Part shown: piece by piece, positions 1 to 64,000 of the stretch | Layout of the letters: each line of letters begins with the position of its first letter | Numbering within the stretch: position 1 is the stretch's first letter | Source of the DNA: a bacterium | GTDB taxonomy: Bacteria > Elusimicrobiota > Elusimicrobia > UBA1565 > UBA9628 | Reading direction: 5' to 3' | Assembly (NCBI GenBank): GCA_021822495.1 | Contig: JAKAQO010000004.1 | Coordinates: 1 to 64,000 of the forward strand | DNA: 64,000 nucleotides | The notes under the pieces: model-generated | What the model was told of the DNA's origin: nothing | What the model saw: the letters and a program-made list of their open reading frames with translations, nothing else | Database searches by the model: none | Translations under genes and position numbers: made by a program

Positions 1-20
1 GGCGCGAAAAGCCGCTTAAG

Positions 21-86
21 CCTCCTGACCACACCCCCACAACCACATTAAAAATAGTGGTGAAATGTGGTGCTGTGGTCAGGAGG
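21..86. repeat. Large two-step hairpin (inverted repeat)
   Basis: A perfect 13-base inverted repeat (CCTCCTGACCACA at 21-33, complement at 74-86) encloses a second 8-base inverted repeat (ACCACATT at 42-49, AATGTGGT at 64-71). The two stems are joined by a lopsided internal loop of 8 bases on one side and 2 on the other. No T-run follows, so it does not look like an ordinary terminator. It lies at the outer edge of the accessory island and could be an element end or a folded RNA/DNA structure. The function is not known. Confidence 0.6.
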
Positions 87-180
87 ACGGCGGGGGTTGA
101 GGGCAGGAAATTAAGGAAAGAGGAGGCAGGAAGTTGGGATGAAAAGGGTCAAGGTCAAGTTTAAAGGTGGAAGGAAAGGA

Positions 181-208
181 GGGTAGGTTTGGGTTGGGAG
201 ATGCGGGG
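181..208 (+). other. Canonical G-quadruplex motif
   Basis: Four runs of at least three G (181-183, 191-193, 196-198, 205-208) are separated by loops of 7, 2 and 6 bases. This satisfies the usual G3+N1-7 rule on the plus strand. Confidence 0.6.
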
Positions 209-275
209 AACAAGGGTTAGGTTAAGCCAAGAAATGTCATCAGAAGGGGTCAGTAAGAGGCTGGGAACAGGCGGA

Positions 276-317
276 GGGTCTTGGGAATTAAGGGTCAAAG
301 GGTTGGGGTTTTAGGGG
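276..317 (+). other. Six-run G-quadruplex motif
   Basis: Six G-runs (276-278, 283-285, 292-294, 300-302, 305-308, 314-317) have loops of 4, 6, 5, 2 and 5 bases, so several alternative four-run quadruplexes are possible on the plus strand. With the motif at 181-208 it makes this spacer unusually prone to quadruplex formation. Confidence 0.6.
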
Positions 318-477
318 TGGAGTTGTTCCAGGGATGTGGCGCGCTTGAGAAAAATTTACGAAAAAGAAAGATAAGGACAATGAAACGATGAAACGGCCTA
401 TAAACCTTTCAGGCTCATTTCAGGATTGAAAAATGCTCTGGCGAGCGGAAAGCCATTTAATTTAAATGGCTTAGGCC

Positions 478-514
478 TTGACTTCTGTCACATAAAATTA
501 TATATTAGTGTGAC
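478..514 (+). promoter_or_regulatory. Promoter and palindromic operator of the AbiE operon
   Basis: TTGACT (478-483), a 17-base spacer and TATATT (501-506) form a near-consensus sigma-70 promoter. An inverted repeat GTCACA (487-492) / TGTGAC (509-514) straddles the -10 hexamer. AbiEi antitoxins are known to repress their own promoter by binding inverted repeats, so autoregulation here is a reasonable inference. The predicted RNA start, near 512-514, is only a few bases before the ATG at 516. Confidence 0.75.
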
Positions 515-515
515 G

Positions 516-1151
516 ATGAAAACCGTCACCTCACCCAATCTCGAAGACAGGATCATGGCCAGCGCCGCCAGGCGCGGCCGCGATTGCGTCTTCTTCGGCG
601 AGGACTTCCTCTCACTCGGGAGTCCCGAGGCCGTGCGCCAGGCGCTTTCTCGCCTCGCCCGGGCCGGGAAGATCCGGCGAATCGGCGTCGGCCTCTACCA
701 CTACCCCAGCTTCAACGAGAAACTTGGGATCGAGGTGAGTCCCACCATGGACGCCGTAGCGCGGGCCATTGCCCGGCGAACGGGAAGCCGGATCGTGGCC
801 ACGGGAGCGCAAGCGGCCAACCTGCTGGGCCTTTCCACCCAAGTCCCGGCCAAGCCGATATATCTTACCAATGCCTCCTCGCGAAGCGTGGCCGTTGGCA
901 ATTATTCGATCGCCTTCCGACATGTCGGCCCGAGGCGCATGGGCGTCAAGCATGACATCAGCGTCCTCGTCTTCGAGGCCCTGCGCTACATCGGCCAGGC
1001 GAACGTGACCGACCAGGTCGTGGATCGGCTGTGGCGCTCGCTTCCCGCCGACGCCAAGGCCCAGCTTCATCGCGACCTGCCACGCGCCTCCCTTTGGATG
1101 CGCCCCATCGTTCAACGCATCACGGAGAAAACCCATGGACTCGGTCGCTAA
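516..1151 (+). CDS. AbiEi-type antitoxin/transcriptional regulator (DUF6088-like)
   Basis: A 211-residue protein with an N-terminal winged-helix region (about residues 10-65, including the segment EAVRQALSRLARAGKIRRIG) followed by the alpha/beta domain usual for AbiEi-like antitoxins. It probably neutralises the nucleotidyltransferase encoded next and represses the operon through the palindrome over its promoter. An upstream in-frame start at 426 is unlikely because it would lie ahead of the promoter. ATG 516 lies 9 bases after the -10, has no SD site and is probably translated as a leaderless message. The last 17 bases overlap the toxin gene, as in coupled toxin-antitoxin pairs. Base composition is clearly more G+C-rich than the genes after 4184, which suggests transfer. 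Confidence 0.82.
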   Translation: MKTVTSPNLEDRIMASAARRGRDCVFFGEDFLSLGSPEAVRQALSRLARAGKIRRIGVGLYHYPSFNEKLGIEVSPTMDAVARAIARRTGSRIVATGAQAANLLGLSTQVPAKPIYLTNASSRSVAVGNYSIAFRHVGPRRMGVKHDISVLVFEALRYIGQANVTDQVVDRLWRSLPADAKAQLHRDLPRASLWMRPIVQRITEKTHGLGR

Positions 1152-2154
1152 GAGCTCGCGGCGCGACCGCGCGCAACTGTTTGAAGCCGCGGAGGGCAAG
1201 CGCTCTCCGCGGATACCGGCCGCTGTCATGGAAAAGGACTTCTGGGTTTGCTGGACGCTCCATCGCCTCTTCACCGTGCTGAAGTTTTGTCCGCAGATTA
1301 TCTTCAAGGGCGGCACGTCACTCTCGAAAGTCTTCAAGGTCATCAACCGCTTCTCGGAAGACATCGACCTGTCTCTCAACCGTCGCGACCTCGGCTTTGC
1401 CGAGGAGCGCAATCCCGAACAAGCCGGCATCAGTAAGGGCGAGGTCAAGCGCCGTCTCGAAGCCCTTGTGGAGGAGTGCAAGCGAACCGTCAAGGACAAG
1501 CTGCTCCCTGACTTGCGCCTGGATTTCACAAGCGTGCTGGGCGCCTCCGGCTGGTCGGTCGAGCTGGACGCTGACGACCCGCAAACCGTGGTCTTCGCCT
1601 ATCCACAGAGCGATATCACCGCGCAACTTGAGTACGTCCGCCCAACGATCCGGCTCGAAATGGGCGCGCGGTCGGACGACTGGCCCGCCGTGGAATCTGA
1701 GATAACGCCCTACGCCGCGGAGGACTTCCCAAAAGCATTCTCGCAGCCCAAGTGCTTGGTGCGTACGCTGAGCGCCGAGCGCACGTTCTGGGAAAAGGCG
1801 ACGCTCCTTCACGCGGAGTTCCATCGACCGGAGACGAAGGCGACGGCGGAACGCCGCTCCCGGCACTACTACGACCTTTACTGCCTCTCGCGCCACGCAA
1901 TCGGCGTCGAGGCCCTCAAGCGGGGCGATCTGCGAGAGCGAGTTGTGCAGCACAAAAGCTTATTCTTCGCCAGCGCCTGGGCGAACTACGCCTCGGCAAA
2001 GCCGGGCACGTTCCGGCTCGTCCCCAACGAAAAGGCTCTGTCCGTCCTCAGCCGAGACTACGACGCAATGCAGGCGATGATGTTTGGGCCATCGCCAGAA
2101 TGGGACCAGATCATTGAGGAACTGGCACAGCTCGAAAAAAAGATCAACAGCTGA
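1135..2154 (+). CDS. AbiEii/AbiGii-family nucleotidyltransferase toxin
   Basis: A 339-residue protein of the AbiEii (Nucleotidyl_transf_AbiEii) family. The polymerase-beta-like active site is intact: FKGGTSLSK (residues 57-65), then SEDIDLSL with the metal-binding Asp76 and Asp78. A later WEKATLLH segment and RHYYDLYCL are typical of the family. Related toxins (MenT) transfer nucleotides onto tRNA acceptor ends and stop translation; the substrate here is unknown. The gene overlaps the antitoxin by 17 bases and its TGA overlaps the ATG of the phosphoesterase gene (TGATG), so the three genes appear to be translated in a chain. It is intact, with no missing motif seen. Confidence 0.88.
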   Translation: MDSVAKSSRRDRAQLFEAAEGKRSPRIPAAVMEKDFWVCWTLHRLFTVLKFCPQIIFKGGTSLSKVFKVINRFSEDIDLSLNRRDLGFAEERNPEQAGISKGEVKRRLEALVEECKRTVKDKLLPDLRLDFTSVLGASGWSVELDADDPQTVVFAYPQSDITAQLEYVRPTIRLEMGARSDDWPAVESEITPYAAEDFPKAFSQPKCLVRTLSAERTFWEKATLLHAEFHRPETKATAERRSRHYYDLYCLSRHAIGVEALKRGDLRERVVQHKSLFFASAWANYASAKPGTFRLVPNEKALSVLSRDYDAMQAMMFGPSPEWDQIIEELAQLEKKINS

Positions 2155-2738
2155 TGGAGACGATGACCAAGACCTTCTTCACGGCGGACACCCACTTCAA
2201 TCACGCCAACGTGATCAAGTATTGCGCGCGCCCGTTCGCGTCCATCGACGAGATGAACCGCGTGATGATCGCTCGCTGGAACGCCGTCGTCGGTCATGAG
2301 GATACGGTCTATCACCTGGGAGACTTCGCCATGGGCAAGCGCTCGGAATGGCCGCTCTTTCTGCGACAACTCAACGGGGCAAAGAAGATACTCATCCTCG
2401 GCAACCACGACCGAAGCGCGCGCCAGATGATCGAAGTCGGATTCAACGAGGCGCACGAGAAGCTCGTCTGGGACGGCTGGTTGCTCCAGCACCACCCGAT
2501 CGCCACCAACAATCGGCTCCTCTGTGGCCACATTCACGAAAAGTGGCGGCGCATCGGTTTGGTCATCAACGTCGGCGTGGACGTTTGGGATTTCACTCCC
2601 AGAACGATCGACGAACTGGTAAAGGCCGCAGAGGACGAGAAGGAGTTTAAGTGCCGCTACTGCGGCGCAACGCTCAAGAGGCTACAGCGCCATCCGAGCC
2701 ACCGCAACGCCAATTGCATCGCGAAAGAGGCCGACTAA
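2154..2738 (+). CDS. Calcineurin-like metallophosphoesterase with C-terminal zinc-knuckle-like tail
   Basis: A 194-residue enzyme of the calcineurin-like (COG4186-type) phosphoesterase superfamily. All metal-binding blocks are visible: DTH (Asp12, His14), GDF (Asp57), GNHD (Asn84, His85), QHHP (His113) and GHIH (His126, His128). After the catalytic domain comes CRYC (Cys167, Cys170), then His180/His183 and Cys188, which resembles a C2HC zinc-binding tail and could bind nucleic acid or a partner. ATG 2154 is fused to the toxin stop codon; a second ATG at 2163 has GGAG ahead of it and may be the true start. Its place as third gene of the AbiE operon suggests it acts with the toxin, for example removing or repairing what the toxin adds, but that is inference. 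Confidence 0.82.
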   Translation: METMTKTFFTADTHFNHANVIKYCARPFASIDEMNRVMIARWNAVVGHEDTVYHLGDFAMGKRSEWPLFLRQLNGAKKILILGNHDRSARQMIEVGFNEAHEKLVWDGWLLQHHPIATNNRLLCGHIHEKWRRIGLVINVGVDVWDFTPRTIDELVKAAEDEKEFKCRYCGATLKRLQRHPSHRNANCIAKEAD

Positions 2739-2800
2739 TGCCCCACTGGATCAACAGGGCGGCAATCGACCGGATGAGCAAACAGGACCAACATCCCTAA
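2738..2800 (+). CDS. Possible 20-codon ORF coupled to the phosphoesterase (doubtful)
   Basis: The TAA of the phosphoesterase gene overlaps an ATG (TAATG at 2736-2740) that opens a 20-codon frame ending at TAA 2798-2800. It keeps the G+C-rich composition of the island. It may be the truncated start of a lost fourth gene or chance. No family is recognisable. Confidence 0.2.
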   Translation: MPHWINRAAIDRMSKQDQHP

Positions 2801-2933
2801 TCTGAGGTTAGCGATCTGTGCTCCAGCCAAAATTCTTGTGGTGTAAAACGCCCGAAAAAATCCTTCCTTTAATGCAAAAGTTCGCGAATAAATTTTCTGA
2901 AAAAACAACGACAAATAGTATAATAAGAAAGTT
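2801..2933 (+). promoter_or_regulatory. Integrase promoter region
   Basis: This AT-rich spacer separates the AbiE operon from the integrase gene. TATAAT at 2919-2924 lies 9 bases before the integrase ATG. A clear -35 hexamer is not evident, and there is no SD site before the ATG, so the message may be leaderless. Confidence 0.45.
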
Positions 2934-4115
2934 ATGGGAGTGATTCGGAAGTGGAATAAATCCGGCGAAGCGTGGAACTATTACATCGATTACCGCTTCC
3001 GGGGACGACGAATCCGCGAAAGAATAGGGCCGAGCAAGACCTTGGCCCAGACCGTTTTGCGCAAGCGCCAGGTTGAAATAGCCGAGGGCCGCTTTCTCGA
3101 TAAGCCCAAGAACTCAAACGCCGGACTTGGGGAGATGATTCGGCTTTACCTCGAAAATTACGCCAAGCCCTCCAAGCGTTCCTGGAAAGACGACGCACGG
3201 ATACTCAAGGGATTCTTGAATTATTTCGGCAATGTCGGCCTTTCCTCCATCACCCCGCTGAGAGTTGAATCCTACCGCGCCGACCGCAAGGGCTCGGTGA
3301 AAGACTCGACCATCAACCGCGAGGTCACGATTCTTAAGGGCCTTTTCAGCAAGGCCGTTTCCTGGGGCAAAAACGCCGAGAACCCGGTCAAGAAGGTTAA
3401 ACTCTTCAAGGAAAACAACGCGCGAACGCGCTTTCTGGAAAAAGGCGAAATCGAGCTCTTATTGAAAGCCTCCTCCGATTGGCTTCGCCCCATCGTCATG
3501 ACGGCCTTGCATACGGGGATGCGAAAAGGAGAAATCCTCAATCTGACCTGGGACGATGTCGATTTTGGAAACAGGATTCTGCGCGTCCGCGATTCCAAAA
3601 GCAAGGAAGCCCGCTCAATCGACATGAGCCTGCCTCTTGTCTCCACGCTCAAGGCCCTGCCCCAAAACGCGGGTTCCCCTTACGTTTTTCCCGACAAGCG
3701 CGGAAACCGCGCCGGGCTCTTCGGCCGCATTAGAGGCCAATTTTTAAGGGCCGTCACAAGCGCGGAAATCAAGGATTTTAGATTTCACGATTTAAGGCAC
3801 ACCTTCGCCTCCCATTTGGCCATGCAGGGCGTGGATTTATTCACTATCGGGGCTTTTCTCGGACACAAGTCGGGGTATCGCATGACCCAAAGATACGCCC
3901 ATCTTTCCCCCCGGCACAGGCAAAAAGCCATTCAGGCGCTGGACGGACTCACTTCCTCGATCAAGATGGACACCCAGGTGGACACCTGCGGTTTTTCTCA
4001 AAATCGGACGGAAGGTCAAAAGACCCAGTTTTCAGACGGAAAAAACAATTTTGGTTGGGTGGCTGAGCGGTCAAAAGCAACGGTCTGTAAAACCGTCGGG
4101 CCCTGCCCTACATAG
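2934..4115 (+). CDS. Tyrosine-family site-specific integrase
   Basis: A 393-residue phage/island-type tyrosine recombinase. Residues 1-55 resemble an arm-binding domain, 64-165 the SAM-like core-binding domain, and 168-340 the catalytic domain. Catalytic residues are complete: Arg197 (TGMRKGE), a probable Lys near 224, His285 and Arg288 (HDLRH), His311 (GHKS) and the nucleophile Tyr321 (QRYAHLS). The catalytic fold ends near residue 338. The last 20 residues (374-393) are a translation of the first 60 bases of the tRNA-Tyr gene, and the stop codon also lies within the tRNA. The enzyme probably integrates its element into this tRNA, so the C-terminal tail may change when the element excises. 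It is the likely mobiliser of the AbiE cluster. Confidence 0.92.
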   Translation: MGVIRKWNKSGEAWNYYIDYRFRGRRIRERIGPSKTLAQTVLRKRQVEIAEGRFLDKPKNSNAGLGEMIRLYLENYAKPSKRSWKDDARILKGFLNYFGNVGLSSITPLRVESYRADRKGSVKDSTINREVTILKGLFSKAVSWGKNAENPVKKVKLFKENNARTRFLEKGEIELLLKASSDWLRPIVMTALHTGMRKGEILNLTWDDVDFGNRILRVRDSKSKEARSIDMSLPLVSTLKALPQNAGSPYVFPDKRGNRAGLFGRIRGQFLRAVTSAEIKDFRFHDLRHTFASHLAMQGVDLFTIGAFLGHKSGYRMTQRYAHLSPRHRQKAIQALDGLTSSIKMDTQVDTCGFSQNRTEGQKTQFSDGKNNFGWVAERSKATVCKTVGPCPT

Positions 4116-4136
4116 GTTCGAATCCTATCCCAACCA
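4053..4136 (+). tRNA. tRNA-Tyr (anticodon GTA)
   Basis: Acceptor GGTTGGG (4053-4059) pairs with CCCAACC (4129-4135), followed by discriminator A4136; CCA is not encoded. The anticodon loop CTGTAAA sits between ACGGT and ACCGT and gives anticodon GTA. The T-arm is ATAGG-TTCGAAT-CCTAT (4112-4128). A long variable arm marks it as a class II tRNA, as expected for bacterial tRNA-Tyr. The integrase gene overlaps its first 63 bases, which fits use as an attachment site. No second partial copy was found near the left end of the window. Confidence 0.96.
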
Positions 4137-4183
4137 CGCTTTTTGAAATACGCTCTCGTTTAGCGATTTAAGGAGAAAAAGCC

Positions 4184-4990
4184 ATGAGTCTTCATATTGT
4201 TGTCTGCGTCAAAAGTACGCCCACCACCGTCAACGTCTCAATAGATGGAACCGCCGGGAAAATTAAAACAGCGGGACTGTCTTATGCCATGAACCCCTTT
4301 GACGAATATGCCGTTGAGGAAGCCATCCGCATCAAGGAAAAAAACCCGGGGGCAATCGTTACCGCTCTCTCCCTCGGACCGGAACACACGGAAGGAACGC
4401 TCAGAGAAGCCGTCGCCCGTGGAGCGGACAAAGCCGTTTGGCTGAGCATCCCAGAATGCGATACGCACAATTCCTATGGAACCAGCCATGCCCTGGCCAT
4501 GGCGCTTAAAAAAATTCACGCGGAGAACGCGGTTCACCTGGTTTTATTTGGGAAAAACGCCTCCGACGGAAACGCCGGAGTCACCGCCGCTCAAATCGCC
4601 GGATGGCTCAACTGGCCAGCGGCAATTTCGGTCAAAAAAATTGATTCCCTCAATGAAACCGAAACTGTTGTCTGGAGGGCGGTGGAAAATGGAGTCGACG
4701 TTTTGAAACTCAAGCTCCCGGCCTGCGTCGGCACAATCAAGGAAATCAACGACCCCCGGTTGCCTTCTCTGAAAGGGAAAATGGCTTCTAAAAAAGCCGT
4801 GATCCCAAAATGGACGGCGCAGGATATCGGCCTTAAAGCCGAAGATTTCAGCTCAACTCTGGAACCTCTTAAGATTGAGAATTTTTCCGCGCCGCCACCC
4901 CGACCCGCCGGACTCAAAATTGAAGGAGCCAGCGCCGCTGAAAAAGCGAAAAAACTTGTTGACATTCTTATTGAAAGGAAACTCATCTAA
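4184..4990 (+). CDS. etfB: Electron transfer flavoprotein, beta subunit
   Basis: A 268-residue EtfB, close to the usual length. N-terminal IVVCVKSTP and the segment MNPFDEYAVEEAIRIKE are typical, and the AMP-binding loop region (LVLFGKNASDGNAGVTAAQIAG) is present. With EtfA it forms a soluble FAD/AMP heterodimer that accepts electrons from dehydrogenases and passes them to the respiratory chain. AAGGAG precedes the ATG by 8 bases. TAA overlaps the etfA ATG (TAATG), so the subunits are coupled. It starts 47 bases after tRNA-Tyr, where the resident chromosome appears to resume after the island. Confidence 0.95.
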   Translation: MSLHIVVCVKSTPTTVNVSIDGTAGKIKTAGLSYAMNPFDEYAVEEAIRIKEKNPGAIVTALSLGPEHTEGTLREAVARGADKAVWLSIPECDTHNSYGTSHALAMALKKIHAENAVHLVLFGKNASDGNAGVTAAQIAGWLNWPAAISVKKIDSLNETETVVWRAVENGVDVLKLKLPACVGTIKEINDPRLPSLKGKMASKKAVIPKWTAQDIGLKAEDFSSTLEPLKIENFSAPPPRPAGLKIEGASAAEKAKKLVDILIERKLI

Positions 4991-5967
4991 TGGAAAACCA
5001 AATTCTCGCCGTCTGCTTGCCACAGCAGGGAGTTTTGCCCTCTAGCGCTTTTGAAGTTTTAAGCGCCGCCAAAAATCTCGCAAATCAGTCTCAAGGAAAG
5101 GTCTTCGCCGCGGTGCTCGGAGAAAAAGCCCAAGAATTAGCCAAAGGCTTGACCGTTTCCGGCGTTGAAAAAATTTTTGCCGCCCAACACCCGAAGCTCA
5201 CTCACAATAACGATGAAATTTACGCGCAAGCCCTTTCCAAAATTATCGAAGGAAAAAAATTTGGCGCCATTCTTTTCCCTGGAACTATTTTTGGAAAATC
5301 CCTCGCCGCCCTTATGAGCGCGCGCCTCAAAGCAGGACTGGGCGTTGATATCACCGAAATTGGGATGGACGGCGGTAAAATTCAAGCCCGGCGGGCAGCT
5401 TACAGCGGAAACGCTCTCGCGACTCTTTCCACAACCCAGGAAACAAGCTTTTTTATCGTTTTACCCATGGTTTTTCCCCAAGCGGAGAAAACCGGAAACG
5501 CGGCTGAAATCGTCCCCGTCCCTTTTGAACCCGCGGAAACCAAAATGGAATACGTTTCCTTTCAGCCTGAAGCTTCCTCTGAAATTGATCTCGGAACCGC
5601 AGAACGCATCGTTAGCGGCGGGAGAGGTCTTGGAAACGCGGAAGGCTTCAAAGTCATCCGGGAACTCGCCGAGACCGTCAAAGCCGCGGTCGGGGCTTCC
5701 CGCGCGGCGGTTGACGCAGGATGGATTCCCTATAGTCATCAAGTCGGCCTCACCGGAAAAACAGTTCACCCAAAACTCTATGTCGCCTGCGGAATCTCCG
5801 GACAAATCCAACATCTCGCCGGAATGTCTTCCTCGGGCACCATCGTCGCTTTAAACACTGATCCAGAATGCCCCATGATGAAAACCGCTTCCTTGTCAGT
5901 CACAAATGACATTTACGAACTCATACCCCTCATCGTCGCCGAGATCAAAAAACGCCGGGGCGGATGA
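4990..5967 (+). CDS. etfA: Electron transfer flavoprotein, alpha subunit
   Basis: A 325-residue EtfA. The N-terminal alpha/beta domain is followed from about residue 200 by the conserved FAD-binding domain: GGRGLGNAEGF (near 210), then GASRAAVDAGW, QVGLTGKTVHPKLY, CGISGQIQH, and NTDPECPM near the C-terminus. The partner of EtfB, it carries the catalytic FAD. The stop overlaps the start of the oxidoreductase gene by 4 bases (ATGA), linking ETF to that enzyme. Confidence 0.96.
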   Translation: MENQILAVCLPQQGVLPSSAFEVLSAAKNLANQSQGKVFAAVLGEKAQELAKGLTVSGVEKIFAAQHPKLTHNNDEIYAQALSKIIEGKKFGAILFPGTIFGKSLAALMSARLKAGLGVDITEIGMDGGKIQARRAAYSGNALATLSTTQETSFFIVLPMVFPQAEKTGNAAEIVPVPFEPAETKMEYVSFQPEASSEIDLGTAERIVSGGRGLGNAEGFKVIRELAETVKAAVGASRAAVDAGWIPYSHQVGLTGKTVHPKLYVACGISGQIQHLAGMSSSGTIVALNTDPECPMMKTASLSVTNDIYELIPLIVAEIKKRRGG

Positions 5968-7124
5968 AAAACCTAAAGCCGCTCTCTTCCTCGAAACTAG
6001 ACGCCGTGATCGTCGGAGGAGGAGTTGTTGGTCTAAGCGCGGCCTATTGGCTCAGTTCTAGCCGGAAAAAAGTCGCTGTTTTAGACCAGTCCGAGGTTCC
6101 CAATTTCAAGGCTCCCTCCGGAGATCATATGCGGGCTTTTTATCTCACCCACGGGAAAGATTCTTTCTACACGGAGCTTGCCCGCGCCGCTCTTTCCTTC
6201 TGGCTTAAACTTAACGCCGAGAGCGGGCAAACCATTTTTTCTCAAATTGGATTTTTAGATTTAGCCGAGAAAGTTCCAGGCTTTGCAAGCTACAGCTTCG
6301 AGACCCTTAAAAAAATGAAAATCCGCGCGGAATGGATTGAGAAAAAAGACCTTCCCCGCGAACATGGAGTCTTTAACGCCAAAGCCCTTAAGGGCGCTTT
6401 ATTTCATCCAGACGGCGGGTTTATTTGGGCTCAGAGAGCCTTGTCCCTAATTGCGGCCCTCGCCCAAAAAGAAGGCGCGGTCATTCATGGCCGCACTCAA
6501 GTTAAGAATTTAATTAAGGACAAATCTGGAAAACTCAAAGGGGTCAAAGATTCAAGCGGCAAAATTTGGGAAGCGGAAAATTTTATTTTTACGACCGGAA
6601 TTTGGAGCTCTCAAATCCTCAAAGATTACCGCATTCCGCTTAGGCCCAGCCGCCAATTTCAGATTTATCTCAAGCCCCCGCAAAACCCCGGAAGATTCCG
6701 CCTGGAACATTTCACGGTCTTTCGTCTTGCCTCCTCCGGATTTTGCGGATTTCCCATGCACCTGCACGGATACATGAAGTTAATCGACTACAAGCCCGGC
6801 TCTCTTGGGGATCCCAATGAGGACAAGTTAAAAACTCCGCCTCCCGCCGTTGAAAAAAAGTGCCGGGCTTTTCTTAAAAAATATGTTCCCGATCTCGCTT
6901 CCTACTCTGAATCCGAAACCTCCCTGTGCCATTTCGATGTAACCAAAGACGGAGATTTTATCGTGGACAAACTGAGAAAGTTTCCGAACGCCTATATCGC
7001 CGCCGGATTTAACGGAAAGGGCTTTTCTCTCGCGCCCTCTATTGGAAAAATTTTATCGGATTGGATTGTCGCCGGAAAACCCAGCGTAAACCTTCAACGT
7101 TTTCGCCTCTCACGTTTTAAGTAA
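5964..7124 (+). CDS. FAD-dependent oxidoreductase, DAO/sarcosine-dehydrogenase-like
   Basis: A 386-residue member of the D-amino-acid oxidase fold family. The Rossmann motif GGGVVGLSAAYWL lies at about residues 18-30 and the C-terminal FAD-contact segment AAGFNGKGFSLAPSIGKIL near 350. Enzymes of this group oxidise secondary amines, amino acids or 2-hydroxy acids. Because the gene is fused by ATGA to etfA, the enzyme most likely hands electrons to ETF as a dehydrogenase and does not use oxygen directly. The substrate cannot be read from the sequence. Confidence 0.82.
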   Translation: MKNLKPLSSSKLDAVIVGGGVVGLSAAYWLSSSRKKVAVLDQSEVPNFKAPSGDHMRAFYLTHGKDSFYTELARAALSFWLKLNAESGQTIFSQIGFLDLAEKVPGFASYSFETLKKMKIRAEWIEKKDLPREHGVFNAKALKGALFHPDGGFIWAQRALSLIAALAQKEGAVIHGRTQVKNLIKDKSGKLKGVKDSSGKIWEAENFIFTTGIWSSQILKDYRIPLRPSRQFQIYLKPPQNPGRFRLEHFTVFRLASSGFCGFPMHLHGYMKLIDYKPGSLGDPNEDKLKTPPPAVEKKCRAFLKKYVPDLASYSESETSLCHFDVTKDGDFIVDKLRKFPNAYIAAGFNGKGFSLAPSIGKILSDWIVAGKPSVNLQRFRLSRFK

Positions 7125-7134
7125 TTCTCATCCC

Positions 7135-7746
7135 ATGAACGAAGGTTTCTTTAAACCCGCAAAAACCTTCCGCGACGAAATCCGCAGAAAAGCCTTTCAT
7201 CTTTTGTCCCTTCTTTATCTCGCCGCTTTTATTTTTCTGGGATACCCGCGGGTTATTTTCTGGATGTCTCTTTGGACCGCGGCCTTATTTTTACTTGAAA
7301 TCGCGCGCCTCAAATCGCCACAGGTCAATGAAACCCTGTTTCGGCTGTTTTCGGGAATGGCAAGGACGGAAGAAACCAAAAAAATCAGCGGGGCATTTCA
7401 CACGGCATTAGGGATTCTTCTTTTGTTTTATTTCTTTGGAAAAGATATCCCGCTCATTAAAGCGGGCGTTTTTTATGCGGCCTTTGGAGACGCGGCGGCG
7501 GCTCTCATCGGCAAACGTTGGGGAAAGCGCAAAATATTGGGCGGCCCGAAATCCTGGGAGGGAACGCTCGCCTGCTTTTCCGTTTGCCTAGTCATCGGGC
7601 TTTGGCTTGGCTTTGGGCTTTTTGCGTCTTCAGTTGCCGCTCTGACCGGCGCCGCAATCGAGTTTTTTCCGACCACGGTCTATTTCAACGATAATCTCTG
7701 GATGCCACTTTCAACCGTTCTCGCTTTACGTCTCTTGGGCCACTAA
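7135..7746 (+). CDS. Dolichol/phytol-kinase-like integral membrane protein
   Basis: A 203-residue, multi-helix membrane protein. The segment FGDAAAALIGKRWGKRKI, followed by KSWEGT (about residues 116-145), matches the CTP-dependent polyprenol-kinase family (SEC59/VTE5-like), related to phosphatidate cytidylyltransferases. It probably phosphorylates an isoprenoid or other lipid alcohol in the inner membrane. It begins 10 bases after the oxidoreductase gene, so it may be last in the etf operon. Confidence 0.75.
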   Translation: MNEGFFKPAKTFRDEIRRKAFHLLSLLYLAAFIFLGYPRVIFWMSLWTAALFLLEIARLKSPQVNETLFRLFSGMARTEETKKISGAFHTALGILLLFYFFGKDIPLIKAGVFYAAFGDAAAALIGKRWGKRKILGGPKSWEGTLACFSVCLVIGLWLGFGLFASSVAALTGAAIEFFPTTVYFNDNLWMPLSTVLALRLLGH

Positions 7747-7808
7747 GGGCTTGGAAAGAAATAAGGTATCCATCTCGTCGGAGGCGATTTTTGAGCGAGC
7801 ATAGAAGG

Positions 7809-7844
7809 ACCTGCCCGGGACGTGATGGGGCGCCCCGGGCAGGT
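7809..7844. terminator. Hairpin between convergent genes
   Basis: ACCTGCCCGGG (7809-7819) pairs perfectly with CCCGGGCAGGT (7834-7844) around a 14-base loop. It sits between two convergent genes, as a bidirectional terminator would, but neither side carries a clear T-run. Confidence 0.5.
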
Positions 7845-7854
7845 GGAGATAAGA

Positions 7855-8478
7855 TTATTCGAGCAACGCGGATTTAGACGAAATCTTTGCTCCCATCTGA
7901 CTCGCGATTTTCTTGGCTTGAGACAAAACCGCCGCCTTGGTTTGTCCGGCTTTGGGCTTAAACTCTAGCCCCAAGGAGCCGACGATTTTCCCATGCATAT
8001 CGCGAAGCGGCAAGGAAACCGCAAAACGCCCGTCTTCTTTTTCGATCGAGGTTTTCCCGGTCTTAAGAGGAAGAACGGCATCTCTCTCGCATTTCTCACC
8101 GACATCTTTCTTATCGGTGGAGGCAACGGTCACGCAACCCTGCGCTTTTTTGGCCGAAAGGCCGATTTCAGCGATATTCGGGTATTGCGCATGAAGACTG
8201 TTGACGAGTTCCTGGGCTTTTCCCTGTTTAACTGCTTTGTGAACCGCCGCTTGCGCGACAGGCTGAGCAGGAGCGGGTTTTGCCATCGGCATGGCGCCCG
8301 GAATCATGTTATGAGCGGGCGGCGTTGCCGGCTGAGCGGGAACCGGTTGATTCATCGCTTGAGGTTGCTGTCCAGGCTGTGGATTTTGGGAATTCATTCC
8401 CGGACCATTTTGAGCCCACAAAGCGGAAGCGCTAAGCGCGAAAACCGCGGCGGATATCATTGAAGTCATTTTTTTCAT
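7855..8478 (-). CDS. Secreted protein with proline-rich linker and Cache/PAS-like domain
   Basis: A 207-residue protein. Residues 1-22 form a signal peptide (MKKMTSMISAAVFALSASALWAQ). Residues 23-75 are rich in Pro, Gln, Met and Ala (linker). The C-terminal part, with sensor-like segments such as SLPLRDMHGKIVGSLGLEF, resembles a periplasmic Cache/PAS fold that senses small molecules. AAGGAG eight bases before ATG 8478 fixes the start; an in-frame upstream codon at 8508 lies ahead of this SD. The role is unknown. The domain call is weak. Confidence 0.65.
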   Translation of the reverse strand: MKKMTSMISAAVFALSASALWAQNGPGMNSQNPQPGQQPQAMNQPVPAQPATPPAHNMIPGAMPMAKPAPAQPVAQAAVHKAVKQGKAQELVNSLHAQYPNIAEIGLSAKKAQGCVTVASTDKKDVGEKCERDAVLPLKTGKTSIEKEDGRFAVSLPLRDMHGKIVGSLGLEFKPKAGQTKAAVLSQAKKIASQMGAKISSKSALLE

Positions 8479-8665
8479 TTTGATAAGTCTCCTTGATTGA
8501 ACCGACATTCGCGACGCTGGCTAAAGCCCCGCGTCTATAATACGCACAAACTTTAAAAAAGTTCGCGCGACCGCCTTCCACCGATAGAAATGATGCGATA
8601 TAATTTAAAAGAGCATCAAAAAAGATATAGAAGGATTTAAAAAAAAAGCTTTCATCGGCTACCCC

Positions 8666-8773
8666 TTGAAATTCCGTCCGTTTCCGCTATACTTACTTAA
8701 AGGGAGAACAGCGCTGATTCCCCGGAAGCCAAAATCTAGTTTATTTTCGCTATACTTTAATCTGGGAGAGGCA
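8666..8773 (+). promoter_or_regulatory. Two promoter-like direct repeats ahead of the DUF2335 pair
   Basis: An imperfect direct repeat is seen 63 bases apart (CGCTATACTTA at 8686-8696 and CGCTATACTTT at 8748-8758), each carrying TATACT as a possible -10. The upstream copy also has TTGAAA at 8666-8671 with a 16-base spacer. GGGAGAGG just before ATG 8774 serves as SD. Confidence 0.45.
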
Positions 8774-9049
8774 ATGGAAAACACTGAGAGACCAATTAAA
8801 TCGGCAAGAAAGAGTTCCGCGCAAGAAATTTCCATGTTCCGCTCAGGGTTTCTTTTTCCCCGCGCCTCCATCTGGACCGGAATGGCCCGAATTTTTGATT
8901 TTGGACAAAGTTTAAACCGCTATAATCGCAGTCCGACGCCCGAAGAAGCCGACTATCAGGCCTTACTCTCAGATTGGCTGGCGGTGGGCGATGATCTCAG
9001 GTGGGCCATCCGGGAATATAATCCGAAGACTGAAACCTCAAAAAAGTGA
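8774..9049 (+). CDS. Small conserved protein upstream of DUF2335 gene
   Basis: A 91-residue soluble protein. The central segment MARIFDFGQSLNRYN and SDWLAVGDDLRWAI looks conserved-type and globular. ATG 8774 is preferred over an in-frame codon at 8666 because GGGAGAGG lies 3-10 bases ahead and promoter-like repeats lie within the longer frame. The stop overlaps the next gene by 4 bases (ATGA). The function is unknown; pairing with DUF2335 hints at a common, possibly mobile-element-related role. Confidence 0.7.
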   Translation: MENTERPIKSARKSSAQEISMFRSGFLFPRASIWTGMARIFDFGQSLNRYNRSPTPEEADYQALLSDWLAVGDDLRWAIREYNPKTETSKK

Positions 9050-9465
9050 ACGAACCGGTTAAGCGCCAGCATCAAACGCCGCCCGCCGCTCTCGTGCAGG
9101 TCGCGTCATTTTCCGGTCCGATACCGCCGCCGGATGTTCTCAAGCGATATGAAGAAGTTCTTCCCGGCGCCGCAGAACGAATCCTTAAAATGGCTGAGGA
9201 ACAATCCGCTCATCGGCGCAAACTTGAAACCACTGCCATTAACAGCATGGACTTCAATTCCAAACTTGGAATAGCCGCCGGACTCTTCATCATTTTAGCC
9301 TGTATCGCCTTGGCCGCCTATTGCGTTCATAGAGGGGCCAATCTCACCGGACTCGCCATGGTCATCGGCTCAGTCGGCGGTTTATTGGGCGCCTACCTTT
9401 ACGGCAAAAAATCCACGGATCAGGATCTCTCCGCGAAACGAGATTCCAATAAGCTTGAGCTGTAA
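9046..9465 (+). CDS. DUF2335 family membrane protein
   Basis: A 139-residue protein. The segment SGPIPPPDVLKRYEEVLPGA near residue 25 and the following coiled AERILKMAEEQSAHR are the hallmark of DUF2335. Two transmembrane helices follow (about residues 84-101 and 105-122). Members are small membrane proteins found in phages and chromosomes; no biochemical role is established. It is translationally coupled to the upstream small gene. Confidence 0.8.
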   Translation: MNEPVKRQHQTPPAALVQVASFSGPIPPPDVLKRYEEVLPGAAERILKMAEEQSAHRRKLETTAINSMDFNSKLGIAAGLFIILACIALAAYCVHRGANLTGLAMVIGSVGGLLGAYLYGKKSTDQDLSAKRDSNKLEL

Positions 9466-9607
9466 TATTCGTACTCTTGGCGGCTTTAAAATACATCCCC
9501 GCAATAATTGCGGAACTCGCAACCCTCGTAGCGCGCGCGTCTTGATTTTGTAACCCATCCTCGCTAAACTAAAGAGTCGAAATAAATAAAGAGTATAATG
9601 TTTGTAA

Positions 9608-11413
9608 ATGATTAAAGAAAAATCCGCTGAAACCTCCGCCTCTAATCCCCATTCCCAAGAATTCTTGGACGCTCTAAGACATTCCTGCGCGCACGTCATG
9701 GCTCAGGCGGTTCAAGAGCTTTTTCCGGGAACGAAAATTACCATCGGCCCCGCGATAGAAAACGGTTTTTATTACGATTTCGACAGTCCTCATCGGTTCA
9801 CCGAAGAAGACTTTCCTAAAATCGAGAAACGAATGCGACAAATCGCGGAGGGCAATCACGCTTTTAAAGGACAGGAAATGTCTTTTGAGGAAGCGAGAAA
9901 ATTTTGGGAAGCCCGCGGCGAAAAATACAAACTCGAGATTTTAGAGGGGCTCAAGGGCCAGAAAATCACACACTACTCGCATGACGCCTATGTTGATCTT
10001 TGCCGCGGCGGGCATTTGGAAAGCACCAAGGAACTTCGCCATTTCAAACTTCTCAGCGTCGCCGGAGCCTATTGGCGCGGAGATGAAAAAAATGCGATGC
10101 TCCAACGCATTTATGGAACAGCCTGGGCGACGAAAGAGGATTTAGACAAGCATCTTAAAATGCTGGAAGAGGCCAGGGCCCGCGATCATCGCAAGCTCGG
10201 CGCGGCCTTGGATTTGTTCAGCATCCAGGAAAAAGCTGGCCCGGGACTTATCTTCTGGCATCCCAAGGGTGCCCTAATTCGCTATTTGATGGAAAATTGG
10301 CTTAAGTCCGAGGCCTTGAACCGGGGATATGAGTTCGTCCAGACCCCACATATAGCCGAAATCGGTTTATGGGAAACCTCCGGGCACACCAGTTTCTTCA
10401 AGCAAAATATGTTCGAGCCGATGAAGGTGGAAGCGGCGAGCTATCAACTTAAGCCTATGAATTGCCCATTCCACATTTTGATTTATCAAAACCGCCTGCG
10501 TAGCTATCGCGAACTCCCCTTGCGCTTAGCGGAGCTGGGCACTGTTTATCGCTATGAAAGATCCGGCGTCTTGCACGGGCTTCTGCGAGTGCGCGGATTC
10601 ACCCAAGATGATGCCCATATCTTCTGCGCGCCAGATTCGGCTGAATCGGAGGTCGAATCCTGTCTTGATTTCGCGCTTGAGGTCTTTAAGGTTTTCGGCT
10701 TTGATCGCTACGCCATCGAGGTTTCCACGTGGGACTCAAAAAACCCCTCCGCCTACAGCGGGAAAAAGGAAGATTGGGCTCACGCCCAAAACGCGCTTGA
10801 GTCGGTCTTGAAAAGGCGGTCCGTCCCCTACCAACTCATCGCCGGCGAAGCCGCGTTTTACGGTCCAAAAATAGATATCAAACTCATTGACGCAATCGGA
10901 CGCCCCTGGCAACTCTCCACGGTCCAATTTGATTTCAATCTCCCGGGAAAATTCGGCTTGGAATACGTGTCCGCGAACGGAATCCGCCAAAAGCCCCTGA
11001 TGATCCATCGCGCGCTCTTCGGTTCTTTCGAGCGGTTTTTTGGAATTCTCATCGAGCATTACGCCGGAAATTTCCCGCTTTGGCTGGCCCCTGTTCAGGT
11101 CAAAATCCTGACTTTAACCGAGACGGAAGAAAATCCGGCCCGCTCTCTTGCCGAGAATTTATCGAAAGCCGGCCTGCGAGTTTCTCTCGACTTAAGACCG
11201 GAAAAGATCAGCGCCAAAATTCGGGACGCCCAACTTGAGAAAATTCCCTATATGGTCGTCTTGGGACCCAAGGACGTCGCCGCGAAAACTCTTTCGATAC
11301 GCCTTCGTGACGGAAGGCAAGCCCATGGGGTTTCAGAGGAAAAATTCATCCAAGAATTAACTCAAGAAAACGCCGCAAAGACCCTTTATCCCTCGTGGAT
11401 AGACTCAAAATGA
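9608..11413 (+). CDS. thrS: Threonyl-tRNA synthetase lacking the TGS domain
   Basis: A 601-residue class II synthetase that charges tRNA-Thr. The editing domain starts at once with HSCAH (His25, His29) and continues with CRGGH. The catalytic core follows, with the zinc ligand in MNCPFH (near 283), motif 2 (YRYERSGVLHG, near 313) and motif 3 (HRALFGSFERFF, near 465). A C-terminal anticodon-binding domain closes the protein. The N-terminal TGS domain found in most bacterial ThrS is missing. TATAAT at 9594-9599 lies 8 bases before the ATG and there is no SD site, so the message is probably leaderless. A 4-base ATGA overlap joins it to the TPR gene. Confidence 0.95.
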   Translation: MIKEKSAETSASNPHSQEFLDALRHSCAHVMAQAVQELFPGTKITIGPAIENGFYYDFDSPHRFTEEDFPKIEKRMRQIAEGNHAFKGQEMSFEEARKFWEARGEKYKLEILEGLKGQKITHYSHDAYVDLCRGGHLESTKELRHFKLLSVAGAYWRGDEKNAMLQRIYGTAWATKEDLDKHLKMLEEARARDHRKLGAALDLFSIQEKAGPGLIFWHPKGALIRYLMENWLKSEALNRGYEFVQTPHIAEIGLWETSGHTSFFKQNMFEPMKVEAASYQLKPMNCPFHILIYQNRLRSYRELPLRLAELGTVYRYERSGVLHGLLRVRGFTQDDAHIFCAPDSAESEVESCLDFALEVFKVFGFDRYAIEVSTWDSKNPSAYSGKKEDWAHAQNALESVLKRRSVPYQLIAGEAAFYGPKIDIKLIDAIGRPWQLSTVQFDFNLPGKFGLEYVSANGIRQKPLMIHRALFGSFERFFGILIEHYAGNFPLWLAPVQVKILTLTETEENPARSLAENLSKAGLRVSLDLRPEKISAKIRDAQLEKIPYMVVLGPKDVAAKTLSIRLRDGRQAHGVSEEKFIQELTQENAAKTLYPSWIDSK

Positions 11414-14400
11414 AAGCGCGGCTTTTTGGAATAGGCCTTGTTTTTTTTTCCGTTTCCACGCAGGCAAGTTGGTTTGGAAATAGCGGACCCTCGATAGCCG
11501 ATGAGGAAGATGCCTTTAGAAATTCAGCCATCTTTTTCCACCAACCCGGACAAGATTTAAAAAGCGCTTATCAATCCTTCAAAAGATATTCCTATAAATA
11601 TCCCGAAAGCCCAAAAATCCTTGACGCCGAATTTTTGATGGGGGAAGCCGCGATGGGAGAAGCTCTCGACTCTCTCAAAGCCCGCGAGGCGCGTGAGAAG
11701 TCCAGTTCTCAATCAAAGGCTCTGCCTCAAAAATCTTCGGAAAACCTTTTAGTCTCCCAAGATATCTCCAACGCGGAAAAGGCCTACAAATTCGTCGTCA
11801 AACATGACTCCAAGACCGGGCTTGGGGCTTCAGCGCAATATCGCCTGGGAGAATTGGCTTATGATCAACGTCATTGGAACAAAGCCATCAAACAATTTAA
11901 GGATGTAGAGCTTAATTATCCTCATTCCTACATAGCTCCCGAAGCCTTAATGGGAATTGTTTTTTCAGACCTCGCTCTGGAAAATTATGCTCGGGCAGAA
12001 GCCGATCTCACAGCCTTGGGGGAGAATTTTCCTCTTTACCTTAAGGTCTCATCCATGCTCTATTCTCAAGGAATCATCGCGCTTCACGAGCAGGACTACG
12101 AAAAGGCGGAGAAATTTTTTAAGCGCGTTCACAACGCGGATTCAACCTACTATCTAGGGCTTACCTATATTCTCTCCAAACGTCCCTATCTCGCCGCCTC
12201 CACCTTGGACAAGTTCGAGACCAATGATCCCCAAAACCCCCTTCAAGAGGAAGCCCATTTGCTCATGGGCGACGCATTTTTCCTGGCCAAGGATTATGAC
12301 GGGGCCATCGCCAAATATCAGGCGTTTTTATCTTCTTATCCGGCCAGTTCCCTGGACGCCGCCGCCACCTACCGCCTGGGTTCTTCATTTTTTGAAAAAC
12401 AAGATTATAATACCGCCCTTGAGCATTTCCGAAACGTGATCGGGAAATATCCAAAAAGCTTTTTTACTCCTCTGGCCCAATATTTTATCGGCGAGGATTA
12501 TCTAAACTCCGCTCAGCTTCGCTTCGCTCTTTTCGCCTACACCCGGGTCGTTACGAATTACCCCGACGCCTTGGATGTGGTTAAGCTTGCCCGTTATAAA
12601 ATTATCTGGACCCAGTATCAAATGGGAAACTATGCCCAGGTTGTTCAAAGCGCCCAGGATTTTCTCTCTTTCTACCCAGAAGATAAATTGGCCAAGGACG
12701 TCAGTCTTATCGAGGGCAATGCCTTTACGAAATTAAACCGCAATGACGACGCGGTTGCGGCCTTTCAACACGTCATCGATCTCGCGCCCTCTTCTAAAGT
12801 GGCCGAGCAGGCTCTGTTTTCCATTCTTAAAAACGAGTTCGATGAGAAATCCTATTATTCCATCATCACTTCCTATCAATTTATCTTTAGACACCTGCCT
12901 CCTTCTCAATCGCATTGGCGTATTTTAAGCTATCTCTACGCCGCGGAAGCCTATCTCTCCCTTAATCGCCCAACCGAGGCGAAAGACATTTACAAGATGA
13001 CCTTGCAACTCTATCCCGACAGCCCGTACGCTCTCTATGCTCAAGACGGCCTCGCCTGGGCTTATACCTACGCCGGAGATGATGAAAAAGCCCTCGCCGC
13101 CCGCCAAAAATTAAAAGACATGATGTCTCTTTTGGGCTCCACTTCTTCTTTTGCCGGAGCCAGCGAGATGGGAATCGCCGACAGCCTATTTAATCAAAGA
13201 AAATACGAATACGCCTACGAGATTTACTCGAAATTCGCGAAAAATAATCCCCAGTCTCCAGAACTCCCGCGCGTTCTATACCATGAGGGACTCAGCCTTT
13301 ACCAAATGCGCTATTACACCCAGGCCGTTGACGCATGGAATCAGCTGGCGGCGCAATTTCCAAAATCACCGGAAGGAAGAAAGGCTTCTTTTTTAGCCGC
13401 CGACACTCTTTTCCGCGCGCAAAAATATCCCGAGGCAATCAAACTCTATCAACGAATCCTTCATGACTATCTCGACAGCAAACGACTACCTCTGGCCCGC
13501 CTCAGAATTGCGCAGTCTTATTTTAATGAACAGGAAGACGATCAAGCCGTCCAAGAAACAGAGAACCTGATTCGCAGTTTTCCGAACGCGCAGGAATCTC
13601 TCGACTCCTTGGATATGCTGGATTCAATCTTTGACCGTTCCAAAGACATTGATTATAAAACCGTGCTTAATACCATCATCGCCTCGGCCCCCGACAGTCC
13701 CGTGGCGGCGGAAGCCACCTATCGCCTTGCCCGCCGAGCCTTTGACGATAAAAACTATTCTCTGGCTATTGATTACTTTCAAAAATTCAGCGTCAGATAC
13801 ACCGAGCATCCAAAACTGCCCAAGGCGCAATTTTATCTTGGTGAAAGTTATCTTGAGCTTAAAAAATACCAAGAAGCCGTGGCTCCGCTGGAACGTTTTA
13901 TCAACAATTTTGCGGCTTCAAATGAAACCCCCATCGCAATTTTCCATTTAGCGAGTTGCTACTATAGCCTCAAAGAATATCAGAAAGCGGCTCAAAATTA
14001 CGCCCGGCTTTTGAGAGATTACCCCGACTCGGATTACGAAAAAGCCGCCCAATTCAATCTCGCCCTCACCTACAAAGATTTGGGAGAATCCGATTTGGCC
14101 GAACAAGCCTATCAGGACTATGTGAAAACGGTGGGAGCGAAAAGCCCGGATGGACGTTCGGCTTACTGGGAAATTTTTGATATCCAGAAAAAGGAGCGGG
14201 ATTATAATAACGCCCTTAAGACTCTCGATCAGCTGGACGCCTCAGCGAGCGACCCCGCGCAAAAAATGGAAGACACTTATCGCCGGGGAGAAATTTATGC
14301 TCTCATGGCTCGTCCGGATGAGGAACTCAATGTCTGGAAAAAAATGGAGGGGATGGACCCGTCCAACAACCCATTCCGTCTCCAAGCCCTCATTAAACTA

Positions 14401-14634
14401 GGCGAGATGTATGAGAAATATAATGATTTTGCGGACGCGGCATCGGTCTATAAAAATTTAGCCAAAAGCGCCTCTGGCGGTTTGGCCCGCCAGGCCCTGG
14501 GGAAAGCCACGGAAATGGCCGCCGAAGCGAAAAAACAAGGTTCGTCTGCCGCCCCTGCGGAATCAGCGAACGCGACTTCGCCCTCAAAACCAGCGGACGC
14601 GACTTCGCCCACTCAAATGCCGGGAATGCAATAA
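11410..14634 (+). CDS. Large periplasmic TPR-repeat protein
   Basis: About 1074 residues. A signal peptide (about 1-20, MKARLFGIGLVFFSVS...) is followed by some two dozen TPR/Sel1-like repeats with the recurring pattern A.Y.LG..Y...K.Y..A...F..F...YP from about 120 to 1030. The tail is rich in Ala, Ser and Pro. Starting at ATG 11410 gives a 4-base overlap with the thrS stop. TPR arrays of this size scaffold envelope complexes. The next four genes encode ExbB, two ExbD and TonB, so this protein probably works with that motor, much as TPR proteins sit beside Agl/Tol-type motors elsewhere. The specific partner is unknown. Confidence 0.85.
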   Translation: MKARLFGIGLVFFSVSTQASWFGNSGPSIADEEDAFRNSAIFFHQPGQDLKSAYQSFKRYSYKYPESPKILDAEFLMGEAAMGEALDSLKAREAREKSSSQSKALPQKSSENLLVSQDISNAEKAYKFVVKHDSKTGLGASAQYRLGELAYDQRHWNKAIKQFKDVELNYPHSYIAPEALMGIVFSDLALENYARAEADLTALGENFPLYLKVSSMLYSQGIIALHEQDYEKAEKFFKRVHNADSTYYLGLTYILSKRPYLAASTLDKFETNDPQNPLQEEAHLLMGDAFFLAKDYDGAIAKYQAFLSSYPASSLDAAATYRLGSSFFEKQDYNTALEHFRNVIGKYPKSFFTPLAQYFIGEDYLNSAQLRFALFAYTRVVTNYPDALDVVKLARYKIIWTQYQMGNYAQVVQSAQDFLSFYPEDKLAKDVSLIEGNAFTKLNRNDDAVAAFQHVIDLAPSSKVAEQALFSILKNEFDEKSYYSIITSYQFIFRHLPPSQSHWRILSYLYAAEAYLSLNRPTEAKDIYKMTLQLYPDSPYALYAQDGLAWAYTYAGDDEKALAARQKLKDMMSLLGSTSSFAGASEMGIADSLFNQRKYEYAYEIYSKFAKNNPQSPELPRVLYHEGLSLYQMRYYTQAVDAWNQLAAQFPKSPEGRKASFLAADTLFRAQKYPEAIKLYQRILHDYLDSKRLPLARLRIAQSYFNEQEDDQAVQETENLIRSFPNAQESLDSLDMLDSIFDRSKDIDYKTVLNTIIASAPDSPVAAEATYRLARRAFDDKNYSLAIDYFQKFSVRYTEHPKLPKAQFYLGESYLELKKYQEAVAPLERFINNFAASNETPIAIFHLASCYYSLKEYQKAAQNYARLLRDYPDSDYEKAAQFNLALTYKDLGESDLAEQAYQDYVKTVGAKSPDGRSAYWEIFDIQKKERDYNNALKTLDQLDASASDPAQKMEDTYRRGEIYALMARPDEELNVWKKMEGMDPSNNPFRLQALIKLGEMYEKYNDFADAASVYKNLAKSASGGLARQALGKATEMAAEAKKQGSSAAPAESANATSPSKPADATSPTQMPGMQ

Positions 14635-14649
14635 TTCAAGGAGACTTCA

Positions 14650-15267
14650 ATGGGAAACGGAATTAATTTAATTGAGATTTTAAAGCAAAGTTTTACCCTC
14701 GCCATTCTTCTTTTCTGCTCCATCTTGTCTTTTACCTTTATGTTTGAGCGTTGGTGGTATTTTAGAAACGCCGATCCTAAAGGACACGATGTCCTTGGAA
14801 GCATCAGAAAATTCCTGGAAGCGGGAAATATCCAAGAAGCCATTAACTTTTGCCAAAAAAGCCGTTCGGCCATCGCCAAGGTCATCCATTACGGACTGCT
14901 CAACTACAATCGTTCAAGACAAGATTTGTGGGAGCTCTTGGAAACCAAAAGACAGGAAGAGAAACTTCGCTTCGAGCGGTTTTTGGGAGTTTTGGGAACC
15001 TTGGGAAATATTTCGCCTTTTATCGGACTCTTTGGAACCGTCGTTGGAATCATCAAGGCTTTCCGCGATTTGGCCCTAGCCGGAACCGGGGGGCCCGCCG
15101 TCGTCGCCCGCGGCATCGCCGAAGCTCTCGTCTCAACGGCGGCCGGGCTTCTCGTTGCCATTCCTGCGGTCATCATCTACAATTACTTCATGAGACGAGT
15201 CAAAACCGTCGCCGTTAAAATGGAAATCGCCTCAACCCGCCTCATCGTTCTTTTGGGAGCCAAATGA
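14650..15267 (+). CDS. ExbB/TolQ/MotA-family proton channel
   Basis: A 205-residue inner-membrane protein. The N-terminal helix (about 10-32) is followed by a cytoplasmic loop and two C-terminal helices with the family signature PFIGLFGTVVGIIKAF (near 120) and GIAEALVSTAAGLLVAIPAVI. With ExbD it forms the proton-driven motor that powers TonB-like transducers. AAGGAG lies 7 bases before the ATG. The stop overlaps the first exbD by 4 bases. Confidence 0.92.
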   Translation: MGNGINLIEILKQSFTLAILLFCSILSFTFMFERWWYFRNADPKGHDVLGSIRKFLEAGNIQEAINFCQKSRSAIAKVIHYGLLNYNRSRQDLWELLETKRQEEKLRFERFLGVLGTLGNISPFIGLFGTVVGIIKAFRDLALAGTGGPAVVARGIAEALVSTAAGLLVAIPAVIIYNYFMRRVKTVAVKMEIASTRLIVLLGAK

Positions 15268-15731
15268 GCATTGGACGCAAAAAAACGGAGACAGCGGAAG
15301 ACCCGATCACGGGCATCAACATCACTCCGCTGGTGGATATTTCCCTAGTCCTGGTCATTATTTTCATGGCCGCCGCGCCCTTTGCGGTCATTGCCGGCAT
15401 CAAGGTCCTGGAATCCCAGGCCGGAGTGGCCACGGGAAAGGTTTCCGCCTCCGACAATGTGACGGTCAAACTCGACATCCATAATCAAATTACAGTCAAT
15501 AATAAACCCGTCACCAATCAAGCGCTCATAGGAGCAATTGGGCAAGCTCTCCTCAAAAGCAAAGACCGCATGGTGATTGTTTCCGCTGATGATAAAAACA
15601 AGGTTGGGCAAGTGGTCAGCCTTCTTGATTCAGCCAAACAGGCGGGGGCTCTCAAAGTCGCCATTCTAAAGAATGATTCCTCTCCGGCAAAAATAAAAGG
15701 AAATTCTCGTGGCAATCGAAACCGCGGCTGA
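15264..15731 (+). CDS. ExbD/TolR-family protein (first copy)
   Basis: A 155-residue protein with a single N-terminal membrane anchor. INITPLVDISLVLVIIFM carries the essential Asp of the proton path. The periplasmic domain follows (about 45-135). The C-terminus ends in a basic Arg/Asn/Lys-rich tail that is partly the reading of the next gene's start region (23-base overlap). It pairs with the second ExbD and ExbB in one motor. Confidence 0.9.
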   Translation: MSIGRKKTETAEDPITGINITPLVDISLVLVIIFMAAAPFAVIAGIKVLESQAGVATGKVSASDNVTVKLDIHNQITVNNKPVTNQALIGAIGQALLKSKDRMVIVSADDKNKVGQVVSLLDSAKQAGALKVAILKNDSSPAKIKGNSRGNRNRG

Positions 15732-16122
15732 AGAAGGAGACATTGTCTCCGGAATCAACGTCACGCCTCTTGTTGACGTGTGCTTGGTTTTAGTTATTAT
15801 CTTCATGGTCACCGCGCCTCTTTTGTCTAACCCTCCCATCAAGGTTGATTTGCCCACCGCTCATACCCAGGAGGGCCATGACGGGGATAAAATTACGGTG
15901 ACCTTAGCTAAAGATGGAAAAGTGGCCATCGAACAGCGCGTATTTCCCGACATCAATTCGGGAGCGGATTCTCTTAAAGCCCATATAGCCAATAGCGAGA
16001 CCAAAATCATCGTCATCCGCGCCGATCAAGACGCCTTAAATGGTTGGTTGACCGACATCATGGCGCGCGCCAAGGCCGATGGGGCCTTGAATATGACCAT
16101 TGCCACCTTGCAAAAAAAATGA
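15709..16122 (+). CDS. ExbD/TolR-family protein (second copy)
   Basis: A 137-residue paralogue with INVTPLVDVCLVLVIIFM, again with the conserved Asp. Translation begins at GTG 15709 behind AAGGA, inside the end of the first exbD. Two tandem ExbD-like subunits are common where the motor drives a dedicated periplasmic machine and not general TonB import. The stop overlaps the tonB-like gene by 4 bases (ATGA). Confidence 0.9.
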   Translation: MAIETAAEEGDIVSGINVTPLVDVCLVLVIIFMVTAPLLSNPPIKVDLPTAHTQEGHDGDKITVTLAKDGKVAIEQRVFPDINSGADSLKAHIANSETKIIVIRADQDALNGWLTDIMARAKADGALNMTIATLQKK

Positions 16123-17210
16123 ACGAAGAACGCACTCCTTTGGCCTTGATTCTATCAACCCTTCTTCACGCGGCGGGACTTTTTCTTTTTTTGATGCTGG
16201 CAAAAGAAAATGCAAAGAAAGTCACCCAAACTATTTCTGATGTAGATTTACTAATTCCCGTCCAAAAACCGCTTCCCCTCTCCCCAGTCAAACAATCTCA
16301 TTTACAGCCTAAGCCACTCGCCTTTAAAAGCATGAAAGATTTCCTCAAATTGGCTCTTCCCGCGCCAGCGACGCTAAAACCGCAAGCTCCTAAAACGCTC
16401 AGCATCGCTTTACCCGAAGAACATCACCTAATGGCCGCCGCTCCCAAGATCGAAGACAGAGGTCGAATGCGCTCAAGGCAAAAACTAGAATCTCACTTGG
16501 ACATGAGCCGCAAAGAACTGCCTCAGGCGGCCGCTTTTAAAGAAAATTTTAATGATTCCCCTCATGAATCAATGCCGCAACTGCCAAAACTTGAGGAAAT
16601 CGGCCAAAGACGCGCGCCGAAAAAACTTCTCAAGCAAATTGCCCTTCAAGACGCCCAAGAGCGAAATGCGCCGATGGGAATAACAAATTCCAATATTCTT
16701 CCCGACCATCACGCGCACATGGCGGCGCAAGAAGCTCCGCTTGAAGAAGCCTCTCCAAAACCCTCGAATTCCCATCATATTTCCACCAACATCCCGGAAT
16801 CATCCCTTAGAATGGCTCCACAAAGCGCCCCTACGCCCGGGGCCTCTCTGTCAGCTGATGATCTCAATATCAAAATCACCCGTCCAACCACCGCCGCCAA
16901 GCTTAAAAATGGCGGAAAAAAAGGCATCGATATCGAAGGACCGCTCGCAAACAGAAAGGTAATTTCTTACAATATTCCCAAGTTCCCAAGCTGGGCGCTG
17001 AAACAGGGCATTCCGGAATCATCAGTGTCCATCAGGTTTTGGGTCTCTCCAGAGGGGAAAGTTTTGCCGAATCTAAGAATCGAGCGAACTTCCGGGTTTG
17101 GAAGACTGGACCGTTTAGCCATGAAAGTTTTGAAAACATGGCGCTTTGCGCCGATAAAAACTCAGGAGAAAGAATGGGGCGTCATCACTTTCCGCTTTTT
17201 ACTCGATTAG
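16119..17210 (+). CDS. TonB-family energy transducer
   Basis: A 363-residue protein. The N-terminal helix (about 8-27, ALILSTLLHAAGLFLFLMLA) is a membrane anchor. A long, low-complexity Pro/Gln/Lys-rich periplasmic stretch (about 40-275) follows, and then a TonB C-terminal domain (about 280-363) with VSIRFWVSPEGKVLPNLRI, SGFGRLDRLAMKVLKTWRFAP. It should couple the ExbB/ExbD motor to an outer-membrane partner. ATG 16119 is set by the ATGA overlap with exbD. Confidence 0.88.
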   Translation: MNEERTPLALILSTLLHAAGLFLFLMLAKENAKKVTQTISDVDLLIPVQKPLPLSPVKQSHLQPKPLAFKSMKDFLKLALPAPATLKPQAPKTLSIALPEEHHLMAAAPKIEDRGRMRSRQKLESHLDMSRKELPQAAAFKENFNDSPHESMPQLPKLEEIGQRRAPKKLLKQIALQDAQERNAPMGITNSNILPDHHAHMAAQEAPLEEASPKPSNSHHISTNIPESSLRMAPQSAPTPGASLSADDLNIKITRPTTAAKLKNGGKKGIDIEGPLANRKVISYNIPKFPSWALKQGIPESSVSIRFWVSPEGKVLPNLRIERTSGFGRLDRLAMKVLKTWRFAPIKTQEKEWGVITFRFLLD

Positions 17211-18163
17211 TTTTTATTCTAGCCTTGACGCTCGGCTTTTACAACCGCGTCTGGGCGGATGAAAATTCCGCCAATTCATCTGTTCCTCCCCCCGCTATTT
17301 CCAGCGGAACAACCCCAACCGAAGTCACGGTCAAAGGCCATGAGCAGTCGGCGAGGATTAATAGCGTAAAACCCCCGATTGATATTCAAGTCGACCCTTT
17401 TCAAAGCATTCGTTCAACATTGAAACCCAATCATTCTCTTTTACTAGCCATCTCTCCCAACATGTCTTCCTGGCAGGAAACTCACCCTGAATTTTTGATG
17501 GCCCAACGGGTGATTAAACCCTGGACTTCCACTTTCAGCGCCGGATCCGGCATTGTTTTTCACGTCAGAAATGAACTAAAAAAAGCCCTCGGACATTCCC
17601 TTTCGCCCCAACAAGCCCGCCAATACGCTTGGAAACTGTCCATTGTCAATGATCAAGGACGGGTGTTCCAAAAATACGGCGGCCCCAGCGACCCGCCCCA
17701 GGAAACCGTTTGGTCCGGAGAAAGCCAATCCGGCGGCTACGTCAAAGCGGGAGAATCCTATTCCCCCATCTATGTTTTTAACGATCCCGAGGGTTCTCCT
17801 CACACCATCGTGGGAAAACCCATCATCTTTAAAGGGACCATCCACCAGGAAGCCGATGGGCGACATTTGGAGCTTAGTTCCACCATTCTTTTTGGCCCCA
17901 GACGAGCGGAAACGGAAATCCAATCTCCCGAGGGAACGAGTCTCTTGCAATCGGCGGCGGATTTCATCAAACGCTTCTTCCCCAACTACCCCTTGCGCAT
18001 TGAAGTTTTCGCCACTACCGATTCTTTAGCCCATTTACAAGCGGAAGCAGTCAAAGCGGCGCTTTTTAAAGAACTCATGGTCCCCGCTCAAGACCTATCA
18101 ACCCATGCGGCAGAGGCTTCTTTTTCTCACCAAAGAGTCGTCATCGTCATCTCCAATCAATAA
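17174..18163 (+). CDS. Secreted protein with possible degenerate OmpA-like C-terminus
   Basis: A 329-residue exported protein. A signal peptide occupies about residues 1-26 (ending before DENSANSS), with a Ser/Pro/Thr-rich stretch next. The C-terminal 70 residues (PLRIEVFATTDSLAHLQAEA ... HQRVVIVIS) look like the peptidoglycan-binding OmpA fold, though key contact residues are not evident. AGGAG just ahead of ATG 17174 decides the start, which lies 37 bases inside the tonB-like gene. Position suggests it is the outer partner of the ExbB/D-TonB-TPR assembly. The domain call is tentative. Confidence 0.6.
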   Translation: MGRHHFPLFTRLVFILALTLGFYNRVWADENSANSSVPPPAISSGTTPTEVTVKGHEQSARINSVKPPIDIQVDPFQSIRSTLKPNHSLLLAISPNMSSWQETHPEFLMAQRVIKPWTSTFSAGSGIVFHVRNELKKALGHSLSPQQARQYAWKLSIVNDQGRVFQKYGGPSDPPQETVWSGESQSGGYVKAGESYSPIYVFNDPEGSPHTIVGKPIIFKGTIHQEADGRHLELSSTILFGPRRAETEIQSPEGTSLLQSAADFIKRFFPNYPLRIEVFATTDSLAHLQAEAVKAALFKELMVPAQDLSTHAAEASFSHQRVVIVISNQ

Positions 18164-18218
18164 TTCAGACGCGCACGCTCGGCATTGAAGCGAACTTTTT
18201 TTGATAAAATGCGTATTA

Positions 18219-18797
18219 ATGATAGGCCCTGAGGAAGAGTCTTTTCGGCAGGCTGAGTTCGTGGCGTTGCTTAAAAAGAACGGCGACAAGGTTTACAATT
18301 TTGCCTTTCGGTTATCGGGGAATGAACAAGACGCATGGGATTTATTTCAGGAAACTTTAATGAAAGCTTATTCTCGTTTTGAGTCTTACGATCGAAGCCG
18401 CCCCTTCGACAGCTGGCTTTTTAAAATCCTTCAAAACATTTACCTGGATGAACGACGCCGAATTTCCCGGAAACCAGCATCCTCCTTGGACGCGCCGTCT
18501 CCTTTCCCAGGAAAACCTTGGGAAGAAATCCTCGCCGGAACGGATTTAAGCCCTTTAGATCGCTTTACCAAGGAAGAAAACATCGATTTAGTTCAAAAAG
18601 CCCTGGCCGATCTTCCTCCTCTATATCGCACCGCCGTCATTCTTTGCGATATGGAAGGGCTTTCTTACGAAGCGATCGCGGAAGTCATGTCTTGCCCGGT
18701 GGGAACAGTCCGCTCCCGCGTTCATCAAGCGCGCCAACTTTTAAAAAAATCCTTCGAGGATTTATCCAATACTCCAAAAGATAGGCAACTCCAATGA
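18219..18797 (+). CDS. ECF-type RNA polymerase sigma factor
   Basis: A 192-residue sigma-70-family factor of the extracytoplasmic-function type. Region 2 covers YNFAFRLSGNEQDAWDLFQETLMKAY and RPFDSWLFKILQNIYLDERRR (about 20-85). Region 4 is LPPLYRTAVILCDMEGLSYEAIAEVM...TVRSRVHQARQLLKK (about 135-180). ATG 18219 lies 8 bases after TAAAAT (18205-18210) with no SD, so a near-leaderless message is likely. ATGA couples it to the anti-sigma gene, the standard regulatory partner. Confidence 0.92.
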   Translation: MIGPEEESFRQAEFVALLKKNGDKVYNFAFRLSGNEQDAWDLFQETLMKAYSRFESYDRSRPFDSWLFKILQNIYLDERRRISRKPASSLDAPSPFPGKPWEEILAGTDLSPLDRFTKEENIDLVQKALADLPPLYRTAVILCDMEGLSYEAIAEVMSCPVGTVRSRVHQARQLLKKSFEDLSNTPKDRQLQ

Positions 18798-19264
18798 CTC
18801 AAGAACACGAAGAAGAATCTCTTTTATCCGCTCTACTCGACGGCGAACTTGAAGGTCCTGAAAGGGTTCGTCTTCAAAAGCATTTGTCTTCTTGCGCTTC
18901 TTGCTCGCTTGAGCTTGAGTCTCTAAGAAAAGTGAAAACAATTTTGGCAAAAGCCCCGCAAAAATCCATGCCCGCCGAATGGACCTGCGATTTTCCCCTG
19001 GCTTTCCCGGCGCTCAAAAACGCTCAAAAATCTCCCTCTCGCGCTTCTATTTTTTCTCAAAACTGGCTGATTCCCGCCTTGGTGGCAGCGGCGGTCTCTT
19101 TCGCCGTCAGCTTCTGGGTTTTCCAAAATCGCTCTTTGTTTCCGCTTCGGCAAAGCCTGAGCTTAAACGCAAACATTCAGACTCCGACCCCAACGAACGC
19201 ATCTTCCGCCCTCAGTCCAATCATTTCCAATAACCTCAATCAACCCCAGGACAGAACGCCTTAA
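18794..19264 (+). CDS. Membrane-anchored zinc-finger anti-sigma factor
   Basis: A 156-residue protein. The N-terminal ZAS-type zinc motif H30-x3-C34-x2-C37 lies within LQKHLSSCASCSLEL. One transmembrane helix (about 90-113, IPALVAAAVSFAVSFWVF) is followed by a short Ser/Pro/Asn-rich periplasmic tail. It should hold the adjacent sigma factor at the membrane until an envelope signal releases it. It overlaps the sigma gene by 4 bases. Confidence 0.88.
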   Translation: MTQEHEEESLLSALLDGELEGPERVRLQKHLSSCASCSLELESLRKVKTILAKAPQKSMPAEWTCDFPLAFPALKNAQKSPSRASIFSQNWLIPALVAAAVSFAVSFWVFQNRSLFPLRQSLSLNANIQTPTPTNASSALSPIISNNLNQPQDRTP

Positions 19265-19397
19265 GCCTGCTTTGTCCTCCAATTACGGCCGCTAAGCAAA
19301 GTAAAATCAAAACGCAACCACCCCGATATAAAAATTTGTTATACCCCAAACAAAAAACTTATTTTTCAGATTTTTGAGGAAACGCTAAAATAGAGGA

Positions 19398-20354
19398 ATG
19401 AAAAAAGAAAAAATCCCAATCCTGTCGTTAATTCTTGTTCCGGTTGCCGGTCTTGCCTGTTTACTGCCACAGGTCAGCGCGACGACTGCCCTCTTATCTG
19501 GAATAGCCATCTCCTTAATTTTTACAAACCCCTATCTGGGACAAACGCGAAAGCTGGCGCATCAATTCTTGGCCTTATCTATCATCGGTCTTGGCGCGGG
19601 AACCAATATCTCAATCGTAGCGCAAGCCGGTCTCCGCGGACTGGGATATACTGCCGTCAGCATCGCCGCAACCTTGGCCTTGGGGTGGTTTTTAGGCCAT
19701 CGTCTTGGCGTTCGCCGCGACGCGTCTCTTCTTATTAGCGTCGGAACCGCGATTTGCGGCGGAAGCGCGATTGCCGCCGTCGCGCCGGTTGTCCAAGCCG
19801 AACATCACGACGTCTCGGTCGCCCTGGCAACTATTTTTCTTCTCAACGCCGCCGCCTTGATTCTTTTTCCATGGATCGGGCATTTCGTGGGCCTCAGTCA
19901 AACTCAATTTGGTTTCTGGAGCGCCCTAGCCATTCACGACACGAGTTCCGTCGTCGCCGCGGCCATGCGTTACGGCCCTAAAGCCCTTGAGATTGGAACG
20001 ACTGTCAAATTAACGCGCGCCTTGTGGATTATTCCGGTGGCTTTGGCGGCGGGGTTTTTCTTCGGGGAAAATGAGAGCGCGGGCGGATCGCGATTAAAAA
20101 TTCCCTGGTTTTTGGCTGGCTTTGTCGCCGTCGCTCTCGCCGTTTCCATTTTTCCCGCTCTTAAACCCGCAGGGCTTGAGATTAGCTCCGCTTCTCAAAG
20201 GCTTTTGGTGGTCACCTTATTTTTAATCGGTTCAAATATGACACGGGAAGCATTGAAGGAAGTCGGAATCCGACCGATGATCCAAGGGCTCCTTCTTTGG
20301 GGATCTGTCGCAAGCATCTCGCTTGCGGCTATAACAGCCGGATTCATTCACTGA
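19398..20354 (+). CDS. YeiH/UPF0324-family putative sulfate exporter-type membrane protein
   Basis: A 318-residue protein with about ten hydrophobic helices. Conserved segments include GLGAGTNIS, GTAICGGSAIAAVAPVV and AIHDTSSVVAAAMRYG, which mark the UPF0324 (YeiH/YadS) family. Homologues are called putative sulfate exporters, with little direct proof. GAGGA precedes the ATG. It stands alone between the anti-sigma and hydrolase genes. Confidence 0.85.
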   Translation: MKKEKIPILSLILVPVAGLACLLPQVSATTALLSGIAISLIFTNPYLGQTRKLAHQFLALSIIGLGAGTNISIVAQAGLRGLGYTAVSIAATLALGWFLGHRLGVRRDASLLISVGTAICGGSAIAAVAPVVQAEHHDVSVALATIFLLNAAALILFPWIGHFVGLSQTQFGFWSALAIHDTSSVVAAAMRYGPKALEIGTTVKLTRALWIIPVALAAGFFFGENESAGGSRLKIPWFLAGFVAVALAVSIFPALKPAGLEISSASQRLLVVTLFLIGSNMTREALKEVGIRPMIQGLLLWGSVASISLAAITAGFIH

Positions 20355-20465
20355 GCGCATTGGACGGCAGTTCGCAAGAATCCCCTAGGTCCTTTGCCGA
20401 CGGTTATCTAGGACTTTTGGTTCATGTATTTTTATTCCGGCCGTGCTAAACTTTTTCTAGGCCTC

Positions 20466-21338
20466 ATGAATAAAAAAATAAGATACCTCAGCCTCTACGC
20501 ATTGCTCATTTTTTTGCCCGGCATCCTTCGCGGCGGCCCGGTGGAGAGCGTCCCTCAAGACCTGCCACTAAAAACGGGGCAAATCATCGGAATTTCCGAG
20601 ATGATCAAGGACCCAAGCACCTTTTTCTTCGAAGCCTTCACAGGCAGCCGCTATGGGCACATCGGCGTCGTTGGGGAAAAGGAAAACGGCCGCTGGCAGG
20701 TTTATCACTCCAATCCCCCTGCGGTACAAAAAAGCGATATTTCCGATTTTCTGGACCGTTCACGCGACGACTCGGGGAAACTCAATTTTACGCTGGTCGA
20801 GCCGGCGGCTCCTCTCTCTACTGGGGAAGAAAAAGCCCTGCTGGACCAAATGCGCCGCATGCTCGGAACCCCCTACAATTACGAGCAACATCTTAATAAG
20901 CATTCCGTCAATTGCTCGGAGTTCGTTTATAAGGCTTTTCAAAATATCGGTCGGAAAAGAATCGGAGAAATTGAGAAAATTATTAATGACACCAATTTCA
21001 AAAGCTTCGATGGCGAACTTTACGGGCTTTATGGAAATACGGCCATCGCAATCCCTAAAAACGCCTACGGGATCACGCCTGTCTCCATTATCAATAGTCC
21101 GAATGTCCGCGTCGTGCACGCTCAACTTCCCATAGAACGACTGCTCGGCGATCGCGAAATCTACAAGTCTTGGGAAAAAGGCGGCGGGCTGGAGGCCTTT
21201 GAGCGCGCGATGAGGCCCATAGCCCCCCTTCATAAAATCAACATTGATGTTTTCATGAAAAAATTAGATAAAGCTTCCCATAGGCCAGAGGCGCTGAAAC
21301 CCTTTCGCACCTACCCGCTGACCTGGCGACAACCGTAA
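20466..21338 (+). CDS. Secreted YiiX/NlpC-P60-like cysteine hydrolase
   Basis: A 290-residue protein. A signal peptide (about 1-24) precedes a permuted papain-like (YiiX/YebB, NlpC/P60 clan) domain: RYGHIGVVG with the catalytic His, and later HSVNCSEFVYKAF with the catalytic Cys. Such enzymes cleave peptide or lipid amide/ester bonds in the envelope. ATG 20466 follows an extended -10 TGCTAAACT (20444-20452) by 13 bases. A frame reaching back to 20424 would include that promoter. Confidence 0.8.
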   Translation: MNKKIRYLSLYALLIFLPGILRGGPVESVPQDLPLKTGQIIGISEMIKDPSTFFFEAFTGSRYGHIGVVGEKENGRWQVYHSNPPAVQKSDISDFLDRSRDDSGKLNFTLVEPAAPLSTGEEKALLDQMRRMLGTPYNYEQHLNKHSVNCSEFVYKAFQNIGRKRIGEIEKIINDTNFKSFDGELYGLYGNTAIAIPKNAYGITPVSIINSPNVRVVHAQLPIERLLGDREIYKSWEKGGGLEAFERAMRPIAPLHKINIDVFMKKLDKASHRPEALKPFRTYPLTWRQP

Positions 21339-21446
21339 AATAGAGAAACAAGACCGCTCACTCCTGCCCCTTAAACGAAACGCCCTTTTTGGCTATTTTG
21401 TTGCTAGAAGTCTTTTGCCGGACATTAAGACTCAAGGAGAACTCAA

Positions 21447-21977
21447 ATGAATAGACAAAAAACTCTCTGGACCATATTCGGGATATCCATCCTTGGATTG
21501 ATGTTTTTCCTGCCCAACACGCGGGGAGAAGACAAGATGGAAAAAGCCTTCCGCGACAGCGTTTTTCCCAATGACTTTGGCCCCACCACCATTAACGTTT
21601 CCCATTATCCGAAGAAAATGCAAGTCTACTACAAATTATTTCTAAAACGCTGCTCCAAATGCCATACGGTCGCAAGACCTATCAACGCGCAATTTTTGGA
21701 ATTGACCAAAAAAGGAGAAATCTTCGCCAAAAAAGACGACCCGGAAATCTTTAAGGATACCGATGTTTGGAAAGTGAGTCCGACCATCTGGGATCACTTT
21801 GTTCACAAAATGATGGCCAAGCACGGGGCTGTCATCAGCAAAAAAGAAGGACGCGAAATCTATGAATTCTTGGTCTATGATTCCAAACGCCGAAAAACCG
21901 GAATGAGCGCCAAACAATGGGAAAAAGAGCGCAAACGCCTGCTCAAAAATCTGGATGAAATAACGGAAGGGCTGTAA
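21447..21977 (+). CDS. Exported monohaem c-type cytochrome
   Basis: A 176-residue protein. The N-terminal signal/anchor helix lies at about 7-23. A single haem-attachment site CSKCH (Cys69, Cys72, His73) is followed by TVARPIN. The rest is charged and helical, with a Lys/Arg-rich C-terminal tail. It probably carries electrons in the periplasm. AAGGAG precedes the ATG by 8 bases. It is paired with the porin gene 29 bases downstream. The ResB/CcsA pathway encoded at 54217-56477 could attach its haem. Confidence 0.82.
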   Translation: MNRQKTLWTIFGISILGLMFFLPNTRGEDKMEKAFRDSVFPNDFGPTTINVSHYPKKMQVYYKLFLKRCSKCHTVARPINAQFLELTKKGEIFAKKDDPEIFKDTDVWKVSPTIWDHFVHKMMAKHGAVISKKEGREIYEFLVYDSKRRKTGMSAKQWEKERKRLLKNLDEITEGL

Positions 21978-22006
21978 ATCGCCGTCAAAAATAACAAGGA
22001 GGAGTT

Positions 22007-23428
22007 ATGAAATCACGCGCAGTAGGACTTATTCTTGCCGCGCTCTTCTTTGGATGGACGTCCAAAGCCAGAGCCGACGTGCCGCCGGTGGGAAAAGTAG
22101 TTCCCGATACCAGCACGTTCTTTAATGGTCAGCCGTTCGATGGAAATGGGGTTCAGCCGTGGTATGACGGCGGAGCCGCTCTCATTGATACCGATAAACT
22201 AGACTTAAACATGTTCGGACGGCTCCAACTCAACGGAGTCGGGGAAATTGTTCCCGATCCGATCAGAGCTCATCAAAGAGTCTATTCCTTTCTCCAGGAA
22301 TCACGACTGGGAATGAGAGGAGACTTTGATGGATATAAGTTTGAAACTCAACTCGCCTTAGGCGGACAAGACATCGTTGAAAGCCAGAATCCCAACAATG
22401 CCTTTACGCTTCTGGATATGTCGGTTGATATTCCGCTTCCGACTTTCGGAAATGACGCGTCCTTAAAAGTCGGTCAATTCCGCGTGCCGTACAGCCGCGA
22501 GAACCTCACCGACACGGGATATATGCCTTTTTCCGAGCGCTCAATCGCCAGTGACGCTTTTGGAAACGGAACCCGCGATTATGGGTTGGCCATTCAAGAT
22601 TATCGCGGCAAATTCGCCGGGACCTTGGCGGTGATGTCGGGCGCCGGGGAAGACGTTCCAGAGCGCTATTTGCCGGAAAACTTCGGCATTCCCGAAGTTG
22701 TTTTCCGCGCCGGATATAATGACGGCGTGGACGAAGACATTTATCACGTCGTGGAAACCGATCTCGGCCTGAAACAAACCGAAAAAGCGGCTTATTTCAA
22801 TGCGCTGTTTAGCAAGGACACCCAGATCGGGCATTCTACAGCTCTAAACCTCAATATGCCCTATCCCACCATGATGATCAGCCCCACCTGGAACCCGTAT
22901 ATTAACGAGGAACCTAATGGCGCCCAATCCATGCAAATGGGGGATATTTTCGAGCTCGGAGGCGATGCCGTTATCCGAAAACCACTGGCTAACGGAAACG
23001 CCGTCTCGGGCGAAGCCGAAATCAACTGGGGCGGATACCAAAATCTCTTCGGAGAAATCCACATGGCAACGGCGCGTGTGCAAGGAAGCTATCTCATTCA
23101 TCAAAAGTATGAGTTCGCCATGCGCTACGCGGCCATTGACACAGGCTCAACGGTCGGAGACTCGGGGTTTAAAGCCAGCGGAGATGCGGTTATTAATGAG
23201 TTCACGCCGTCTTTCACCTGGTACATTAAAGGCCAAAACGTCAAATTCGTCACCGAAACGCCCGTCTATTTAAATATGCCGGTGTTTAACAACACGGCGG
23301 CAGGCGGCATCGGTTCTTATGTCATGGCCGACATGCCCTTTGAGGCCAGCGCCGGCACCGGAACGGGAAACACCACAACGCGGGATGTCATTCCTGAAAT
23401 ACACATGATGGTTCAGTTCCTGTTCTAA
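22007..23428 (+). CDS. Outer-membrane porin (phosphate-selective/DcaP-like)
   Basis: A 473-residue beta-barrel protein. A signal peptide (1-23, ending ...SKARA) precedes alternating amphipathic strands. Segments such as RLGMRGDFDGYKFETQLALGG and LKVGQFRVPYSREN are typical of OprO/OprP- and DcaP-type porins, and the C-terminal Phe (VQFLF) is the usual BAM recognition signal. GGAGG precedes the ATG. A strong terminator follows at 23447. The substrate is unknown. Confidence 0.82.
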   Translation: MKSRAVGLILAALFFGWTSKARADVPPVGKVVPDTSTFFNGQPFDGNGVQPWYDGGAALIDTDKLDLNMFGRLQLNGVGEIVPDPIRAHQRVYSFLQESRLGMRGDFDGYKFETQLALGGQDIVESQNPNNAFTLLDMSVDIPLPTFGNDASLKVGQFRVPYSRENLTDTGYMPFSERSIASDAFGNGTRDYGLAIQDYRGKFAGTLAVMSGAGEDVPERYLPENFGIPEVVFRAGYNDGVDEDIYHVVETDLGLKQTEKAAYFNALFSKDTQIGHSTALNLNMPYPTMMISPTWNPYINEEPNGAQSMQMGDIFELGGDAVIRKPLANGNAVSGEAEINWGGYQNLFGEIHMATARVQGSYLIHQKYEFAMRYAAIDTGSTVGDSGFKASGDAVINEFTPSFTWYIKGQNVKFVTETPVYLNMPVFNNTAAGGIGSYVMADMPFEASAGTGTGNTTTRDVIPEIHMMVQFLF

Positions 23429-23446
23429 ACCCCGCTGGATGAAGTC

Positions 23447-23482
23447 AAGGGGCGGCTGGAAACAGCCGCCCCTTCTTTTTTA
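23447..23482 (+). terminator. Rho-independent terminator after the porin gene
   Basis: A perfect 12-base stem (AAGGGGCGGCTG at 23447-23458 with CAGCCGCCCCTT at 23463-23474) closed by a GAAA tetraloop is followed by CTTCTTTTTT-type T-rich sequence. Confidence 0.95.
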
Positions 23483-23538
23483 GGTAAATAGGATATTAGC
23501 TGTTTTGTTGCATATAATTGATTTAGGAGGAATTGGTT

Positions 23539-24183
23539 ATGAACACAAAACGAATCGTATTTTTAGTGAGCGCATCCCTAATCGCTGCGGTTTCCTTTTC
23601 TCGCGCGGCCTCGGTAGGGTTTAAGGCTTCGCCTCAAAGCAAAATCTGGATCGAAGGGAAATCAACCCTGCATCCCTTCACCATCAAGGCCTCGACCTTT
23701 GATCTTCAAATGAATTTCAAGGCCGCCCATAAGAAGAACGCGGCTGCGGAAATTCTCAAGGGTCAATCGGCTCAGTTGACGGTGACGGTTCCCATTAAAG
23801 GCCTCAAATCCGAATTTGAAGTGATGGATGAGAATACCCAAAAAGCGATGAAGGCTCAAAAACATCCCGATGTTATCTTCTCGCTTACTTCCTACGCCAT
23901 CACCCAGGGAGGCAAAAAGGAGACTATTTCCGTCCCGGGAACGCTTTCAATTTCCGGAGTCTCAAAGCCCGTGACCCTTCAGGCTTCCATCGTCATTTCA
24001 AAATCAAAAATAACCATCAGCGGAAACCAGGAGATTCGCATGAGCGATTACGGAATCAAACCCCCGACCATGATGTTTGATACGATTAAGGTTGAGGACC
24101 GGGTCTCTGTTCACTACCATTTGATCCTCAGTCCTCAAACAAGCCAGGTCAGTCTTTCGCGACAACAAATGGCTCGAAATTAA
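23539..24183 (+). CDS. YceI-family periplasmic protein
   Basis: A 214-residue protein. A signal peptide (about 1-23) precedes the YceI-like lipocalin-type barrel, seen in IEGKSTLHPFTIKA, FEVMDENTQKAMKAQKHPDVIFSL and IKPPTMMFDTIKVEDRV. Family members bind isoprenoids or other amphiphiles. AGGAGG before ATG 23539 decides the start over a TTG two codons earlier. TATAAT upstream near 23512 suggests its own promoter. Confidence 0.88.
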   Translation: MNTKRIVFLVSASLIAAVSFSRAASVGFKASPQSKIWIEGKSTLHPFTIKASTFDLQMNFKAAHKKNAAAEILKGQSAQLTVTVPIKGLKSEFEVMDENTQKAMKAQKHPDVIFSLTSYAITQGGKKETISVPGTLSISGVSKPVTLQASIVISKSKITISGNQEIRMSDYGIKPPTMMFDTIKVEDRVSVHYHLILSPQTSQVSLSRQQMARN

Positions 24184-24212
24184 GGCGTTGAACGTGGGAA
24201 AAGGAGGCTCTT

Positions 24213-24788
24213 GTGAAGCGGCTCAAATTAGCGGTTATCACCACGCTCCTATTTCCGGCATTATTTCCCGCCGCGGTCGCGGCCTTTGGCCGCCAACAAC
24301 CTTGCTTTGTCGGCATTCGCGCTCAACATGGAATCTATCGGATTAAGGGCGAATTTTATGTTCAAGCGCCTCTCGATATAGCGTGGGATGTTCTCTCGGA
24401 CTACGCTCATATCTCTGATTTTGTCACCAACGTTGATTCAAGCAAAATTCTTGAACGAAGAAAAACGACGCTTCTCATCGCTCAAAAATTGTCTGGAAAA
24501 GTCTTTTTCATCAATCGCTCCTTTGATCTCAAGCTTCTCATTGACGAACGGCCTCAAGAGAAAATCTCATTTACCGATATTTCTCAAAAAAGTTTTCTCA
24601 TTTATAAAGGTTCCTGGGAATTATCCCGCGTTCAAGGCCAAACCCGCGTCGTCTATCGCCTGAAAGCCAAACCCAAGGGCTGGGCTCCCTGGCTGATAGG
24701 AAAACACGCCTTTAAATCGAATGCGGAAGCGCTCTTAAAAGAAATCCGCTCTGAAATTATCCGCAGGGAAGAGGGGAAAGTTAAATGA
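24213..24788 (+). CDS. Exported SRPBCC/START-like lipid-binding protein
   Basis: A 191-residue protein. GTG start behind GGAGG; signal peptide about 1-24. The rest fits the SRPBCC (polyketide cyclase/coenzyme Q-binding) fold: GEFYVQAPLDIAWDVLSDYAH is the classic first strand and helices, and the domain ends with a long helix (KSNAEALLKEIRSEIIRR). It may bind a hydrophobic ligand, as YceI might. The stop overlaps the kinase gene by 4 bases. Confidence 0.78.
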   Translation: MKRLKLAVITTLLFPALFPAAVAAFGRQQPCFVGIRAQHGIYRIKGEFYVQAPLDIAWDVLSDYAHISDFVTNVDSSKILERRKTTLLIAQKLSGKVFFINRSFDLKLLIDERPQEKISFTDISQKSFLIYKGSWELSRVQGQTRVVYRLKAKPKGWAPWLIGKHAFKSNAEALLKEIRSEIIRREEGKVK

Positions 24789-25513
24789 GCGAGAAAAAAA
24801 CTCTGATGGAAGAAGAAGTGTCCAAGCGCAAGGAAGAATGGCGGCGCATGATCGCCCACGACCTGCGGGCGCCTCTTTCTAATATCCTGGCGGTGCTTCA
24901 GGTCATTCATGAAGTGGCGGGCGCGCGAGCCCTCGAACCCAAGGAGCTGGAACTTCTCAATATCAGCATCCGCTCGGGAAAGAGAATGACCGAACTCTTG
25001 GATTTATTTCTTGACATCGCGAAACTCGATGAAGGGGTGATGCCGGTTGATAAGAAAGAAATACCGCTTTCTCCGGTGATCCAAAGCGTGATTGAAGACG
25101 AAATAGAACTCTCACAGGCGAAAAATATTTCCGTCAAGGTTGAGGTGGACAAAGAAAAGACCGTCTTTGCGGATGAACGTTTGCTCGCGAGAACTCTTCA
25201 GAATCTACTCAACAACGCGCTTAAATTTACTCCCAGAGGCGGAACCATTTCTATCAGCGTTGACTTCTCGAATCCCAAGACCCACCTCCTCTCGGTCAAG
25301 GATAATGGAATTGGAATTCCGCCCGGTGGAATGGCCACTCTTTTTGATCGTTTTCACCAGGCCCAAGCCCGAAGGGAAGGTCTCATTCAAGGAAACGGGC
25401 TCGGTCTTGCTTTTTGCCAAGAAGCCGTTAAAGCCATGGGCGGAACAATCAGCGTGCGCTCGGAATTGGGAAAGGGAAGCGAATTTACGATTAGTCTGCC
25501 TTCCCGGACTTAG
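24785..25513 (+). CDS. Soluble sensor histidine kinase
   Basis: A 242-residue kinase with no membrane helix and no recognisable sensor domain. The phospho-acceptor His25 lies in MIAHDLRAPLSN (HisKA). The ATPase domain has NNALKFTPRGG (N box), DNGIGIP (G1), FDRFHQAQA (F box) and GNGLGLAF (G2). Residues 1-20 are charged and may be coiled coil. No response regulator gene is adjacent. Coupled by ATGA to the SRPBCC gene, and its last 23 bases overlap the convergent CBS gene. Confidence 0.9.
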   Translation: MSEKKTLMEEEVSKRKEEWRRMIAHDLRAPLSNILAVLQVIHEVAGARALEPKELELLNISIRSGKRMTELLDLFLDIAKLDEGVMPVDKKEIPLSPVIQSVIEDEIELSQAKNISVKVEVDKEKTVFADERLLARTLQNLLNNALKFTPRGGTISISVDFSNPKTHLLSVKDNGIGIPPGGMATLFDRFHQAQARREGLIQGNGLGLAFCQEAVKAMGGTISVRSELGKGSEFTISLPSRT

Positions 25514-25955
25514 AACGAAGCTCTTCCATTTCAACAAAAGCCCTCACAATATCCATGGTGGAAACAATCCCCACCAAACGCTTTTCCTTGGTAATCGGCA
25601 AACGGTGAATTCGACGGGCGAGCATTTGCCGGGCCAAATCGCCGACCGGAGTCTCCTCATCCGCCGACAACACCGCGGGCGTCATTAAATCAAAAACCGT
25701 CGCCTCTTCCGACTCTCTGGAAACAGGTCCAAACAAAGGCATGACGTCCCGGTAAAAATCTAAAGCATCCTCTCCTCGGCGAGCTTCCTTTCTGACAATA
25801 TCGGTTTGGGACACGACTCCCATGAGCCCCCCGTGGCTGTCGACGACCGGAACGCCCGTAATCTTATATTTGGTCAACAACTCCGCCAATTCCTTGACCG
25901 TCGCCAAAGGCGAAACAGTGAGGACATTCTTTCGCATGATGTCTTTTGCTTTCAT
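25491..25955 (-). CDS. Two-CBS-domain protein
   Basis: A 154-residue protein made almost wholly of two CBS motifs: MKAKDIMRKNVLTVSPLATVKELAELL...GVPVVD and VFDLMTPAVLSADEETPVGDLARQML...HRLPI. Such pairs bind adenine nucleotides and sense energy state. GAGGG before ATG 25955 favours this start over an upstream in-frame codon at 25997. It is the last gene of a minus-strand stress cluster with hemerythrin and Usp. Confidence 0.88.
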   Translation of the reverse strand: MKAKDIMRKNVLTVSPLATVKELAELLTKYKITGVPVVDSHGGLMGVVSQTDIVRKEARRGEDALDFYRDVMPLFGPVSRESEEATVFDLMTPAVLSADEETPVGDLARQMLARRIHRLPITKEKRLVGIVSTMDIVRAFVEMEELRSKSGKAD

Positions 25956-25965
25956 AAATTTCCCT

Positions 25966-26469
25966 CTAAAAACTGCTGCGCCCCCATTTCTTCCCAAGAA
26001 TTTTCTCGGCTCCCAGGGCGTTGGATTCTATGCGCCGCCCCATGGAACGCCCCAGGGAACGGCTCATTGTCCGAATATAATGGGGCCAGAGGCGGTCTTC
26101 CTCCGTTTTAAAATGAAGGCGCAAAAGCGCGGCCAATTCCCTAGACCATCTCCGCAAACGAGCAAGGGGACCTTGCCCCGGTTGAATCGGAAGAATCCTA
26201 ATTTGTTCCATTATTTTTTTCAAGCGTAAATGTTGCGCCTCAATCTCATCGAGAATCGCCGCAGCCCCGGGTTCTCTCAAGTAAGACTCTTTTTCAATGA
26301 GAAAAACTTCCAGCTCCTCATGGTTTTCGAGCATCGGCAGAAGAATCGCCAAGACGGCCCAAATCCGCCCCCAAGCCCCGATCCCATCAATCCCGGCGGC
26401 AATTTCCAAACGCTCGATGATTCTTTCCAAAGCGCGGTGCTCCGCCTTCACTTCTCCAAAAAAGTTCAT
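25966..26469 (-). CDS. Hemerythrin-like HHE-domain protein
   Basis: A 167-residue helical protein. Iron-ligand candidates are spaced as in HHE hemerythrins: His11 (KAEHRAL), His50 with Glu (ENHEELEVFLIE), His82 (AQHLRL) and LHFKTEEDRLWPHY. It probably binds a di-iron centre for oxygen, NO or redox sensing. AGGAG precedes the ATG. It is encoded between the CBS and Usp genes with gaps of 10 and 17 bases, so the three likely form one operon. Confidence 0.82.
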   Translation of the reverse strand: MNFFGEVKAEHRALERIIERLEIAAGIDGIGAWGRIWAVLAILLPMLENHEELEVFLIEKESYLREPGAAAILDEIEAQHLRLKKIMEQIRILPIQPGQGPLARLRRWSRELAALLRLHFKTEEDRLWPHYIRTMSRSLGRSMGRRIESNALGAEKILGKKWGRSSF

Positions 26470-26486
26470 CTTAACTCCTGACTCGT

Positions 26487-27395
26487 TTACGCCGACTCTC
26501 CCTCATCTGCCGCCTCGGGAACCGCCAAAACCGAGGACTCGCTGTAACGAAGAACCCTTTCAGCGGTCGTCCCCAAAACCATGTCTTCCAAAAATCCCCG
26601 GGAACGCGCGGTTAAGACGACCATATCCGCCTCGACCGAAGCCTTGAGGATTTCATTGATGGGCTTTCCCCAAGCCACTTGAGCTTCAATTTTATACGGT
26701 TTCTGGGATGCCGGGAGATTTTTAAGCCCGGCCAAGATGGTTTTCTTTATATGGGACACATCGCCGGAAAACTGCGCGTTGGGAGCCGCCGCGACATGGA
26801 AAATATCAAGCCTTGCCTCCATGCTTTTCGCGCAAGCGGCGGCAAACTCAAGCCCTACAACGGAACGGCTATTTAAATCGTACGGCGCCAATACCCTCTC
26901 GGGTTTTTTGACCGGCTTTTTCGCAATCAAGATGGGAATTCGGCTCGCGCGAACCACGGCTTCCGCGACCGATGAATGAAACGCTCTCGCCAGTCCCAAA
27001 CGCGATTGCGTCCCGACCACAATGAGATTAAAATGATTCGCGTGCGCCCAGCGGGTAATTTCATCAATCGGATCCCCGGGAAGAGCGACAATCCTTTCCT
27101 TAATGCCCAAATTTTTCCGCAAACGCTCGATTGTTTCCTCCGAGGTCTTGGCCGTTAATTGAGGATCAGCGTACCCAAACTCGCTGTTTCCGGCCCACAG
27201 CCAGGGCTGAACATAAACCCCTTCCACTTTCGCTTTCCAGATTTTCGAGAGAATCTCAGCCTCTTCCCAGGCGATCGAGGAAGCCTGGGATGGATCCAAA
27301 GCAACCAGAATACGCTTAGGCGGAAAATGATTTTCTAAAAAAGCATTAGGCCTCGGTTTTTCCGCAAAATCTGCTTCTAAAGAACGGTTTTTCAT
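26487..27395 (-). CDS. Tandem universal stress protein (UspA-UspA)
   Basis: A 302-residue protein of two Usp domains. The first (about 27-165) has RILVALDPSQAS and the ATP-loop-like GTQSRLGLARAFHSSVAEAVVRAS. The second (about 170-300) has RVLAPYDLNSRS and LTARSRGFLEDMVLGTTAERVLRYSE. AAGGAGG lies ahead of the ATG. It heads the Usp-hemerythrin-CBS operon and is divergent from the nucleotidyltransferase gene. Confidence 0.92.
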   Translation of the reverse strand: MKNRSLEADFAEKPRPNAFLENHFPPKRILVALDPSQASSIAWEEAEILSKIWKAKVEGVYVQPWLWAGNSEFGYADPQLTAKTSEETIERLRKNLGIKERIVALPGDPIDEITRWAHANHFNLIVVGTQSRLGLARAFHSSVAEAVVRASRIPILIAKKPVKKPERVLAPYDLNSRSVVGLEFAAACAKSMEARLDIFHVAAAPNAQFSGDVSHIKKTILAGLKNLPASQKPYKIEAQVAWGKPINEILKASVEADMVVLTARSRGFLEDMVLGTTAERVLRYSESSVLAVPEAADEGESA

Positions 27396-27491
27396 ACAGG
27401 ACCTCCTTACGATTATTTCTCAGCGTCCCTCAAGAGTCTCTCTTGCAACACAAATTCCAAATCAAGCCGGATTGTTGCGAGAGAAATAAAC

Positions 27492-28448
27492 GTGAAAACA
27501 ATGCCTTGGTCTATTGTCCTTGCCGCGGGAGAAGGAAACAGGCTCAAACCAGCCATTAAAAGCTGGTTTGGGCGCGAATGTCCGAAACAATTTTGCGCTT
27601 TAGGCGGCTCCAAAACGATGGTCGAAAAAACCGTCCGCCGCGCCCTCGGTATTAGCCCCCTTCCTCAAATTTTAACTATCGTGGGAAAACATCAGACCCC
27701 CTTCATTCCCGCACACGCAGAGCTCGGACGCATCATCGAGCAACCGCAAAACCTGGGAACTGGAATTGGAATCCTTTATTGCCTCGCCCATATTCTCCCA
27801 AAGAATCCAGAAGCCACCGTCGCCATTCTTCCCTCGGATCATTTTGTCGCGCCCCGTCATAGTTTCTCGAGACTGTTGCGCTCAGCCATTCGCTCTATTA
27901 ACGAGAATCCCGACAAACTTCTTTTACTGGCCGCGCCCGCGACAAGCCCCGAACCCGATTATGGATGGATCGAAATCAGAGCAGACGCAAGTTCCGCTCA
28001 AATTCTCCCCGTCTCCCGTTTCCGAGAAAAGCCTTCCTTAGAAGAAGCGCGCCAGCTATGGAGTCGCGGAGCTTTGTGGAACACCATGATCACCGTTGCA
28101 AAGGCCAAAACGCTTTGGGAATTATCGCGGCAAGCGGCTCCGGGCGTCATACGGCATTTTGAAGAAGCGTCTTCCGCCCTGGGATTGGGAATATCGCCAG
28201 AAAAAGCGGAAAATTTCTATAAACGCCTCTCGCCGCTTGATTTTTCCAAGGATATCCTTGAAATCAACGCTCATCGGATTAGCGTCCTTCCAATGCGCGG
28301 GGTCGTCTGGAGCGACTGGGGAAGGCCGGAACGAATACTCGAAATCATTCGGCAATTTGGCCTGCCGTCTCCCATTCCCAAAAGGAGGGTCTATGAACCT
28401 CATCGAACATTTGAAGAAAGAACACGCCGAGTTAAGAGCTTTGCTTGA
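27492..28448 (+). CDS. Mannose-1-phosphate guanylyltransferase-like nucleotidyltransferase
   Basis: A 318-residue sugar-1-phosphate nucleotidyltransferase. IVLAAGEGNRLKP is the nucleotide-binding signature, PKQFCAL the GMP-type loop, ILPSDHFV the metal-binding region and GYGWIE-like DYGWIEI the sugar loop. It probably makes GDP-mannose for envelope glycans. GTG 27492 is taken as start; ATG 27501 is possible. The last 18 residues overlap the hemerythrin gene by 56 bases and look like an unconserved extension past the natural end of the domain (WGRPERILEIIRQFG). Confidence 0.82.
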   Translation: MKTMPWSIVLAAGEGNRLKPAIKSWFGRECPKQFCALGGSKTMVEKTVRRALGISPLPQILTIVGKHQTPFIPAHAELGRIIEQPQNLGTGIGILYCLAHILPKNPEATVAILPSDHFVAPRHSFSRLLRSAIRSINENPDKLLLLAAPATSPEPDYGWIEIRADASSAQILPVSRFREKPSLEEARQLWSRGALWNTMITVAKAKTLWELSRQAAPGVIRHFEEASSALGLGISPEKAENFYKRLSPLDFSKDILEINAHRISVLPMRGVVWSDWGRPERILEIIRQFGLPSPIPKRRVYEPHRTFEERTRRVKSFA

Positions 28449-28935
28449 CGCGGCCGAAAACGTATTGGGAAAGCCCCGGGGAGTAGGACTCGACGACCGC
28501 CTCTCATCCGAGGGAAAGTTATTATTCGATGCGTTAAAAAGTTTTCTCCTCGCTTTTGAGAAACACGAGGAGGCGGAAAGCCTCGTCATTAAACGCCTCT
28601 TGCGCCTTGAAAACATCCTCTCGGCCCGAAGCCCCGCCTCCTATCCTAAAATAAGCTCCAAACTGCATCAATCCGTAGAAGAAGGACACCGTTCGCTCAA
28701 GTCCATCACCCATCTCCTCAGCGCCATGGCCGCCGCTTCCGATTCGGACCAAATCTACTCGATACGCCATGTCTTGTCCTCATTAAAACAAGAGTTAAAC
28801 CAGCATTTAGACTATGAGGAACGCGAAATCTTCCCAAAACTCGAGGAAACCCTTTCTCCCGATGTTCTCAATAAAATGATTCGCTGGACGAAAAAGAATT
28901 CGCCTTCCCCGCCTGCCCGTCAAACTTCAAAATGA
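28393..28935 (+). CDS. Hemerythrin-like HHE-domain protein (second)
   Basis: A 180-residue helical protein. Metal-ligand candidates are His10 (KKEHAELRALL), a KHEEAESLVIKRL segment, EGHRSLKSI and HLDYEEREIFPKLEE, which fits a di-iron HHE bundle. A strong SD (AAAGGAGGG) just ahead of ATG 28393 fixes the start inside the end of the upstream gene. It has the same fold as the gene at 25966 but the sequences differ strongly, so they are not a recent duplication. Confidence 0.85.
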   Translation: MNLIEHLKKEHAELRALLDAAENVLGKPRGVGLDDRLSSEGKLLFDALKSFLLAFEKHEEAESLVIKRLLRLENILSARSPASYPKISSKLHQSVEEGHRSLKSITHLLSAMAAASDSDQIYSIRHVLSSLKQELNQHLDYEEREIFPKLEETLSPDVLNKMIRWTKKNSPSPPARQTSK

Positions 28936-28948
28936 TAAGATTTACGGC

Positions 28949-30340
28949 ATGAGGCTTCCAGAATTTAGTCAAAAATTATCCTGCGGTTTTCTTTTCAGTA
29001 TCGGCTTATCTCTGATTCCTGTTTTTTCTCGCGCCCAAGGCCCATTTAGAATTTCACTGACCCTCAGCGAAGTCGAAACAGCCACGCTTAAGCATTCTCA
29101 TGCCTTAGCCGCGGCCCGCGCGGAAAGCCAAGCCGCCCAGCACGGGGCCAACGTCCAATATTCTTTTGTCATGCCAAGACTCACCCTGGAAGGAAACTGG
29201 GGATACGCGACCGCCATTCCTGATGTTCAATTAGGAGCGATCAAAGTCCCTTTCGGCACCCATGTCAACACGGCCATCGGACCGGAACTTGATTATACCC
29301 TTTGGGATGAAGGAGCCCTCTACCGTTATTGGAAGAGCCAATTGGCTCTGGCCCATTCCGCTCAAGCCCAGACCCAGCTTCAAAAAATGGAAGTCATTTT
29401 GGCCGCGCGCCTCGCCTATTTTCAGGCGCAACTCGCGCTTGAACAAACAAAACTCCTGGCTGATTCTTTGTCTTTATCTCTCGCGCAGTATCACGACATT
29501 CACACGCGATACGTCGGTGGAACCTCGTCGAAAATTGACGCTTTGACCTCCCACCAGGACGTACTTCTACGGGAAAGCGAGTTTCGACAAGCGCAAGCGG
29601 ACCTTGCCTCCTCTCTGAGAGAGATATTCACGCTCATGGGGGTGCCGCAATCCTTCGATTTAAGACGCCCCGTTTCTCTTTCAACCAGCAAAAGAATGCC
29701 CGCTAATTTGAAAAAACCGACGGCCATCGTAAAAATTGCTTCACCCTCATCCAAGGAACTCCCCTGGTTTAGATCCTCTCCGGACGCGGCCCATCCCGAA
29801 ATTCAGGCTTTCGCTTTGCAGGAAGAATCCTCAAAACTCGCGGCCAAGGCCGACGCCGCCGGGGCCCTGCCTAAAATTCAGCTTTCCGCCCGTTCCTATT
29901 ACACCTATCCCGACGTCGCGGTGGATATTAACCCGACTTACCTTTACCAAAATACCGTCGGGGTCATGGCCAGCGTCCCACTTTTTGAAGCGGGGAAAAG
30001 CGCGGAAAAATCAAAACAAGATAAAGACATGGCCAAAGCCGCTCATCAAAAAAAAGAAGAAGCCTTTGAAAATCTGGAACGCGACTACTTAAAAGCCCGG
30101 GATCAACTCTCGCAACTAAAAGACCAATCAAAGATAGACGCTGAAACAACCGCGGAGACTTCCGAACTCTCGCGTCTGGTTTACTCGGCTTATAAAGCCG
30201 GGCACATTACGATCGTCGAGGTTCAGGACGCCGATTTAAGAGAGCTTGAAGCCGCTATTCAAGCGGCGCGCACTCAAGCCCAAACCGCGATTCAAATCGC
30301 GACCTTAGACTATATCGCCGGAGAAAAAAATGAAAAATAA
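28949..30340 (+). CDS. TolC-family outer-membrane efflux protein
   Basis: A 463-residue protein. A signal peptide (about 1-29) precedes the repeated TolC half-barrels with long alpha-helical segments, for example LTLSEVETATLKHSHALAAARAESQAAQHG and the C-terminal LSRLVYSAYKAGHITIVEVQDADLRELE. It is the outer-membrane channel of the exporter encoded downstream. An extended -10 TGATAAGAT (28933-28941) lies 7 bases before the ATG and no SD is seen, so the message is probably leaderless. Confidence 0.92.
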   Translation: MRLPEFSQKLSCGFLFSIGLSLIPVFSRAQGPFRISLTLSEVETATLKHSHALAAARAESQAAQHGANVQYSFVMPRLTLEGNWGYATAIPDVQLGAIKVPFGTHVNTAIGPELDYTLWDEGALYRYWKSQLALAHSAQAQTQLQKMEVILAARLAYFQAQLALEQTKLLADSLSLSLAQYHDIHTRYVGGTSSKIDALTSHQDVLLRESEFRQAQADLASSLREIFTLMGVPQSFDLRRPVSLSTSKRMPANLKKPTAIVKIASPSSKELPWFRSSPDAAHPEIQAFALQEESSKLAAKADAAGALPKIQLSARSYYTYPDVAVDINPTYLYQNTVGVMASVPLFEAGKSAEKSKQDKDMAKAAHQKKEEAFENLERDYLKARDQLSQLKDQSKIDAETTAETSELSRLVYSAYKAGHITIVEVQDADLRELEAAIQAARTQAQTAIQIATLDYIAGEKNEK

Positions 30341-31058
30341 AAAGCCTCTCTTGGGGGGTTTAGTCTTAGTCGTGATTGGATTTATTTTCTGGAGAATCAA
30401 AACTCATACCCACTTTCTCTATGCGGGAACAATCGAAGCGACTGAAATTGACATCGCCCCCAGAGTGGCGTCCAATATATCCCAGGTTTTTGTTCACGAA
30501 GGAGATTTAGTCAAAATTGGAGAGCCTCTCGTCAAACTTTCCTGCGAGGATGTCAAGCTTGATGCGCAACTCGCTCAAACCGATTTTACCCGCATCACCA
30601 AACTCTTCCGAAGGGGTTCCGCGACCCAGGAAGCCTTGGATCATACGACCAATGAATATAATCAGGCCATGTTACGCTTAAGCTGGTGCGATATCCATTC
30701 CCCCATGAACGCAACGGTCCTTTATCGCCCCCGAGATCCGGGGGACTATATTTCAGTCGGAGAAACCATTCTTAGCTTGGCCGATCTTAATTCCGTTTAC
30801 GCTTATGTCTATGTCCCCCAGCCCCTGCTCGCGTCTCTTTCTTTGGGAGAGAAAGCGACAGGGTATTTGCCGGAGATGAACCGCAAGGCTTTTCCCGGCA
30901 ACATTGAATTTATTCGTCCCGAAGCCGAGTTTACTCCTAAAAATGTTCAAACGGAAAAAGAAAGGGCTCGCTTGGTTTTTGGAATCAAGGTCGCCTTCGA
31001 TAACCCTCAGGGAATCTTAAAGCCTGGAATGCCTATCGAGGTTCGATTGGGGCCATGA
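30330..31058 (+). CDS. HlyD-family membrane fusion protein
   Basis: A 242-residue periplasmic adaptor, short for the family. The N-terminal anchor helix (about 7-22) is followed by a lipoyl half (GTIEATEIDIAPRVASNISQVFVHEGDLVKIGEPLVKL), a short helical hairpin (about 75-120) and the returning half-motif and barrel (SPMNATVLYRPRDPGDYISVGETIL). It bridges the ABC exporter and TolC. It overlaps the tolC-like gene by 11 bases. Confidence 0.9.
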   Translation: MKNKKPLLGGLVLVVIGFIFWRIKTHTHFLYAGTIEATEIDIAPRVASNISQVFVHEGDLVKIGEPLVKLSCEDVKLDAQLAQTDFTRITKLFRRGSATQEALDHTTNEYNQAMLRLSWCDIHSPMNATVLYRPRDPGDYISVGETILSLADLNSVYAYVYVPQPLLASLSLGEKATGYLPEMNRKAFPGNIEFIRPEAEFTPKNVQTEKERARLVFGIKVAFDNPQGILKPGMPIEVRLGP

Positions 31059-31059
31059 G

Positions 31060-31791
31060 ATGGACCAACTCTCCATTGAACTCCGAAATATCAGCAAAAA
31101 GCTCGGCCCCAACCAAGCCTTAAGCGGCGTCTCTCTTTTTTTTAAAGCCTCGACCATCCATGGTCTCATTGGCCCCGATGGCGCGGGTAAAACGACCTTG
31201 ATGCGCGTCTTAATGGGTCTTCTCCGCCCCGATGAAGGAGAAATCATATTTAAGGACGCGGAAAAAACATATCCCCAAGAAGAAGCCCGCCCGTCCATGG
31301 CCTATATGCCGCAAAGCCAAAGTTTATATGGAGATCTTTCGGTTTCCGAACATCTTGATTTCTTTCGCGACCTTTACGGTCTCCCCGAGCAGGATTATCA
31401 ATCCCGCCGAAAAGAACTTTTAGAAATTACCCGCATGACGGAATTCGCCTCGCGTCCCGCAGGACATTTATCCGGAGGAATGTATAAGAAACTGGGGCTC
31501 ATGTGCGCTCTGTTGCCTTCTCCAAAAATACTTCTTCTGGATGAACCAACTACCGGAGTGGACCCCATCAGCCGACGCGATTTTTGGACCCTCCTCTACC
31601 GTTTGGTGGAAGAAAGCCGTCTTTTGATTTTAACAGCGACCTCCTACATGGATGAAGCCGCCCGTTGCGGAAACGTGCACTTAATCGAATCCGGAAAAAA
31701 AATCGCCTCCGGCCCTCCACGGGAGATACTCACCCAAGAGAATGTCAAAAGTTTTGAGGAATTGTTTCTCAAGCACGCGAAAACCCCATGA
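31060..31791 (+). CDS. ABC transporter ATPase (first)
   Basis: A 243-residue ATPase. Walker A is GPDGAGKTT (near 40), signature LSGGMYKK and Walker B ILLLDEPTTGVDP. With the next gene it supplies two nucleotide-binding subunits of an ABC-2 exporter of the YbhGFSR kind, where in E. coli the two ATPases are fused into one chain. The gene starts 1 base after the HlyD stop and overlaps the second ATPase by 4 bases. Confidence 0.94.
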   Translation: MDQLSIELRNISKKLGPNQALSGVSLFFKASTIHGLIGPDGAGKTTLMRVLMGLLRPDEGEIIFKDAEKTYPQEEARPSMAYMPQSQSLYGDLSVSEHLDFFRDLYGLPEQDYQSRRKELLEITRMTEFASRPAGHLSGGMYKKLGLMCALLPSPKILLLDEPTTGVDPISRRDFWTLLYRLVEESRLLILTATSYMDEAARCGNVHLIESGKKIASGPPREILTQENVKSFEELFLKHAKTP

Positions 31792-32711
31792 ACGGCTACG
31801 CGGTCGAGGTCAAGAATTTGGTCGTCCGCTTCGGAGATTTCATCGCCGTTAACAACGTCTCTTTCGCGGTCAAACCCGGAGAGATATTCGGGTTTCTTGG
31901 GGCCAACGGCGCGGGAAAAACGACGACGATTCGCGTTCTCTGCGGGCTTTTAAAACCGACAGATGGGGAAATCAAGGTCGCGGGGCTTAACCCTCATGAC
32001 GGACTCAAGCCCATCAAGGAAAAAGTAGGTTATATGTCTCAACGTTTTACGCTTTATAACGATCTCAGCGTTGAAGAAAATATCGCCTTCGCCGCCAGTC
32101 TGCGCAAAATACCTCCTTCCAAAATTAAAGACCGGGTTGACGAATTATTTAAAGAAGTCGGTTTTGACCTATCCCCCCGCGTCCTGGTTCAAGATTTATC
32201 CGGCGGAATCAAACAGCGCTTGGCCTTGGCCGTGTCCATGATTCACGATCCGGATATTCTCTTTTTGGATGAACCGACCGCCGGAGTCTCTCCCGCGGCA
32301 AGAGTCGCCTTTTGGAACTTAATCCGAAGCATTGCCGCGAAAGGCAAAACAATATTTGTCACGACTCATTATATGGATGAAGCGGAGCAGTGCGGAAAAA
32401 TTAGCCTCATGCGAAATGGGGAAATTATCGCGCTTAATTCCCCGCAAGAACTTAAATCACAGGCCTTTCCCGACCCTCTCTATGAAATAGAAAGCCCCGA
32501 CGCGGCAGATCGGAATTGGAACAAAAAATTATTCAATCAAAAAGGAATTAAGAATTTGGAGCCCCATGGAAGTTCCTGGCATTTTGAACTGGACCTCAAA
32601 ACGAATTTAACGGAGTTGTCTAAGGAAATGAACTCTCAAGCGCGGCAAATCAGCCCGTCTTTAGAAGACGTATTCATCCGCTTCATTGAGGCCCCGCATG
32701 AAACAAAGTAA
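31788..32711 (+). CDS. ABC transporter ATPase (second)
   Basis: A 307-residue ATPase with Walker A GANGAGKTTT, signature DLSGGIKQRL and Walker B ILFLDEPTAGVSP. In the D loop Ser replaces the usual Asp (GVSP), a change also seen in other ABC-2 drug exporters. A C-terminal extension of about 70 residues matches drug-exporter subfamily ATPases. Coupled by ATGA to the first ATPase. Confidence 0.94.
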   Translation: MNGYAVEVKNLVVRFGDFIAVNNVSFAVKPGEIFGFLGANGAGKTTTIRVLCGLLKPTDGEIKVAGLNPHDGLKPIKEKVGYMSQRFTLYNDLSVEENIAFAASLRKIPPSKIKDRVDELFKEVGFDLSPRVLVQDLSGGIKQRLALAVSMIHDPDILFLDEPTAGVSPAARVAFWNLIRSIAAKGKTIFVTTHYMDEAEQCGKISLMRNGEIIALNSPQELKSQAFPDPLYEIESPDAADRNWNKKLFNQKGIKNLEPHGSSWHFELDLKTNLTELSKEMNSQARQISPSLEDVFIRFIEAPHETK

Positions 32712-33825
32712 AGGGTTTAATTTTTCAAGGGCGTATTCCATCGCTAAAAAAGAATCCCGACATCTGCTGCGAGATCCCTTTACCTTGACCCTGGCCCTTG
32801 GCCTTCCCATCGCTCTTCTCATTTTTTTTGGTTTCGCGATTGATTATGACATCAAGAATATCCCTATCGGCGTATACAATGGCGATATTTCCACCGCTTC
32901 CCGCGATCTCGTGGACATATTCCAAAGCTCTGGATATTTTCAAACTAATCCCCTGCCCTTAAGCGGGGATCCTCTCGAAAAACTGGATACGGAACAAGAA
33001 AAAGCGATTCTGATCATTAATCCCCAATTCGGCCGCCATCTGGCCGGCGGAAAAACGGAAAGCGCGCAAATTGTTCTTGACGGGGCCGACAATCTCGTTT
33101 CTGGAATCATCACTGAATATCTGTCTGGAATCGAAGACTCTTTCAACTCTCGCCTCAAAAAACAACCCCCGCCGCCAAAAATTAACCCCCAGGTCCGCTA
33201 TCTCTTTAACCCAGAGCTCAACAGCCACTGGTTTTTTGTTCCGGGGCTTATCGCGGTCATCAACGGACTCATCTCAATTTTACTGACGGCCCTGACTGTC
33301 GCCCGGGAATGGGAGAATGGGTCCATGGAGATGATTCTCGCTACCCCCGTCAAGCCATCGGAAATTATTCTTGGAAAACTGGCTCCCTATGCAATCCTGG
33401 GAATAGGAAGCGTTCTCTTTGTTTTCTTGGCCGCGCGATTTATTTTTCACGTACCCATGAACGGGAGCTATCTACTCTTGTCTTTTTCAACGCTCGCTTT
33501 TATCGCCGCAACTCTCGCACAGGGCCTTCTCATATCGGTCCTCACGCGCCAGCAACAACTCGCCATGCAAATCGCGATTACCACCGGCCTTTTACCGGCC
33601 TTCCTTCTTTCCGGCTTTATTTTTCCGGTTCAGAATATGCCTATCTTTTTTCGATACTTCACCTCCATTCTTTCCGTTCGCTGGTTCATGCAAATACTTC
33701 GGGCGGTTTTTTTGCGCGGATCTAGTTTTTCAGATCTTAAAATTCCGCTCGCAATGCTGTCTTTATTAACCACGCTCTTGGTCGCGGGAGCCATCAAAGG
33801 TTTTAAGCGGGACCTTGAGCCATGA
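32698..33825 (+). CDS. ABC-2 type permease (first)
   Basis: A 375-residue membrane subunit. An N-terminal helix (about 25-45) is followed by a large extracytoplasmic domain (about 50-170) and a cluster of five helices (about 180-370) with the ABC-2 signature EWENGSMEMILATPVKPSEIILGK. ATG 32698 lies 14 bases inside the preceding gene; a TTG at 32686 is less likely. It forms the transmembrane pore with the next gene product. Confidence 0.92.
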   Translation: MKQSKGFNFSRAYSIAKKESRHLLRDPFTLTLALGLPIALLIFFGFAIDYDIKNIPIGVYNGDISTASRDLVDIFQSSGYFQTNPLPLSGDPLEKLDTEQEKAILIINPQFGRHLAGGKTESAQIVLDGADNLVSGIITEYLSGIEDSFNSRLKKQPPPPKINPQVRYLFNPELNSHWFFVPGLIAVINGLISILLTALTVAREWENGSMEMILATPVKPSEIILGKLAPYAILGIGSVLFVFLAARFIFHVPMNGSYLLLSFSTLAFIAATLAQGLLISVLTRQQQLAMQIAITTGLLPAFLLSGFIFPVQNMPIFFRYFTSILSVRWFMQILRAVFLRGSSFSDLKIPLAMLSLLTTLLVAGAIKGFKRDLEP

Positions 33826-34901
33826 ACACGGCCATTATCGGATTTCTAAAAAAAGAATTTTCCCAAGGCTTAAGAGATCGCCGCATGCGGGTTCTAATCT
33901 TTGTTTTGCCAAGCATTCAGCTTTTGGTTTTCGGACTCGCCATCCGCACGGAAATGCGAAACATAAAACTTGCCTCCTTTGGAAAGCCCGATCCCGTGAT
34001 GCGCGAAATCATTGACCGCGCAGAAGCCTCCGGCTGGTTTTCCCCCGCGGCGGTTAAGGGAAAAAATCCCTATCAGTGGGTTAAGGCTGGACAAGCCGAA
34101 GCGGTCTTAATCGCTCCTGAAAACGGCCTCGGGCGAGACGCCCTGCATAAAACGGCAAACCCCCAAATACTTATTGACGCCTCCGACAGCGTCCGAGCGC
34201 GGGCCATCAATGCCTATTTATCCGCCATCATCCAGCAAACAGACAAAGCCCCAGCGCCCCAGTTTAGCTTCTCAGTGAGGACGCTCTATAACCCTGAACT
34301 CAAAACGGCCCACTTCATGGTTCCTTCCATTTCCGGGCTCATTCTCAGCATCCTGACGATTATCTTAACCAGTATGTCCCTAGCCCGGGAAAAAGAAATT
34401 GGGACTATGGAAACCATTTTATCAGCGCCTATAGAAGGCTGGGAAATTCTTCTGGGAAAAACAATCCCCTTTGTCATCATGGGGCTCATTGTCTTCGCGC
34501 TCATCGTTTCGGCGGGGATTTTGGCTTTCGGCGTTCCCGAACGCGGGCCTTTGTGGATGTTGGCTCTGGCGGGTTTTGTTTTTGTAGTCACCAACGTCGC
34601 CATCGGCCTTTTTATTTCCACCATCGCAAAGAATCAACAACAAGCGATGATGGCTAGTTTTATCTTTCTTTTCCCGGCCATGCAGCTCTCCGGCATCGCA
34701 TTTCCAGTGGACAATCTGCCCCCCATCATTGCCTGGGTCAGCTATTTTGATCCTTTGAAATATTTCGTGACTTTAATGCGGAACATTATGCTTAAGGGAG
34801 GGAATCTCGCGGTGTTTTGGAAAAACCTCTCCCCCATCATTCTGATTGCGACCGCCGTCGCCGTATTTGCCATCGAGCGTTTTCACGATACGCTCAACTA
34901 A
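33822..34901 (+). CDS. ABC-2 type permease (second)
   Basis: A 359-residue paralogue of the upstream permease with the same layout, including EKEIGTMETILSAPIEGWEILLGKTIPF. Heterodimer with the first permease is likely. The operon tolC-hlyD-ABC-ABC-permease-permease is complete and probably exports a drug-like or lipid-like compound; the substrate is unknown. Only 5 bases separate its stop from the end of the convergent minus-strand operon. Confidence 0.92.
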   Translation: MNTAIIGFLKKEFSQGLRDRRMRVLIFVLPSIQLLVFGLAIRTEMRNIKLASFGKPDPVMREIIDRAEASGWFSPAAVKGKNPYQWVKAGQAEAVLIAPENGLGRDALHKTANPQILIDASDSVRARAINAYLSAIIQQTDKAPAPQFSFSVRTLYNPELKTAHFMVPSISGLILSILTIILTSMSLAREKEIGTMETILSAPIEGWEILLGKTIPFVIMGLIVFALIVSAGILAFGVPERGPLWMLALAGFVFVVTNVAIGLFISTIAKNQQQAMMASFIFLFPAMQLSGIAFPVDNLPPIIAWVSYFDPLKYFVTLMRNIMLKGGNLAVFWKNLSPIILIATAVAVFAIERFHDTLN

Positions 34902-34906
34902 GGGTT

Positions 34907-35077
34907 CTAAAACAGAAAGATGGACGCTAAAATCAAGGCAAGGCCGATGAAAAGCTTTTCAACTTCGCCCTCGTTTTTTCCCCATCGGATATAGAAGGCT
35001 CCGAGCAAACTCAAAATGAGCCCGATGAGGCCTTTAAAAGCGCCCCAAGCGGTGAAATGGAGGTTTAATCCAGGCAT
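34907..35077 (-). CDS. Small two-helix membrane protein (56 residues)
   Basis: Reading the minus strand from ATG 35077 gives 56 residues ending at TAG 34907. Two hydrophobic helices are evident: about residues 10-31 (WGAFKGLIGLILSLLGAFYI) and 41-56 (KLFIGLALILASIFLF), joined by a charged loop RWGKNEGEVE. Its ATG overlaps the TAA of the fabF-like gene (TAATG), so it appears to be the translationally coupled last gene of the fatty-acid-synthase operon. No family was recognised. A role in anchoring the enzymes or handling the lipid product is only a guess. Confidence 0.7.
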   Translation of the reverse strand: MPGLNLHFTAWGAFKGLIGLILSLLGAFYIRWGKNEGEVEKLFIGLALILASIFLF

Positions 35078-36381
35078 TAAGGCTCCCAGCGCTTAAATAA
35101 AAGGCAACCGTTGACGTCTCCAAAACCGAAAGACGCTTTGATGACATAGTCCAGCGTTTTGTCGATTTTCTGATGAGGAATACTAGCCGCTATTTTCTGA
35201 ATTTCAGGATGAACCTTCTCGCAGTTAATCGAAGGATGGACATAAGAGTGGACGATTTGGTCCACCACCGCCACCGATTCTAAGGCTCCCGCAGCTCCCA
35301 AGGAGTGCCCAATCATGGATTTCGTTGATTGGATGAGCGGAAATTTAGACGGTTCTAGCTCTAATGCCCGTAACCAACTGCCAACTTCCCGAGGATCTGC
35401 CGAAGTCGAGGTCAAATGCCCATTGATGAGAGAAATTTTTGACGGAGAAACGCCGGAATCCTCAATGACCTTTCGAATGCAACGAATAACTCCTTCCGGA
35501 TTGGGGAATGTCATCGTGCCCCCGTCTCTTTGACCTCCGGAATTGCAATAGGCGGCCACGAGTTCGCAAAGAATCTTGGCTCCCCTTTTTTGAGCCGATT
35601 CTAAACTTTCAAGCCTTAAGACCCCCGCCCCTCCAGCGGGAACAAAACCGCAGGCTCCTGCGCCCATGGGACGCGAACCTTTTTCCGGAGCCTCGTTATA
35701 TTTCGAGCACAAAACGTCTCGCATCGCGTCAAAACCGGACCAGCTTCCGTAATGCGTGCCCTCGGAACCTCCGGCGAACATGGAATCGGCGTATCCTAAC
35801 TGGATATGTTTCCAGGCTTCAAAAATCGCCTCGGTTCCCGTATTACAAGCCGAGCTATTGGAACTGGTTTGGCCGCCAGCCCCCAACAACTTTCCCACCG
35901 CCACCGAAATGGAACTGGACATCACCTGGGGAACGATATCGGTTCCCATCGCCGCGGTCCCTCGCCCCGATTCCTGATTTTTGGCGTCAAAAACGACGGG
36001 AGCCAAGGAATCAAGAATCGTGTCCATTCCCCCGATGCCGGAGCCAATAATGACGCCGGTGTCCCACAAAACGGGAGTATCTCTTTTCCCTTTCACCCAA
36101 TCAATCTCAAGTCCGCTAGAGCGCGCGCACTCAAGAGAAGCCATGACCGCGTAAACCATCGCCTCGTTGATTTTATTGAGCTCGCTTTCGGGGATGACTT
36201 TTAAAACGTCTTCTTCCTCGACCGGCGGAACCCCGCCAATTTGGCAAAGATAATTCATTTCCTTTAGATTCTCTCTAAAAGAGATGCCGGATTTCCCTTT
36301 TTGAAGCGCCTCTCGAAAGTTTTCAATTCCAACGCCGTTGGGCGCAACCGCCCCCACTCCCGTAATGACCACTCTTTTCAT
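35077..36381 (-). CDS. Beta-ketoacyl-ACP synthase II-type enzyme (FabF-like)
   Basis: A 434-residue thiolase-fold condensing enzyme. It starts MKRVVITGVGAVAPNG as FabF proteins do. The Cys-His-His triad is intact: nucleophile Cys in SSACNTGTEAI, NGHLTSTSADPREVG with the first His, and KSMIGHSLGAAGALE with Lys and second His. It elongates an acyl chain. ATG 36381 is set by SD GGAGG and by the ATGA overlap with a 19-codon mini-cistron. The sequence is divergent from housekeeping FabF, suggesting a dedicated product. Confidence 0.9.
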   Translation of the reverse strand: MKRVVITGVGAVAPNGVGIENFREALQKGKSGISFRENLKEMNYLCQIGGVPPVEEEDVLKVIPESELNKINEAMVYAVMASLECARSSGLEIDWVKGKRDTPVLWDTGVIIGSGIGGMDTILDSLAPVVFDAKNQESGRGTAAMGTDIVPQVMSSSISVAVGKLLGAGGQTSSNSSACNTGTEAIFEAWKHIQLGYADSMFAGGSEGTHYGSWSGFDAMRDVLCSKYNEAPEKGSRPMGAGACGFVPAGGAGVLRLESLESAQKRGAKILCELVAAYCNSGGQRDGGTMTFPNPEGVIRCIRKVIEDSGVSPSKISLINGHLTSTSADPREVGSWLRALELEPSKFPLIQSTKSMIGHSLGAAGALESVAVVDQIVHSYVHPSINCEKVHPEIQKIAASIPHQKIDKTLDYVIKASFGFGDVNGCLLFKRWEP

Positions 36382-36437
36382 GGTTTCCTCCTGCACGAAA
36401 TCTGGAACCAACCATTTCTTCGCTTAGGCTCAGTCAT
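36378..36437 (-). promoter_or_regulatory. Repeated 60-base mini-cistron element (copy 1), upstream of fabF-like gene
   Basis: Exactly between the dehydratase and fabF-like genes lies a 20-codon frame (19 residues, beginning MTEPKRRNGWFQ and ending RKP). Its ATG overlaps the dehydratase TGA (ATGA) and its own TGA overlaps the fabF ATG (ATGA). The element matches 51 of 60 bases of 56474-56533, where the same arrangement precedes resB. Both copies can pair TGGTTCC with the SD-bearing GGAAACCA just before the start, so passage of a ribosome could open the downstream start. This mechanism is inference. Confidence 0.6.
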
Positions 36438-36847
36438 GGTTTCACCTCGAAAAATTTTTCATCCGCCAAGGAAATAACTCCGCTAAAAACCGCTTCCCCG
36501 TCCTTGGGCCCGCCGTAAAAAAAAGATTCCGCCTTAAAGTAAAAAAAATCGGGATTTAATTTTCCCTCTTGAACCGAAACTTTGAAAAGGATGGTTTCTC
36601 TCGGACGCACCATCTTCTTAAATAAGGCGTTCTCTATCGAGTGAAACAGCGCCGTTTTTTCTATCTCAGGATTTATCCCTCTCAACAAAAGGGCTCCGGC
36701 CTGAGAAGCCATCTCGACCAATTTAATTCCAGGAACGACGGGGTTTCCGGGAAAATGCCCAGCACAATCTTCTTCCTTCCAGGTATAAATTGCTGACAAA
36801 TGAGAATCCGTTTTTTCCAAAACCTGATCGATAAATCCCCATCTCAT
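36434..36847 (-). CDS. FabZ-like 3-hydroxyacyl-ACP dehydratase
   Basis: A 137-residue hotdog-fold protein. AGHFPGNPVVPGIKLVEMASQAGALLL contains the catalytic His (about residue 31) and the Glu (about 45) of FabZ-type dehydratases. It would remove water from the 3-hydroxyacyl intermediate. ATG 36847 overlaps the reductase stop (ATGA), and its TGA overlaps the mini-cistron ATG. Order in the operon follows the chemical cycle. Confidence 0.85.
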   Translation of the reverse strand: MRWGFIDQVLEKTDSHLSAIYTWKEEDCAGHFPGNPVVPGIKLVEMASQAGALLLRGINPEIEKTALFHSIENALFKKMVRPRETILFKVSVQEGKLNPDFFYFKAESFFYGGPKDGEAVFSGVISLADEKFFEVKP

Positions 36848-37572
36848 AAACGCATCCCGCCATCCACGCTCAAGACCGCCCCGTTGAGATAATCATTCTC
36901 GATGAGATGAGCGACGGCCAAAGCCACGGCCTCCGCCGCCCCAAATTGGCCCAAGGCGATTTCTTGGCGAATAAGATTTCTCGTTTCTGGCCCAATAGTC
37001 TCGGTCATAGCCGTTTCGATAAAACCCGGGCTCACCGCATTGACCCTAACGCCCTTGGGCCCCCACTCAAAAGCCAGTTGTTTGGTCAAGGCCTCAAGAG
37101 CGGCTTTGGAAGCCCGGTAAACCGCGCTACCCGTCAAAGCCTTTTTTGCCAAAATAGAACTGACATTAACAATCACGCCAGAGCCGGATTTAATCATCTC
37201 TTTGGCGAAATCCCGCATGAGAAGAGCCGGGGTTTTAAAATTAACTCCCAAAATCAAATCCAGGGAATCCTCCCGAATATTCAACGCCGGTTCATGCGGC
37301 TTGTCGATGCCGGCGTTATTGACCAGAATGTAGGGGTTTCCTTCTTTAAGGCACGCCTCTAAAAGAGCGCCTCGCCCCACGGAAGTCGAAAGATCGGCTT
37401 GAATCAAAAAAGAATTGGGAATTTCCGAATGCAAGGCTTTCGCCGCCTCCGCGTTGCCTTTATAATGAAGGCCTAGCCGAAGTTCTCCCGAACTTTTTTC
37501 GCTTAAGACTTTCGCAATCGCCCGGCCGATTCCGCCGGAAGAACCGGTAATGACGGCCACATCTTGAGACAT
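36844..37572 (-). CDS. FabG-like 3-oxoacyl-ACP reductase (SDR)
   Basis: A 242-residue short-chain dehydrogenase. The cofactor motif is TGSSGGIG (about 9-16), then NNAG, a Ser in VSSI, and catalytic YRASK; the C-terminus (LNGAVLSVDGGMRL) is typical of FabG. MSQDVAVITG at 37572 is chosen as the start: its ATG overlaps the ketosynthase TAA (TAATG). The longer frame to 37809 only reads through the upstream gene. Confidence 0.9.
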   Translation of the reverse strand: MSQDVAVITGSSGGIGRAIAKVLSEKSSGELRLGLHYKGNAEAAKALHSEIPNSFLIQADLSTSVGRGALLEACLKEGNPYILVNNAGIDKPHEPALNIREDSLDLILGVNFKTPALLMRDFAKEMIKSGSGVIVNVSSILAKKALTGSAVYRASKAALEALTKQLAFEWGPKGVRVNAVSPGFIETAMTETIGPETRNLIRQEIALGQFGAAEAVALAVAHLIENDYLNGAVLSVDGGMRL

Positions 37573-38579
37573 TAGAGGACCTCCATATATCCCCCGCCCC
37601 AGGCAAGCCCCGCGCCCAAGACGGCATAGACGATTTGATCGCCCTTCTTTAGTTTTTCCCAGTTTTGCGCGATGACCGATGGGCATCCCGCCGCGGCGAT
37701 ATTTCCCTGCTCCCGCACGTTTCTCAAATGCCTCTCGGCGGGAAGTTTTAAATGATCCAGAATCGAATTTTGCATGACAAAGTTGGCCTGATGGGCGATA
37801 GTGTAGCAATCCTCGGCGTAAAGCCCTTTTTTCTGCGCGATTTCTTCAAACATCTCGCAGGTTTTGCGAATGGAAAACTCTCGAACCACCGTCCCGTTTT
37901 GACGAAAATGCCCGACCGCGTCAATCACGATATCATCGGCCCCCGCGGATTTAGTCTCAAAAATCATGGGCTCAACCTTCAGCCGTCCCAAGCGCTTAGC
38001 CGACACCACTTCCGCGGCCGCGCCGTCTCCCCAGATATATCCATCCACGCTTTTGGAGGAATAATCCGTTCGCGTCGTGTAGACCGAGGATTGAACGCAG
38101 AGAATAAATTCCGGCAAACGTCCCGGCTCCATATCGCCCACGGTCTTCATGTGAAGAGAAAAGCTGGAACAAGCGGAATTAATATCGCAATGCGGCCCGG
38201 GAAGGGCGCCAATTTCTTTCGCGATTTGATTGGCTAAACAGGGAATCGTCTCAAAGGGCGTGTCGCAGTTGGCAATCACCCAACCGATTTGACTTGGCGA
38301 AATTTGGGCTTGCGCCATCGCTCTCTTCGCGGCCAAGACCCCGAGACTTAACGGCGTCTCTCCTCTGCTTCGGGCGTGTAAAATCGCTTGATCCGGATTT
38401 TTATTTTTCGTTTCACGGATATAGTCAAGGCTTAAAACCGAATAGCGGGAATTAATGCCTAAGCGGGAATCCACCCAATCTTGCCCCTTTTCAAGACCCG
38501 CTTCCCGATGCAAAAAATCGTTAGTGATTTTCGTTTTTGGGAGAGCGCTTCCAATTCCGTGAATGTAGAACGCGCCCAT
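37572..38579 (-). CDS. Beta-ketoacyl-ACP synthase III-type enzyme (FabH-like)
   Basis: A 335-residue KAS III. The Cys-His-Asn triad is present: Cys in INSACSSFSLHM, His in IAHQANFVMQNSILDHL and Asn in EQGNIAAAGCPS. It would start chains from an acyl-CoA primer. The ATG directly follows the TAA of the upstream reductase gene. Together with the FabF-like enzyme it gives this cluster both initiating and elongating synthases. Confidence 0.9.
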   Translation of the reverse strand: MGAFYIHGIGSALPKTKITNDFLHREAGLEKGQDWVDSRLGINSRYSVLSLDYIRETKNKNPDQAILHARSRGETPLSLGVLAAKRAMAQAQISPSQIGWVIANCDTPFETIPCLANQIAKEIGALPGPHCDINSACSSFSLHMKTVGDMEPGRLPEFILCVQSSVYTTRTDYSSKSVDGYIWGDGAAAEVVSAKRLGRLKVEPMIFETKSAGADDIVIDAVGHFRQNGTVVREFSIRKTCEMFEEIAQKKGLYAEDCYTIAHQANFVMQNSILDHLKLPAERHLRNVREQGNIAAAGCPSVIAQNWEKLKKGDQIVYAVLGAGLAWGGGYMEVL

Positions 38580-39560
38580 TTATAGTCCTGAGATCGCTTC
38601 TCCACCGTCAATGCGGAGCACTTCTCCATTGACCCAGGAAAAACCGGGAAGACAAATCTGAAAAATCGTCTCGGCGACGTCTTCCGGCGTCGTCAAACGA
38701 TGGTACGGGTTTCTGAGGCGCGCCTGGGCCTTCATCAAATCAAAATTGGGAATCGCGTTTCCCGCCGGAGTGTCGGTGATTCCGGCTTGAATGACCAGGG
38801 ACCTTGCCCCATAGGGAGCCAGTTCCACCGCCAAGGCCCGGCAAGAGGCTTCCAGGGAACATTTCGCGGCTGAAACTGCGGCGTATCCTTTCCAGGCAAT
38901 CTCGTTTCCCTCCGAAGTCATTGCAATCAAACGGGCTTCTTTGGCTAAGAGCCCTTCTTTTGATAACTCGCGCCCCCATAAAAGGTAATCATAGCCCATC
39001 ATCCAGATCGTACGGCTTAAATCTTCTTCGCTCAGCAAATCCTCGCGATAGGGAATGCGGCTGTCGGCCAAGGTGTAGAGAGCGTCGCATTTCTTTTCAT
39101 GAAAGGCCTCGTTGACCGCTTCCCGCAAGACTTCGAGATCAACAGAAATCTTTCGCTTGGCCAGAGATTCCGCCAGACCTTTTAAAGCCGCGCCTTTAAA
39201 GTCGGGGGTTTTGTCCTCGGCGATAAGCTTACAGGCTCCCGCCGCGACCGAATGCATGAAAAGATAAACGCCTTGCGGCCCCGCCTCTTTGGCGATACTC
39301 TCAAAAACAAGCCCGCGCTCATCTTCGTCAAACAAATTGACGTTGTGAGTGACGAGGCGAACGCCCAAAGCTCGAATTTCATCGAAATGAGGCTTAATCG
39401 CGGTTTCGACCACGCCTTCCTTGTCTTTATGCGCAATAAAAATATTGAGCCCCGCGCGAGCCAGGCGTTTGGCGGCGGCTAGACCAAAACCGGAAGACCC
39501 GCCCAGAATAACCGCCCAAAGATTTTTACCAGCAAACGGCTTTTCTTCTAAATTATTCAT
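38580..39560 (-). CDS. Enoyl-ACP reductase-like SDR (FabI/FabL-type)
   Basis: A 326-residue short-chain dehydrogenase. GGSSGFGLAAAKRLA binds the cofactor. The active site WKGYAAVSAAKCSLE shows Tyr and Lys six residues apart, the spacing of FabI/FabL enoyl reductases and not the usual YxxxK of SDRs. HSVAAGACKL and the C-terminal VNGEVLRIDGGEA also fit. An inserted segment of about 60 residues (near 125-195) makes it longer than FabI (about 260). First gene of the operon: extended -10 TGTTATAAT (39574-39566 on the minus strand) lies 5 bases before the ATG and no SD is seen. Confidence 0.8.
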   Translation of the reverse strand: MNNLEEKPFAGKNLWAVILGGSSGFGLAAAKRLARAGLNIFIAHKDKEGVVETAIKPHFDEIRALGVRLVTHNVNLFDEDERGLVFESIAKEAGPQGVYLFMHSVAAGACKLIAEDKTPDFKGAALKGLAESLAKRKISVDLEVLREAVNEAFHEKKCDALYTLADSRIPYREDLLSEEDLSRTIWMMGYDYLLWGRELSKEGLLAKEARLIAMTSEGNEIAWKGYAAVSAAKCSLEASCRALAVELAPYGARSLVIQAGITDTPAGNAIPNFDLMKAQARLRNPYHRLTTPEDVAETIFQICLPGFSWVNGEVLRIDGGEAISGL

Positions 39561-39677
39561 GGCTTATTATAACATTTGAACTTTATTGAGACCTATTTCC
39601 ATGTCGCAGCTTTGTCATCTCTATTTTACTTGGAGAAACTAGACTTAAGCGGCATAAACATTGCTAGAATAGGCTCG

Positions 39678-40661
39678 ATGCGACGCTTAAGCCAAAGCGT
39701 ATTTTTCCTTTCCAGCTTTTTGCTTTCAGTTTCGGCTTGGGGCCAAAAGGATATCGCCTCCCGCTATTTCAGCTCCGGATGGTCCGCTGTTTCCCAAGAT
39801 ACAACCCTTCCCGCGCTTAAAGCTGTTCCAGTCAATGTCCAAAACCCCGCGCAAACTTTTCAGGCGGCCTATGCGCGGCCCACCCATATTTTCATCACCC
39901 AAATGGCTTATCAAATGTATGCCTCGCATTTTGGCGGCGGAGAAATGAGCCAATATTTGCCCCTCATTGTCAAAGCCTCTTATGAAGAAGATATGCCTTT
40001 TCAAAACCCCTTTGGACAACTTATTCCGGAGCTTCGGCATTTTTGGGATCCAAGGCGCGGGCTCGAAAAAGGCTTGGCCGGATATGACAGCGCGGTTGAC
40101 CGCGCCTACAAGTATTTCACCGGCGGCTACGGCCTGAATGGGAAATATGACAGGGCTTGGTCGCATAAAGGAATCAAGGGACAGGGAATTATTTTTCTTT
40201 ACCGCTCCGGAAACAAGGCCAAGGCTTATGAATATCTGGGGCATGTCGCCCATTTGGTGGAAGACCTGACCGTCCCCGCCCATACCCTCTTATGGCCGCA
40301 TCTTCACGCCATTCCCGGTAGCGACGCCTATGAGACCTACGCGGAAACTCATTTTAAGGAAAACTTTGAGATGCCCACTGGAGATGTCGAGTCCTTTTCC
40401 TCTCTCTACGATCTCTTTAGTCAGACCGCCCGAACGACCCAACAATTCGACGCGGGATTTGGCCCCGGACCGCTGGAAGGCAAAGACGGCACGGTGGATC
40501 AAGGCCGAAGGCGCGCGGACGGGTTTACGAACCAAGAATTAAGACAAGAAGCCCGCGTTCTTTTACCATTAGCGGCAAAAAGAGTCGCAGCGCTTTTTCT
40601 GTACTTTCAACGCCAAGCCGCGAACAATTTTTCCCAGCCTCTGATTCCCACGCTTAAATGA
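39678..40661 (+). CDS. Secreted zinc-dependent phospholipase C-like protein
   Basis: A 327-residue protein. Signal peptide about 1-23 (MRRLSQSVFFLSSFLLSVSAWGQ). Histidine- and aspartate-bearing helices THIFITQMAYQMY, LRHFWDP, HVAHLVEDLTVPAHTLLWPHLH and DAYETYAETHF resemble the metal ligands of the zinc-dependent phospholipase C/S1-P1 nuclease fold. It probably cleaves phospholipids or related phosphodiesters outside the cytoplasm. Extended -10 TGCTAGAAT (39662-39670) ends 7 bases before ATG 39678 and there is no SD, so the start is likely leaderless. ATGA joins it to the hydratase gene. Confidence 0.72.
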   Translation: MRRLSQSVFFLSSFLLSVSAWGQKDIASRYFSSGWSAVSQDTTLPALKAVPVNVQNPAQTFQAAYARPTHIFITQMAYQMYASHFGGGEMSQYLPLIVKASYEEDMPFQNPFGQLIPELRHFWDPRRGLEKGLAGYDSAVDRAYKYFTGGYGLNGKYDRAWSHKGIKGQGIIFLYRSGNKAKAYEYLGHVAHLVEDLTVPAHTLLWPHLHAIPGSDAYETYAETHFKENFEMPTGDVESFSSLYDLFSQTARTTQQFDAGFGPGPLEGKDGTVDQGRRRADGFTNQELRQEARVLLPLAAKRVAALFLYFQRQAANNFSQPLIPTLK

Positions 40662-41464
40662 GTATAGAAAACCCGTCAACATCCACCACCTCAACTCTCA
40701 TTTCCGTTCAAGACCACGGGAGAGTTCGCGTCCTCACTTTCAACCATCCTCCTTCCAACAATCTATCCTTTTCTTTTTTCGACTCTCTCGAAAAAGAACT
40801 GGACACTGCTCAATCAAACTCCAATACTCGTGCCGTTCTTCTCACTTCTGCTATTCCCAAATATTTTTCCGCCGGACTGGAACTCTCGGAGCTGTTTTCC
40901 GCAGAGGAAAGAACGCGAGCGCAGCTTTTCATGCGTCTTGTGGAGATACACAAAAAACTGGCTCGATTCCCCAAACCAACCGTCGCGGCCATCGAAGGTT
41001 CGGCGTTTCTAGGGGGCTTTGTCCTGGCTTTGGGATGCGATTTCAGGCTCATTGCCGAAGAGACGGGGCGAGTGTCTTTAAGCGAAATCCGGCTTGGGCT
41101 TTCGCCGACTCTTCCGCTTATCTCGATTGTCTCTTCCATGAGCGGACGACCGGGTCTCATCAAGGACTTAATCTTAAAAGGAAAAACCTTGCGCGCCGGC
41201 GAGGCTCTTGAAGCGGGTCTTGTCGATCATATTCTTCCCAGTTCTGGTTTCTTTGACGCGGCCTTAAAAGAAGCCGACAAGCTCGCTAAACTTCCGCCCC
41301 AAGCGTTTTTGGCGATTAAGACCTCTCTTCGCGCGGCCGTTTTGGGAGACGAGGAAAAGCTTTGGGAAAAGGGGCTTGAAGAATTCAACGCCCTCTTTAG
41401 CGGCGAAGAAGCTCAAGAAGGCATCCGCGCAATGTTTGAAAAGAGAAAACCGCGATGGGAATAA
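40658..41464 (+). CDS. Enoyl-CoA hydratase/isomerase family protein
   Basis: A 268-residue crotonase-fold protein. RVLTFNHPPSNNLS at the N-terminus, FSAGLELSEL (oxyanion loop), EGSAFLGGFVLALGCDFRL (second oxyanion loop and hexamer contact) and LSEIRLGLSPTLP with the catalytic Glu position are visible. It probably hydrates or isomerises an enoyl-CoA. It overlaps both neighbours (4 and 10 bases), forming an operon with the SDR. Confidence 0.88.
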   Translation: MSIENPSTSTTSTLISVQDHGRVRVLTFNHPPSNNLSFSFFDSLEKELDTAQSNSNTRAVLLTSAIPKYFSAGLELSELFSAEERTRAQLFMRLVEIHKKLARFPKPTVAAIEGSAFLGGFVLALGCDFRLIAEETGRVSLSEIRLGLSPTLPLISIVSSMSGRPGLIKDLILKGKTLRAGEALEAGLVDHILPSSGFFDAALKEADKLAKLPPQAFLAIKTSLRAAVLGDEEKLWEKGLEEFNALFSGEEAQEGIRAMFEKRKPRWE

Positions 41465-42291
41465 GCGCTCTTTTTTCCCCGGAACTTCTGAAAGGAAAAG
41501 TTGCAGTCATTACCGGAGGCGGGACGGGAATTGGCAAAGTCATCGCGGAAGACTTTGCCCGGCACGGCGCCAAAATCGCCCTTGTATCCAGGAACCTCGA
41601 ACGCCTCAAAGAAACTGCTTTTGAAATTCAGAAATTAGGCCAAGAATCAGAAGCTTTCGCCTGCGACGTCTCTGAATCCGATCAGGTGCGCGCCGCCGTC
41701 AAAGCAATCATCGCACAATTTGGGCGCGTGGATATTTTAGTTAACAACGCCGCCGCCAATTTTATCCGTCCTTCGGAAAAACTGACCTCGGTGCGCTGGA
41801 AGAAAGTCATCGATATCGTCCTCAACGGAACTTTCTACTCAAGCCTTGAATTTGGAAAAACGATGCTCGCTCAAAAAAGCGGCCGCATTATTAATCTCGT
41901 CGCCGCTTACGCCTGGACCGGAGCCCCGGGCCTAGCCCCCTCCGCTTCGGCCAAGGCCGGAGTCGTCGCACTGACTAAAACCCTGGGAGCGGAATGGGCG
42001 AACCGCGGGGTTCTTGTCAACGCCATCGCCCCCGGCCCCATTGATACTCCCCAGACCCGAGAACGCCTTTGGCCGACTCCTGAAATGGAAAAACAAATTC
42101 TTTCCAGCATCCCTCTTGGGAAATTTGGAACGGAAGAAGATGCGTCGGCCCTCGCTCTTTTTCTGGCCTCCGAACTGGGGCGCAATATCGCAGGAGAGAT
42201 TATCACTTCTGATGGAGCGCAAAGCCTCGGGCGCGGCGCGATGGACATTCTCAACTCATTCAAAAAAGGGGACAGTCCCCTTTTCTCATAA
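41455..42291 (+). CDS. SDR resembling 2,4-dienoyl-CoA reductase
   Basis: A 278-residue short-chain dehydrogenase. TGGGTGIGKVIAEDFARHGA binds NADP(H). NNAAANFIRPSEKLTS and DIVLNGTFYSS are typical of the 2,4-dienoyl-CoA reductase group. The usual catalytic Tyr is replaced (LAPSASAKAG), as in that subfamily, while Lys remains. With the hydratase it could act on unsaturated acyl-CoAs. The final residues KKGDSPLFS come from a palindromic repeat at the gene's end, so the natural C-terminus has been altered by that element. Confidence 0.82.
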   Translation: MGISALFSPELLKGKVAVITGGGTGIGKVIAEDFARHGAKIALVSRNLERLKETAFEIQKLGQESEAFACDVSESDQVRAAVKAIIAQFGRVDILVNNAAANFIRPSEKLTSVRWKKVIDIVLNGTFYSSLEFGKTMLAQKSGRIINLVAAYAWTGAPGLAPSASAKAGVVALTKTLGAEWANRGVLVNAIAPGPIDTPQTRERLWPTPEMEKQILSSIPLGKFGTEEDASALALFLASELGRNIAGEIITSDGAQSLGRGAMDILNSFKKGDSPLFS

Positions 42292-42352
42292 TCTTAAGGT
42301 CGGGACAGCGCCGTCCGCAAGAATTATGAAGAAGAGGCGCAGTCCCCTTTTT
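42263..42352. repeat. REP/MITE-like palindromic element between convergent genes
   Basis: An 11-base terminal inverted repeat, AAAAAGGGGAC (42263-42273) and GTCCCCTTTTT (42342-42352), encloses an inner hairpin (TCATAATCTT at 42286-42295 with AAGAATTATGA at 42319-42329, one bulge). At its left end there is also a compact palindrome AAAAGGGGA-CAG-TCCCCTTTT (42264-42284). It supplies the stop codons of both flanking convergent genes and probably terminates both transcripts. A related palindrome lies at 44156-44176. Confidence 0.7.
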
Positions 42353-44094
42353 CAGTAACTGTATCGGATAAGAATCGGCGTGGGGTGCTCGGCGCCAGGC
42401 CCGGCCAAAATCAGAACCTGGCGCTTTCCTGATGGAACAATTCCTAAAATCGTCTGATGCGCCGGATAACGCGCCTTAAGAAGCATCTGACTTCCCTGAC
42501 GCTTAAAAACGAGAAGCTCGCGCGCCTTCGAATCAAAAGCCCAAAGCTGACCTTGAACCCAGGCCATCGCCGTAACAGCCATGCCGGAACCCAGTGAGAA
42601 AGCCTGGATTTGGGTCGGGTCCGAACCGTGACGATAAAGAAGACCATTGACGGCGTCATAAGACCAAAGAGATTTTCCGTTAAAAGCCAGGGCCGTCGGC
42701 GCCGGACCCGGAGTGGGATAACTCTCGGACACAACCGCAGGGTCTGTCGGTGAATGCTCGATGAGGCGAGCCTGCGCCGCGTCCAGGGACCATAAGTTTC
42801 CTTTCGCGAAGGTCAGGGAAGAAGGATGATAGGGTTTACTCGCCAAAACCTTGGCCGTACGCGTAATCACATCCGCCTTTTGGGGAGAGAAAGATTTTAA
42901 ATCGCCGTCCCAATCGGAAGCCCAAAGCAAAGTCCCGTCAAAAGCCAGGCCCGTGGGGCTGGAAAGAGAAACCGGTTGAACCGAAAGAGCGCGAAAATGA
43001 AAGCGGCTTAAATAATTCCAAACTTGGTATCCCCCGGCTCCCAAGGAAGCGCACGCAATTAAAGAAAACCAAAATCCCTTGCGCTTCATCATTTTAAAAG
43101 CCAGGCTCGGTTTTTCTACTTTTTCCGAGACTCGCTTCATAAAGGAAGAAAGTTTGGCCGTCGCTTCCGCCGACTCCCGAACGCTTTCATTCATCGCCTC
43201 GGTAAAGCGCAAATGTTCCGCTTCTTTTTTCTCAAGGTCGGCATGCCAGTTTTCCCTTTCTTTTCTCAAATTTTCTTCCCAGGAGGAAAGTTCCGCCCTT
43301 TGATTTTGCCAGGCCGATCGCTCGCGGTCCCACAATTCCCGCCACTCCGCTCTTTCCTGCTCCCAAATCTTGGAGAGTTCTTCCAAATGTTTTTCTAAAT
43401 CCGAAACCTTTTTGAGAGCCTGGGCTTTATCTTTTTCCGCCTCCCCGAGGCGATGTCTTTCCTCTAAAAGCTCGGCCAAGGTTTTTTCAAGAGCCGTCTT
43501 CGCCTCTCTAAGGCTTTGAGACGATTTTGAAAGCTCGCTGGACATCGTGGATGATTCTTTCTGAGTTCGTCCGGTCAAAGCCTGCATCTCGCGCAGGCTT
43601 TGGAGATATTCTTCTTCTTTTTTTTGCCACATCTCCTCTTGGCGTTCAATAATTTTTTGCTGTTCGGACAATCTCTCCCGAGTTTGAGCCAAAAGAGACT
43701 TAAGCTTTTCTTTCTCGATGGCGTGGCTTTTGCGCTCTTCCTCGATGCTCTTTAGAGCCGCTTCTATTTTTCCCTCGGCTTCAAGCCCACCGCTTAAAAT
43801 GGCCGCCTCTTGCCCTGACAATTCGCTCTTGAGGTTTTGAATTTCGCCTTTCAAAATCGCTTCTCGCTGTCTTGATTCTTCCAGGGCTTTATATCTCGAA
43901 CTCAAAAGCTCGGAGAGCTCTTCTGCCTCTCTACGGCTTTTTTGTCGAACCAAAGACAAAGCGTCCCAGGCAACTTGGGAAGGAAATGCGTGGGCTTCTC
44001 CAGATAAGGGAATTAGAAATTCAGAGGAAGAAGATTCCGCTTTCCGCCACAAATCCTCAAGATTTTCCTCAAACCCAAAAGGCTCTTCCGGCAT
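42352..44094 (-). CDS. Membrane-anchored coiled-coil protein with beta-propeller-like C-terminus
   Basis: A 580-residue protein. Residues about 55-310 form a long Glu/Arg/Lys-rich coiled coil. One transmembrane helix follows (about 337-356, FWFSLIACASLGAGGYQVW). The C-terminal 210 residues have repeating blades such as PTGLAFDGTLLWASDWD, PTALAFNGKSLWSYDA and AMAWVQGQLWAFDSKA, as in beta-propellers. The N-terminus is presumably cytoplasmic and the propeller periplasmic. TACACT 6 bases before the ATG and no SD suggest a leaderless message. The function is unknown. Confidence 0.75.
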   Translation of the reverse strand: MPEEPFGFEENLEDLWRKAESSSSEFLIPLSGEAHAFPSQVAWDALSLVRQKSRREAEELSELLSSRYKALEESRQREAILKGEIQNLKSELSGQEAAILSGGLEAEGKIEAALKSIEEERKSHAIEKEKLKSLLAQTRERLSEQQKIIERQEEMWQKKEEEYLQSLREMQALTGRTQKESSTMSSELSKSSQSLREAKTALEKTLAELLEERHRLGEAEKDKAQALKKVSDLEKHLEELSKIWEQERAEWRELWDRERSAWQNQRAELSSWEENLRKERENWHADLEKKEAEHLRFTEAMNESVRESAEATAKLSSFMKRVSEKVEKPSLAFKMMKRKGFWFSLIACASLGAGGYQVWNYLSRFHFRALSVQPVSLSSPTGLAFDGTLLWASDWDGDLKSFSPQKADVITRTAKVLASKPYHPSSLTFAKGNLWSLDAAQARLIEHSPTDPAVVSESYPTPGPAPTALAFNGKSLWSYDAVNGLLYRHGSDPTQIQAFSLGSGMAVTAMAWVQGQLWAFDSKARELLVFKRQGSQMLLKARYPAHQTILGIVPSGKRQVLILAGPGAEHPTPILIRYSY

Positions 44095-44155
44095 ACCCTT
44101 AGTGTAAGGCCCGGCCGCGAAAAAATCAATATCGGAATTGTTACGGACAAGACCG

Positions 44156-44176
44156 AAAAGGGGACTGTCCCCTTTT
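44156..44176 (-). terminator. Palindromic terminator, same family as 42264-42284
   Basis: AAAAGGGGA (44156-44164) and TCCCCTTTT (44168-44176) pair around a 3-base loop, directly after the stop of the minus-strand TPR gene and followed in that direction by TTTTCGG. The core is the same as at 42264-42284, so the two copies lie on either side of the coiled-coil gene. Confidence 0.7.
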
Positions 44177-45153
44177 TATGTAAAGAGTTCCAGGTGAGCG
44201 GTGAGACCGGATTTAAGAGAGAGATTAACGGCCTTTTGAAACAAAGCCTCCGCTCGGGTTGTTTCTCCGCCGGCGTGCAAAACCTGGGCCAAGGACATTT
44301 GAGCGAGAACCAGACCCCGGTTTTCCTTGGCGCGCCCAAACAAAGCCAAGGCCCTGCTTAAAAAGCCGCGCGCCGCTTTTAAATCTCCCTTCTGCATATT
44401 GACACGCGCAAGACCCCACTCCACATACCCCAAATCGGCGGCATCCCCCAGTTTTTGGTAAAGGAAACGCGATTTTATGTAGAGTTCTCCGGCCTCAAGA
44501 TAAAGCCCTTTTTGCCTGAGCGCATTTCCAAGACCGCAATAGGCGTAGGCCTTCGCGAATAAATCCGCGCTTTGAGACAATAAATTTTTGGCCTTTCGGT
44601 AATATTTTTCGGAATCCGAAAGCTTTCCCTGAATGCGACACACTCCGCCAAGCCCGAGTAAAGCGTAAATTTGCCCGTCTCCATCCCGCGCTTTTTTCGC
44701 AAACTCAAAAGACTGGTGATAGGCTTTTTCCGACTCCGAGAGTCTCCCGGAGAATCTTAACGCGCCCCCCATCGCCCACTGAATGAACCCGCAGGCCTGA
44801 AAGTCCTTATCGGCCAAGCGCCGTTTAAAAAAACCGTTCAGACGCAACAGGCTTTCTCTATATTTTCCATCCGCGCGGTCAATTAAAACCTCTTCCAGAT
44901 CGACGGATTCTTTTTCTTCATTCCGACCGGAACGCTTCATTTCCAGTCGCGCATTTTGAATATATCGGCGAGCCTTGGAGATATCTCCCAAACTTCGGGC
45001 AATGGAGGCTAAGGACAAAAAGGCGTCAAAACGCAAAGACGGCTCTGAACTGAGTTTGACCGCGCTTAAATAAGCCGGCAATGCCTTTGAGAAAAGCCCC
45101 TGGGCGCGAAATTTTTCCGCCTTCGCAAAAATTTTTAAGGAATCATCGGTCAC
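44176..45153 (-). CDS. Cytoplasmic TPR-repeat protein
   Basis: A 325-residue protein without signal peptide. Seven or so TPR-like units run from about residue 5 to 315, for example GQIYALLGLGGVCRIQGKLS, AYAYCGLGNALRQKGLY and GLVLAQMSLAQVLHAGGE, similar to MalT/kinesin-light-chain TPRs. It probably mediates protein contacts. GTG 45153 lies 6 bases after TATAAT (minus strand, 45165-45160), without SD. It is divergent from the peptidase gene, with only 52 bases between the two starts. Confidence 0.8.
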   Translation of the reverse strand: MTDDSLKIFAKAEKFRAQGLFSKALPAYLSAVKLSSEPSLRFDAFLSLASIARSLGDISKARRYIQNARLEMKRSGRNEEKESVDLEEVLIDRADGKYRESLLRLNGFFKRRLADKDFQACGFIQWAMGGALRFSGRLSESEKAYHQSFEFAKKARDGDGQIYALLGLGGVCRIQGKLSDSEKYYRKAKNLLSQSADLFAKAYAYCGLGNALRQKGLYLEAGELYIKSRFLYQKLGDAADLGYVEWGLARVNMQKGDLKAARGFLSRALALFGRAKENRGLVLAQMSLAQVLHAGGETTRAEALFQKAVNLSLKSGLTAHLELFT

Positions 45154-45205
45154 CTTTTCATTATATCTTTCCAGAAGCCTTAAAAATTGTTGTTATGATA
45201 TAGGT

Positions 45206-46060
45206 GTGAACAAAAAGCTAGCCCCGTTTTTGATTCTTCTCCTCCCTTTTCTCGGCTTTGAGCCGCTCAACGAACCTCCGCAATGGCATGAGGATTTGAC
45301 CTTTCACTATAAAATTCTTCATCAAGACACCTGGCTCCCTATGGGGTTTACGCTTAAACTCGAAAACATCCACAGCCGGATGCGCATGGATCTCGCCTGG
45401 TGCTGGCCGCCGGTCTCATCCGGGACCCGGATCCCGCTTTATCTCTACCGAAATCAAATACTCTATACCCACGGACGCTTTCATCCTCCTGCTTGGAGCG
45501 TGGGACTGGCGATTCCAGAAGTTCGCTCTATCTTGACCTTCAGCCAAAAACCCATGGCGAACCTCTATCAGATCATCGCCCATGAGACGACCCACGTGAT
45601 TTTCGTCTCTTATTGGCTGAGGAAAAACCAAAACTATCCGCCGTATTGGTTGAACGAAGGTCTTGCGATGGTCGAACAGACCTCTCAAGAACATTCAAAG
45701 GATTGCTATTGGTATCAACAAATTTCCTATCTGGCGGGGCAGAATCTTTTTCCGCTTAAAACCCTGATGCGGCTTGAGCCCATGAAAATGAGCAATGTCC
45801 AATCCATCCAACTGTGGTATATGGAATCTTATTCCTTGATTTATTTCTTGCTCAGAAAACACTCTAATTTTTATTTTAAGACTTTCGTCTCCTATCTCAG
45901 AGACGGGCGATCTTTCAAAACGGCGCTATGGGCGGGATATCGCTACACCCCGCAACAGCTTGAGCGGGCATGGTTTAGGTTTTTAAATGTCCAAAGCCGC
46001 CAAAAGACCTTCGGCCCCATCTCCAAAGTCGGATTCTTTCATGATTTAGGCCCTTCTTAA
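45206..46060 (+). CDS. Exported gluzincin-type metallopeptidase (peptidase MA-like)
   Basis: A 284-residue protein. A signal peptide or anchor (about 1-18) precedes a zincin domain: HETTH (IIAHETTHVIF, near 132) supplies two zinc ligands and the catalytic Glu, and WLNEGLAMVEQ the third ligand. This matches the peptidase MA/gluzincin group. GTG 45206 lies 6 bases after TATGAT (45194-45199), no SD. Its TAA and the stop of the convergent peroxidase gene share TTAA (46057-46060). Confidence 0.75.
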   Translation: MNKKLAPFLILLLPFLGFEPLNEPPQWHEDLTFHYKILHQDTWLPMGFTLKLENIHSRMRMDLAWCWPPVSSGTRIPLYLYRNQILYTHGRFHPPAWSVGLAIPEVRSILTFSQKPMANLYQIIAHETTHVIFVSYWLRKNQNYPPYWLNEGLAMVEQTSQEHSKDCYWYQQISYLAGQNLFPLKTLMRLEPMKMSNVQSIQLWYMESYSLIYFLLRKHSNFYFKTFVSYLRDGRSFKTALWAGYRYTPQQLERAWFRFLNVQSRQKTFGPISKVGFFHDLGPS

Positions 46061-47106
46061 CGCGGGAATTCTTTTGGAATCTTGACGCGCACGGGTTTTC
46101 CGTTAAGGGCTATTAAAAACGCGACCAAATCTTTTTTCTGCTGAGCATTGAGGCCCAGGGGATGAATTTCTTTATCCAGATAGGGGTTGGGGTTTCCGCC
46201 CTTATTGTAAAAATCAACCACCGCCTCCAAAGTTTTTTCTGATCCATCGTGCATGTAGGGGTGGGTGTATAAAAGCCCGCGAAGGCCCGGGGTTTTAAAA
46301 CGCCCTTGATCGCCTTCTTTTTTGGTGATGAGGTATCGTCCGAGATCGGGCTTTTTCGCGTTCATTCCCACGCCCAAATTGTGAAACTGAGAATCCGAGA
46401 AATTAACTCCTGAATGGCAAACATCGCAATGAGCCCGCCCAAAAAAGAGATTCATCCCTCTTTGGGCCGAGGGAGACAAAGCTTTCTTATTTCCCGCGAT
46501 AAACTGGTCATAATCGGAATCGCCGGAGAGAATCGTCCGCTCAAAGCTCGCGATCGCCTGGACAATTTTGTCAGCCGTCACCTGGGTGGAACCAAAAGCC
46601 TTCTTAAACAGCTTTTGATAGCCCTTAATCTTCCCGATTTTTTCTTCTACTCCTTTTAACGAAAAACCCATCTCAACGGGATTTTGAATCGGGCCCTTGG
46701 CCTGCTCTTCAAGGCTTGGCGCGCGCCCGTCCCAAAATTGAAGCTCGTTATAGGTCGCGTTAAAAACCGGCGGAGCGCTGCGCGTGCCTTTGAGGCCATG
46801 AATTCCGGTCGAAACCGGGCTCTGATCCGTCCAACCCTTGGCCGGATCATGACAGGTCGCGCAGCTGATGGTATTATTCTTTGAAAGCCGCTTATCGAAA
46901 TAAAGAAGCCGTCCCAATTCGACTTTTTCATTGGTGATTGGGTTATTGGCGGGAACATTGGGTTTCGTCAGCCCCAGTGGAACGGAGTAAGGATAAACCG
47001 GCCCCGTGCTCGTGTCATCTCCCCAATCATCGGCCCAAAGCGTAGCGAAAGCTGAAACAATCGTTAAAAGCGCAAGAAGAATCGTCCCACTATTTTTTTT
47101 CATCAT
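46057..47106 (-). CDS. Dihaem cytochrome c peroxidase (MauG/CcpA family)
   Basis: A 349-residue periplasmic enzyme. Signal peptide about 1-25. Two haem sites are seen: SCATCH (Cys82, Cys85, His86) and HCDVCH (near 226). LGRLLYFDKRLSKNNTISC and PGLRGLLYTHPYMHDGS are family hallmarks. It reduces hydrogen peroxide with electrons from c-type cytochromes. GGGGGGAC before ATG 47106 supports this start. Third gene of a Fur/PerR-Dps-peroxidase operon. Confidence 0.92.
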   Translation of the reverse strand: MMKKNSGTILLALLTIVSAFATLWADDWGDDTSTGPVYPYSVPLGLTKPNVPANNPITNEKVELGRLLYFDKRLSKNNTISCATCHDPAKGWTDQSPVSTGIHGLKGTRSAPPVFNATYNELQFWDGRAPSLEEQAKGPIQNPVEMGFSLKGVEEKIGKIKGYQKLFKKAFGSTQVTADKIVQAIASFERTILSGDSDYDQFIAGNKKALSPSAQRGMNLFFGRAHCDVCHSGVNFSDSQFHNLGVGMNAKKPDLGRYLITKKEGDQGRFKTPGLRGLLYTHPYMHDGSEKTLEAVVDFYNKGGNPNPYLDKEIHPLGLNAQQKKDLVAFLIALNGKPVRVKIPKEFPR

Positions 47107-47125
47107 GTCCCCCCATTTTAAAATA

Positions 47126-47596
47126 TCACGATAAGAAAGATCGAAGCATCCAGGCCATTTTTTCATGCTCTTCCAAGACTCCGGTCAGGAAATCGTTGGT
47201 CCCCATATCGCCTTCCAATTCGCAAACCTTAAGATATTTTCTCAAATCCTGAATCAAGGTTTCATGGTCGGATAAAAGTTCTTGAAGCATTTCCTCAGAC
47301 TTTAAATTCTTCTTGACCGAATCCTTAACAGAAGAAGCGGCCAAAAACTCAGACAAAGCTCCCAAAGCCCGCTCGTCCAATGCGCGCACCCGTTCTGCCA
47401 CCTCATCAATGATTCCGTCCAAGGTCTCATATTGAGTCTCGAAAAATTTATGCAGATCGTTAAAATGCGGGCCGGCCACGTTCCAGTGGAAATTCCGCGT
47501 TTTAGTGTAGAGAACGTATTCGCCGGACAAAACCCGGTTTAGAATTTCCGAGACGGCTTTCCGGCTTTTGTCCTCAAGTCCAATATTAATTTTCAT
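47126..47596 (-). CDS. dps: Dps-like ferritin
   Basis: A 156-residue four-helix-bundle protein. The ferroxidase and DNA-protection signature is clear: YTKTRNFHWNVAGPHFNDLHKFFETQYETL and DEVAERVRALDERALG. It stores iron using peroxide and shields DNA. GGGGGA precedes the ATG. It lies 30 bases after the Fur-family gene and 20 bases before the peroxidase start. Confidence 0.93.
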   Translation of the reverse strand: MKINIGLEDKSRKAVSEILNRVLSGEYVLYTKTRNFHWNVAGPHFNDLHKFFETQYETLDGIIDEVAERVRALDERALGALSEFLAASSVKDSVKKNLKSEEMLQELLSDHETLIQDLRKYLKVCELEGDMGTNDFLTGVLEEHEKMAWMLRSFLS

Positions 47597-47625
47597 AATT
47601 TTCCCCCATTACATTAATACAACTT

Positions 47626-48093
47626 CTAATTTTTCTTTGCGGCGCAAGCGCGACAAAGCCCCGAAATCCGAATATCATACTCCTCGGCTAAAAAACCATT
47701 TGGTAAATGAGAAGGCGCGCGAACGTTTGCCCAGCGCTCATCTCTCCAGTCTTCCATCCTCCCGCAAATCCGGCAAACCAAATGTTGATGGGCCTCCATA
47801 TTGGCGTCTAACCGCAAAGGCCCGTCTTCAGACGCCACGCGGCGAATGAGACCGGATGCGATTAAATCCTCAACGATACGGTAAACCGTTGGAAGCGGCA
47901 AGGACGGCCAATCTTTTTTAAGCCTTTGGTGAACCTCCTCAACGCGAGGATGACCCAAATCTTCAGCCAGGGCCTTAAAGACCGCACGGCGTTGAGCAGT
48001 CAGGCGAATTTTTCGCTTTCGACAATCTTCATCAAAACGCGCCAACCATTCTTCAACCACGCGAGCGGGCCTCATTTTGGAAACTAATCTCAT
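47626..48093 (-). CDS. Fur-family metalloregulator, probably PerR-like
   Basis: A 155-residue repressor. The winged helix (about 25-90) contains LTAQRRAVFKAL and LPTVYRIVEDLIASGLIRR. The dimer domain has AHQHLVCRIC (Cys107, Cys110) and GLCRAC (Cys147, Cys150), a structural zinc site as in PerR. Its operon partners Dps and cytochrome c peroxidase are peroxide-defence proteins, which favours a PerR role over iron uptake control. ATG 48093 lies 7 bases after the -10, so the message is probably leaderless; ATG 48075 is the alternative. The upstream frame from 48129 would begin inside the -35 hexamer. Confidence 0.88.
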   Translation of the reverse strand: MRLVSKMRPARVVEEWLARFDEDCRKRKIRLTAQRRAVFKALAEDLGHPRVEEVHQRLKKDWPSLPLPTVYRIVEDLIASGLIRRVASEDGPLRLDANMEAHQHLVCRICGRMEDWRDERWANVRAPSHLPNGFLAEEYDIRISGLCRACAAKKN

Positions 48094-48129
48094 ATGATAA
48101 ATATTAACATATAAGACTAGTTCTGTCAA
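48092..48129 (-). promoter_or_regulatory. Promoter and Fur/PerR-box-like palindrome
   Basis: On the minus strand TTGACA (48129-48124), a 17-base spacer and TAATAT (48106-48101) make a near-perfect promoter. A 21-base near-palindrome, ATATGTTAATATTTATCATAT (written 5' to 3' in two halves ATATGTTAAT / ATTTATCATAT; 48112-48092), covers the -10 and start site. Its size and AT-rich symmetry resemble Fur/PerR boxes, which suggests autoregulation. Confidence 0.75.
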
Positions 48130-48169
48130 GAGTAAAAACGGATATTTACGATCGCAAAAATGAGTCTTT

Positions 48170-48200
48170 ACTTTATGAATAACTTTATGTAAACTTTATG
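48170..48200 (+). promoter_or_regulatory. Three direct repeats ahead of fic
   Basis: ACTTTATG occurs at 48170-48177, 48182-48189 and 48193-48200, with start-to-start spacing of 12 and 11 bases, about one helical turn. The last copy ends 4 bases before the fic ATG. Such phased repeats suit cooperative binding of a regulator, possibly the C-terminal winged-helix of the Fic protein itself. Confidence 0.6.
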
Positions 48201-48204
48201 AACG

Positions 48205-49203
48205 ATGTATACTCCGAGGTTTCACCCCTCCCCGCGCGTTTATAAGCTCTTAGAGGAAATAGCCCGCATTAGGGAACAGCTTCGCTCATCTCTGATTAAA
48301 GTTCCCTGGGTCCCGTCTCTTGTCAAAGACGCGCTGGCTAGGGCGGCCTGGGGCTCAACGGCAATCGAAGGCTGTACCTTATCTCTTGAAGCGGTCAAAG
48401 GCCTGCTTGAGGGAAAAGACATGGAGGGATATCCGGATCGCCACATTCGGATGGCACGGAACTACTTAAACGCCCTCTCATGGATACAGAAACGAGAGAA
48501 AGAAAAGACGCTCCTTGAGAAAGACGTTCTGCGATTGCACTCGATAATTTCAAATCACGCAATCGACGAGGGCCCAATCGGAGAATACCGAAAGGTTCCA
48601 GTCCGCGCCGGACTACACGTCTGCCCGGACTGGAAGAAGGTTCCCGAATTGACTCACGCACTCCTGGCTTGGCTTAACGGGCCAGCGGCGGAACTGCCGG
48701 CGGTCTTTTCCTCTGCAATCCTGCATCTTCGCTTCGCGGAAATACACCCTTTCAGGGATGGAAACGGCCGCGTGGCGCGCGCGCTGGCGACATGGCAACT
48801 TTATCGGATGGGATTTGACACTCTTCACGTCTTCGCGCTGGATGAGGTTCTTCTTGAGAATCGAACTCTCTACATTAAAAACCTCCAGCGCGTCCAGGTT
48901 GAAGGCGCGGACATGGGCGACTGGCTTGAGTTCATGGCCGAGGCGGTTTTGGAAACGCTTGAGCGCGTCCAAGGGAGGATTCAGGCTCTCGGCAAGCTCG
49001 GAAAGAAACCTCTCTCTTTAACCCCGCGGCAAGAAACGCTCTTGAAAGTTCTTCGCGAACGCGGCGCGCTTGGCATCAGAGATATCGCCCGCAGCTTAAA
49101 AGTCACCGCGCCGGGCGCCCATTACGCCCTCAAGCCGCTTTTGAAACAGGGAATCGTCAAGAAACTCGGCTCTCACAAAACAACCCGCTACGCGCTACCC
49201 TAG
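48205..49203 (+). CDS. Fic-family protein with winged-helix C-terminus
   Basis: A 332-residue Fic enzyme. The inhibitory helix motif STAIEG (Ser51, Glu55) is N-terminal, as in class II Fic proteins. The active site HPFRDGNGRVAR (His181 onward) is intact. Residues about 265-330 form a winged-helix DNA-binding domain (TPRQETLLKVLRERGALGIRDIARSLKV). Fic proteins usually transfer AMP to target hydroxyls and are self-inhibited by the Glu. It stands at the start of an accessory patch, next to genes of unusual composition. Confidence 0.92.
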   Translation: MYTPRFHPSPRVYKLLEEIARIREQLRSSLIKVPWVPSLVKDALARAAWGSTAIEGCTLSLEAVKGLLEGKDMEGYPDRHIRMARNYLNALSWIQKREKEKTLLEKDVLRLHSIISNHAIDEGPIGEYRKVPVRAGLHVCPDWKKVPELTHALLAWLNGPAAELPAVFSSAILHLRFAEIHPFRDGNGRVARALATWQLYRMGFDTLHVFALDEVLLENRTLYIKNLQRVQVEGADMGDWLEFMAEAVLETLERVQGRIQALGKLGKKPLSLTPRQETLLKVLRERGALGIRDIARSLKVTAPGAHYALKPLLKQGIVKKLGSHKTTRYALP

Positions 49204-49337
49204 AGAAACTAAAGTTTTCCTAAAGAATTCCGTAAAGTTGGCTGATTGTTTCGAGGCGGAGCCTTTTCCCGAAAGACATTGACTTCCGAGATTTTTTTGG
49301 GAGAGGCTTCACTTGGGGGAATTGATATAATGAAGGC

Positions 49338-49706
49338 GTGACAGAATCGGTAAAATTATTTTCAGATCTGGCCTTAAATATTTCGGGGAGCATAATTTCC
49401 GCGATAATTATAATTCTATATTCTCGAAAAAATTTGGCGGAAAAATTAAACAAACTGACAAACGCGAAAAAGACCTGCGAAGATATAAGCAACAATCTTG
49501 CGGGAGCACGGATAACACTAGCCGAAGCTGGGCGAAGTTTTTCCTCAGATATATTGAACGAAGACATTCTCAGAGTTAATTTGAATGCAAAATTTTTAAA
49601 ATTCATCCAGGACATCGAAACTTCTGTCGACAGCGGGACATCCAAATTGGATAATCTTATTGGCAGTCTAAACACAATTGAACGGGCAGGAGATGACTTA
49701 AAATGA
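49338..49706 (+). CDS. Unknown small membrane-anchored coiled protein
   Basis: A 122-residue protein. One N-terminal hydrophobic helix (about 13-28, ISGSIISAIIIILY) is followed by a helical, probably coiled-coil body. GTG 49338 lies 6 bases after an extended -10 TGATATAAT (49323-49331), with no SD. The codon use is more AT-rich than the core genes. The stop overlaps the next gene by 4 bases. No family was recognised; both genes look acquired. Confidence 0.6.
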   Translation: MTESVKLFSDLALNISGSIISAIIIILYSRKNLAEKLNKLTNAKKTCEDISNNLAGARITLAEAGRSFSSDILNEDILRVNLNAKFLKFIQDIETSVDSGTSKLDNLIGSLNTIERAGDDLK

Positions 49707-50212
49707 ACGAGACAATCAAAGATGCATTAAAAGAAGAATTAATAAGAAAATTAAATGAAAAGGAAAATATACGAAAAAAATGCCTTGAACGCCTCGAATC
49801 CTATAACAAAGCTAAGAACGACTTATTTGAAGAACTTGAGTCTTTTGTTTCAAACACTCCAGCAAAAGCTACCTGGCTTAATAATGGAGTTTTTACCAAT
49901 GTCTACGAGAATCAATTTCCCTTGAAGGGCATCAGCATTTCGTTTCCTCCAGCACAGATTACATTACAACCCCAACTCGCGCCCGGTGGAGATGCTTTGG
50001 AAAATAGCTCATTTGCCCTAGCCATATTTGGGACCAAGTTACCCCCACCGTTCCAGCAGGGACTCCGCATTGTCTACAACCCTCTCTCCAATGAATGGCG
50101 GTTAGATGATCCAAATAAACGCTCAAAAGATCTCGATGGTTTTATGGCAGCGGGAGGAGAAAAAATCACGTTGGAGGATTTTAAACGCGCAATCATTAAC
50201 GTTCTAGGATGA
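49703..50212 (+). CDS. Unknown protein, partner of the gene at 49338
   Basis: A 169-residue soluble protein. Residues 1-50 are a charged coiled coil (KEELIRKLNEKENIRKKCLE). The rest is a beta-rich domain containing FPLKGISISFPPAQITLQP and GLRIVYNPLSNEWRL. Coupled by ATGA to the membrane-anchored gene, so the two probably act together. No family was recognised. AT-rich composition supports recent transfer. Confidence 0.6.
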   Translation: MNETIKDALKEELIRKLNEKENIRKKCLERLESYNKAKNDLFEELESFVSNTPAKATWLNNGVFTNVYENQFPLKGISISFPPAQITLQPQLAPGGDALENSSFALAIFGTKLPPPFQQGLRIVYNPLSNEWRLDDPNKRSKDLDGFMAAGGEKITLEDFKRAIINVLG

Positions 50213-50245
50213 CCTCATTCTGTTCATCTAACCGCGTAAACTCCC

Positions 50246-50437
50246 ATGCCTATTCTAAATTTTAAGGGAAAAGCCTTTGTTCAGAACTATCATTTGGGAG
50301 CGCCGTATCATCAGCTCATCCCCCGAAAAGACAAGGGCTTATCCGACAAGCCAAGGCTAGATGACAATCTCATCATCCACGGCGATAACCTCAAGGCCTT
50401 AAAGGCCCTTTTGCCCACTCTAATCCTATTTGACTAA
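50246..50437 (+). pseudogene. N-terminal remnant of a type III/adenine-specific DNA methyltransferase
   Basis: A 63-codon frame. Residues about 38-57 (RLDDNLIIHGDNLKALKALL) match the region just before the DPPY motif in type III (Mod) and related N6-adenine methyltransferases, which normally continue for several hundred residues. Here the frame ends in PTLILFD and a stop, and core M16 peptidase DNA begins 5 bases later on the other strand. It is a truncated leftover of a restriction-modification system, marking the right edge of the accessory patch. Confidence 0.7.
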
Positions 50438-50442
50438 ACCCT

Positions 50443-53115
50443 TTACTTCGGCGCGGGGCCTTCGACGATTTCCGCCATATCAGAAGGACGCAGCCACTTA
50501 AGAAAGGCCTGGCGGACGTCTTGGGCCGTAAGGCGAATATAGGTTTTAGCGGCGCGCTCAGGCTCATCCAAGGGAAGACCGAATTCCGAAAGAGAAAGCC
50601 ACTTATAAGCCACGTCGTCGAAACTTGATTCCCCTAAGGGAATGGAGCGAAGAAGAAGAATTTTTCCCTGCCGCAATTCCCGGGGGCTGACGTTTTTCTT
50701 TTGCATTGCCGCGATATCGTTTAACGCCAGGGTCTTGGCTTTGGAAACCTTGTCAGGGTCACAACCGTAGATCATTCCGTAAGTCGATCTCACCCTTCCT
50801 GCATCCCAATAAGAATGAGCGGTGTAGACTAGTCCCGTTTTTTTACGAAGATCCAAACTCAGTCTTGAGGCGTAAAAAGCTCCGCCAAAAATTTCATTTC
50901 CCAAATTGAGAGCGTAGTAATCCGGAGAAAGGCGATTCATCCCCACCGTTTGAATGAGTCTCACCTCGTCTTGAAGCCGGCTTGAATCGGGGACGTTGAC
51001 CTTGGAAAAATGATTGACCGGAACCGCCGGATAATCAATATTGGGTTTGGGCCCCACGGCTTTCCAGGAACCGAAATATTTCTCAATCACGCTTTTCGCC
51101 TGTTGAGGATCAACCTGACCAATGATGACCATCGTCGTCATGTCAGGGCGAAAAACCTTTTGATAATATTTCTTGACGTCTTTAAGGCTCAAATCCTTGA
51201 CCTTCTTGGGCGTAGCCTCGCGCAAAATCGGGTCGTTCTTAGGATAGAGGGCTTTGTTGACCGCGCGGTCCGTTAGATAACCCGGGCTTTGAAGTTCGCC
51301 AATGAGTTCATCGGACACTTCCGCGCGAACAATTTTAAAATTTCGCTTGGGAAGAGCCGGAGAGAGCTCGTTTTGAGCTAACAACTGAACTCCTTTCTCA
51401 AAATCTTTAGACAAAACATTCAAATAAAAATCCGTTCCAGCGCTTTCATCGGCGGCAATGTCATCCAAGGCTTTTTGAAACGCAATGCGGTTAAGACTCT
51501 TCGTCCCGTAGAAAAAAAGTTTATTTAAAACCCGGTCCACCCCTTTTTTCCCGGACGGGGTTTCGGTATCGGAATTAGACAGGATATACCCCATAATTGA
51601 AACGGTCGGGCTAATCGCTTCGGGCTCGACAATCAGCTGGAGGCCGTTGGATAAGCGGCTGACGATGGGGTGAAGAGTTAGAGGCGGAACGGCGAGACTT
51701 TGCACCGCCTTTTTCGCCCAGGACGGAAGCGGCACGGCTTTAACAGAAGATGAGGCAAAAGACTCTTGTCCCCCGAAACCTTTTCCCGAAATCGGTTTTC
51801 CCGAAGGCTGGGGAGTTAAGATGGCGGAAACAGAATGCTCAAAATCAATATATTTTTTGGCCACGCGCGCGACATCTTCCGGAGTCACTTTCTTAATCGC
51901 CTCGATATCCTCATCCGGAGACTGGCGCCCTTCTCCCGCCACCGCCTCCGACCATTCCATCGCAAGACCCTCGATTGAATTTTTCTGAAATTCCGCCGAG
52001 GCCACTTCCCGGCGTTTGGCCGCTGCGACAAAATCAGGATTGATTCCCTTGGACAATTCTTTTTCTAAGACCTTCTTGACCTTTTTGAGAAGTTTTTGAG
52101 AATTGGCGCCTTTGGGAAACCCCGCGATCGCAAAACCGATTCCGGCCTTGGGTAAGCCTTCGTAGGAAAATCCCGCAAAAAGAGCTTCGCCCGTGACCTG
52201 AAGTTCATAAAGAGGCCCTCTAGGGTTCGACAAGGCGTCCGAAAGAATCTGAGCGGCGGCGTAGTCCGGGCTGTCCGATCCGGGAAAGCGAAAGGCAAAA
52301 GCCGCCAATCCGTAAGGGCTGTCCGTATCCATTTTCTTGAGTGAAGACTTGACGGGACTAAAACTAAAATTCGGGCGCTTGGGCATCTTCACTTCTGGAA
52401 TCTTTCCGAAAAGCCTTTCCACAGTTTTAAAAGTTTTGGCGGGATTAACATCCCCCGCGATCACTAGAATGGCATTATTGGGGCCATACCAATCCTGATG
52501 AAATTTCCCCAAGTCCTTTGCCGTCGTCTTATCAAAAGACGGGCGCGTTCCCAGGGCGTCATGCTCATAGGGAGTTCCTTTAAAGAGAGCTTTAAGGAGT
52601 TTGGTGTAGAAAACGTATTCCGGATCCGATAAATCGCGAGACACTTCCTGCTCAATCGCGCCGCGCTCTTTATCCCAGGATGATTTTTTTGCCGAAATCG
52701 CCCGCATTCGGAGAGATTCGATATGCAAGACCGTATCCAAATATTGAGAGGGAACCGTGTAGAAGTACTGCGTTAAATTCTGTTGCGTGTCGGCGTTGAG
52801 GCGCCCGCCCACATCCGCCCCAATTTCAGCCAGCTGATCGGCGGAAAGCCCAGGGCTTCCGCGAAACATCATGTGTTCCATCGCATGGGCCGTTCCGGGA
52901 AAATCCGCGGGAACTTCATCGGAGCCAACCTTGTAATTCACTACGCTGGTCGCGACCGGAGACAAAGGATTGTAGACGATGATGACCTCAAGCCCATTTT
53001 TAAGCGTCTTCCTGAAAACCTGCCCAGCGGCAAGACCCGCCCCTTGCGACAAGAACGGAATAAACAAACCCACAAGCGCCATCACAATAACGCCCAGCTG
53101 ATTTTTATTTTTCAT
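50443..53115 (-). CDS. Exported M16-family zinc peptidase, two-unit (pitrilysin-like)
   Basis: An 890-residue protein. Signal peptide about 1-30. The first M16 unit has the inverted zinc motif HAMEH (His77, Glu80, His81) and a downstream ERGAIEQEV; the second unit (about 480-880) lacks a zinc site, as usual for the partner half. It probably degrades peptides in the periplasm. AAGGAG before ATG 53115 decides the start; the gene overlaps hemA by 11 bases. Confidence 0.92.
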   Translation of the reverse strand: MKNKNQLGVIVMALVGLFIPFLSQGAGLAAGQVFRKTLKNGLEVIIVYNPLSPVATSVVNYKVGSDEVPADFPGTAHAMEHMMFRGSPGLSADQLAEIGADVGGRLNADTQQNLTQYFYTVPSQYLDTVLHIESLRMRAISAKKSSWDKERGAIEQEVSRDLSDPEYVFYTKLLKALFKGTPYEHDALGTRPSFDKTTAKDLGKFHQDWYGPNNAILVIAGDVNPAKTFKTVERLFGKIPEVKMPKRPNFSFSPVKSSLKKMDTDSPYGLAAFAFRFPGSDSPDYAAAQILSDALSNPRGPLYELQVTGEALFAGFSYEGLPKAGIGFAIAGFPKGANSQKLLKKVKKVLEKELSKGINPDFVAAAKRREVASAEFQKNSIEGLAMEWSEAVAGEGRQSPDEDIEAIKKVTPEDVARVAKKYIDFEHSVSAILTPQPSGKPISGKGFGGQESFASSSVKAVPLPSWAKKAVQSLAVPPLTLHPIVSRLSNGLQLIVEPEAISPTVSIMGYILSNSDTETPSGKKGVDRVLNKLFFYGTKSLNRIAFQKALDDIAADESAGTDFYLNVLSKDFEKGVQLLAQNELSPALPKRNFKIVRAEVSDELIGELQSPGYLTDRAVNKALYPKNDPILREATPKKVKDLSLKDVKKYYQKVFRPDMTTMVIIGQVDPQQAKSVIEKYFGSWKAVGPKPNIDYPAVPVNHFSKVNVPDSSRLQDEVRLIQTVGMNRLSPDYYALNLGNEIFGGAFYASRLSLDLRKKTGLVYTAHSYWDAGRVRSTYGMIYGCDPDKVSKAKTLALNDIAAMQKKNVSPRELRQGKILLLRSIPLGESSFDDVAYKWLSLSEFGLPLDEPERAAKTYIRLTAQDVRQAFLKWLRPSDMAEIVEGPAPK

Positions 53116-54205
53116 TGACGACTCCTTTATTTTGCGATGCTTCAATTCTCCGCATTTTGGGGCGATTGGAATGTTTGAAACTCAGCTCACGGCCTTCTTT
53201 TAAGGCTTTAAGCCACTCATCCATCTCCGCAGTCTTGGAATCAATAATTTCTTTCGCTTTTTGAATTTCAGAGGCGCGGCCTTCCAAATTTTTAGCGACG
53301 ATATGCTCCAAGTCCTCAAGGCGGTAGAGGTACACATGCTCAAGCGTATGCACCGCTTCTTCAATGTCCCGCGGCATGGCGATATCTACCATGAAAAGAG
53401 AGCGCCCACGCCTATTTTTAAGCGATTTTTCAACCATTTCTTTCGTCAAAACTGCTTCGGGCGCTCCAGTCGAGGCAAGAACGATATCCACTTCCTGAAG
53501 GGCCTCCGCCCGGTTTTCCCACGGCAATACCGAAGCCTTAAAATTTTGGGCGAGAGTTTCGGCCCGATCGCGCGTGCGGTTTGAAACCATAATCTTTTGA
53601 GTTTTCTGACTCGACAGATGCCGGACCATCAGTTCCGCCATCTGTCCGGCGCCCAAAACCAAGACCGAACTCTCGGAAAGACGACCGAAAATACTTTGCG
53701 CGAGTTCCACCGCGACGGAGGCCACCGAGGTTTGACCGACGGAAATCCCAGTTTCGCTCCGAACTTTTTTACCGACAAAAAGCGCGCGTTGAAACAGGAT
53801 ATTTCCAATTTTTCCGGTGAACCCTTCCTTTTTCGCCCACTCGTAAGCCTCTTTGACTTGTCCTAAAATCTCCGTTTCCCCGACAACCAGGGAATCCAGC
53901 CCCGAGGCCACCTTGAGCAAATGTTCCACCGCCTCTAAGCCGCTGTAGAGATAAAGGTCCTCCTTGTCGGGATTTTTCCCGATTAAACCCTCAAAAAAAC
54001 GCAGGAGAACCTCCGGCCCGTCCGCCCCGTCTTTAAACCCGCAGGCATAAACCTCAAAGCGATTGCAGGTGGATAAAAAAACAACGTCGGCAATGGGGGA
54101 ATCTTTAATTTTTCGCGCAATCTCTTCTTGAGAAAAAAGAGACAGTTTTTCCCGCAAGGCCAGTTCCGCGGTTTTGTGACTGAGTCCGGCAACCACAATC
54201 TGCAT
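53105..54205 (-). CDS. hemA: Glutamyl-tRNA reductase
   Basis: A 366-residue HemA, first enzyme of the C5 haem pathway, reducing glutamyl-tRNA to glutamate-1-semialdehyde. VAGLSHKTAELALREKL and the catalytic Cys in LSTCNRFEVYA (near 50) are present, as are the NADPH-binding VLGAGQMAELMVRHL and the C-terminal dimerisation helix. It is slightly short at the C-terminus compared with common forms of about 420. It follows ccsA by 11 bases, linking haem supply to cytochrome c assembly. Confidence 0.95.
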   Translation of the reverse strand: MQIVVAGLSHKTAELALREKLSLFSQEEIARKIKDSPIADVVFLSTCNRFEVYACGFKDGADGPEVLLRFFEGLIGKNPDKEDLYLYSGLEAVEHLLKVASGLDSLVVGETEILGQVKEAYEWAKKEGFTGKIGNILFQRALFVGKKVRSETGISVGQTSVASVAVELAQSIFGRLSESSVLVLGAGQMAELMVRHLSSQKTQKIMVSNRTRDRAETLAQNFKASVLPWENRAEALQEVDIVLASTGAPEAVLTKEMVEKSLKNRRGRSLFMVDIAMPRDIEEAVHTLEHVYLYRLEDLEHIVAKNLEGRASEIQKAKEIIDSKTAEMDEWLKALKEGRELSFKHSNRPKMRRIEASQNKGVVNEK

Positions 54206-54216
54206 CGGCGCTTTAA

Positions 54217-55068
54217 TTATCCCTTGGAAAGATATCCGTGAAGCTCGCTTAAAAAATTAACTCCAGCGAAAGTGAAAACGACGCAGGCAAAACCCACCAT
54301 GGAGACATAAATCGCTTTTTTTCCGCGAAGCCCCATCAAGTAGCGCATATGCAAATAACCAGCATAGACTAGGGCGGTAATCAAAGCCCATGTTTCCTTG
54401 GGGTCCCATCCCCAAAACCTTCCCCAGGCGTTTTCCGCCCACACTCCGCCCATAATGATTCCGATAGTTAAAATCGGGAAAGCGGCCGCGATGATGCGGT
54501 AATTGAGATTGTCTAATTCTTCAATGGAAGGCAGGCGATAACACAAAGCGATGGGTTTTCGCGATTTAATCTGATGCTCCTGAACCAATAGGGCGAGCCC
54601 AACGCCAAAAGCATTTCCGAAAGCGGCATAAGCGCTCATCAAGACCATGGGATGGATATTGATCCAGTAACTTTGAAGAGCGGGAACCAAGCCGGAAATT
54701 TCAGGCGAAGCGACAAAAACGGCGACCCCAAGGCTTAAGGAAGCCCAGGGCAAAACAAACGCCCCTAGAATTCCCAAACGATGCCGACTCTCAATAATAA
54801 AAAAAATCGCGCAGACTGCCAAGGCCAAATAAGACAAGGCCCCAAAGAAAGTATTGATGGGCAAAAAATACCGGTTTTCTGAAATTTGCCAGAACGAATG
54901 AATGCGAAAAGCGAAACTGAGCAGATGAAGCGCGATTCCAATTCCTAAAAGATTCAGCATCCAACGGTTCCATTTCTCGTCTTTATACGCCAAATAGACA
55001 AAAGATAAGGCCGTGGCCGCCGAATATACCGCCAGGGTCATTTTAATCGTGATTAGCTCAAGACTCAT
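54217..55068 (-). CDS. ccsA: Cytochrome c assembly protein CcsA/ResC
   Basis: A 283-residue protein with about eight helices. The haem-handling WWD-type segment WAENAWGRFWGWDPKETWAL is intact near residue 215, with conserved His in flanking loops. Together with ResB it exports haem and attaches it to apocytochromes (System II). ATG 55068 follows GGAGG by 7 bases; a TTG at 55074 overlaps the resB stop and is less likely. Confidence 0.93.
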   Translation of the reverse strand: MSLELITIKMTLAVYSAATALSFVYLAYKDEKWNRWMLNLLGIGIALHLLSFAFRIHSFWQISENRYFLPINTFFGALSYLALAVCAIFFIIESRHRLGILGAFVLPWASLSLGVAVFVASPEISGLVPALQSYWINIHPMVLMSAYAAFGNAFGVGLALLVQEHQIKSRKPIALCYRLPSIEELDNLNYRIIAAAFPILTIGIIMGGVWAENAWGRFWGWDPKETWALITALVYAGYLHMRYLMGLRGKKAIYVSMVGFACVVFTFAGVNFLSELHGYLSKG

Positions 55069-55070
55069 GC

Positions 55071-56477
55071 TCAAGCCTCCATTTTATTAAAAGATAATCT
55101 TGATTTCATTTCCGCCGTTAAGCGGGCAAACTCTTTTTCAAAATCTCGCCCGCCTTTTGAGCTCCAAGCGCCAATAGAAATTTTAGTTTTTTCATTTTCA
55201 CCGCGTTCCAGAAGAACCCAAAAACGCCGGCGATGGAGATAGAAAAGCAAAATAAGCCCCAAAACCCACAAGAGAGCCCCCCCAATGACCCACGGATATC
55301 CCGGATCATAGGCAACTTGGATTCCCGAAAACAAAACAGGGTCAACAGAGACCAGAGAAAATGGCGGAACCTCCGCGTGTTCTAAAGTTCCGTCTGGATT
55401 TTCTTTAAGGCAAACCTTCGGATAGAGGACGAAAAGCCACAAGGGCGGCGTCGGTTTTCCCGCAACGGTAAATAAAAATCTCACCGCCGGATTTTTAAGG
55501 TCCAGGGAAGCGGTATCGGCGCGACCGTCTGAGATCGTAAAGTCCGGCATCAAAACGTCCGCCTCAACCGCAAACGGAGTCCCCGGAATCTTTTTAGGCA
55601 CGCGCTGCTGAAGGGTCAAGGTCGTCCCATCAAGATTTAATGTCGCGCTTCTAAACATTCCCGCCGCTCCCCAAGAAGCCTGATAAAAACGAATTCCGTG
55701 AATATCCAGGGGGTGATTAACGCGAATGGTTTTGGCTCCCAAAAGTTCGTCGCCGGCCTTAACGCGCAAAACCGAGGAGAAGAGACTTGGCTGAAAAGTT
55801 TTAGGGTAAAAATGGACGGTAAATTTTTCGACTGAAAGAGTCCAGGGACGGTTTTTCATCGCGGCCGTTTCCCCTTCCATCACCGGAACCATCTCGGTAA
55901 AGCCGTACAAGGCCTTAAGCCCAGCCCCAATCAAAATCACCACCAAGGCAATATGCGCGATATAAGAGCCCCAACGCTGCATCCGATGTTTGGTCGCTAA
56001 AAAAGCCGCGCCGGAGGAAGTCTTAACCTCATCATGGACGGCATAGTCTTGACCTTTAAAAAAAGATTTCGTTCTTTTAAAAGTCTCGTCAAAACCCAAA
56101 GATGAATCAAGAGAAGACTGAAAGGGTTTTAGACGCAAGGCTTCTTCTCTTTGCGCCCAATGTTTTTCAAGTTCTTCTTCATTGGTATTTTCCGGCGGCA
56201 AGGCCGTCGCATTAAGATCTGGAGGCTGATTCCAAAGCTTGCACACGATAATATCAAAAGCCATAAGCCCCAAAAGCGCTATAAAGTACCAGGTTTGATA
56301 GAGATGAAAGGCGCCAAAGAAATTGAGAATCCGAAATGAAAAAGGATGGAGCGAGCGGTACATCTCGACTTTATCCGGAGAAGTCTCGATCTGGGGGAGA
56401 AAGGTTCCAAGCGCGCTTAAGAGCGCGATAATGGCCCCTAAAATAATGTTAAAACGAATTGAACGGAAAAGTTTCAT
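55071..56477 (-). CDS. resB: Cytochrome c biogenesis protein ResB/Ccs1
   Basis: A 468-residue protein. Three N-terminal helices (about 7-25, 54-75, 155-172), a large periplasmic domain and a last helix (about 395-415) give the ResB layout. Partner of CcsA. The start MKLFRSIRFNIILG at 56477 overlaps the end of the repeated mini-cistron (ATGA), as the fabF-like gene does 20 kb away. Glycolytic genes lie upstream in the same direction. Confidence 0.92.
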   Translation of the reverse strand: MKLFRSIRFNIILGAIIALLSALGTFLPQIETSPDKVEMYRSLHPFSFRILNFFGAFHLYQTWYFIALLGLMAFDIIVCKLWNQPPDLNATALPPENTNEEELEKHWAQREEALRLKPFQSSLDSSLGFDETFKRTKSFFKGQDYAVHDEVKTSSGAAFLATKHRMQRWGSYIAHIALVVILIGAGLKALYGFTEMVPVMEGETAAMKNRPWTLSVEKFTVHFYPKTFQPSLFSSVLRVKAGDELLGAKTIRVNHPLDIHGIRFYQASWGAAGMFRSATLNLDGTTLTLQQRVPKKIPGTPFAVEADVLMPDFTISDGRADTASLDLKNPAVRFLFTVAGKPTPPLWLFVLYPKVCLKENPDGTLEHAEVPPFSLVSVDPVLFSGIQVAYDPGYPWVIGGALLWVLGLILLFYLHRRRFWVLLERGENEKTKISIGAWSSKGGRDFEKEFARLTAEMKSRLSFNKMEA

Positions 56478-56533
56478 GGTTTCCTTTCGTACAAATTTTG
56501 GAACCAACCATTTCCTCGCTTAGGCTCGGTCAT
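56474..56533 (-). promoter_or_regulatory. Repeated 60-base mini-cistron element (copy 2), upstream of resB
   Basis: A 20-codon frame (19 residues, MTEPKRGNGWFQ ... RKP) ends with TGA overlapping the resB ATG. It differs from the copy at 36378-36437 at 9 of 60 positions, has the same length, and keeps the SD (AAGG) and the TGGTTCC/GGAAACCA pairing. The 3' half also conserves a second frame in phase with the downstream gene (VPxFVxxET before Met). Unlike copy 1, it follows a 48-base gap after pgk. The role is unknown; see findings. Confidence 0.6.
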
Positions 56534-56581
56534 GCCGATTTTTCAAAGTGAACTAAAACCAGGGCTGGCACACCAAAAATT

Positions 56582-57793
56582 TTACGAGGAAATCGCCGAG
56601 AGCCCCGGCAAAACCTTGCCTTCTAAAAGCTCCAAACTCGCGCCGCCGCCGGTTGAACAATGACTCATCTGCTCGGAAAGACCGCTTTCGCTTAAAACCG
56701 CCAGGCTGTCTCCGCCACCGACAATCGTCACCGCTCCGTTTTTCCCGGCCTTGGCCATCGCCTCGGCGATCGCCTTACTTCCAGCCGAAAACTCCGGAAT
56801 TTCAAAGACTCCCATCGGGCCGTTCCAAAAGATGGTCTTGGCTTTTTCAATTTCTTCCAAGAAAATTTCAATCGTATGCGGACCAATGTCGGCGCCGATA
56901 AGCCCCTCCGGAATCGCCATTCCCTGAGTGACGGAAGTCTTAACGCCCGGCTTGATTTCTGAAACCGCCACATGATCGGCCGGAAGTAAGCAAGTCACCT
57001 TCTTAGCATAAGATTTGTCGATGACCGCCTGAGCATCTGCAATTTTCTCCTGATCAAGAAGAGACTTCCCAATCGAAACTCCTTGCGCCGCTAAAAACGT
57101 GTAGGCCATGCCGCCGCCAATGAGAAGGGTATCCACGCGGTCTAAAAGTTTGTTTAGAACTCGCAGTTTATCGGAAACCTTGGCCCCCCCAATAATCGCG
57201 ACAAAGGGTCTCGCTGGATTTCCAATCACCCGGTCCAAAAACTCAAGTTCTTTTTGTACCAGAAAACCAACGCAGGAAGGAAGTATCTTGGGAATCCCGA
57301 CGGTCGAGGCATGCGCGCGGTGAATGGCGCCAAAAGCGTCTTCGACAAAGACCTCGCCGAGGTTTGCCAAGCTCTTGGCGAACTCGGGATCGTTTTTTTC
57401 TTCGCCGGCATGAAAGCGAAGATTTTCCATCAAAACAATTTCGCCTTCTTTCAGGGCCAAAACCGCTTTTTTAGCCTCCGGCCCGACGCAATCCGAAGAA
57501 AAAGAGACCGGTATTCCAAGAATTTTTTCCAAGGCCTTCGCGACCGGCTTAAGGCTGTATTTCTCTTCAGGCTTTCCCTTGGGACGCCCCAAATGAGAGA
57601 TCAAAACAATTTTCGCCTTGGCTTCCATCAAGTATTTCAAGGTCGGCAAAGCCGCGCGCAAACGGCTGTCGTCAGAGACCTCGCCGCCATGAAGGGGAAC
57701 ATTAAAATCAACCCGGACCAAAACCTTTTTCTCTTGAACAGGCATTTCCTGCAACCTTTTCAGTTTCAAGGCCGGCTTTTGAGTTTCTTCCAT
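56582..57793 (-). CDS. pgk: Phosphoglycerate kinase
   Basis: A 403-residue PGK. VLVRVDFNVPL, the substrate-binding SHLGRPKG, GGAKVSDKLRVL and the C-terminal GGGDSLAVL are present. It makes ATP in lower glycolysis. Preceded by a GGGGGGA SD. It lies with gapdh on one strand, but an arginase-like gene separates them. Confidence 0.97.
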   Translation of the reverse strand: MEETQKPALKLKRLQEMPVQEKKVLVRVDFNVPLHGGEVSDDSRLRAALPTLKYLMEAKAKIVLISHLGRPKGKPEEKYSLKPVAKALEKILGIPVSFSSDCVGPEAKKAVLALKEGEIVLMENLRFHAGEEKNDPEFAKSLANLGEVFVEDAFGAIHRAHASTVGIPKILPSCVGFLVQKELEFLDRVIGNPARPFVAIIGGAKVSDKLRVLNKLLDRVDTLLIGGGMAYTFLAAQGVSIGKSLLDQEKIADAQAVIDKSYAKKVTCLLPADHVAVSEIKPGVKTSVTQGMAIPEGLIGADIGPHTIEIFLEEIEKAKTIFWNGPMGVFEIPEFSAGSKAIAEAMAKAGKNGAVTIVGGGDSLAVLSESGLSEQMSHCSTGGGASLELLEGKVLPGLSAISS

Positions 57794-57808
57794 TTTCCCC
57801 CCTGGGGT

Positions 57809-58717
57809 TTAATATATTCTTTTGCCCATGGCGGAACTAATCAGTTCCACCGCCAAGACCGCCGTCGAATTTTGAATATCTTCCAAAGGATTGACTTCCA
57901 CCATATCCAGCCCGAGAAGTTTTTTAGATTCAGACGCCATCTCCATAATTAAATGGGACTCGCGGTAAGTCAGCCCGCCTCTCTGGGTCGTACCAGTCCC
58001 CGGCGCTTGAATGGGATCGACAGCGTCAATATCGAAACTCAGGTGGAACCCTGCGGTTTCGCCCAGCACAATCGAAAGAGCTTGTTCCATCACTCGCGCC
58101 ATGCCCATCCGGTCAATATCCTGCATCGAAAAAACCTTGACTCCCGATTCCCTCAAATTGTCCGCCTCGCTTTCGTCCACGGTCCGCGTTCCCACCAAAC
58201 ACACATTTTTCGGGTTGACCTTGGGAGCAAAGCCTCCCAGTCGGACAAAAGGCGCATGTCCCATGCCGATGAGATGCGCGACCGGCATCCCGTGGATATT
58301 GCCGGAAGGCGAAGTTTTAGGCGTGTTGATATCGGCATGGGCATCCACCCACAAAAGACCAATAGAATTTCCCTTCTTCCGATAAGCTCCGGAAACGCCG
58401 GAGACGGTTCCCATCGCCAAGCTGTGATCCCCGCCCAGGGTCAGCGGGAAATGGCCGCCCCGGGCGGCCTTACGGACATTTTTTTCTAAATCGCGGCAAA
58501 CCTTTAGAATCGCCGGAGCGTTTTTAAGTTTTCTATTTTTGTAAGGAGACGGCTCTGGCACCAAAACGTCTCCACGATCTTCAACGGAAAGACCAATTTT
58601 ATCAAGAGATGAAATGAGCCCCGCTCTGCGAATGGCCGCGGGCCCGCCGGAAGCGCCTTGTTTGCTGGCCCCCAAATCAAGGGGAGCTCCCAAGACGATG
58701 ACCCGGCGTTTAGTCAT
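57809..58717 (-). CDS. Arginase/agmatinase/formiminoglutamase-family ureohydrolase
   Basis: A 302-residue ureohydrolase. Manganese-binding motifs are intact: GGDHSLAMG, DAHADINTP and SFDIDAVDP. The N-terminal VIVLGAPLDLGASKQGASGGP and the NIHGMPVAHLIG segment favour arginase over agmatinase. It would hydrolyse arginine to ornithine and urea. The start MTKRR at 58717 lies 6 bases after the gapdh stop; an in-frame TTG at 58726 overlaps it. Its place between gapdh and pgk is unusual. Confidence 0.88.
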   Translation of the reverse strand: MTKRRVIVLGAPLDLGASKQGASGGPAAIRRAGLISSLDKIGLSVEDRGDVLVPEPSPYKNRKLKNAPAILKVCRDLEKNVRKAARGGHFPLTLGGDHSLAMGTVSGVSGAYRKKGNSIGLLWVDAHADINTPKTSPSGNIHGMPVAHLIGMGHAPFVRLGGFAPKVNPKNVCLVGTRTVDESEADNLRESGVKVFSMQDIDRMGMARVMEQALSIVLGETAGFHLSFDIDAVDPIQAPGTGTTQRGGLTYRESHLIMEMASESKKLLGLDMVEVNPLEDIQNSTAVLAVELISSAMGKRIY

Positions 58718-58722
58718 GACAA

Positions 58723-59778
<1,056 letters not shown>

Positions 59779-59823
59779 CTACCGCTTTAAAAGCCGTTTT
59801 TCCAGTTTTGCTATGATATTTCT

Positions 59824-60579
59824 GTGAAATCAGCCAAAATTCGTTGGGGAGCTTTAAGTCTCTTGGCCGTATGGCTCAGCGGTTGCGCCTCTTATTATAC
59901 GCCCAAAACCCTCTATCTGGAAAAACCGTCCCTTTTGCCCATTCACGTCCAGGTGCCCGATACCCAGGTTTCAGTCGGCATTGTTTTTCTCGATTCTCCC
60001 AAACTGATTCATTTCTTTTTCACAAGAAAAGGCCTCGTTCGGCAAGATATCTTGCCGGTCTTAATCTCAATTGACTCAAAAGACCAAAAGATTTACTCAG
60101 CCACCCCACGTTCTTTCTATTTTGAAGCGGATGGGCGAATTTATAAACCGATTAGGCCGGAAGAAGTTTTTGACATCGCCTGGCAAAGCCAACATCCCTA
60201 CATCGTCGTTAAAAAAGCCGTCTATTATTCCTCACTGGTCATTTTTACGATCTTGACCGCCGGACTCGCTTCCGTCATCTGGGTTTTGCCAACGCCTTTC
60301 ACTCAACCTACTCCAGCCACTGATCCCTTTGGGCGAGATTTAACCTACAAATCATTCCCCAAGAAAGCTCTCATTCAACCCGGCGTTATGACAGGGGGCA
60401 TGATATTTTTTCATATGACGAATAAGATGAAAGACCCCTCTCGTGCCGCTTTCGTCATCCACCTCTCTCAAGAAACCTCGTCTTTTTCGGTTCATTCCGC
60501 CTCGGTCACTATTAAAACAACCGACCAGGAAGATTCTCAAAATGCGATCGATGTTCTTGAAAACTTCTTTAACTATTGA
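59824..60579 (+). CDS. Lipoprotein of unknown function
   Basis: A 251-residue protein with a lipoprotein signal: [21 protein letters not shown] places the lipid-bearing Cys at residue 21. A hydrophobic segment lies at about 140-158. The rest is beta-rich without a recognisable family. GTG 59824 lies 6 bases after an extended -10 TGCTATGAT (59809-59817), with no SD, so a leaderless message is likely. The stop overlaps the msrBA start region. Confidence 0.72.
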
Positions 60580-61676
60580 TGAGGTTAGCAACTATCGCGC
60601 TATTGATGGGCCTGCCCCTCATGAACGCATTGACGCGCACGGCCTGTTCGCAGGAGGATCAAAACATGGATTCCTATCATAAGCCATCGGATGCGGAGCT
60701 CAAAAAGAAATTAACCTCGCTTGAATACGCCGTAACGCAGCGCTGTGAAACTGAACCTCCATTTCACAATAAATACTGGGATAATCACGCGCCCGGAATT
60801 TATGTGGATATCGTTTCCGGAGAACCTCTTTTCTCCTCTCTCGACAAGTACGATTCCGGAACGGGTTGGCCCAGCTTCACCCAGCCGCTGGTTCCTCAAA
60901 ATATTATTGAAAAAAAAGATTTGACCCTCGGGATGGTTCGAACCGAAGTTTTATCTAAAGATGCCGGTTCCCATTTAGGACATGTATTTCCAGATGGCCC
61001 TGGCCCTTCGGGCCTTCGTTATTGTATGAATTCGGCTTCTCTCCGGTTTATTCCGCTGGCCGACATGGAAAAAGAAGGATATGGGAAATATCTACCGGCT
61101 TTTGAAAAGGCCGGGCTTTGGCCCATTACCGCTAAAACAAATTCCAAAAAAGATTCTCTTGAAACGGTGGACCTGGCCGGAGGATGCTTTTGGGGTATGC
61201 AGGAAATTTTGCGCAAAATTCCAGGCGTCGTCAGAACCGAGGTCGGCTATGAAGGCGGGCATACGCCCAATGCGACTTATGAAGAGGTCCACACCGGAAA
61301 CACAGGACACGCGGAAACCGTCCGCGTCGTTTTTAATCCTCACAAGCTTAGTTTTTCAGAGCTCTTAGGATACTTTTTCCGCATGCATGATCCCACGACG
61401 CCCAATCAGCAGGGAAACGATGTCGGAACGCAGTATCGTTCTGCCATCTTCTATCACAGCGAAAAGCAGCGGGAAATAGCCGAAAAAGTAAAAAAAGAAG
61501 TGGAAGAATCTCATGAGTGGCCGCATAAGCTCACGACCGAAATCGCCCCCGCGGGGCCTTTTTGGAAAGCGGAAGATTATCATCAGGACTATCTTGTGAA
61601 ACACCCTCACGGATACACCTGCCATTTTCTCAGGGCGCCGGTTAAAGATTACCCGCAATTTAAAAGCCCCGAATAA
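60579..61676 (+). CDS. msrBA: Exported MsrB-MsrA fusion, peptide methionine sulfoxide reductase
   Basis: A 365-residue protein. An N-terminal signal-like helix (about 1-20) suggests export. MsrB comes first: GTGWPSF (near 94) and catalytic Cys in [11 protein letters not shown] (near 148); the CxxC zinc pairs are absent ([13 protein letters not shown]), as in zinc-free MsrB. MsrA follows with GCFWGMQE (near 201), [15 protein letters not shown] and [10 protein letters not shown]. The order is the reverse of the more common MsrA-MsrB fusions. It repairs oxidised methionine, here probably in the envelope. Confidence 0.93.
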
Positions 61677-61708
61677 AACAGCCCGCCTAAAATTTTAGGC
61701 GGGCTGTT
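61677..61708. terminator. Bidirectional terminator between msrBA and peroxiredoxin genes
   Basis: AACAGCCCGCCTAAAA (61677-61692) is followed at once by its exact complement (61693-61708), giving a 32-base perfect palindrome. Read on the minus strand it is followed by TTTATTC, read on the plus strand by GATTTAA; it separates convergent genes. Confidence 0.9.
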
Positions 61709-61722
61709 GATTTAACTCGGGT

Positions 61723-62310
61723 TTAAGCCGCGACTTTGAAATACTCTTTTGATTTCGCCGGATCGGCCTTCATCGTTTTTTTGCCTTCATTCCAGTTCGC
61801 AGGGCAAACCTCGCCGGTTTTTTCTACTTGCTGAAAGGCCTTGAGAACCCGCAGGGTCTCATCCACGCTACGGCCAACGGCCAAATCATGGACTACGCTG
61901 TAGGCGACCTGGCCTTTCGGATTAATCAGGAACAGCCCCCTCAAAGCGACCCCGCCTTCGCTTAAAACCCCGTAATCCTGAGCGATTTTCTTGGTTAAAT
62001 CCGCCAAGAGAGGATACTGAATTTCTCCAAGCCCGCCGTCTTTGCGCTCCGTATTGACCCAAGCCAGATGGGTGAACTGGCTGTCAATGGAACAGCCCAA
62101 CACCTCGCAACCGAGTTTTTTGAAGTCTTCCATCCGATCGCTAAACGCCGTAATCTCCGTCGGACAGACAAAGGTAAAATCAAGCGGATAAAAGAAGAGA
62201 ATCAACCACTTTCCCTTGTAATCCGACAATTTTACTTCCTTAAACAGTTTCCCTGATAAGGCCGTGGCCTTAAAATCAGGAGCCGGCTTTTGAACTAAAG
62301 AATCTCCCAT
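61723..62310 (-). CDS. Typical 2-Cys peroxiredoxin (AhpC/Prx1-type)
   Basis: A 195-residue peroxiredoxin. The peroxidatic Cys49 lies in DFTFVCPTE and the resolving Cys169 in GEVCPANW. It reduces hydrogen peroxide and organic peroxides. AGGAGG ahead of ATG 62310 fixes the start. No dedicated AhpF reductase gene is nearby. It adds to the peroxide-defence genes at 46057-48093 and msrBA next door. Confidence 0.95.
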
Positions 62311-62395
62311 ATTTTCATCCTCCTTTTTCTCATAATACAAAATTTGACTGTTTTAAGGGATGGGCAAAATTTAGTTTAATTGACGAATGGAAAAC

Positions 62396-62420
62396 AGGCC
62401 GGAAAGGAGCGGCCTTTTTT
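62396..62420 (+). terminator. Terminator-like hairpin just upstream of lptD
   Basis: AGGCCG (62396-62401) pairs with CGGCCT (62410-62415) around an 8-base loop, followed by TTTTT. It points along the plus strand, yet no plus-strand gene ends nearby, so it may be an attenuator in the lptD leader. Confidence 0.55.
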
Positions 62421-62453
62421 GTTGATGGAACCCATTTTTAGTTTCTCCTCTTT

Positions 62454-64000
62454 GTGATTTCCTTTATTTTTTCTATTTTTTTAATCGGAAGCCCCAATAT
62501 TTCCGCGGCCATACCCGTTTCTTCCTCCACGGTGGCTGTAGCCATCTCAAGCCCAAGCGCGAAAACCACTTTAAAAGTATCTTCTTCCGCGGCGACGATC
62601 AAGCCCGACTCCATCCTCGCTGAAGCCGATACCGGCTACGTTCTTCCCAAACCCCCAAAAATTTCAACCGATGAAAGCCTCACGATATTTGAGGCCGATG
62701 AAGTGGATTATTCAAGTCCCGTCATCCATATGAAAGGCAACGTGGTTATCCATCAATCTACGCGAACCATTAAAGCCGACCAACTATGGATTAATCAAAA
62801 TACCAATATCGGAACATCCAAGGGCTTTTTAATCATTAAAGATTCCGGCTCGGCCATCAGCGGAAATCCCGGAAAATATGATTTCGGAACGGAAACCGGA
62901 ACCTTGATTCACGCTTCCGCCGGATATGGGTATTGGCAGGTGCACGGAGAGACTGCGACTGTCAAGCCGGGTCAAAAAGCGGTCTATGAAAACGCGGATT
63001 TTACCAGTTGCAACGTTTACCCTAACCCGGACTATCACTTTCATTCCACCCATCTTCTTGTCGTTCCGAATAAATACTTATTGGGGTACAACACCACGTT
63101 CTGCCTTGGAAAAACCCCGCTTTTCTATATGCCATTCTTCTATAAATCCTTGGTCCCTAAAAACAAGAAGAACGGAACGTTCCACATCACTTCCGACCCG
63201 GGATACGACTATCGAAACGGTTACTTTCTAAAAAACATGGCGGAGGAAGATTGGAGCAAAACCCTCCAGACCAAGGAGTATCTGGACTATTACTCCAACG
63301 AAGGCGTCGGAATGGGCGGTGAAATCGATCACCACGAGAGTAAAAATCAAAGAGGCTCGCTTTATTTTTATACTATCAAGGAAAATCCGCCCAAAACCGT
63401 GGGGGGAAATCTTATTTCGAGCGGGCTCAGGCGATGGGGGGTTTACGGAGATGAATTTGATCAACTGACCAGTTCTCTTTCCTTCCAAGCCCGCATCCAG
63501 GCTCAATCCGATCAAAATTTCAATAATGATTACGCGCGCTCAAACCTCTATCCCGTGGCCAATCAGCTCATTAATAGCAGCGCTCTCGTCTACCGTCAAG
63601 CCAAATACTTTGCGCGCGTGAGCTACTCCCGAGTCGACAACGCCTATAATCCCAACGGAGTCAACGGCGGAGGCTTTCAAACTTATTCCGAAAGCGCCCC
63701 AAGATTTGATTTTCAAACCGTTCCGCTTAAGTTTAAACATGATCCTCTCATCAATACCTTCAGCGCCTTTGAAGACAACACCACGCAACAGGGCCAACCT
63801 TTTTTGCAACATTCCGCCGGCATCAACTGGCAAGGATCGAACGTCTACCGAATGGGTTGCGGAGTCAACTTTACCCCGACCATCCAATATTCTGGAACCT
63901 ATTACAGCAAAACAAATCCCTTAAGCCCTTACGCGACCAACCCAACCGCAATCTCAACCAACGCTTTCATCAACAATTATTCCGCCTCGGGGGACCTTCG
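62454..64000 (+). CDS. lptD: LPS-assembly protein LptD (OstA), 3' end outside window
   Basis: An open frame of 515 codons running off the right edge. GTG 62454 is the first usable start after an in-frame TAG at 62439; the first 17 residues (MISFIFSIFLIGSPNIS) look like a signal peptide. Residues about 75-180 form the OstA/LptA-like beta-jellyroll (ESLTIFEADEVDYSSP, VIHMKGNVVIHQSTRTIKAD). The LptD barrel follows, with SCNVYPNPDYHFHS, PLFYMPFFYKSLVP and DPGYDYRNGYFLKN. It inserts LPS into the outer leaflet. At least the C-terminal half of the barrel is missing from the window. Confidence 0.92.
   Translation, partial: MISFIFSIFLIGSPNISAAIPVSSSTVAVAISSPSAKTTLKVSSSAATIKPDSILAEADTGYVLPKPPKISTDESLTIFEADEVDYSSPVIHMKGNVVIHQSTRTIKADQLWINQNTNIGTSKGFLIIKDSGSAISGNPGKYDFGTETGTLIHASAGYGYWQVHGETATVKPGQKAVYENADFTSCNVYPNPDYHFHSTHLLVVPNKYLLGYNTTFCLGKTPLFYMPFFYKSLVPKNKKNGTFHITSDPGYDYRNGYFLKNMAEEDWSKTLQTKEYLDYYSNEGVGMGGEIDHHESKNQRGSLYFYTIKENPPKTVGGNLISSGLRRWGVYGDEFDQLTSSLSFQARIQAQSDQNFNNDYARSNLYPVANQLINSSALVYRQAKYFARVSYSRVDNAYNPNGVNGGGFQTYSESAPRFDFQTVPLKFKHDPLINTFSAFEDNTTQQGQPFLQHSAGINWQGSNVYRMGCGVNFTPTIQYSGTYYSKTNPLSPYATNPTAISTNAFINNYSASGDL

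Follow-up and report, generated by a model that had tools for sequence, protein, structure and literature searches.

Two copies of one short repeat split start codons in the window

The window, by which we mean the whole 64,000-nt stretch of DNA analysed, carries two related 60-base stretches on its minus strand, one leading into a FabF-like gene and the other into resB (Table 1). The first-pass annotation had described each as a 19-residue minicistron joined to the next gene; direct reading of the sequence bore out its coordinates, and a base count gave the 51 of 60 identities that it had reported between copy 1 and copy 2. Both frames (MTEPKRRNGWFQISCRRKP in copy 1 and MTEPKRGNGWFQNLYERKP in copy 2) are 19 codons long and end in a TGA that does overlap the ATG of the gene that follows, FabF-like and ResB, respectively. 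The ATGA junction described between copy 1 and the gene upstream is also present, and that gene is FabA-like. Within each frame, as had been stated, an SD-like motif for the downstream gene can be read, GGAGG in copy 1 and AAGGA in copy 2. The core pattern occurred twice in the window compared to zero occurrences in shuffled sequence, which, together with the 19 full copies found genome-wide (see below), excludes a chance origin of the pair. An Rfam scan of the window detected only a tRNA and gave no match for the element.

Table 1. Features of the two copies of the element and of their neighbouring genes.
Feature	Position	Strand	Remark
Copy 1, inserted unit TGACTGAG...GGAAACCA, 56 nt	36381..36436	-	splits A from TG of the FabF-like start codon
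Copy 1, minicistron, 19 codons + TGA	36378..36437	-	opens at the former start codon; its TGA overlaps the new ATG
Copy 1, internal SD-like GGAGG for the new start codon	36387..36391	-	read from sequence
Copy 1, terminal stem, 5' arm ATGGTT	36410..36415	-	own-genome alignment pair count and cross-genome covariation
Copy 1, terminal stem, 3' arm AACCAT, includes AU of the new start	36380..36385	-	same pair counts and covariation as the 5' arm
Copy 1, downstream gene: beta-ketoacyl-ACP synthase, FabF-like	35077..36381	-	PF00109/PF02801
Copy 1, upstream gene: FabA-like domain	36434..36847	-	takes its stop TGA from the element's 5' end (ATGA overlap)
Copy 2, inserted unit TGACCGAG...GGAAACCA, 56 nt	56477..56532	-	in the resB start codon
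Copy 2, minicistron, 19 codons + TGA	56474..56533	-	TGA overlaps the resB ATG
Copy 2, internal SD-like AAGGA	56482..56486	-	read from sequence
Copy 2, downstream gene: ResB-like cytochrome c biogenesis protein	55071..56477	-	PF05140, E 1.4e-72
Copy 2, upstream gene: phosphoglycerate kinase (pgk)	56582..57793	-	PF00162; ends 48 nt before the element, no overlap

A dispersed repeat family of Elusimicrobiota

The first-pass annotation had proposed looking for further copies in the genome and its relatives, and both yielded them. Searches of the window's own 2.2-Mb genome with blastn and a covariance model built from 13 of its copies, on which all own-genome copy counts rest, returned 19 full copies (best E value 2e-25), and more than 130 copies were examined across one class of Elusimicrobiota. 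All 19 own-genome copies directly precede a gene and have the same orientation as that gene. They fall into short, long (110 nt) and extra-long (161 nt) classes. The distance from ATG to ATG in the short form is 56 nt in 10 of 13 copies and 57 nt in the other three, while the long forms add hairpin modules of 54 and 51 nt and still keep the minicistron frame open. A 122-nt form with an extra palindromic insert lies before a serS-looking gene in JACPSV010000254 (L141), and there too the frame is unchanged, its end overlapping. A related solo hairpin, GACCGAGCCTAGGCGAGGAAGTGCCGCTTCC...GAAGCGGCC, lies just 3' of a tRNA-like sequence (L041, G000:C11:52428-52479); the same module is nested in the extra-long start-codon elements L018, L039 and L040.

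The host genes in the own genome include fabF, resB, ftcD, nuoD, nuoF, another proton-antiporter subunit, rpe, cysS and lgt, along with genes for pyruvate dehydrogenase E1 beta, an ABC transporter, a MaoC-like dehydratase and others, and they share no theme. Near-identical copies are found at non-homologous loci, as is characteristic of mobile elements.

A pattern scan of 84,980 species returned 64 stretches, about 56 of them from Elusimicrobia (some titled just 'bacterium'). The matches outside Elusimicrobia (L090, L097, L099, L116, L120, L126, L132 and L143) lack the ACC[AG]TG end and were discarded as chance. The covariance model matched in 25 of 57 genomes (own and relatives), and the strict pattern was present in 16 of 295 genomes of the phylum, all from the window's own class; it was absent from the other classes of Elusimicrobiota among these 295. 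Viral contigs (IMG/VR) contained no match to the element pattern.

Empty sites in sister species reveal precise insertions

For each own-genome copy, we removed the element, fused the two flanks and looked for the resulting sequence in four sister species (G001 to G004). Most of the 19 sites were empty in at least one of them, the matching flank running straight into the ATG. As the flanks of these empty sites are intact, the copies are precise insertions. The site of copy 1 is empty in G003 (L184, matching the GAGGTGAA..|ATGAAAAGAGTGGTC flank), and copy 2 is absent from resB in G001 and G004 (L236 and L227). Similarly, the cysS start in G003 reads caaatagtagaatattccg|ATG, compared to an identical flank plus the element in the own genome, and the ABC transporter gene of G003 starts gaacgcttcc|ATG with no element. 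A few older copies, at the nuoD, rpe and antiporter loci, are common to sister species. Shared, tandem or decayed copies were found among the sister-species loci (L180, L198, L216, L234 and L235), and the decayed remnants retain ATG...ATG (L234, ATGACCGAGATTAAACCATG; L235). In the tandem copies L080, L216, L316 and L318, an element is inserted into the new start codon of another.

The element inserts after the first base of the start codon

The inserted unit is TGACCGAG...(stem-loop)...ACCA, about 52-58 nt long, with lengths from 50 to 59 among genomes. Insertion takes place after the first base of the start codon and before TG (N|TG). Among 107 distinct copies from relatives, the 5' and 3' start codons were ATG/ATG in 93, GTG/ATG in 6, TTG/ATG in 3, ATG/GTG in 5 and GTG/GTG in none. 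Element-free orthologues of copies with a non-ATG first codon start with GTG or TTG at four of six tested sites (L092, 5 of 7 orthologues; L352, 3 of 4; L353, 3 with an alignable start; L313, a single orthologue). At the other two, L283 and L308, they have ATG, indicating that some first codons have mutated. For three ATG/GTG copies tested, ATG was present in 8 of 9 element-free orthologues. The codon pairs and the orthologue starts together establish N|TG insertion, in which the new ATG combines an A from the element with the old TG. Target-site duplication of the start codon, which the ATG...ATG arrangement might evoke, is ruled out by the lack of GTG/GTG pairs and by a 5' codon that follows the original start.

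Exceptional copies fit a wider N|T rule. L309 turns a TAG stop into TGA, L059 and L069 lie at the end of the upstream gene, and L280 (G003:C29:3227-3286) is an in-frame, open 57-nt insertion in the signal peptide of a solute-binding-like protein whose site is empty in four sister genomes (G|TT or G|TC). Two more copies, L130 (JACQPF010000225) and L134 (JACQPF010000051), are apparent in-frame insertions of 54 nt within genes. They belong to a diverged 54-nt subfamily, GAGGCGAGGAAATGGTTGG...AAAACCA, and L130 has a partial flanking duplication, GATAGCTTTCCTTCC. L083 and L094 end in ACCG, not ACCAT, and fall outside the N|T rule. Target duplication amounts to at most one base, with TG always on the 5' side and, in the exceptions, T plus any base on the 3' flank; no target site duplication of 2 bp or more, as DDE-transposase MITEs would leave, was found. 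The ends themselves are just TG...CA with an imperfect TGACC/TGGTT(C) match, and the long form has a better terminal palindrome.

Start codons as the predominant niche

We examined 134 copies for a downstream ORF; the set of start-codon copies comprises 119. Of the 134, 114 run directly into an ORF that has at least 60 codons or is open to the end of the available sequence, and roughly 4 others stand in tandem ahead of a start. The pattern scan requires no 3' start codon, and about 47 of its 56 Elusimicrobia matches were nevertheless at starts. Copies elsewhere, whether at stop codons, within genes or between them, are rare. By comparison, the window contains about 62 intergenic ATGA sites against a rough estimate of 35 at start codons, so that a neutral element seeking ATGA would be expected at starts in roughly a third of cases. 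Position +4, right after the start codon, is A in 103 of 119 copies and position -1, right before it, is a pyrimidine in 96 of 119, indicating a YA|TGA target preference. The sole start-codon insertion seen in reverse orientation, L088 (JACQJP010000050), regenerates an ATG; it appears to lie on the other strand, where the pheS stop and the pheT start overlap (gene identities judged by eye).

The element rebuilds the signals of translation

After insertion, the minicistron, usually of 18-19 codons, opens at the old start codon, which retains the upstream context that it had before. The element's 3' CCA and the old TG give the host gene a new ATG, and where an upstream gene overlapped the start, the element's 5' TGA substitutes for the stop of that gene. 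In 59 of 134 copies a frame open for at least 80 codons comes in from upstream and ends at the element's TGA; some of these are expected by chance in GC-rich genomes.

Of the 119 start-codon copies, 80 have a minicistron that ends in an ATGA overlap, 25 have one that ends within the element, 7 have one that ends shortly past it in a different frame, and 7 have one fused in frame to the gene. In the first two groups stop and start are as close as translational coupling calls for. In 112 of 119 copies, then, the minicistron terminates at or ahead of the gene or in a different frame from it (copies from one genome are related, so these counts are not independent), which makes termination-reinitiation the likely way in which, judging from the arrangement of frames, host-gene expression would survive, helped by direct loading at the internal SD. 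Tight coupling is not essential, given the seven in-frame fusions and the few minicistrons that stop after 4 codons. An SD-like core precedes the new ATG in 95 of 119 copies. In raw counts, such a core precedes the first ATG in 47 of 119, and a -10-like box lies within 18 nt of the first ATG in 34 of 119, which suggests leaderless starts. TATAAT-like -10 boxes stand 5-10 nt before the first ATG in L002, L113, L127, L128, L136, L141 and L142, a placement suggesting that leaderless genes may be frequent targets.

A terminal stem supported by comparison among genomes

Preceded by the conserved bases GCGAGGAA, the terminal stem ATGGT...ACCAT is nearly invariant across copies. The first-pass annotation had proposed that TGGTTCC pairs within the element and hides the SD. 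The stem, TGGTT(GG)nTCC/GGAAACCA, does exist; it is weak in both window copies, where it is no more stable than shuffled sequence (RNA MFE z -0.50 and -0.72), and the MFE fold of copy 1 differs from it. Stem pairs in the own-genome alignment were without covariation. Across genomes, covariation extends beyond the core: pair 6 changes from TA to CG in 24 rows, and pairs 7-8 occur as GC, AU and UA. Double-changed cells numbered 37 compared to 13.6 ± 2.5 in shuffles and no more than 11 in slid versions, with the arms taken from the unit ends, no gapped alignment, and related rows inflating the covariation counts. Since neither the window folds nor the own-genome pairs gave support, it is solely the comparison among genomes that argues for the stem. 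As for hiding the SD, the stem covers the GGA of the SD in the window's own genus; many relatives instead have the SD in the loop, with the AU of the start codon taken up in the stem. The stem may act as DNA, in mobilisation, or as RNA, at initiation.

A probable miniature mobile element that would keep its host gene expressed

We consider it highly probable that Elusimicrobiota harbour, in this repeat and its nested forms of 110 and 161 nt, a non-autonomous miniature mobile element that splits start codons precisely while its host gene is kept expressed. Ribosomes would load at the old start and translate the minicistron, thereby opening the terminal stem, then stop at the TGA overlapping the new ATG and restart there; alternatively, they may load directly at the SD borne by the element, and in either case the host gene would remain expressed. 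Copies would accumulate at starts, and more rarely at stops or in-frame sites, because insertion does the least damage there and because of the YA|TGA preference. Of the 'mobile translational-control cassette' suggested in the first-pass annotation, mobility is strongly borne out by the many copies, the empty sister sites and the tandem and decayed copies. The control part stands insofar as the element rebuilds translation around itself, and falls short as control in response to a signal, the targets being unrelated housekeeping genes that gain and lose it between sister species.

The absence of any duplication longer than one base, the CA| motif at both ends and the terminal hairpin weakly suggest an HUH-type enzyme, and a transposase of the single-strand type (HUH/TnpA-REP-like) might mobilise the element in trans. 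A search for an autonomous partner was unsuccessful. None of 32 Y1-transposase loci, two of them in the own genome and 30 in relatives, had a clear match to the core or 3' end in its vicinity; there were only isolated 10-base 5'-end matches, and these neighbouring transposases were rejected as the cognate enzyme. One exact 10-base match to the element's 5' end, ATGACCGAGC, lies about 0.9 kb from a Y1 transposase domain (L251, G026:C279, position 612, minus strand), while the matches at other Y1 loci have one mismatch; chance is the likely source. The two own Y1 (TnpA-REP-like) transposases, L024 (G000:C11) and L025 (G000:C5), are flanked by separate palindromic repeat families, AAAAAGGGGACTGTCCCCTTTTT and AATTAAGTGATGTGTCCCC....

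Whether the insertion machinery itself recognises translation starts, for example through YATGA plus an SD or through an mRNA or R-loop context, bears on a variant that is compatible with the explanation above and contrasts with selection purging other sites. The presence of all 19 own copies at starts despite the greater number of intergenic ATGA sites in the window, the almost constant orientation with the gene (one reverse copy, L088) and the +4 and -1 base biases all speak for such targeting. Against it, the stop-codon, intragenic and intergenic copies show that the rule is N|T and not start codons as such, and purifying selection combined with a benefit at starts could yield an identical picture; we thus treat start recognition as a serious but rather doubtful proposal. 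A broader claim, that these are the first described start-codon-specialised mobile elements, in which insertion favours starts and the element is shaped to rebuild stop, SD and start at once, so that insertion into essential genes is near-silent even when repeated or in tandem, is one that we hold tentatively, with slightly more doubt than belief.

If the repeats marked a regulon, with stem-loop and minicistron acting as a signal- or protein-controlled attenuator or translational switch, one would understand why the stem covaries, why the minicistron overlaps the gene start and why the SD or start codon lies partly within the stem. Such a regulatory leader is nonetheless unlikely: the own-genome host genes (fabF, resB, ftcD, nuoD, nuoF, rpe, cysS, lgt and so on) have nothing in common, sister-species orthologues mostly lack the element, leader peptides are not conserved in frame, and some copies sit in stop codons or inside genes. 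The minicistron itself has been taken for a small functional peptide, and many copies in the genus do retain MTExKRGNGW...RKP, with the tiny frame open in most copies. In other genomes, however, KRGNG is replaced by SEEMV through a shift of one base, with the nucleotides still conserved, lengths vary from 50 to 59, and stops after 4 or 9 codons are common, so that nucleotides rather than residues are conserved. With at least two frames used among genomes, a functional peptide was rejected, and a micropeptide MTEPKRGNGW... spreading as a tiny gene is scarcely credible. Finally, the element could resemble Rickettsia palindromic elements (RPEs) as a coding insert tolerated as an open in-frame peptide. 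L280, L130 and L134 (57, 54 and 54 nt) are of this kind and seven start-codon copies fuse in frame, but together these make up only about 10 of the 134 copies; the majority are read in another frame than the gene, with a stop between, and the minicistron frame counts contradict in-frame tolerance as the main mode, leaving this reading very improbable.

Relation to known systems and significance

ATGA overlaps, an SD in the upstream frame and a stem over the initiation region are features of leader peptides and translational coupling; what differs here is that the coupling module is mobile and tied to no regulon. RPEs are about 100-150 bp long and known as in-frame fusions with a conserved peptide (PMC2229807, PMC10969869). 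Like RPEs and coding MITEs, the element is a small, non-autonomous, translatable palindromic repeat that coexists with genes, with few in-frame copies here. It differs from RPEs in being about 55 bp long, in lying nearly always at start codons and in having its peptide parted from the gene by a stop and restart; 3 of 134 copies are inside genes, 7 of 119 are fused, and the peptide, read in at least two frames, is not conserved. With REP/REPIN sequences and TnpA-REP (PMC8266576, PMC3116915) it shares a short hairpin, many copies, the lack of a visible target duplication and a CA motif at either end; for the TnpA-REP of Marinomonas, the cleavage sites are CA and CT (PMC8266576). In contrast to those sequences, the element sits in start codons and is not extragenic, and other repeats flank the own-genome Y1 transposases. 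The bases before the element's palindrome are GCGAGGAA, with neither a GTAG nor a CGTC tag.

The TAACTGA repeats of Beggiatoaceae, variable tandem heptamers a few bases 5' of start codons, likewise stand right before the starts of unrelated, often essential genes; the accessible part of that report describes no start-codon insertion, stem or minicistron for them (PMC4679880). The bypassing inserts of Magnusiomyces capitatus mitochondria and T4 gene 60, over which ribosomes hop within the coding sequence, are also short in-gene inserts neutralised at the level of translation, whereas here ribosomes would be expected to stop and restart (PMC5009743). A literature search with partial coverage returned no report of start codons being split by an element that also restores stop, SD and start. 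Miniature mobile repeats are already a known kind; the start-codon niche is the new part.

The start codons of essential genes would be expected to rank among the worst targets for a transposon, and this family carries with it the very signals that its insertion destroys. This raises the question of which enzyme moves the element and whether that enzyme can see start codons. The element also accounts for apparent tiny genes and mis-annotated N-termini in Elusimicrobiota, and its distribution constitutes a natural, replicated termination-reinitiation experiment, in which dozens of genes occur with and without one 56-nt insert in sister species.
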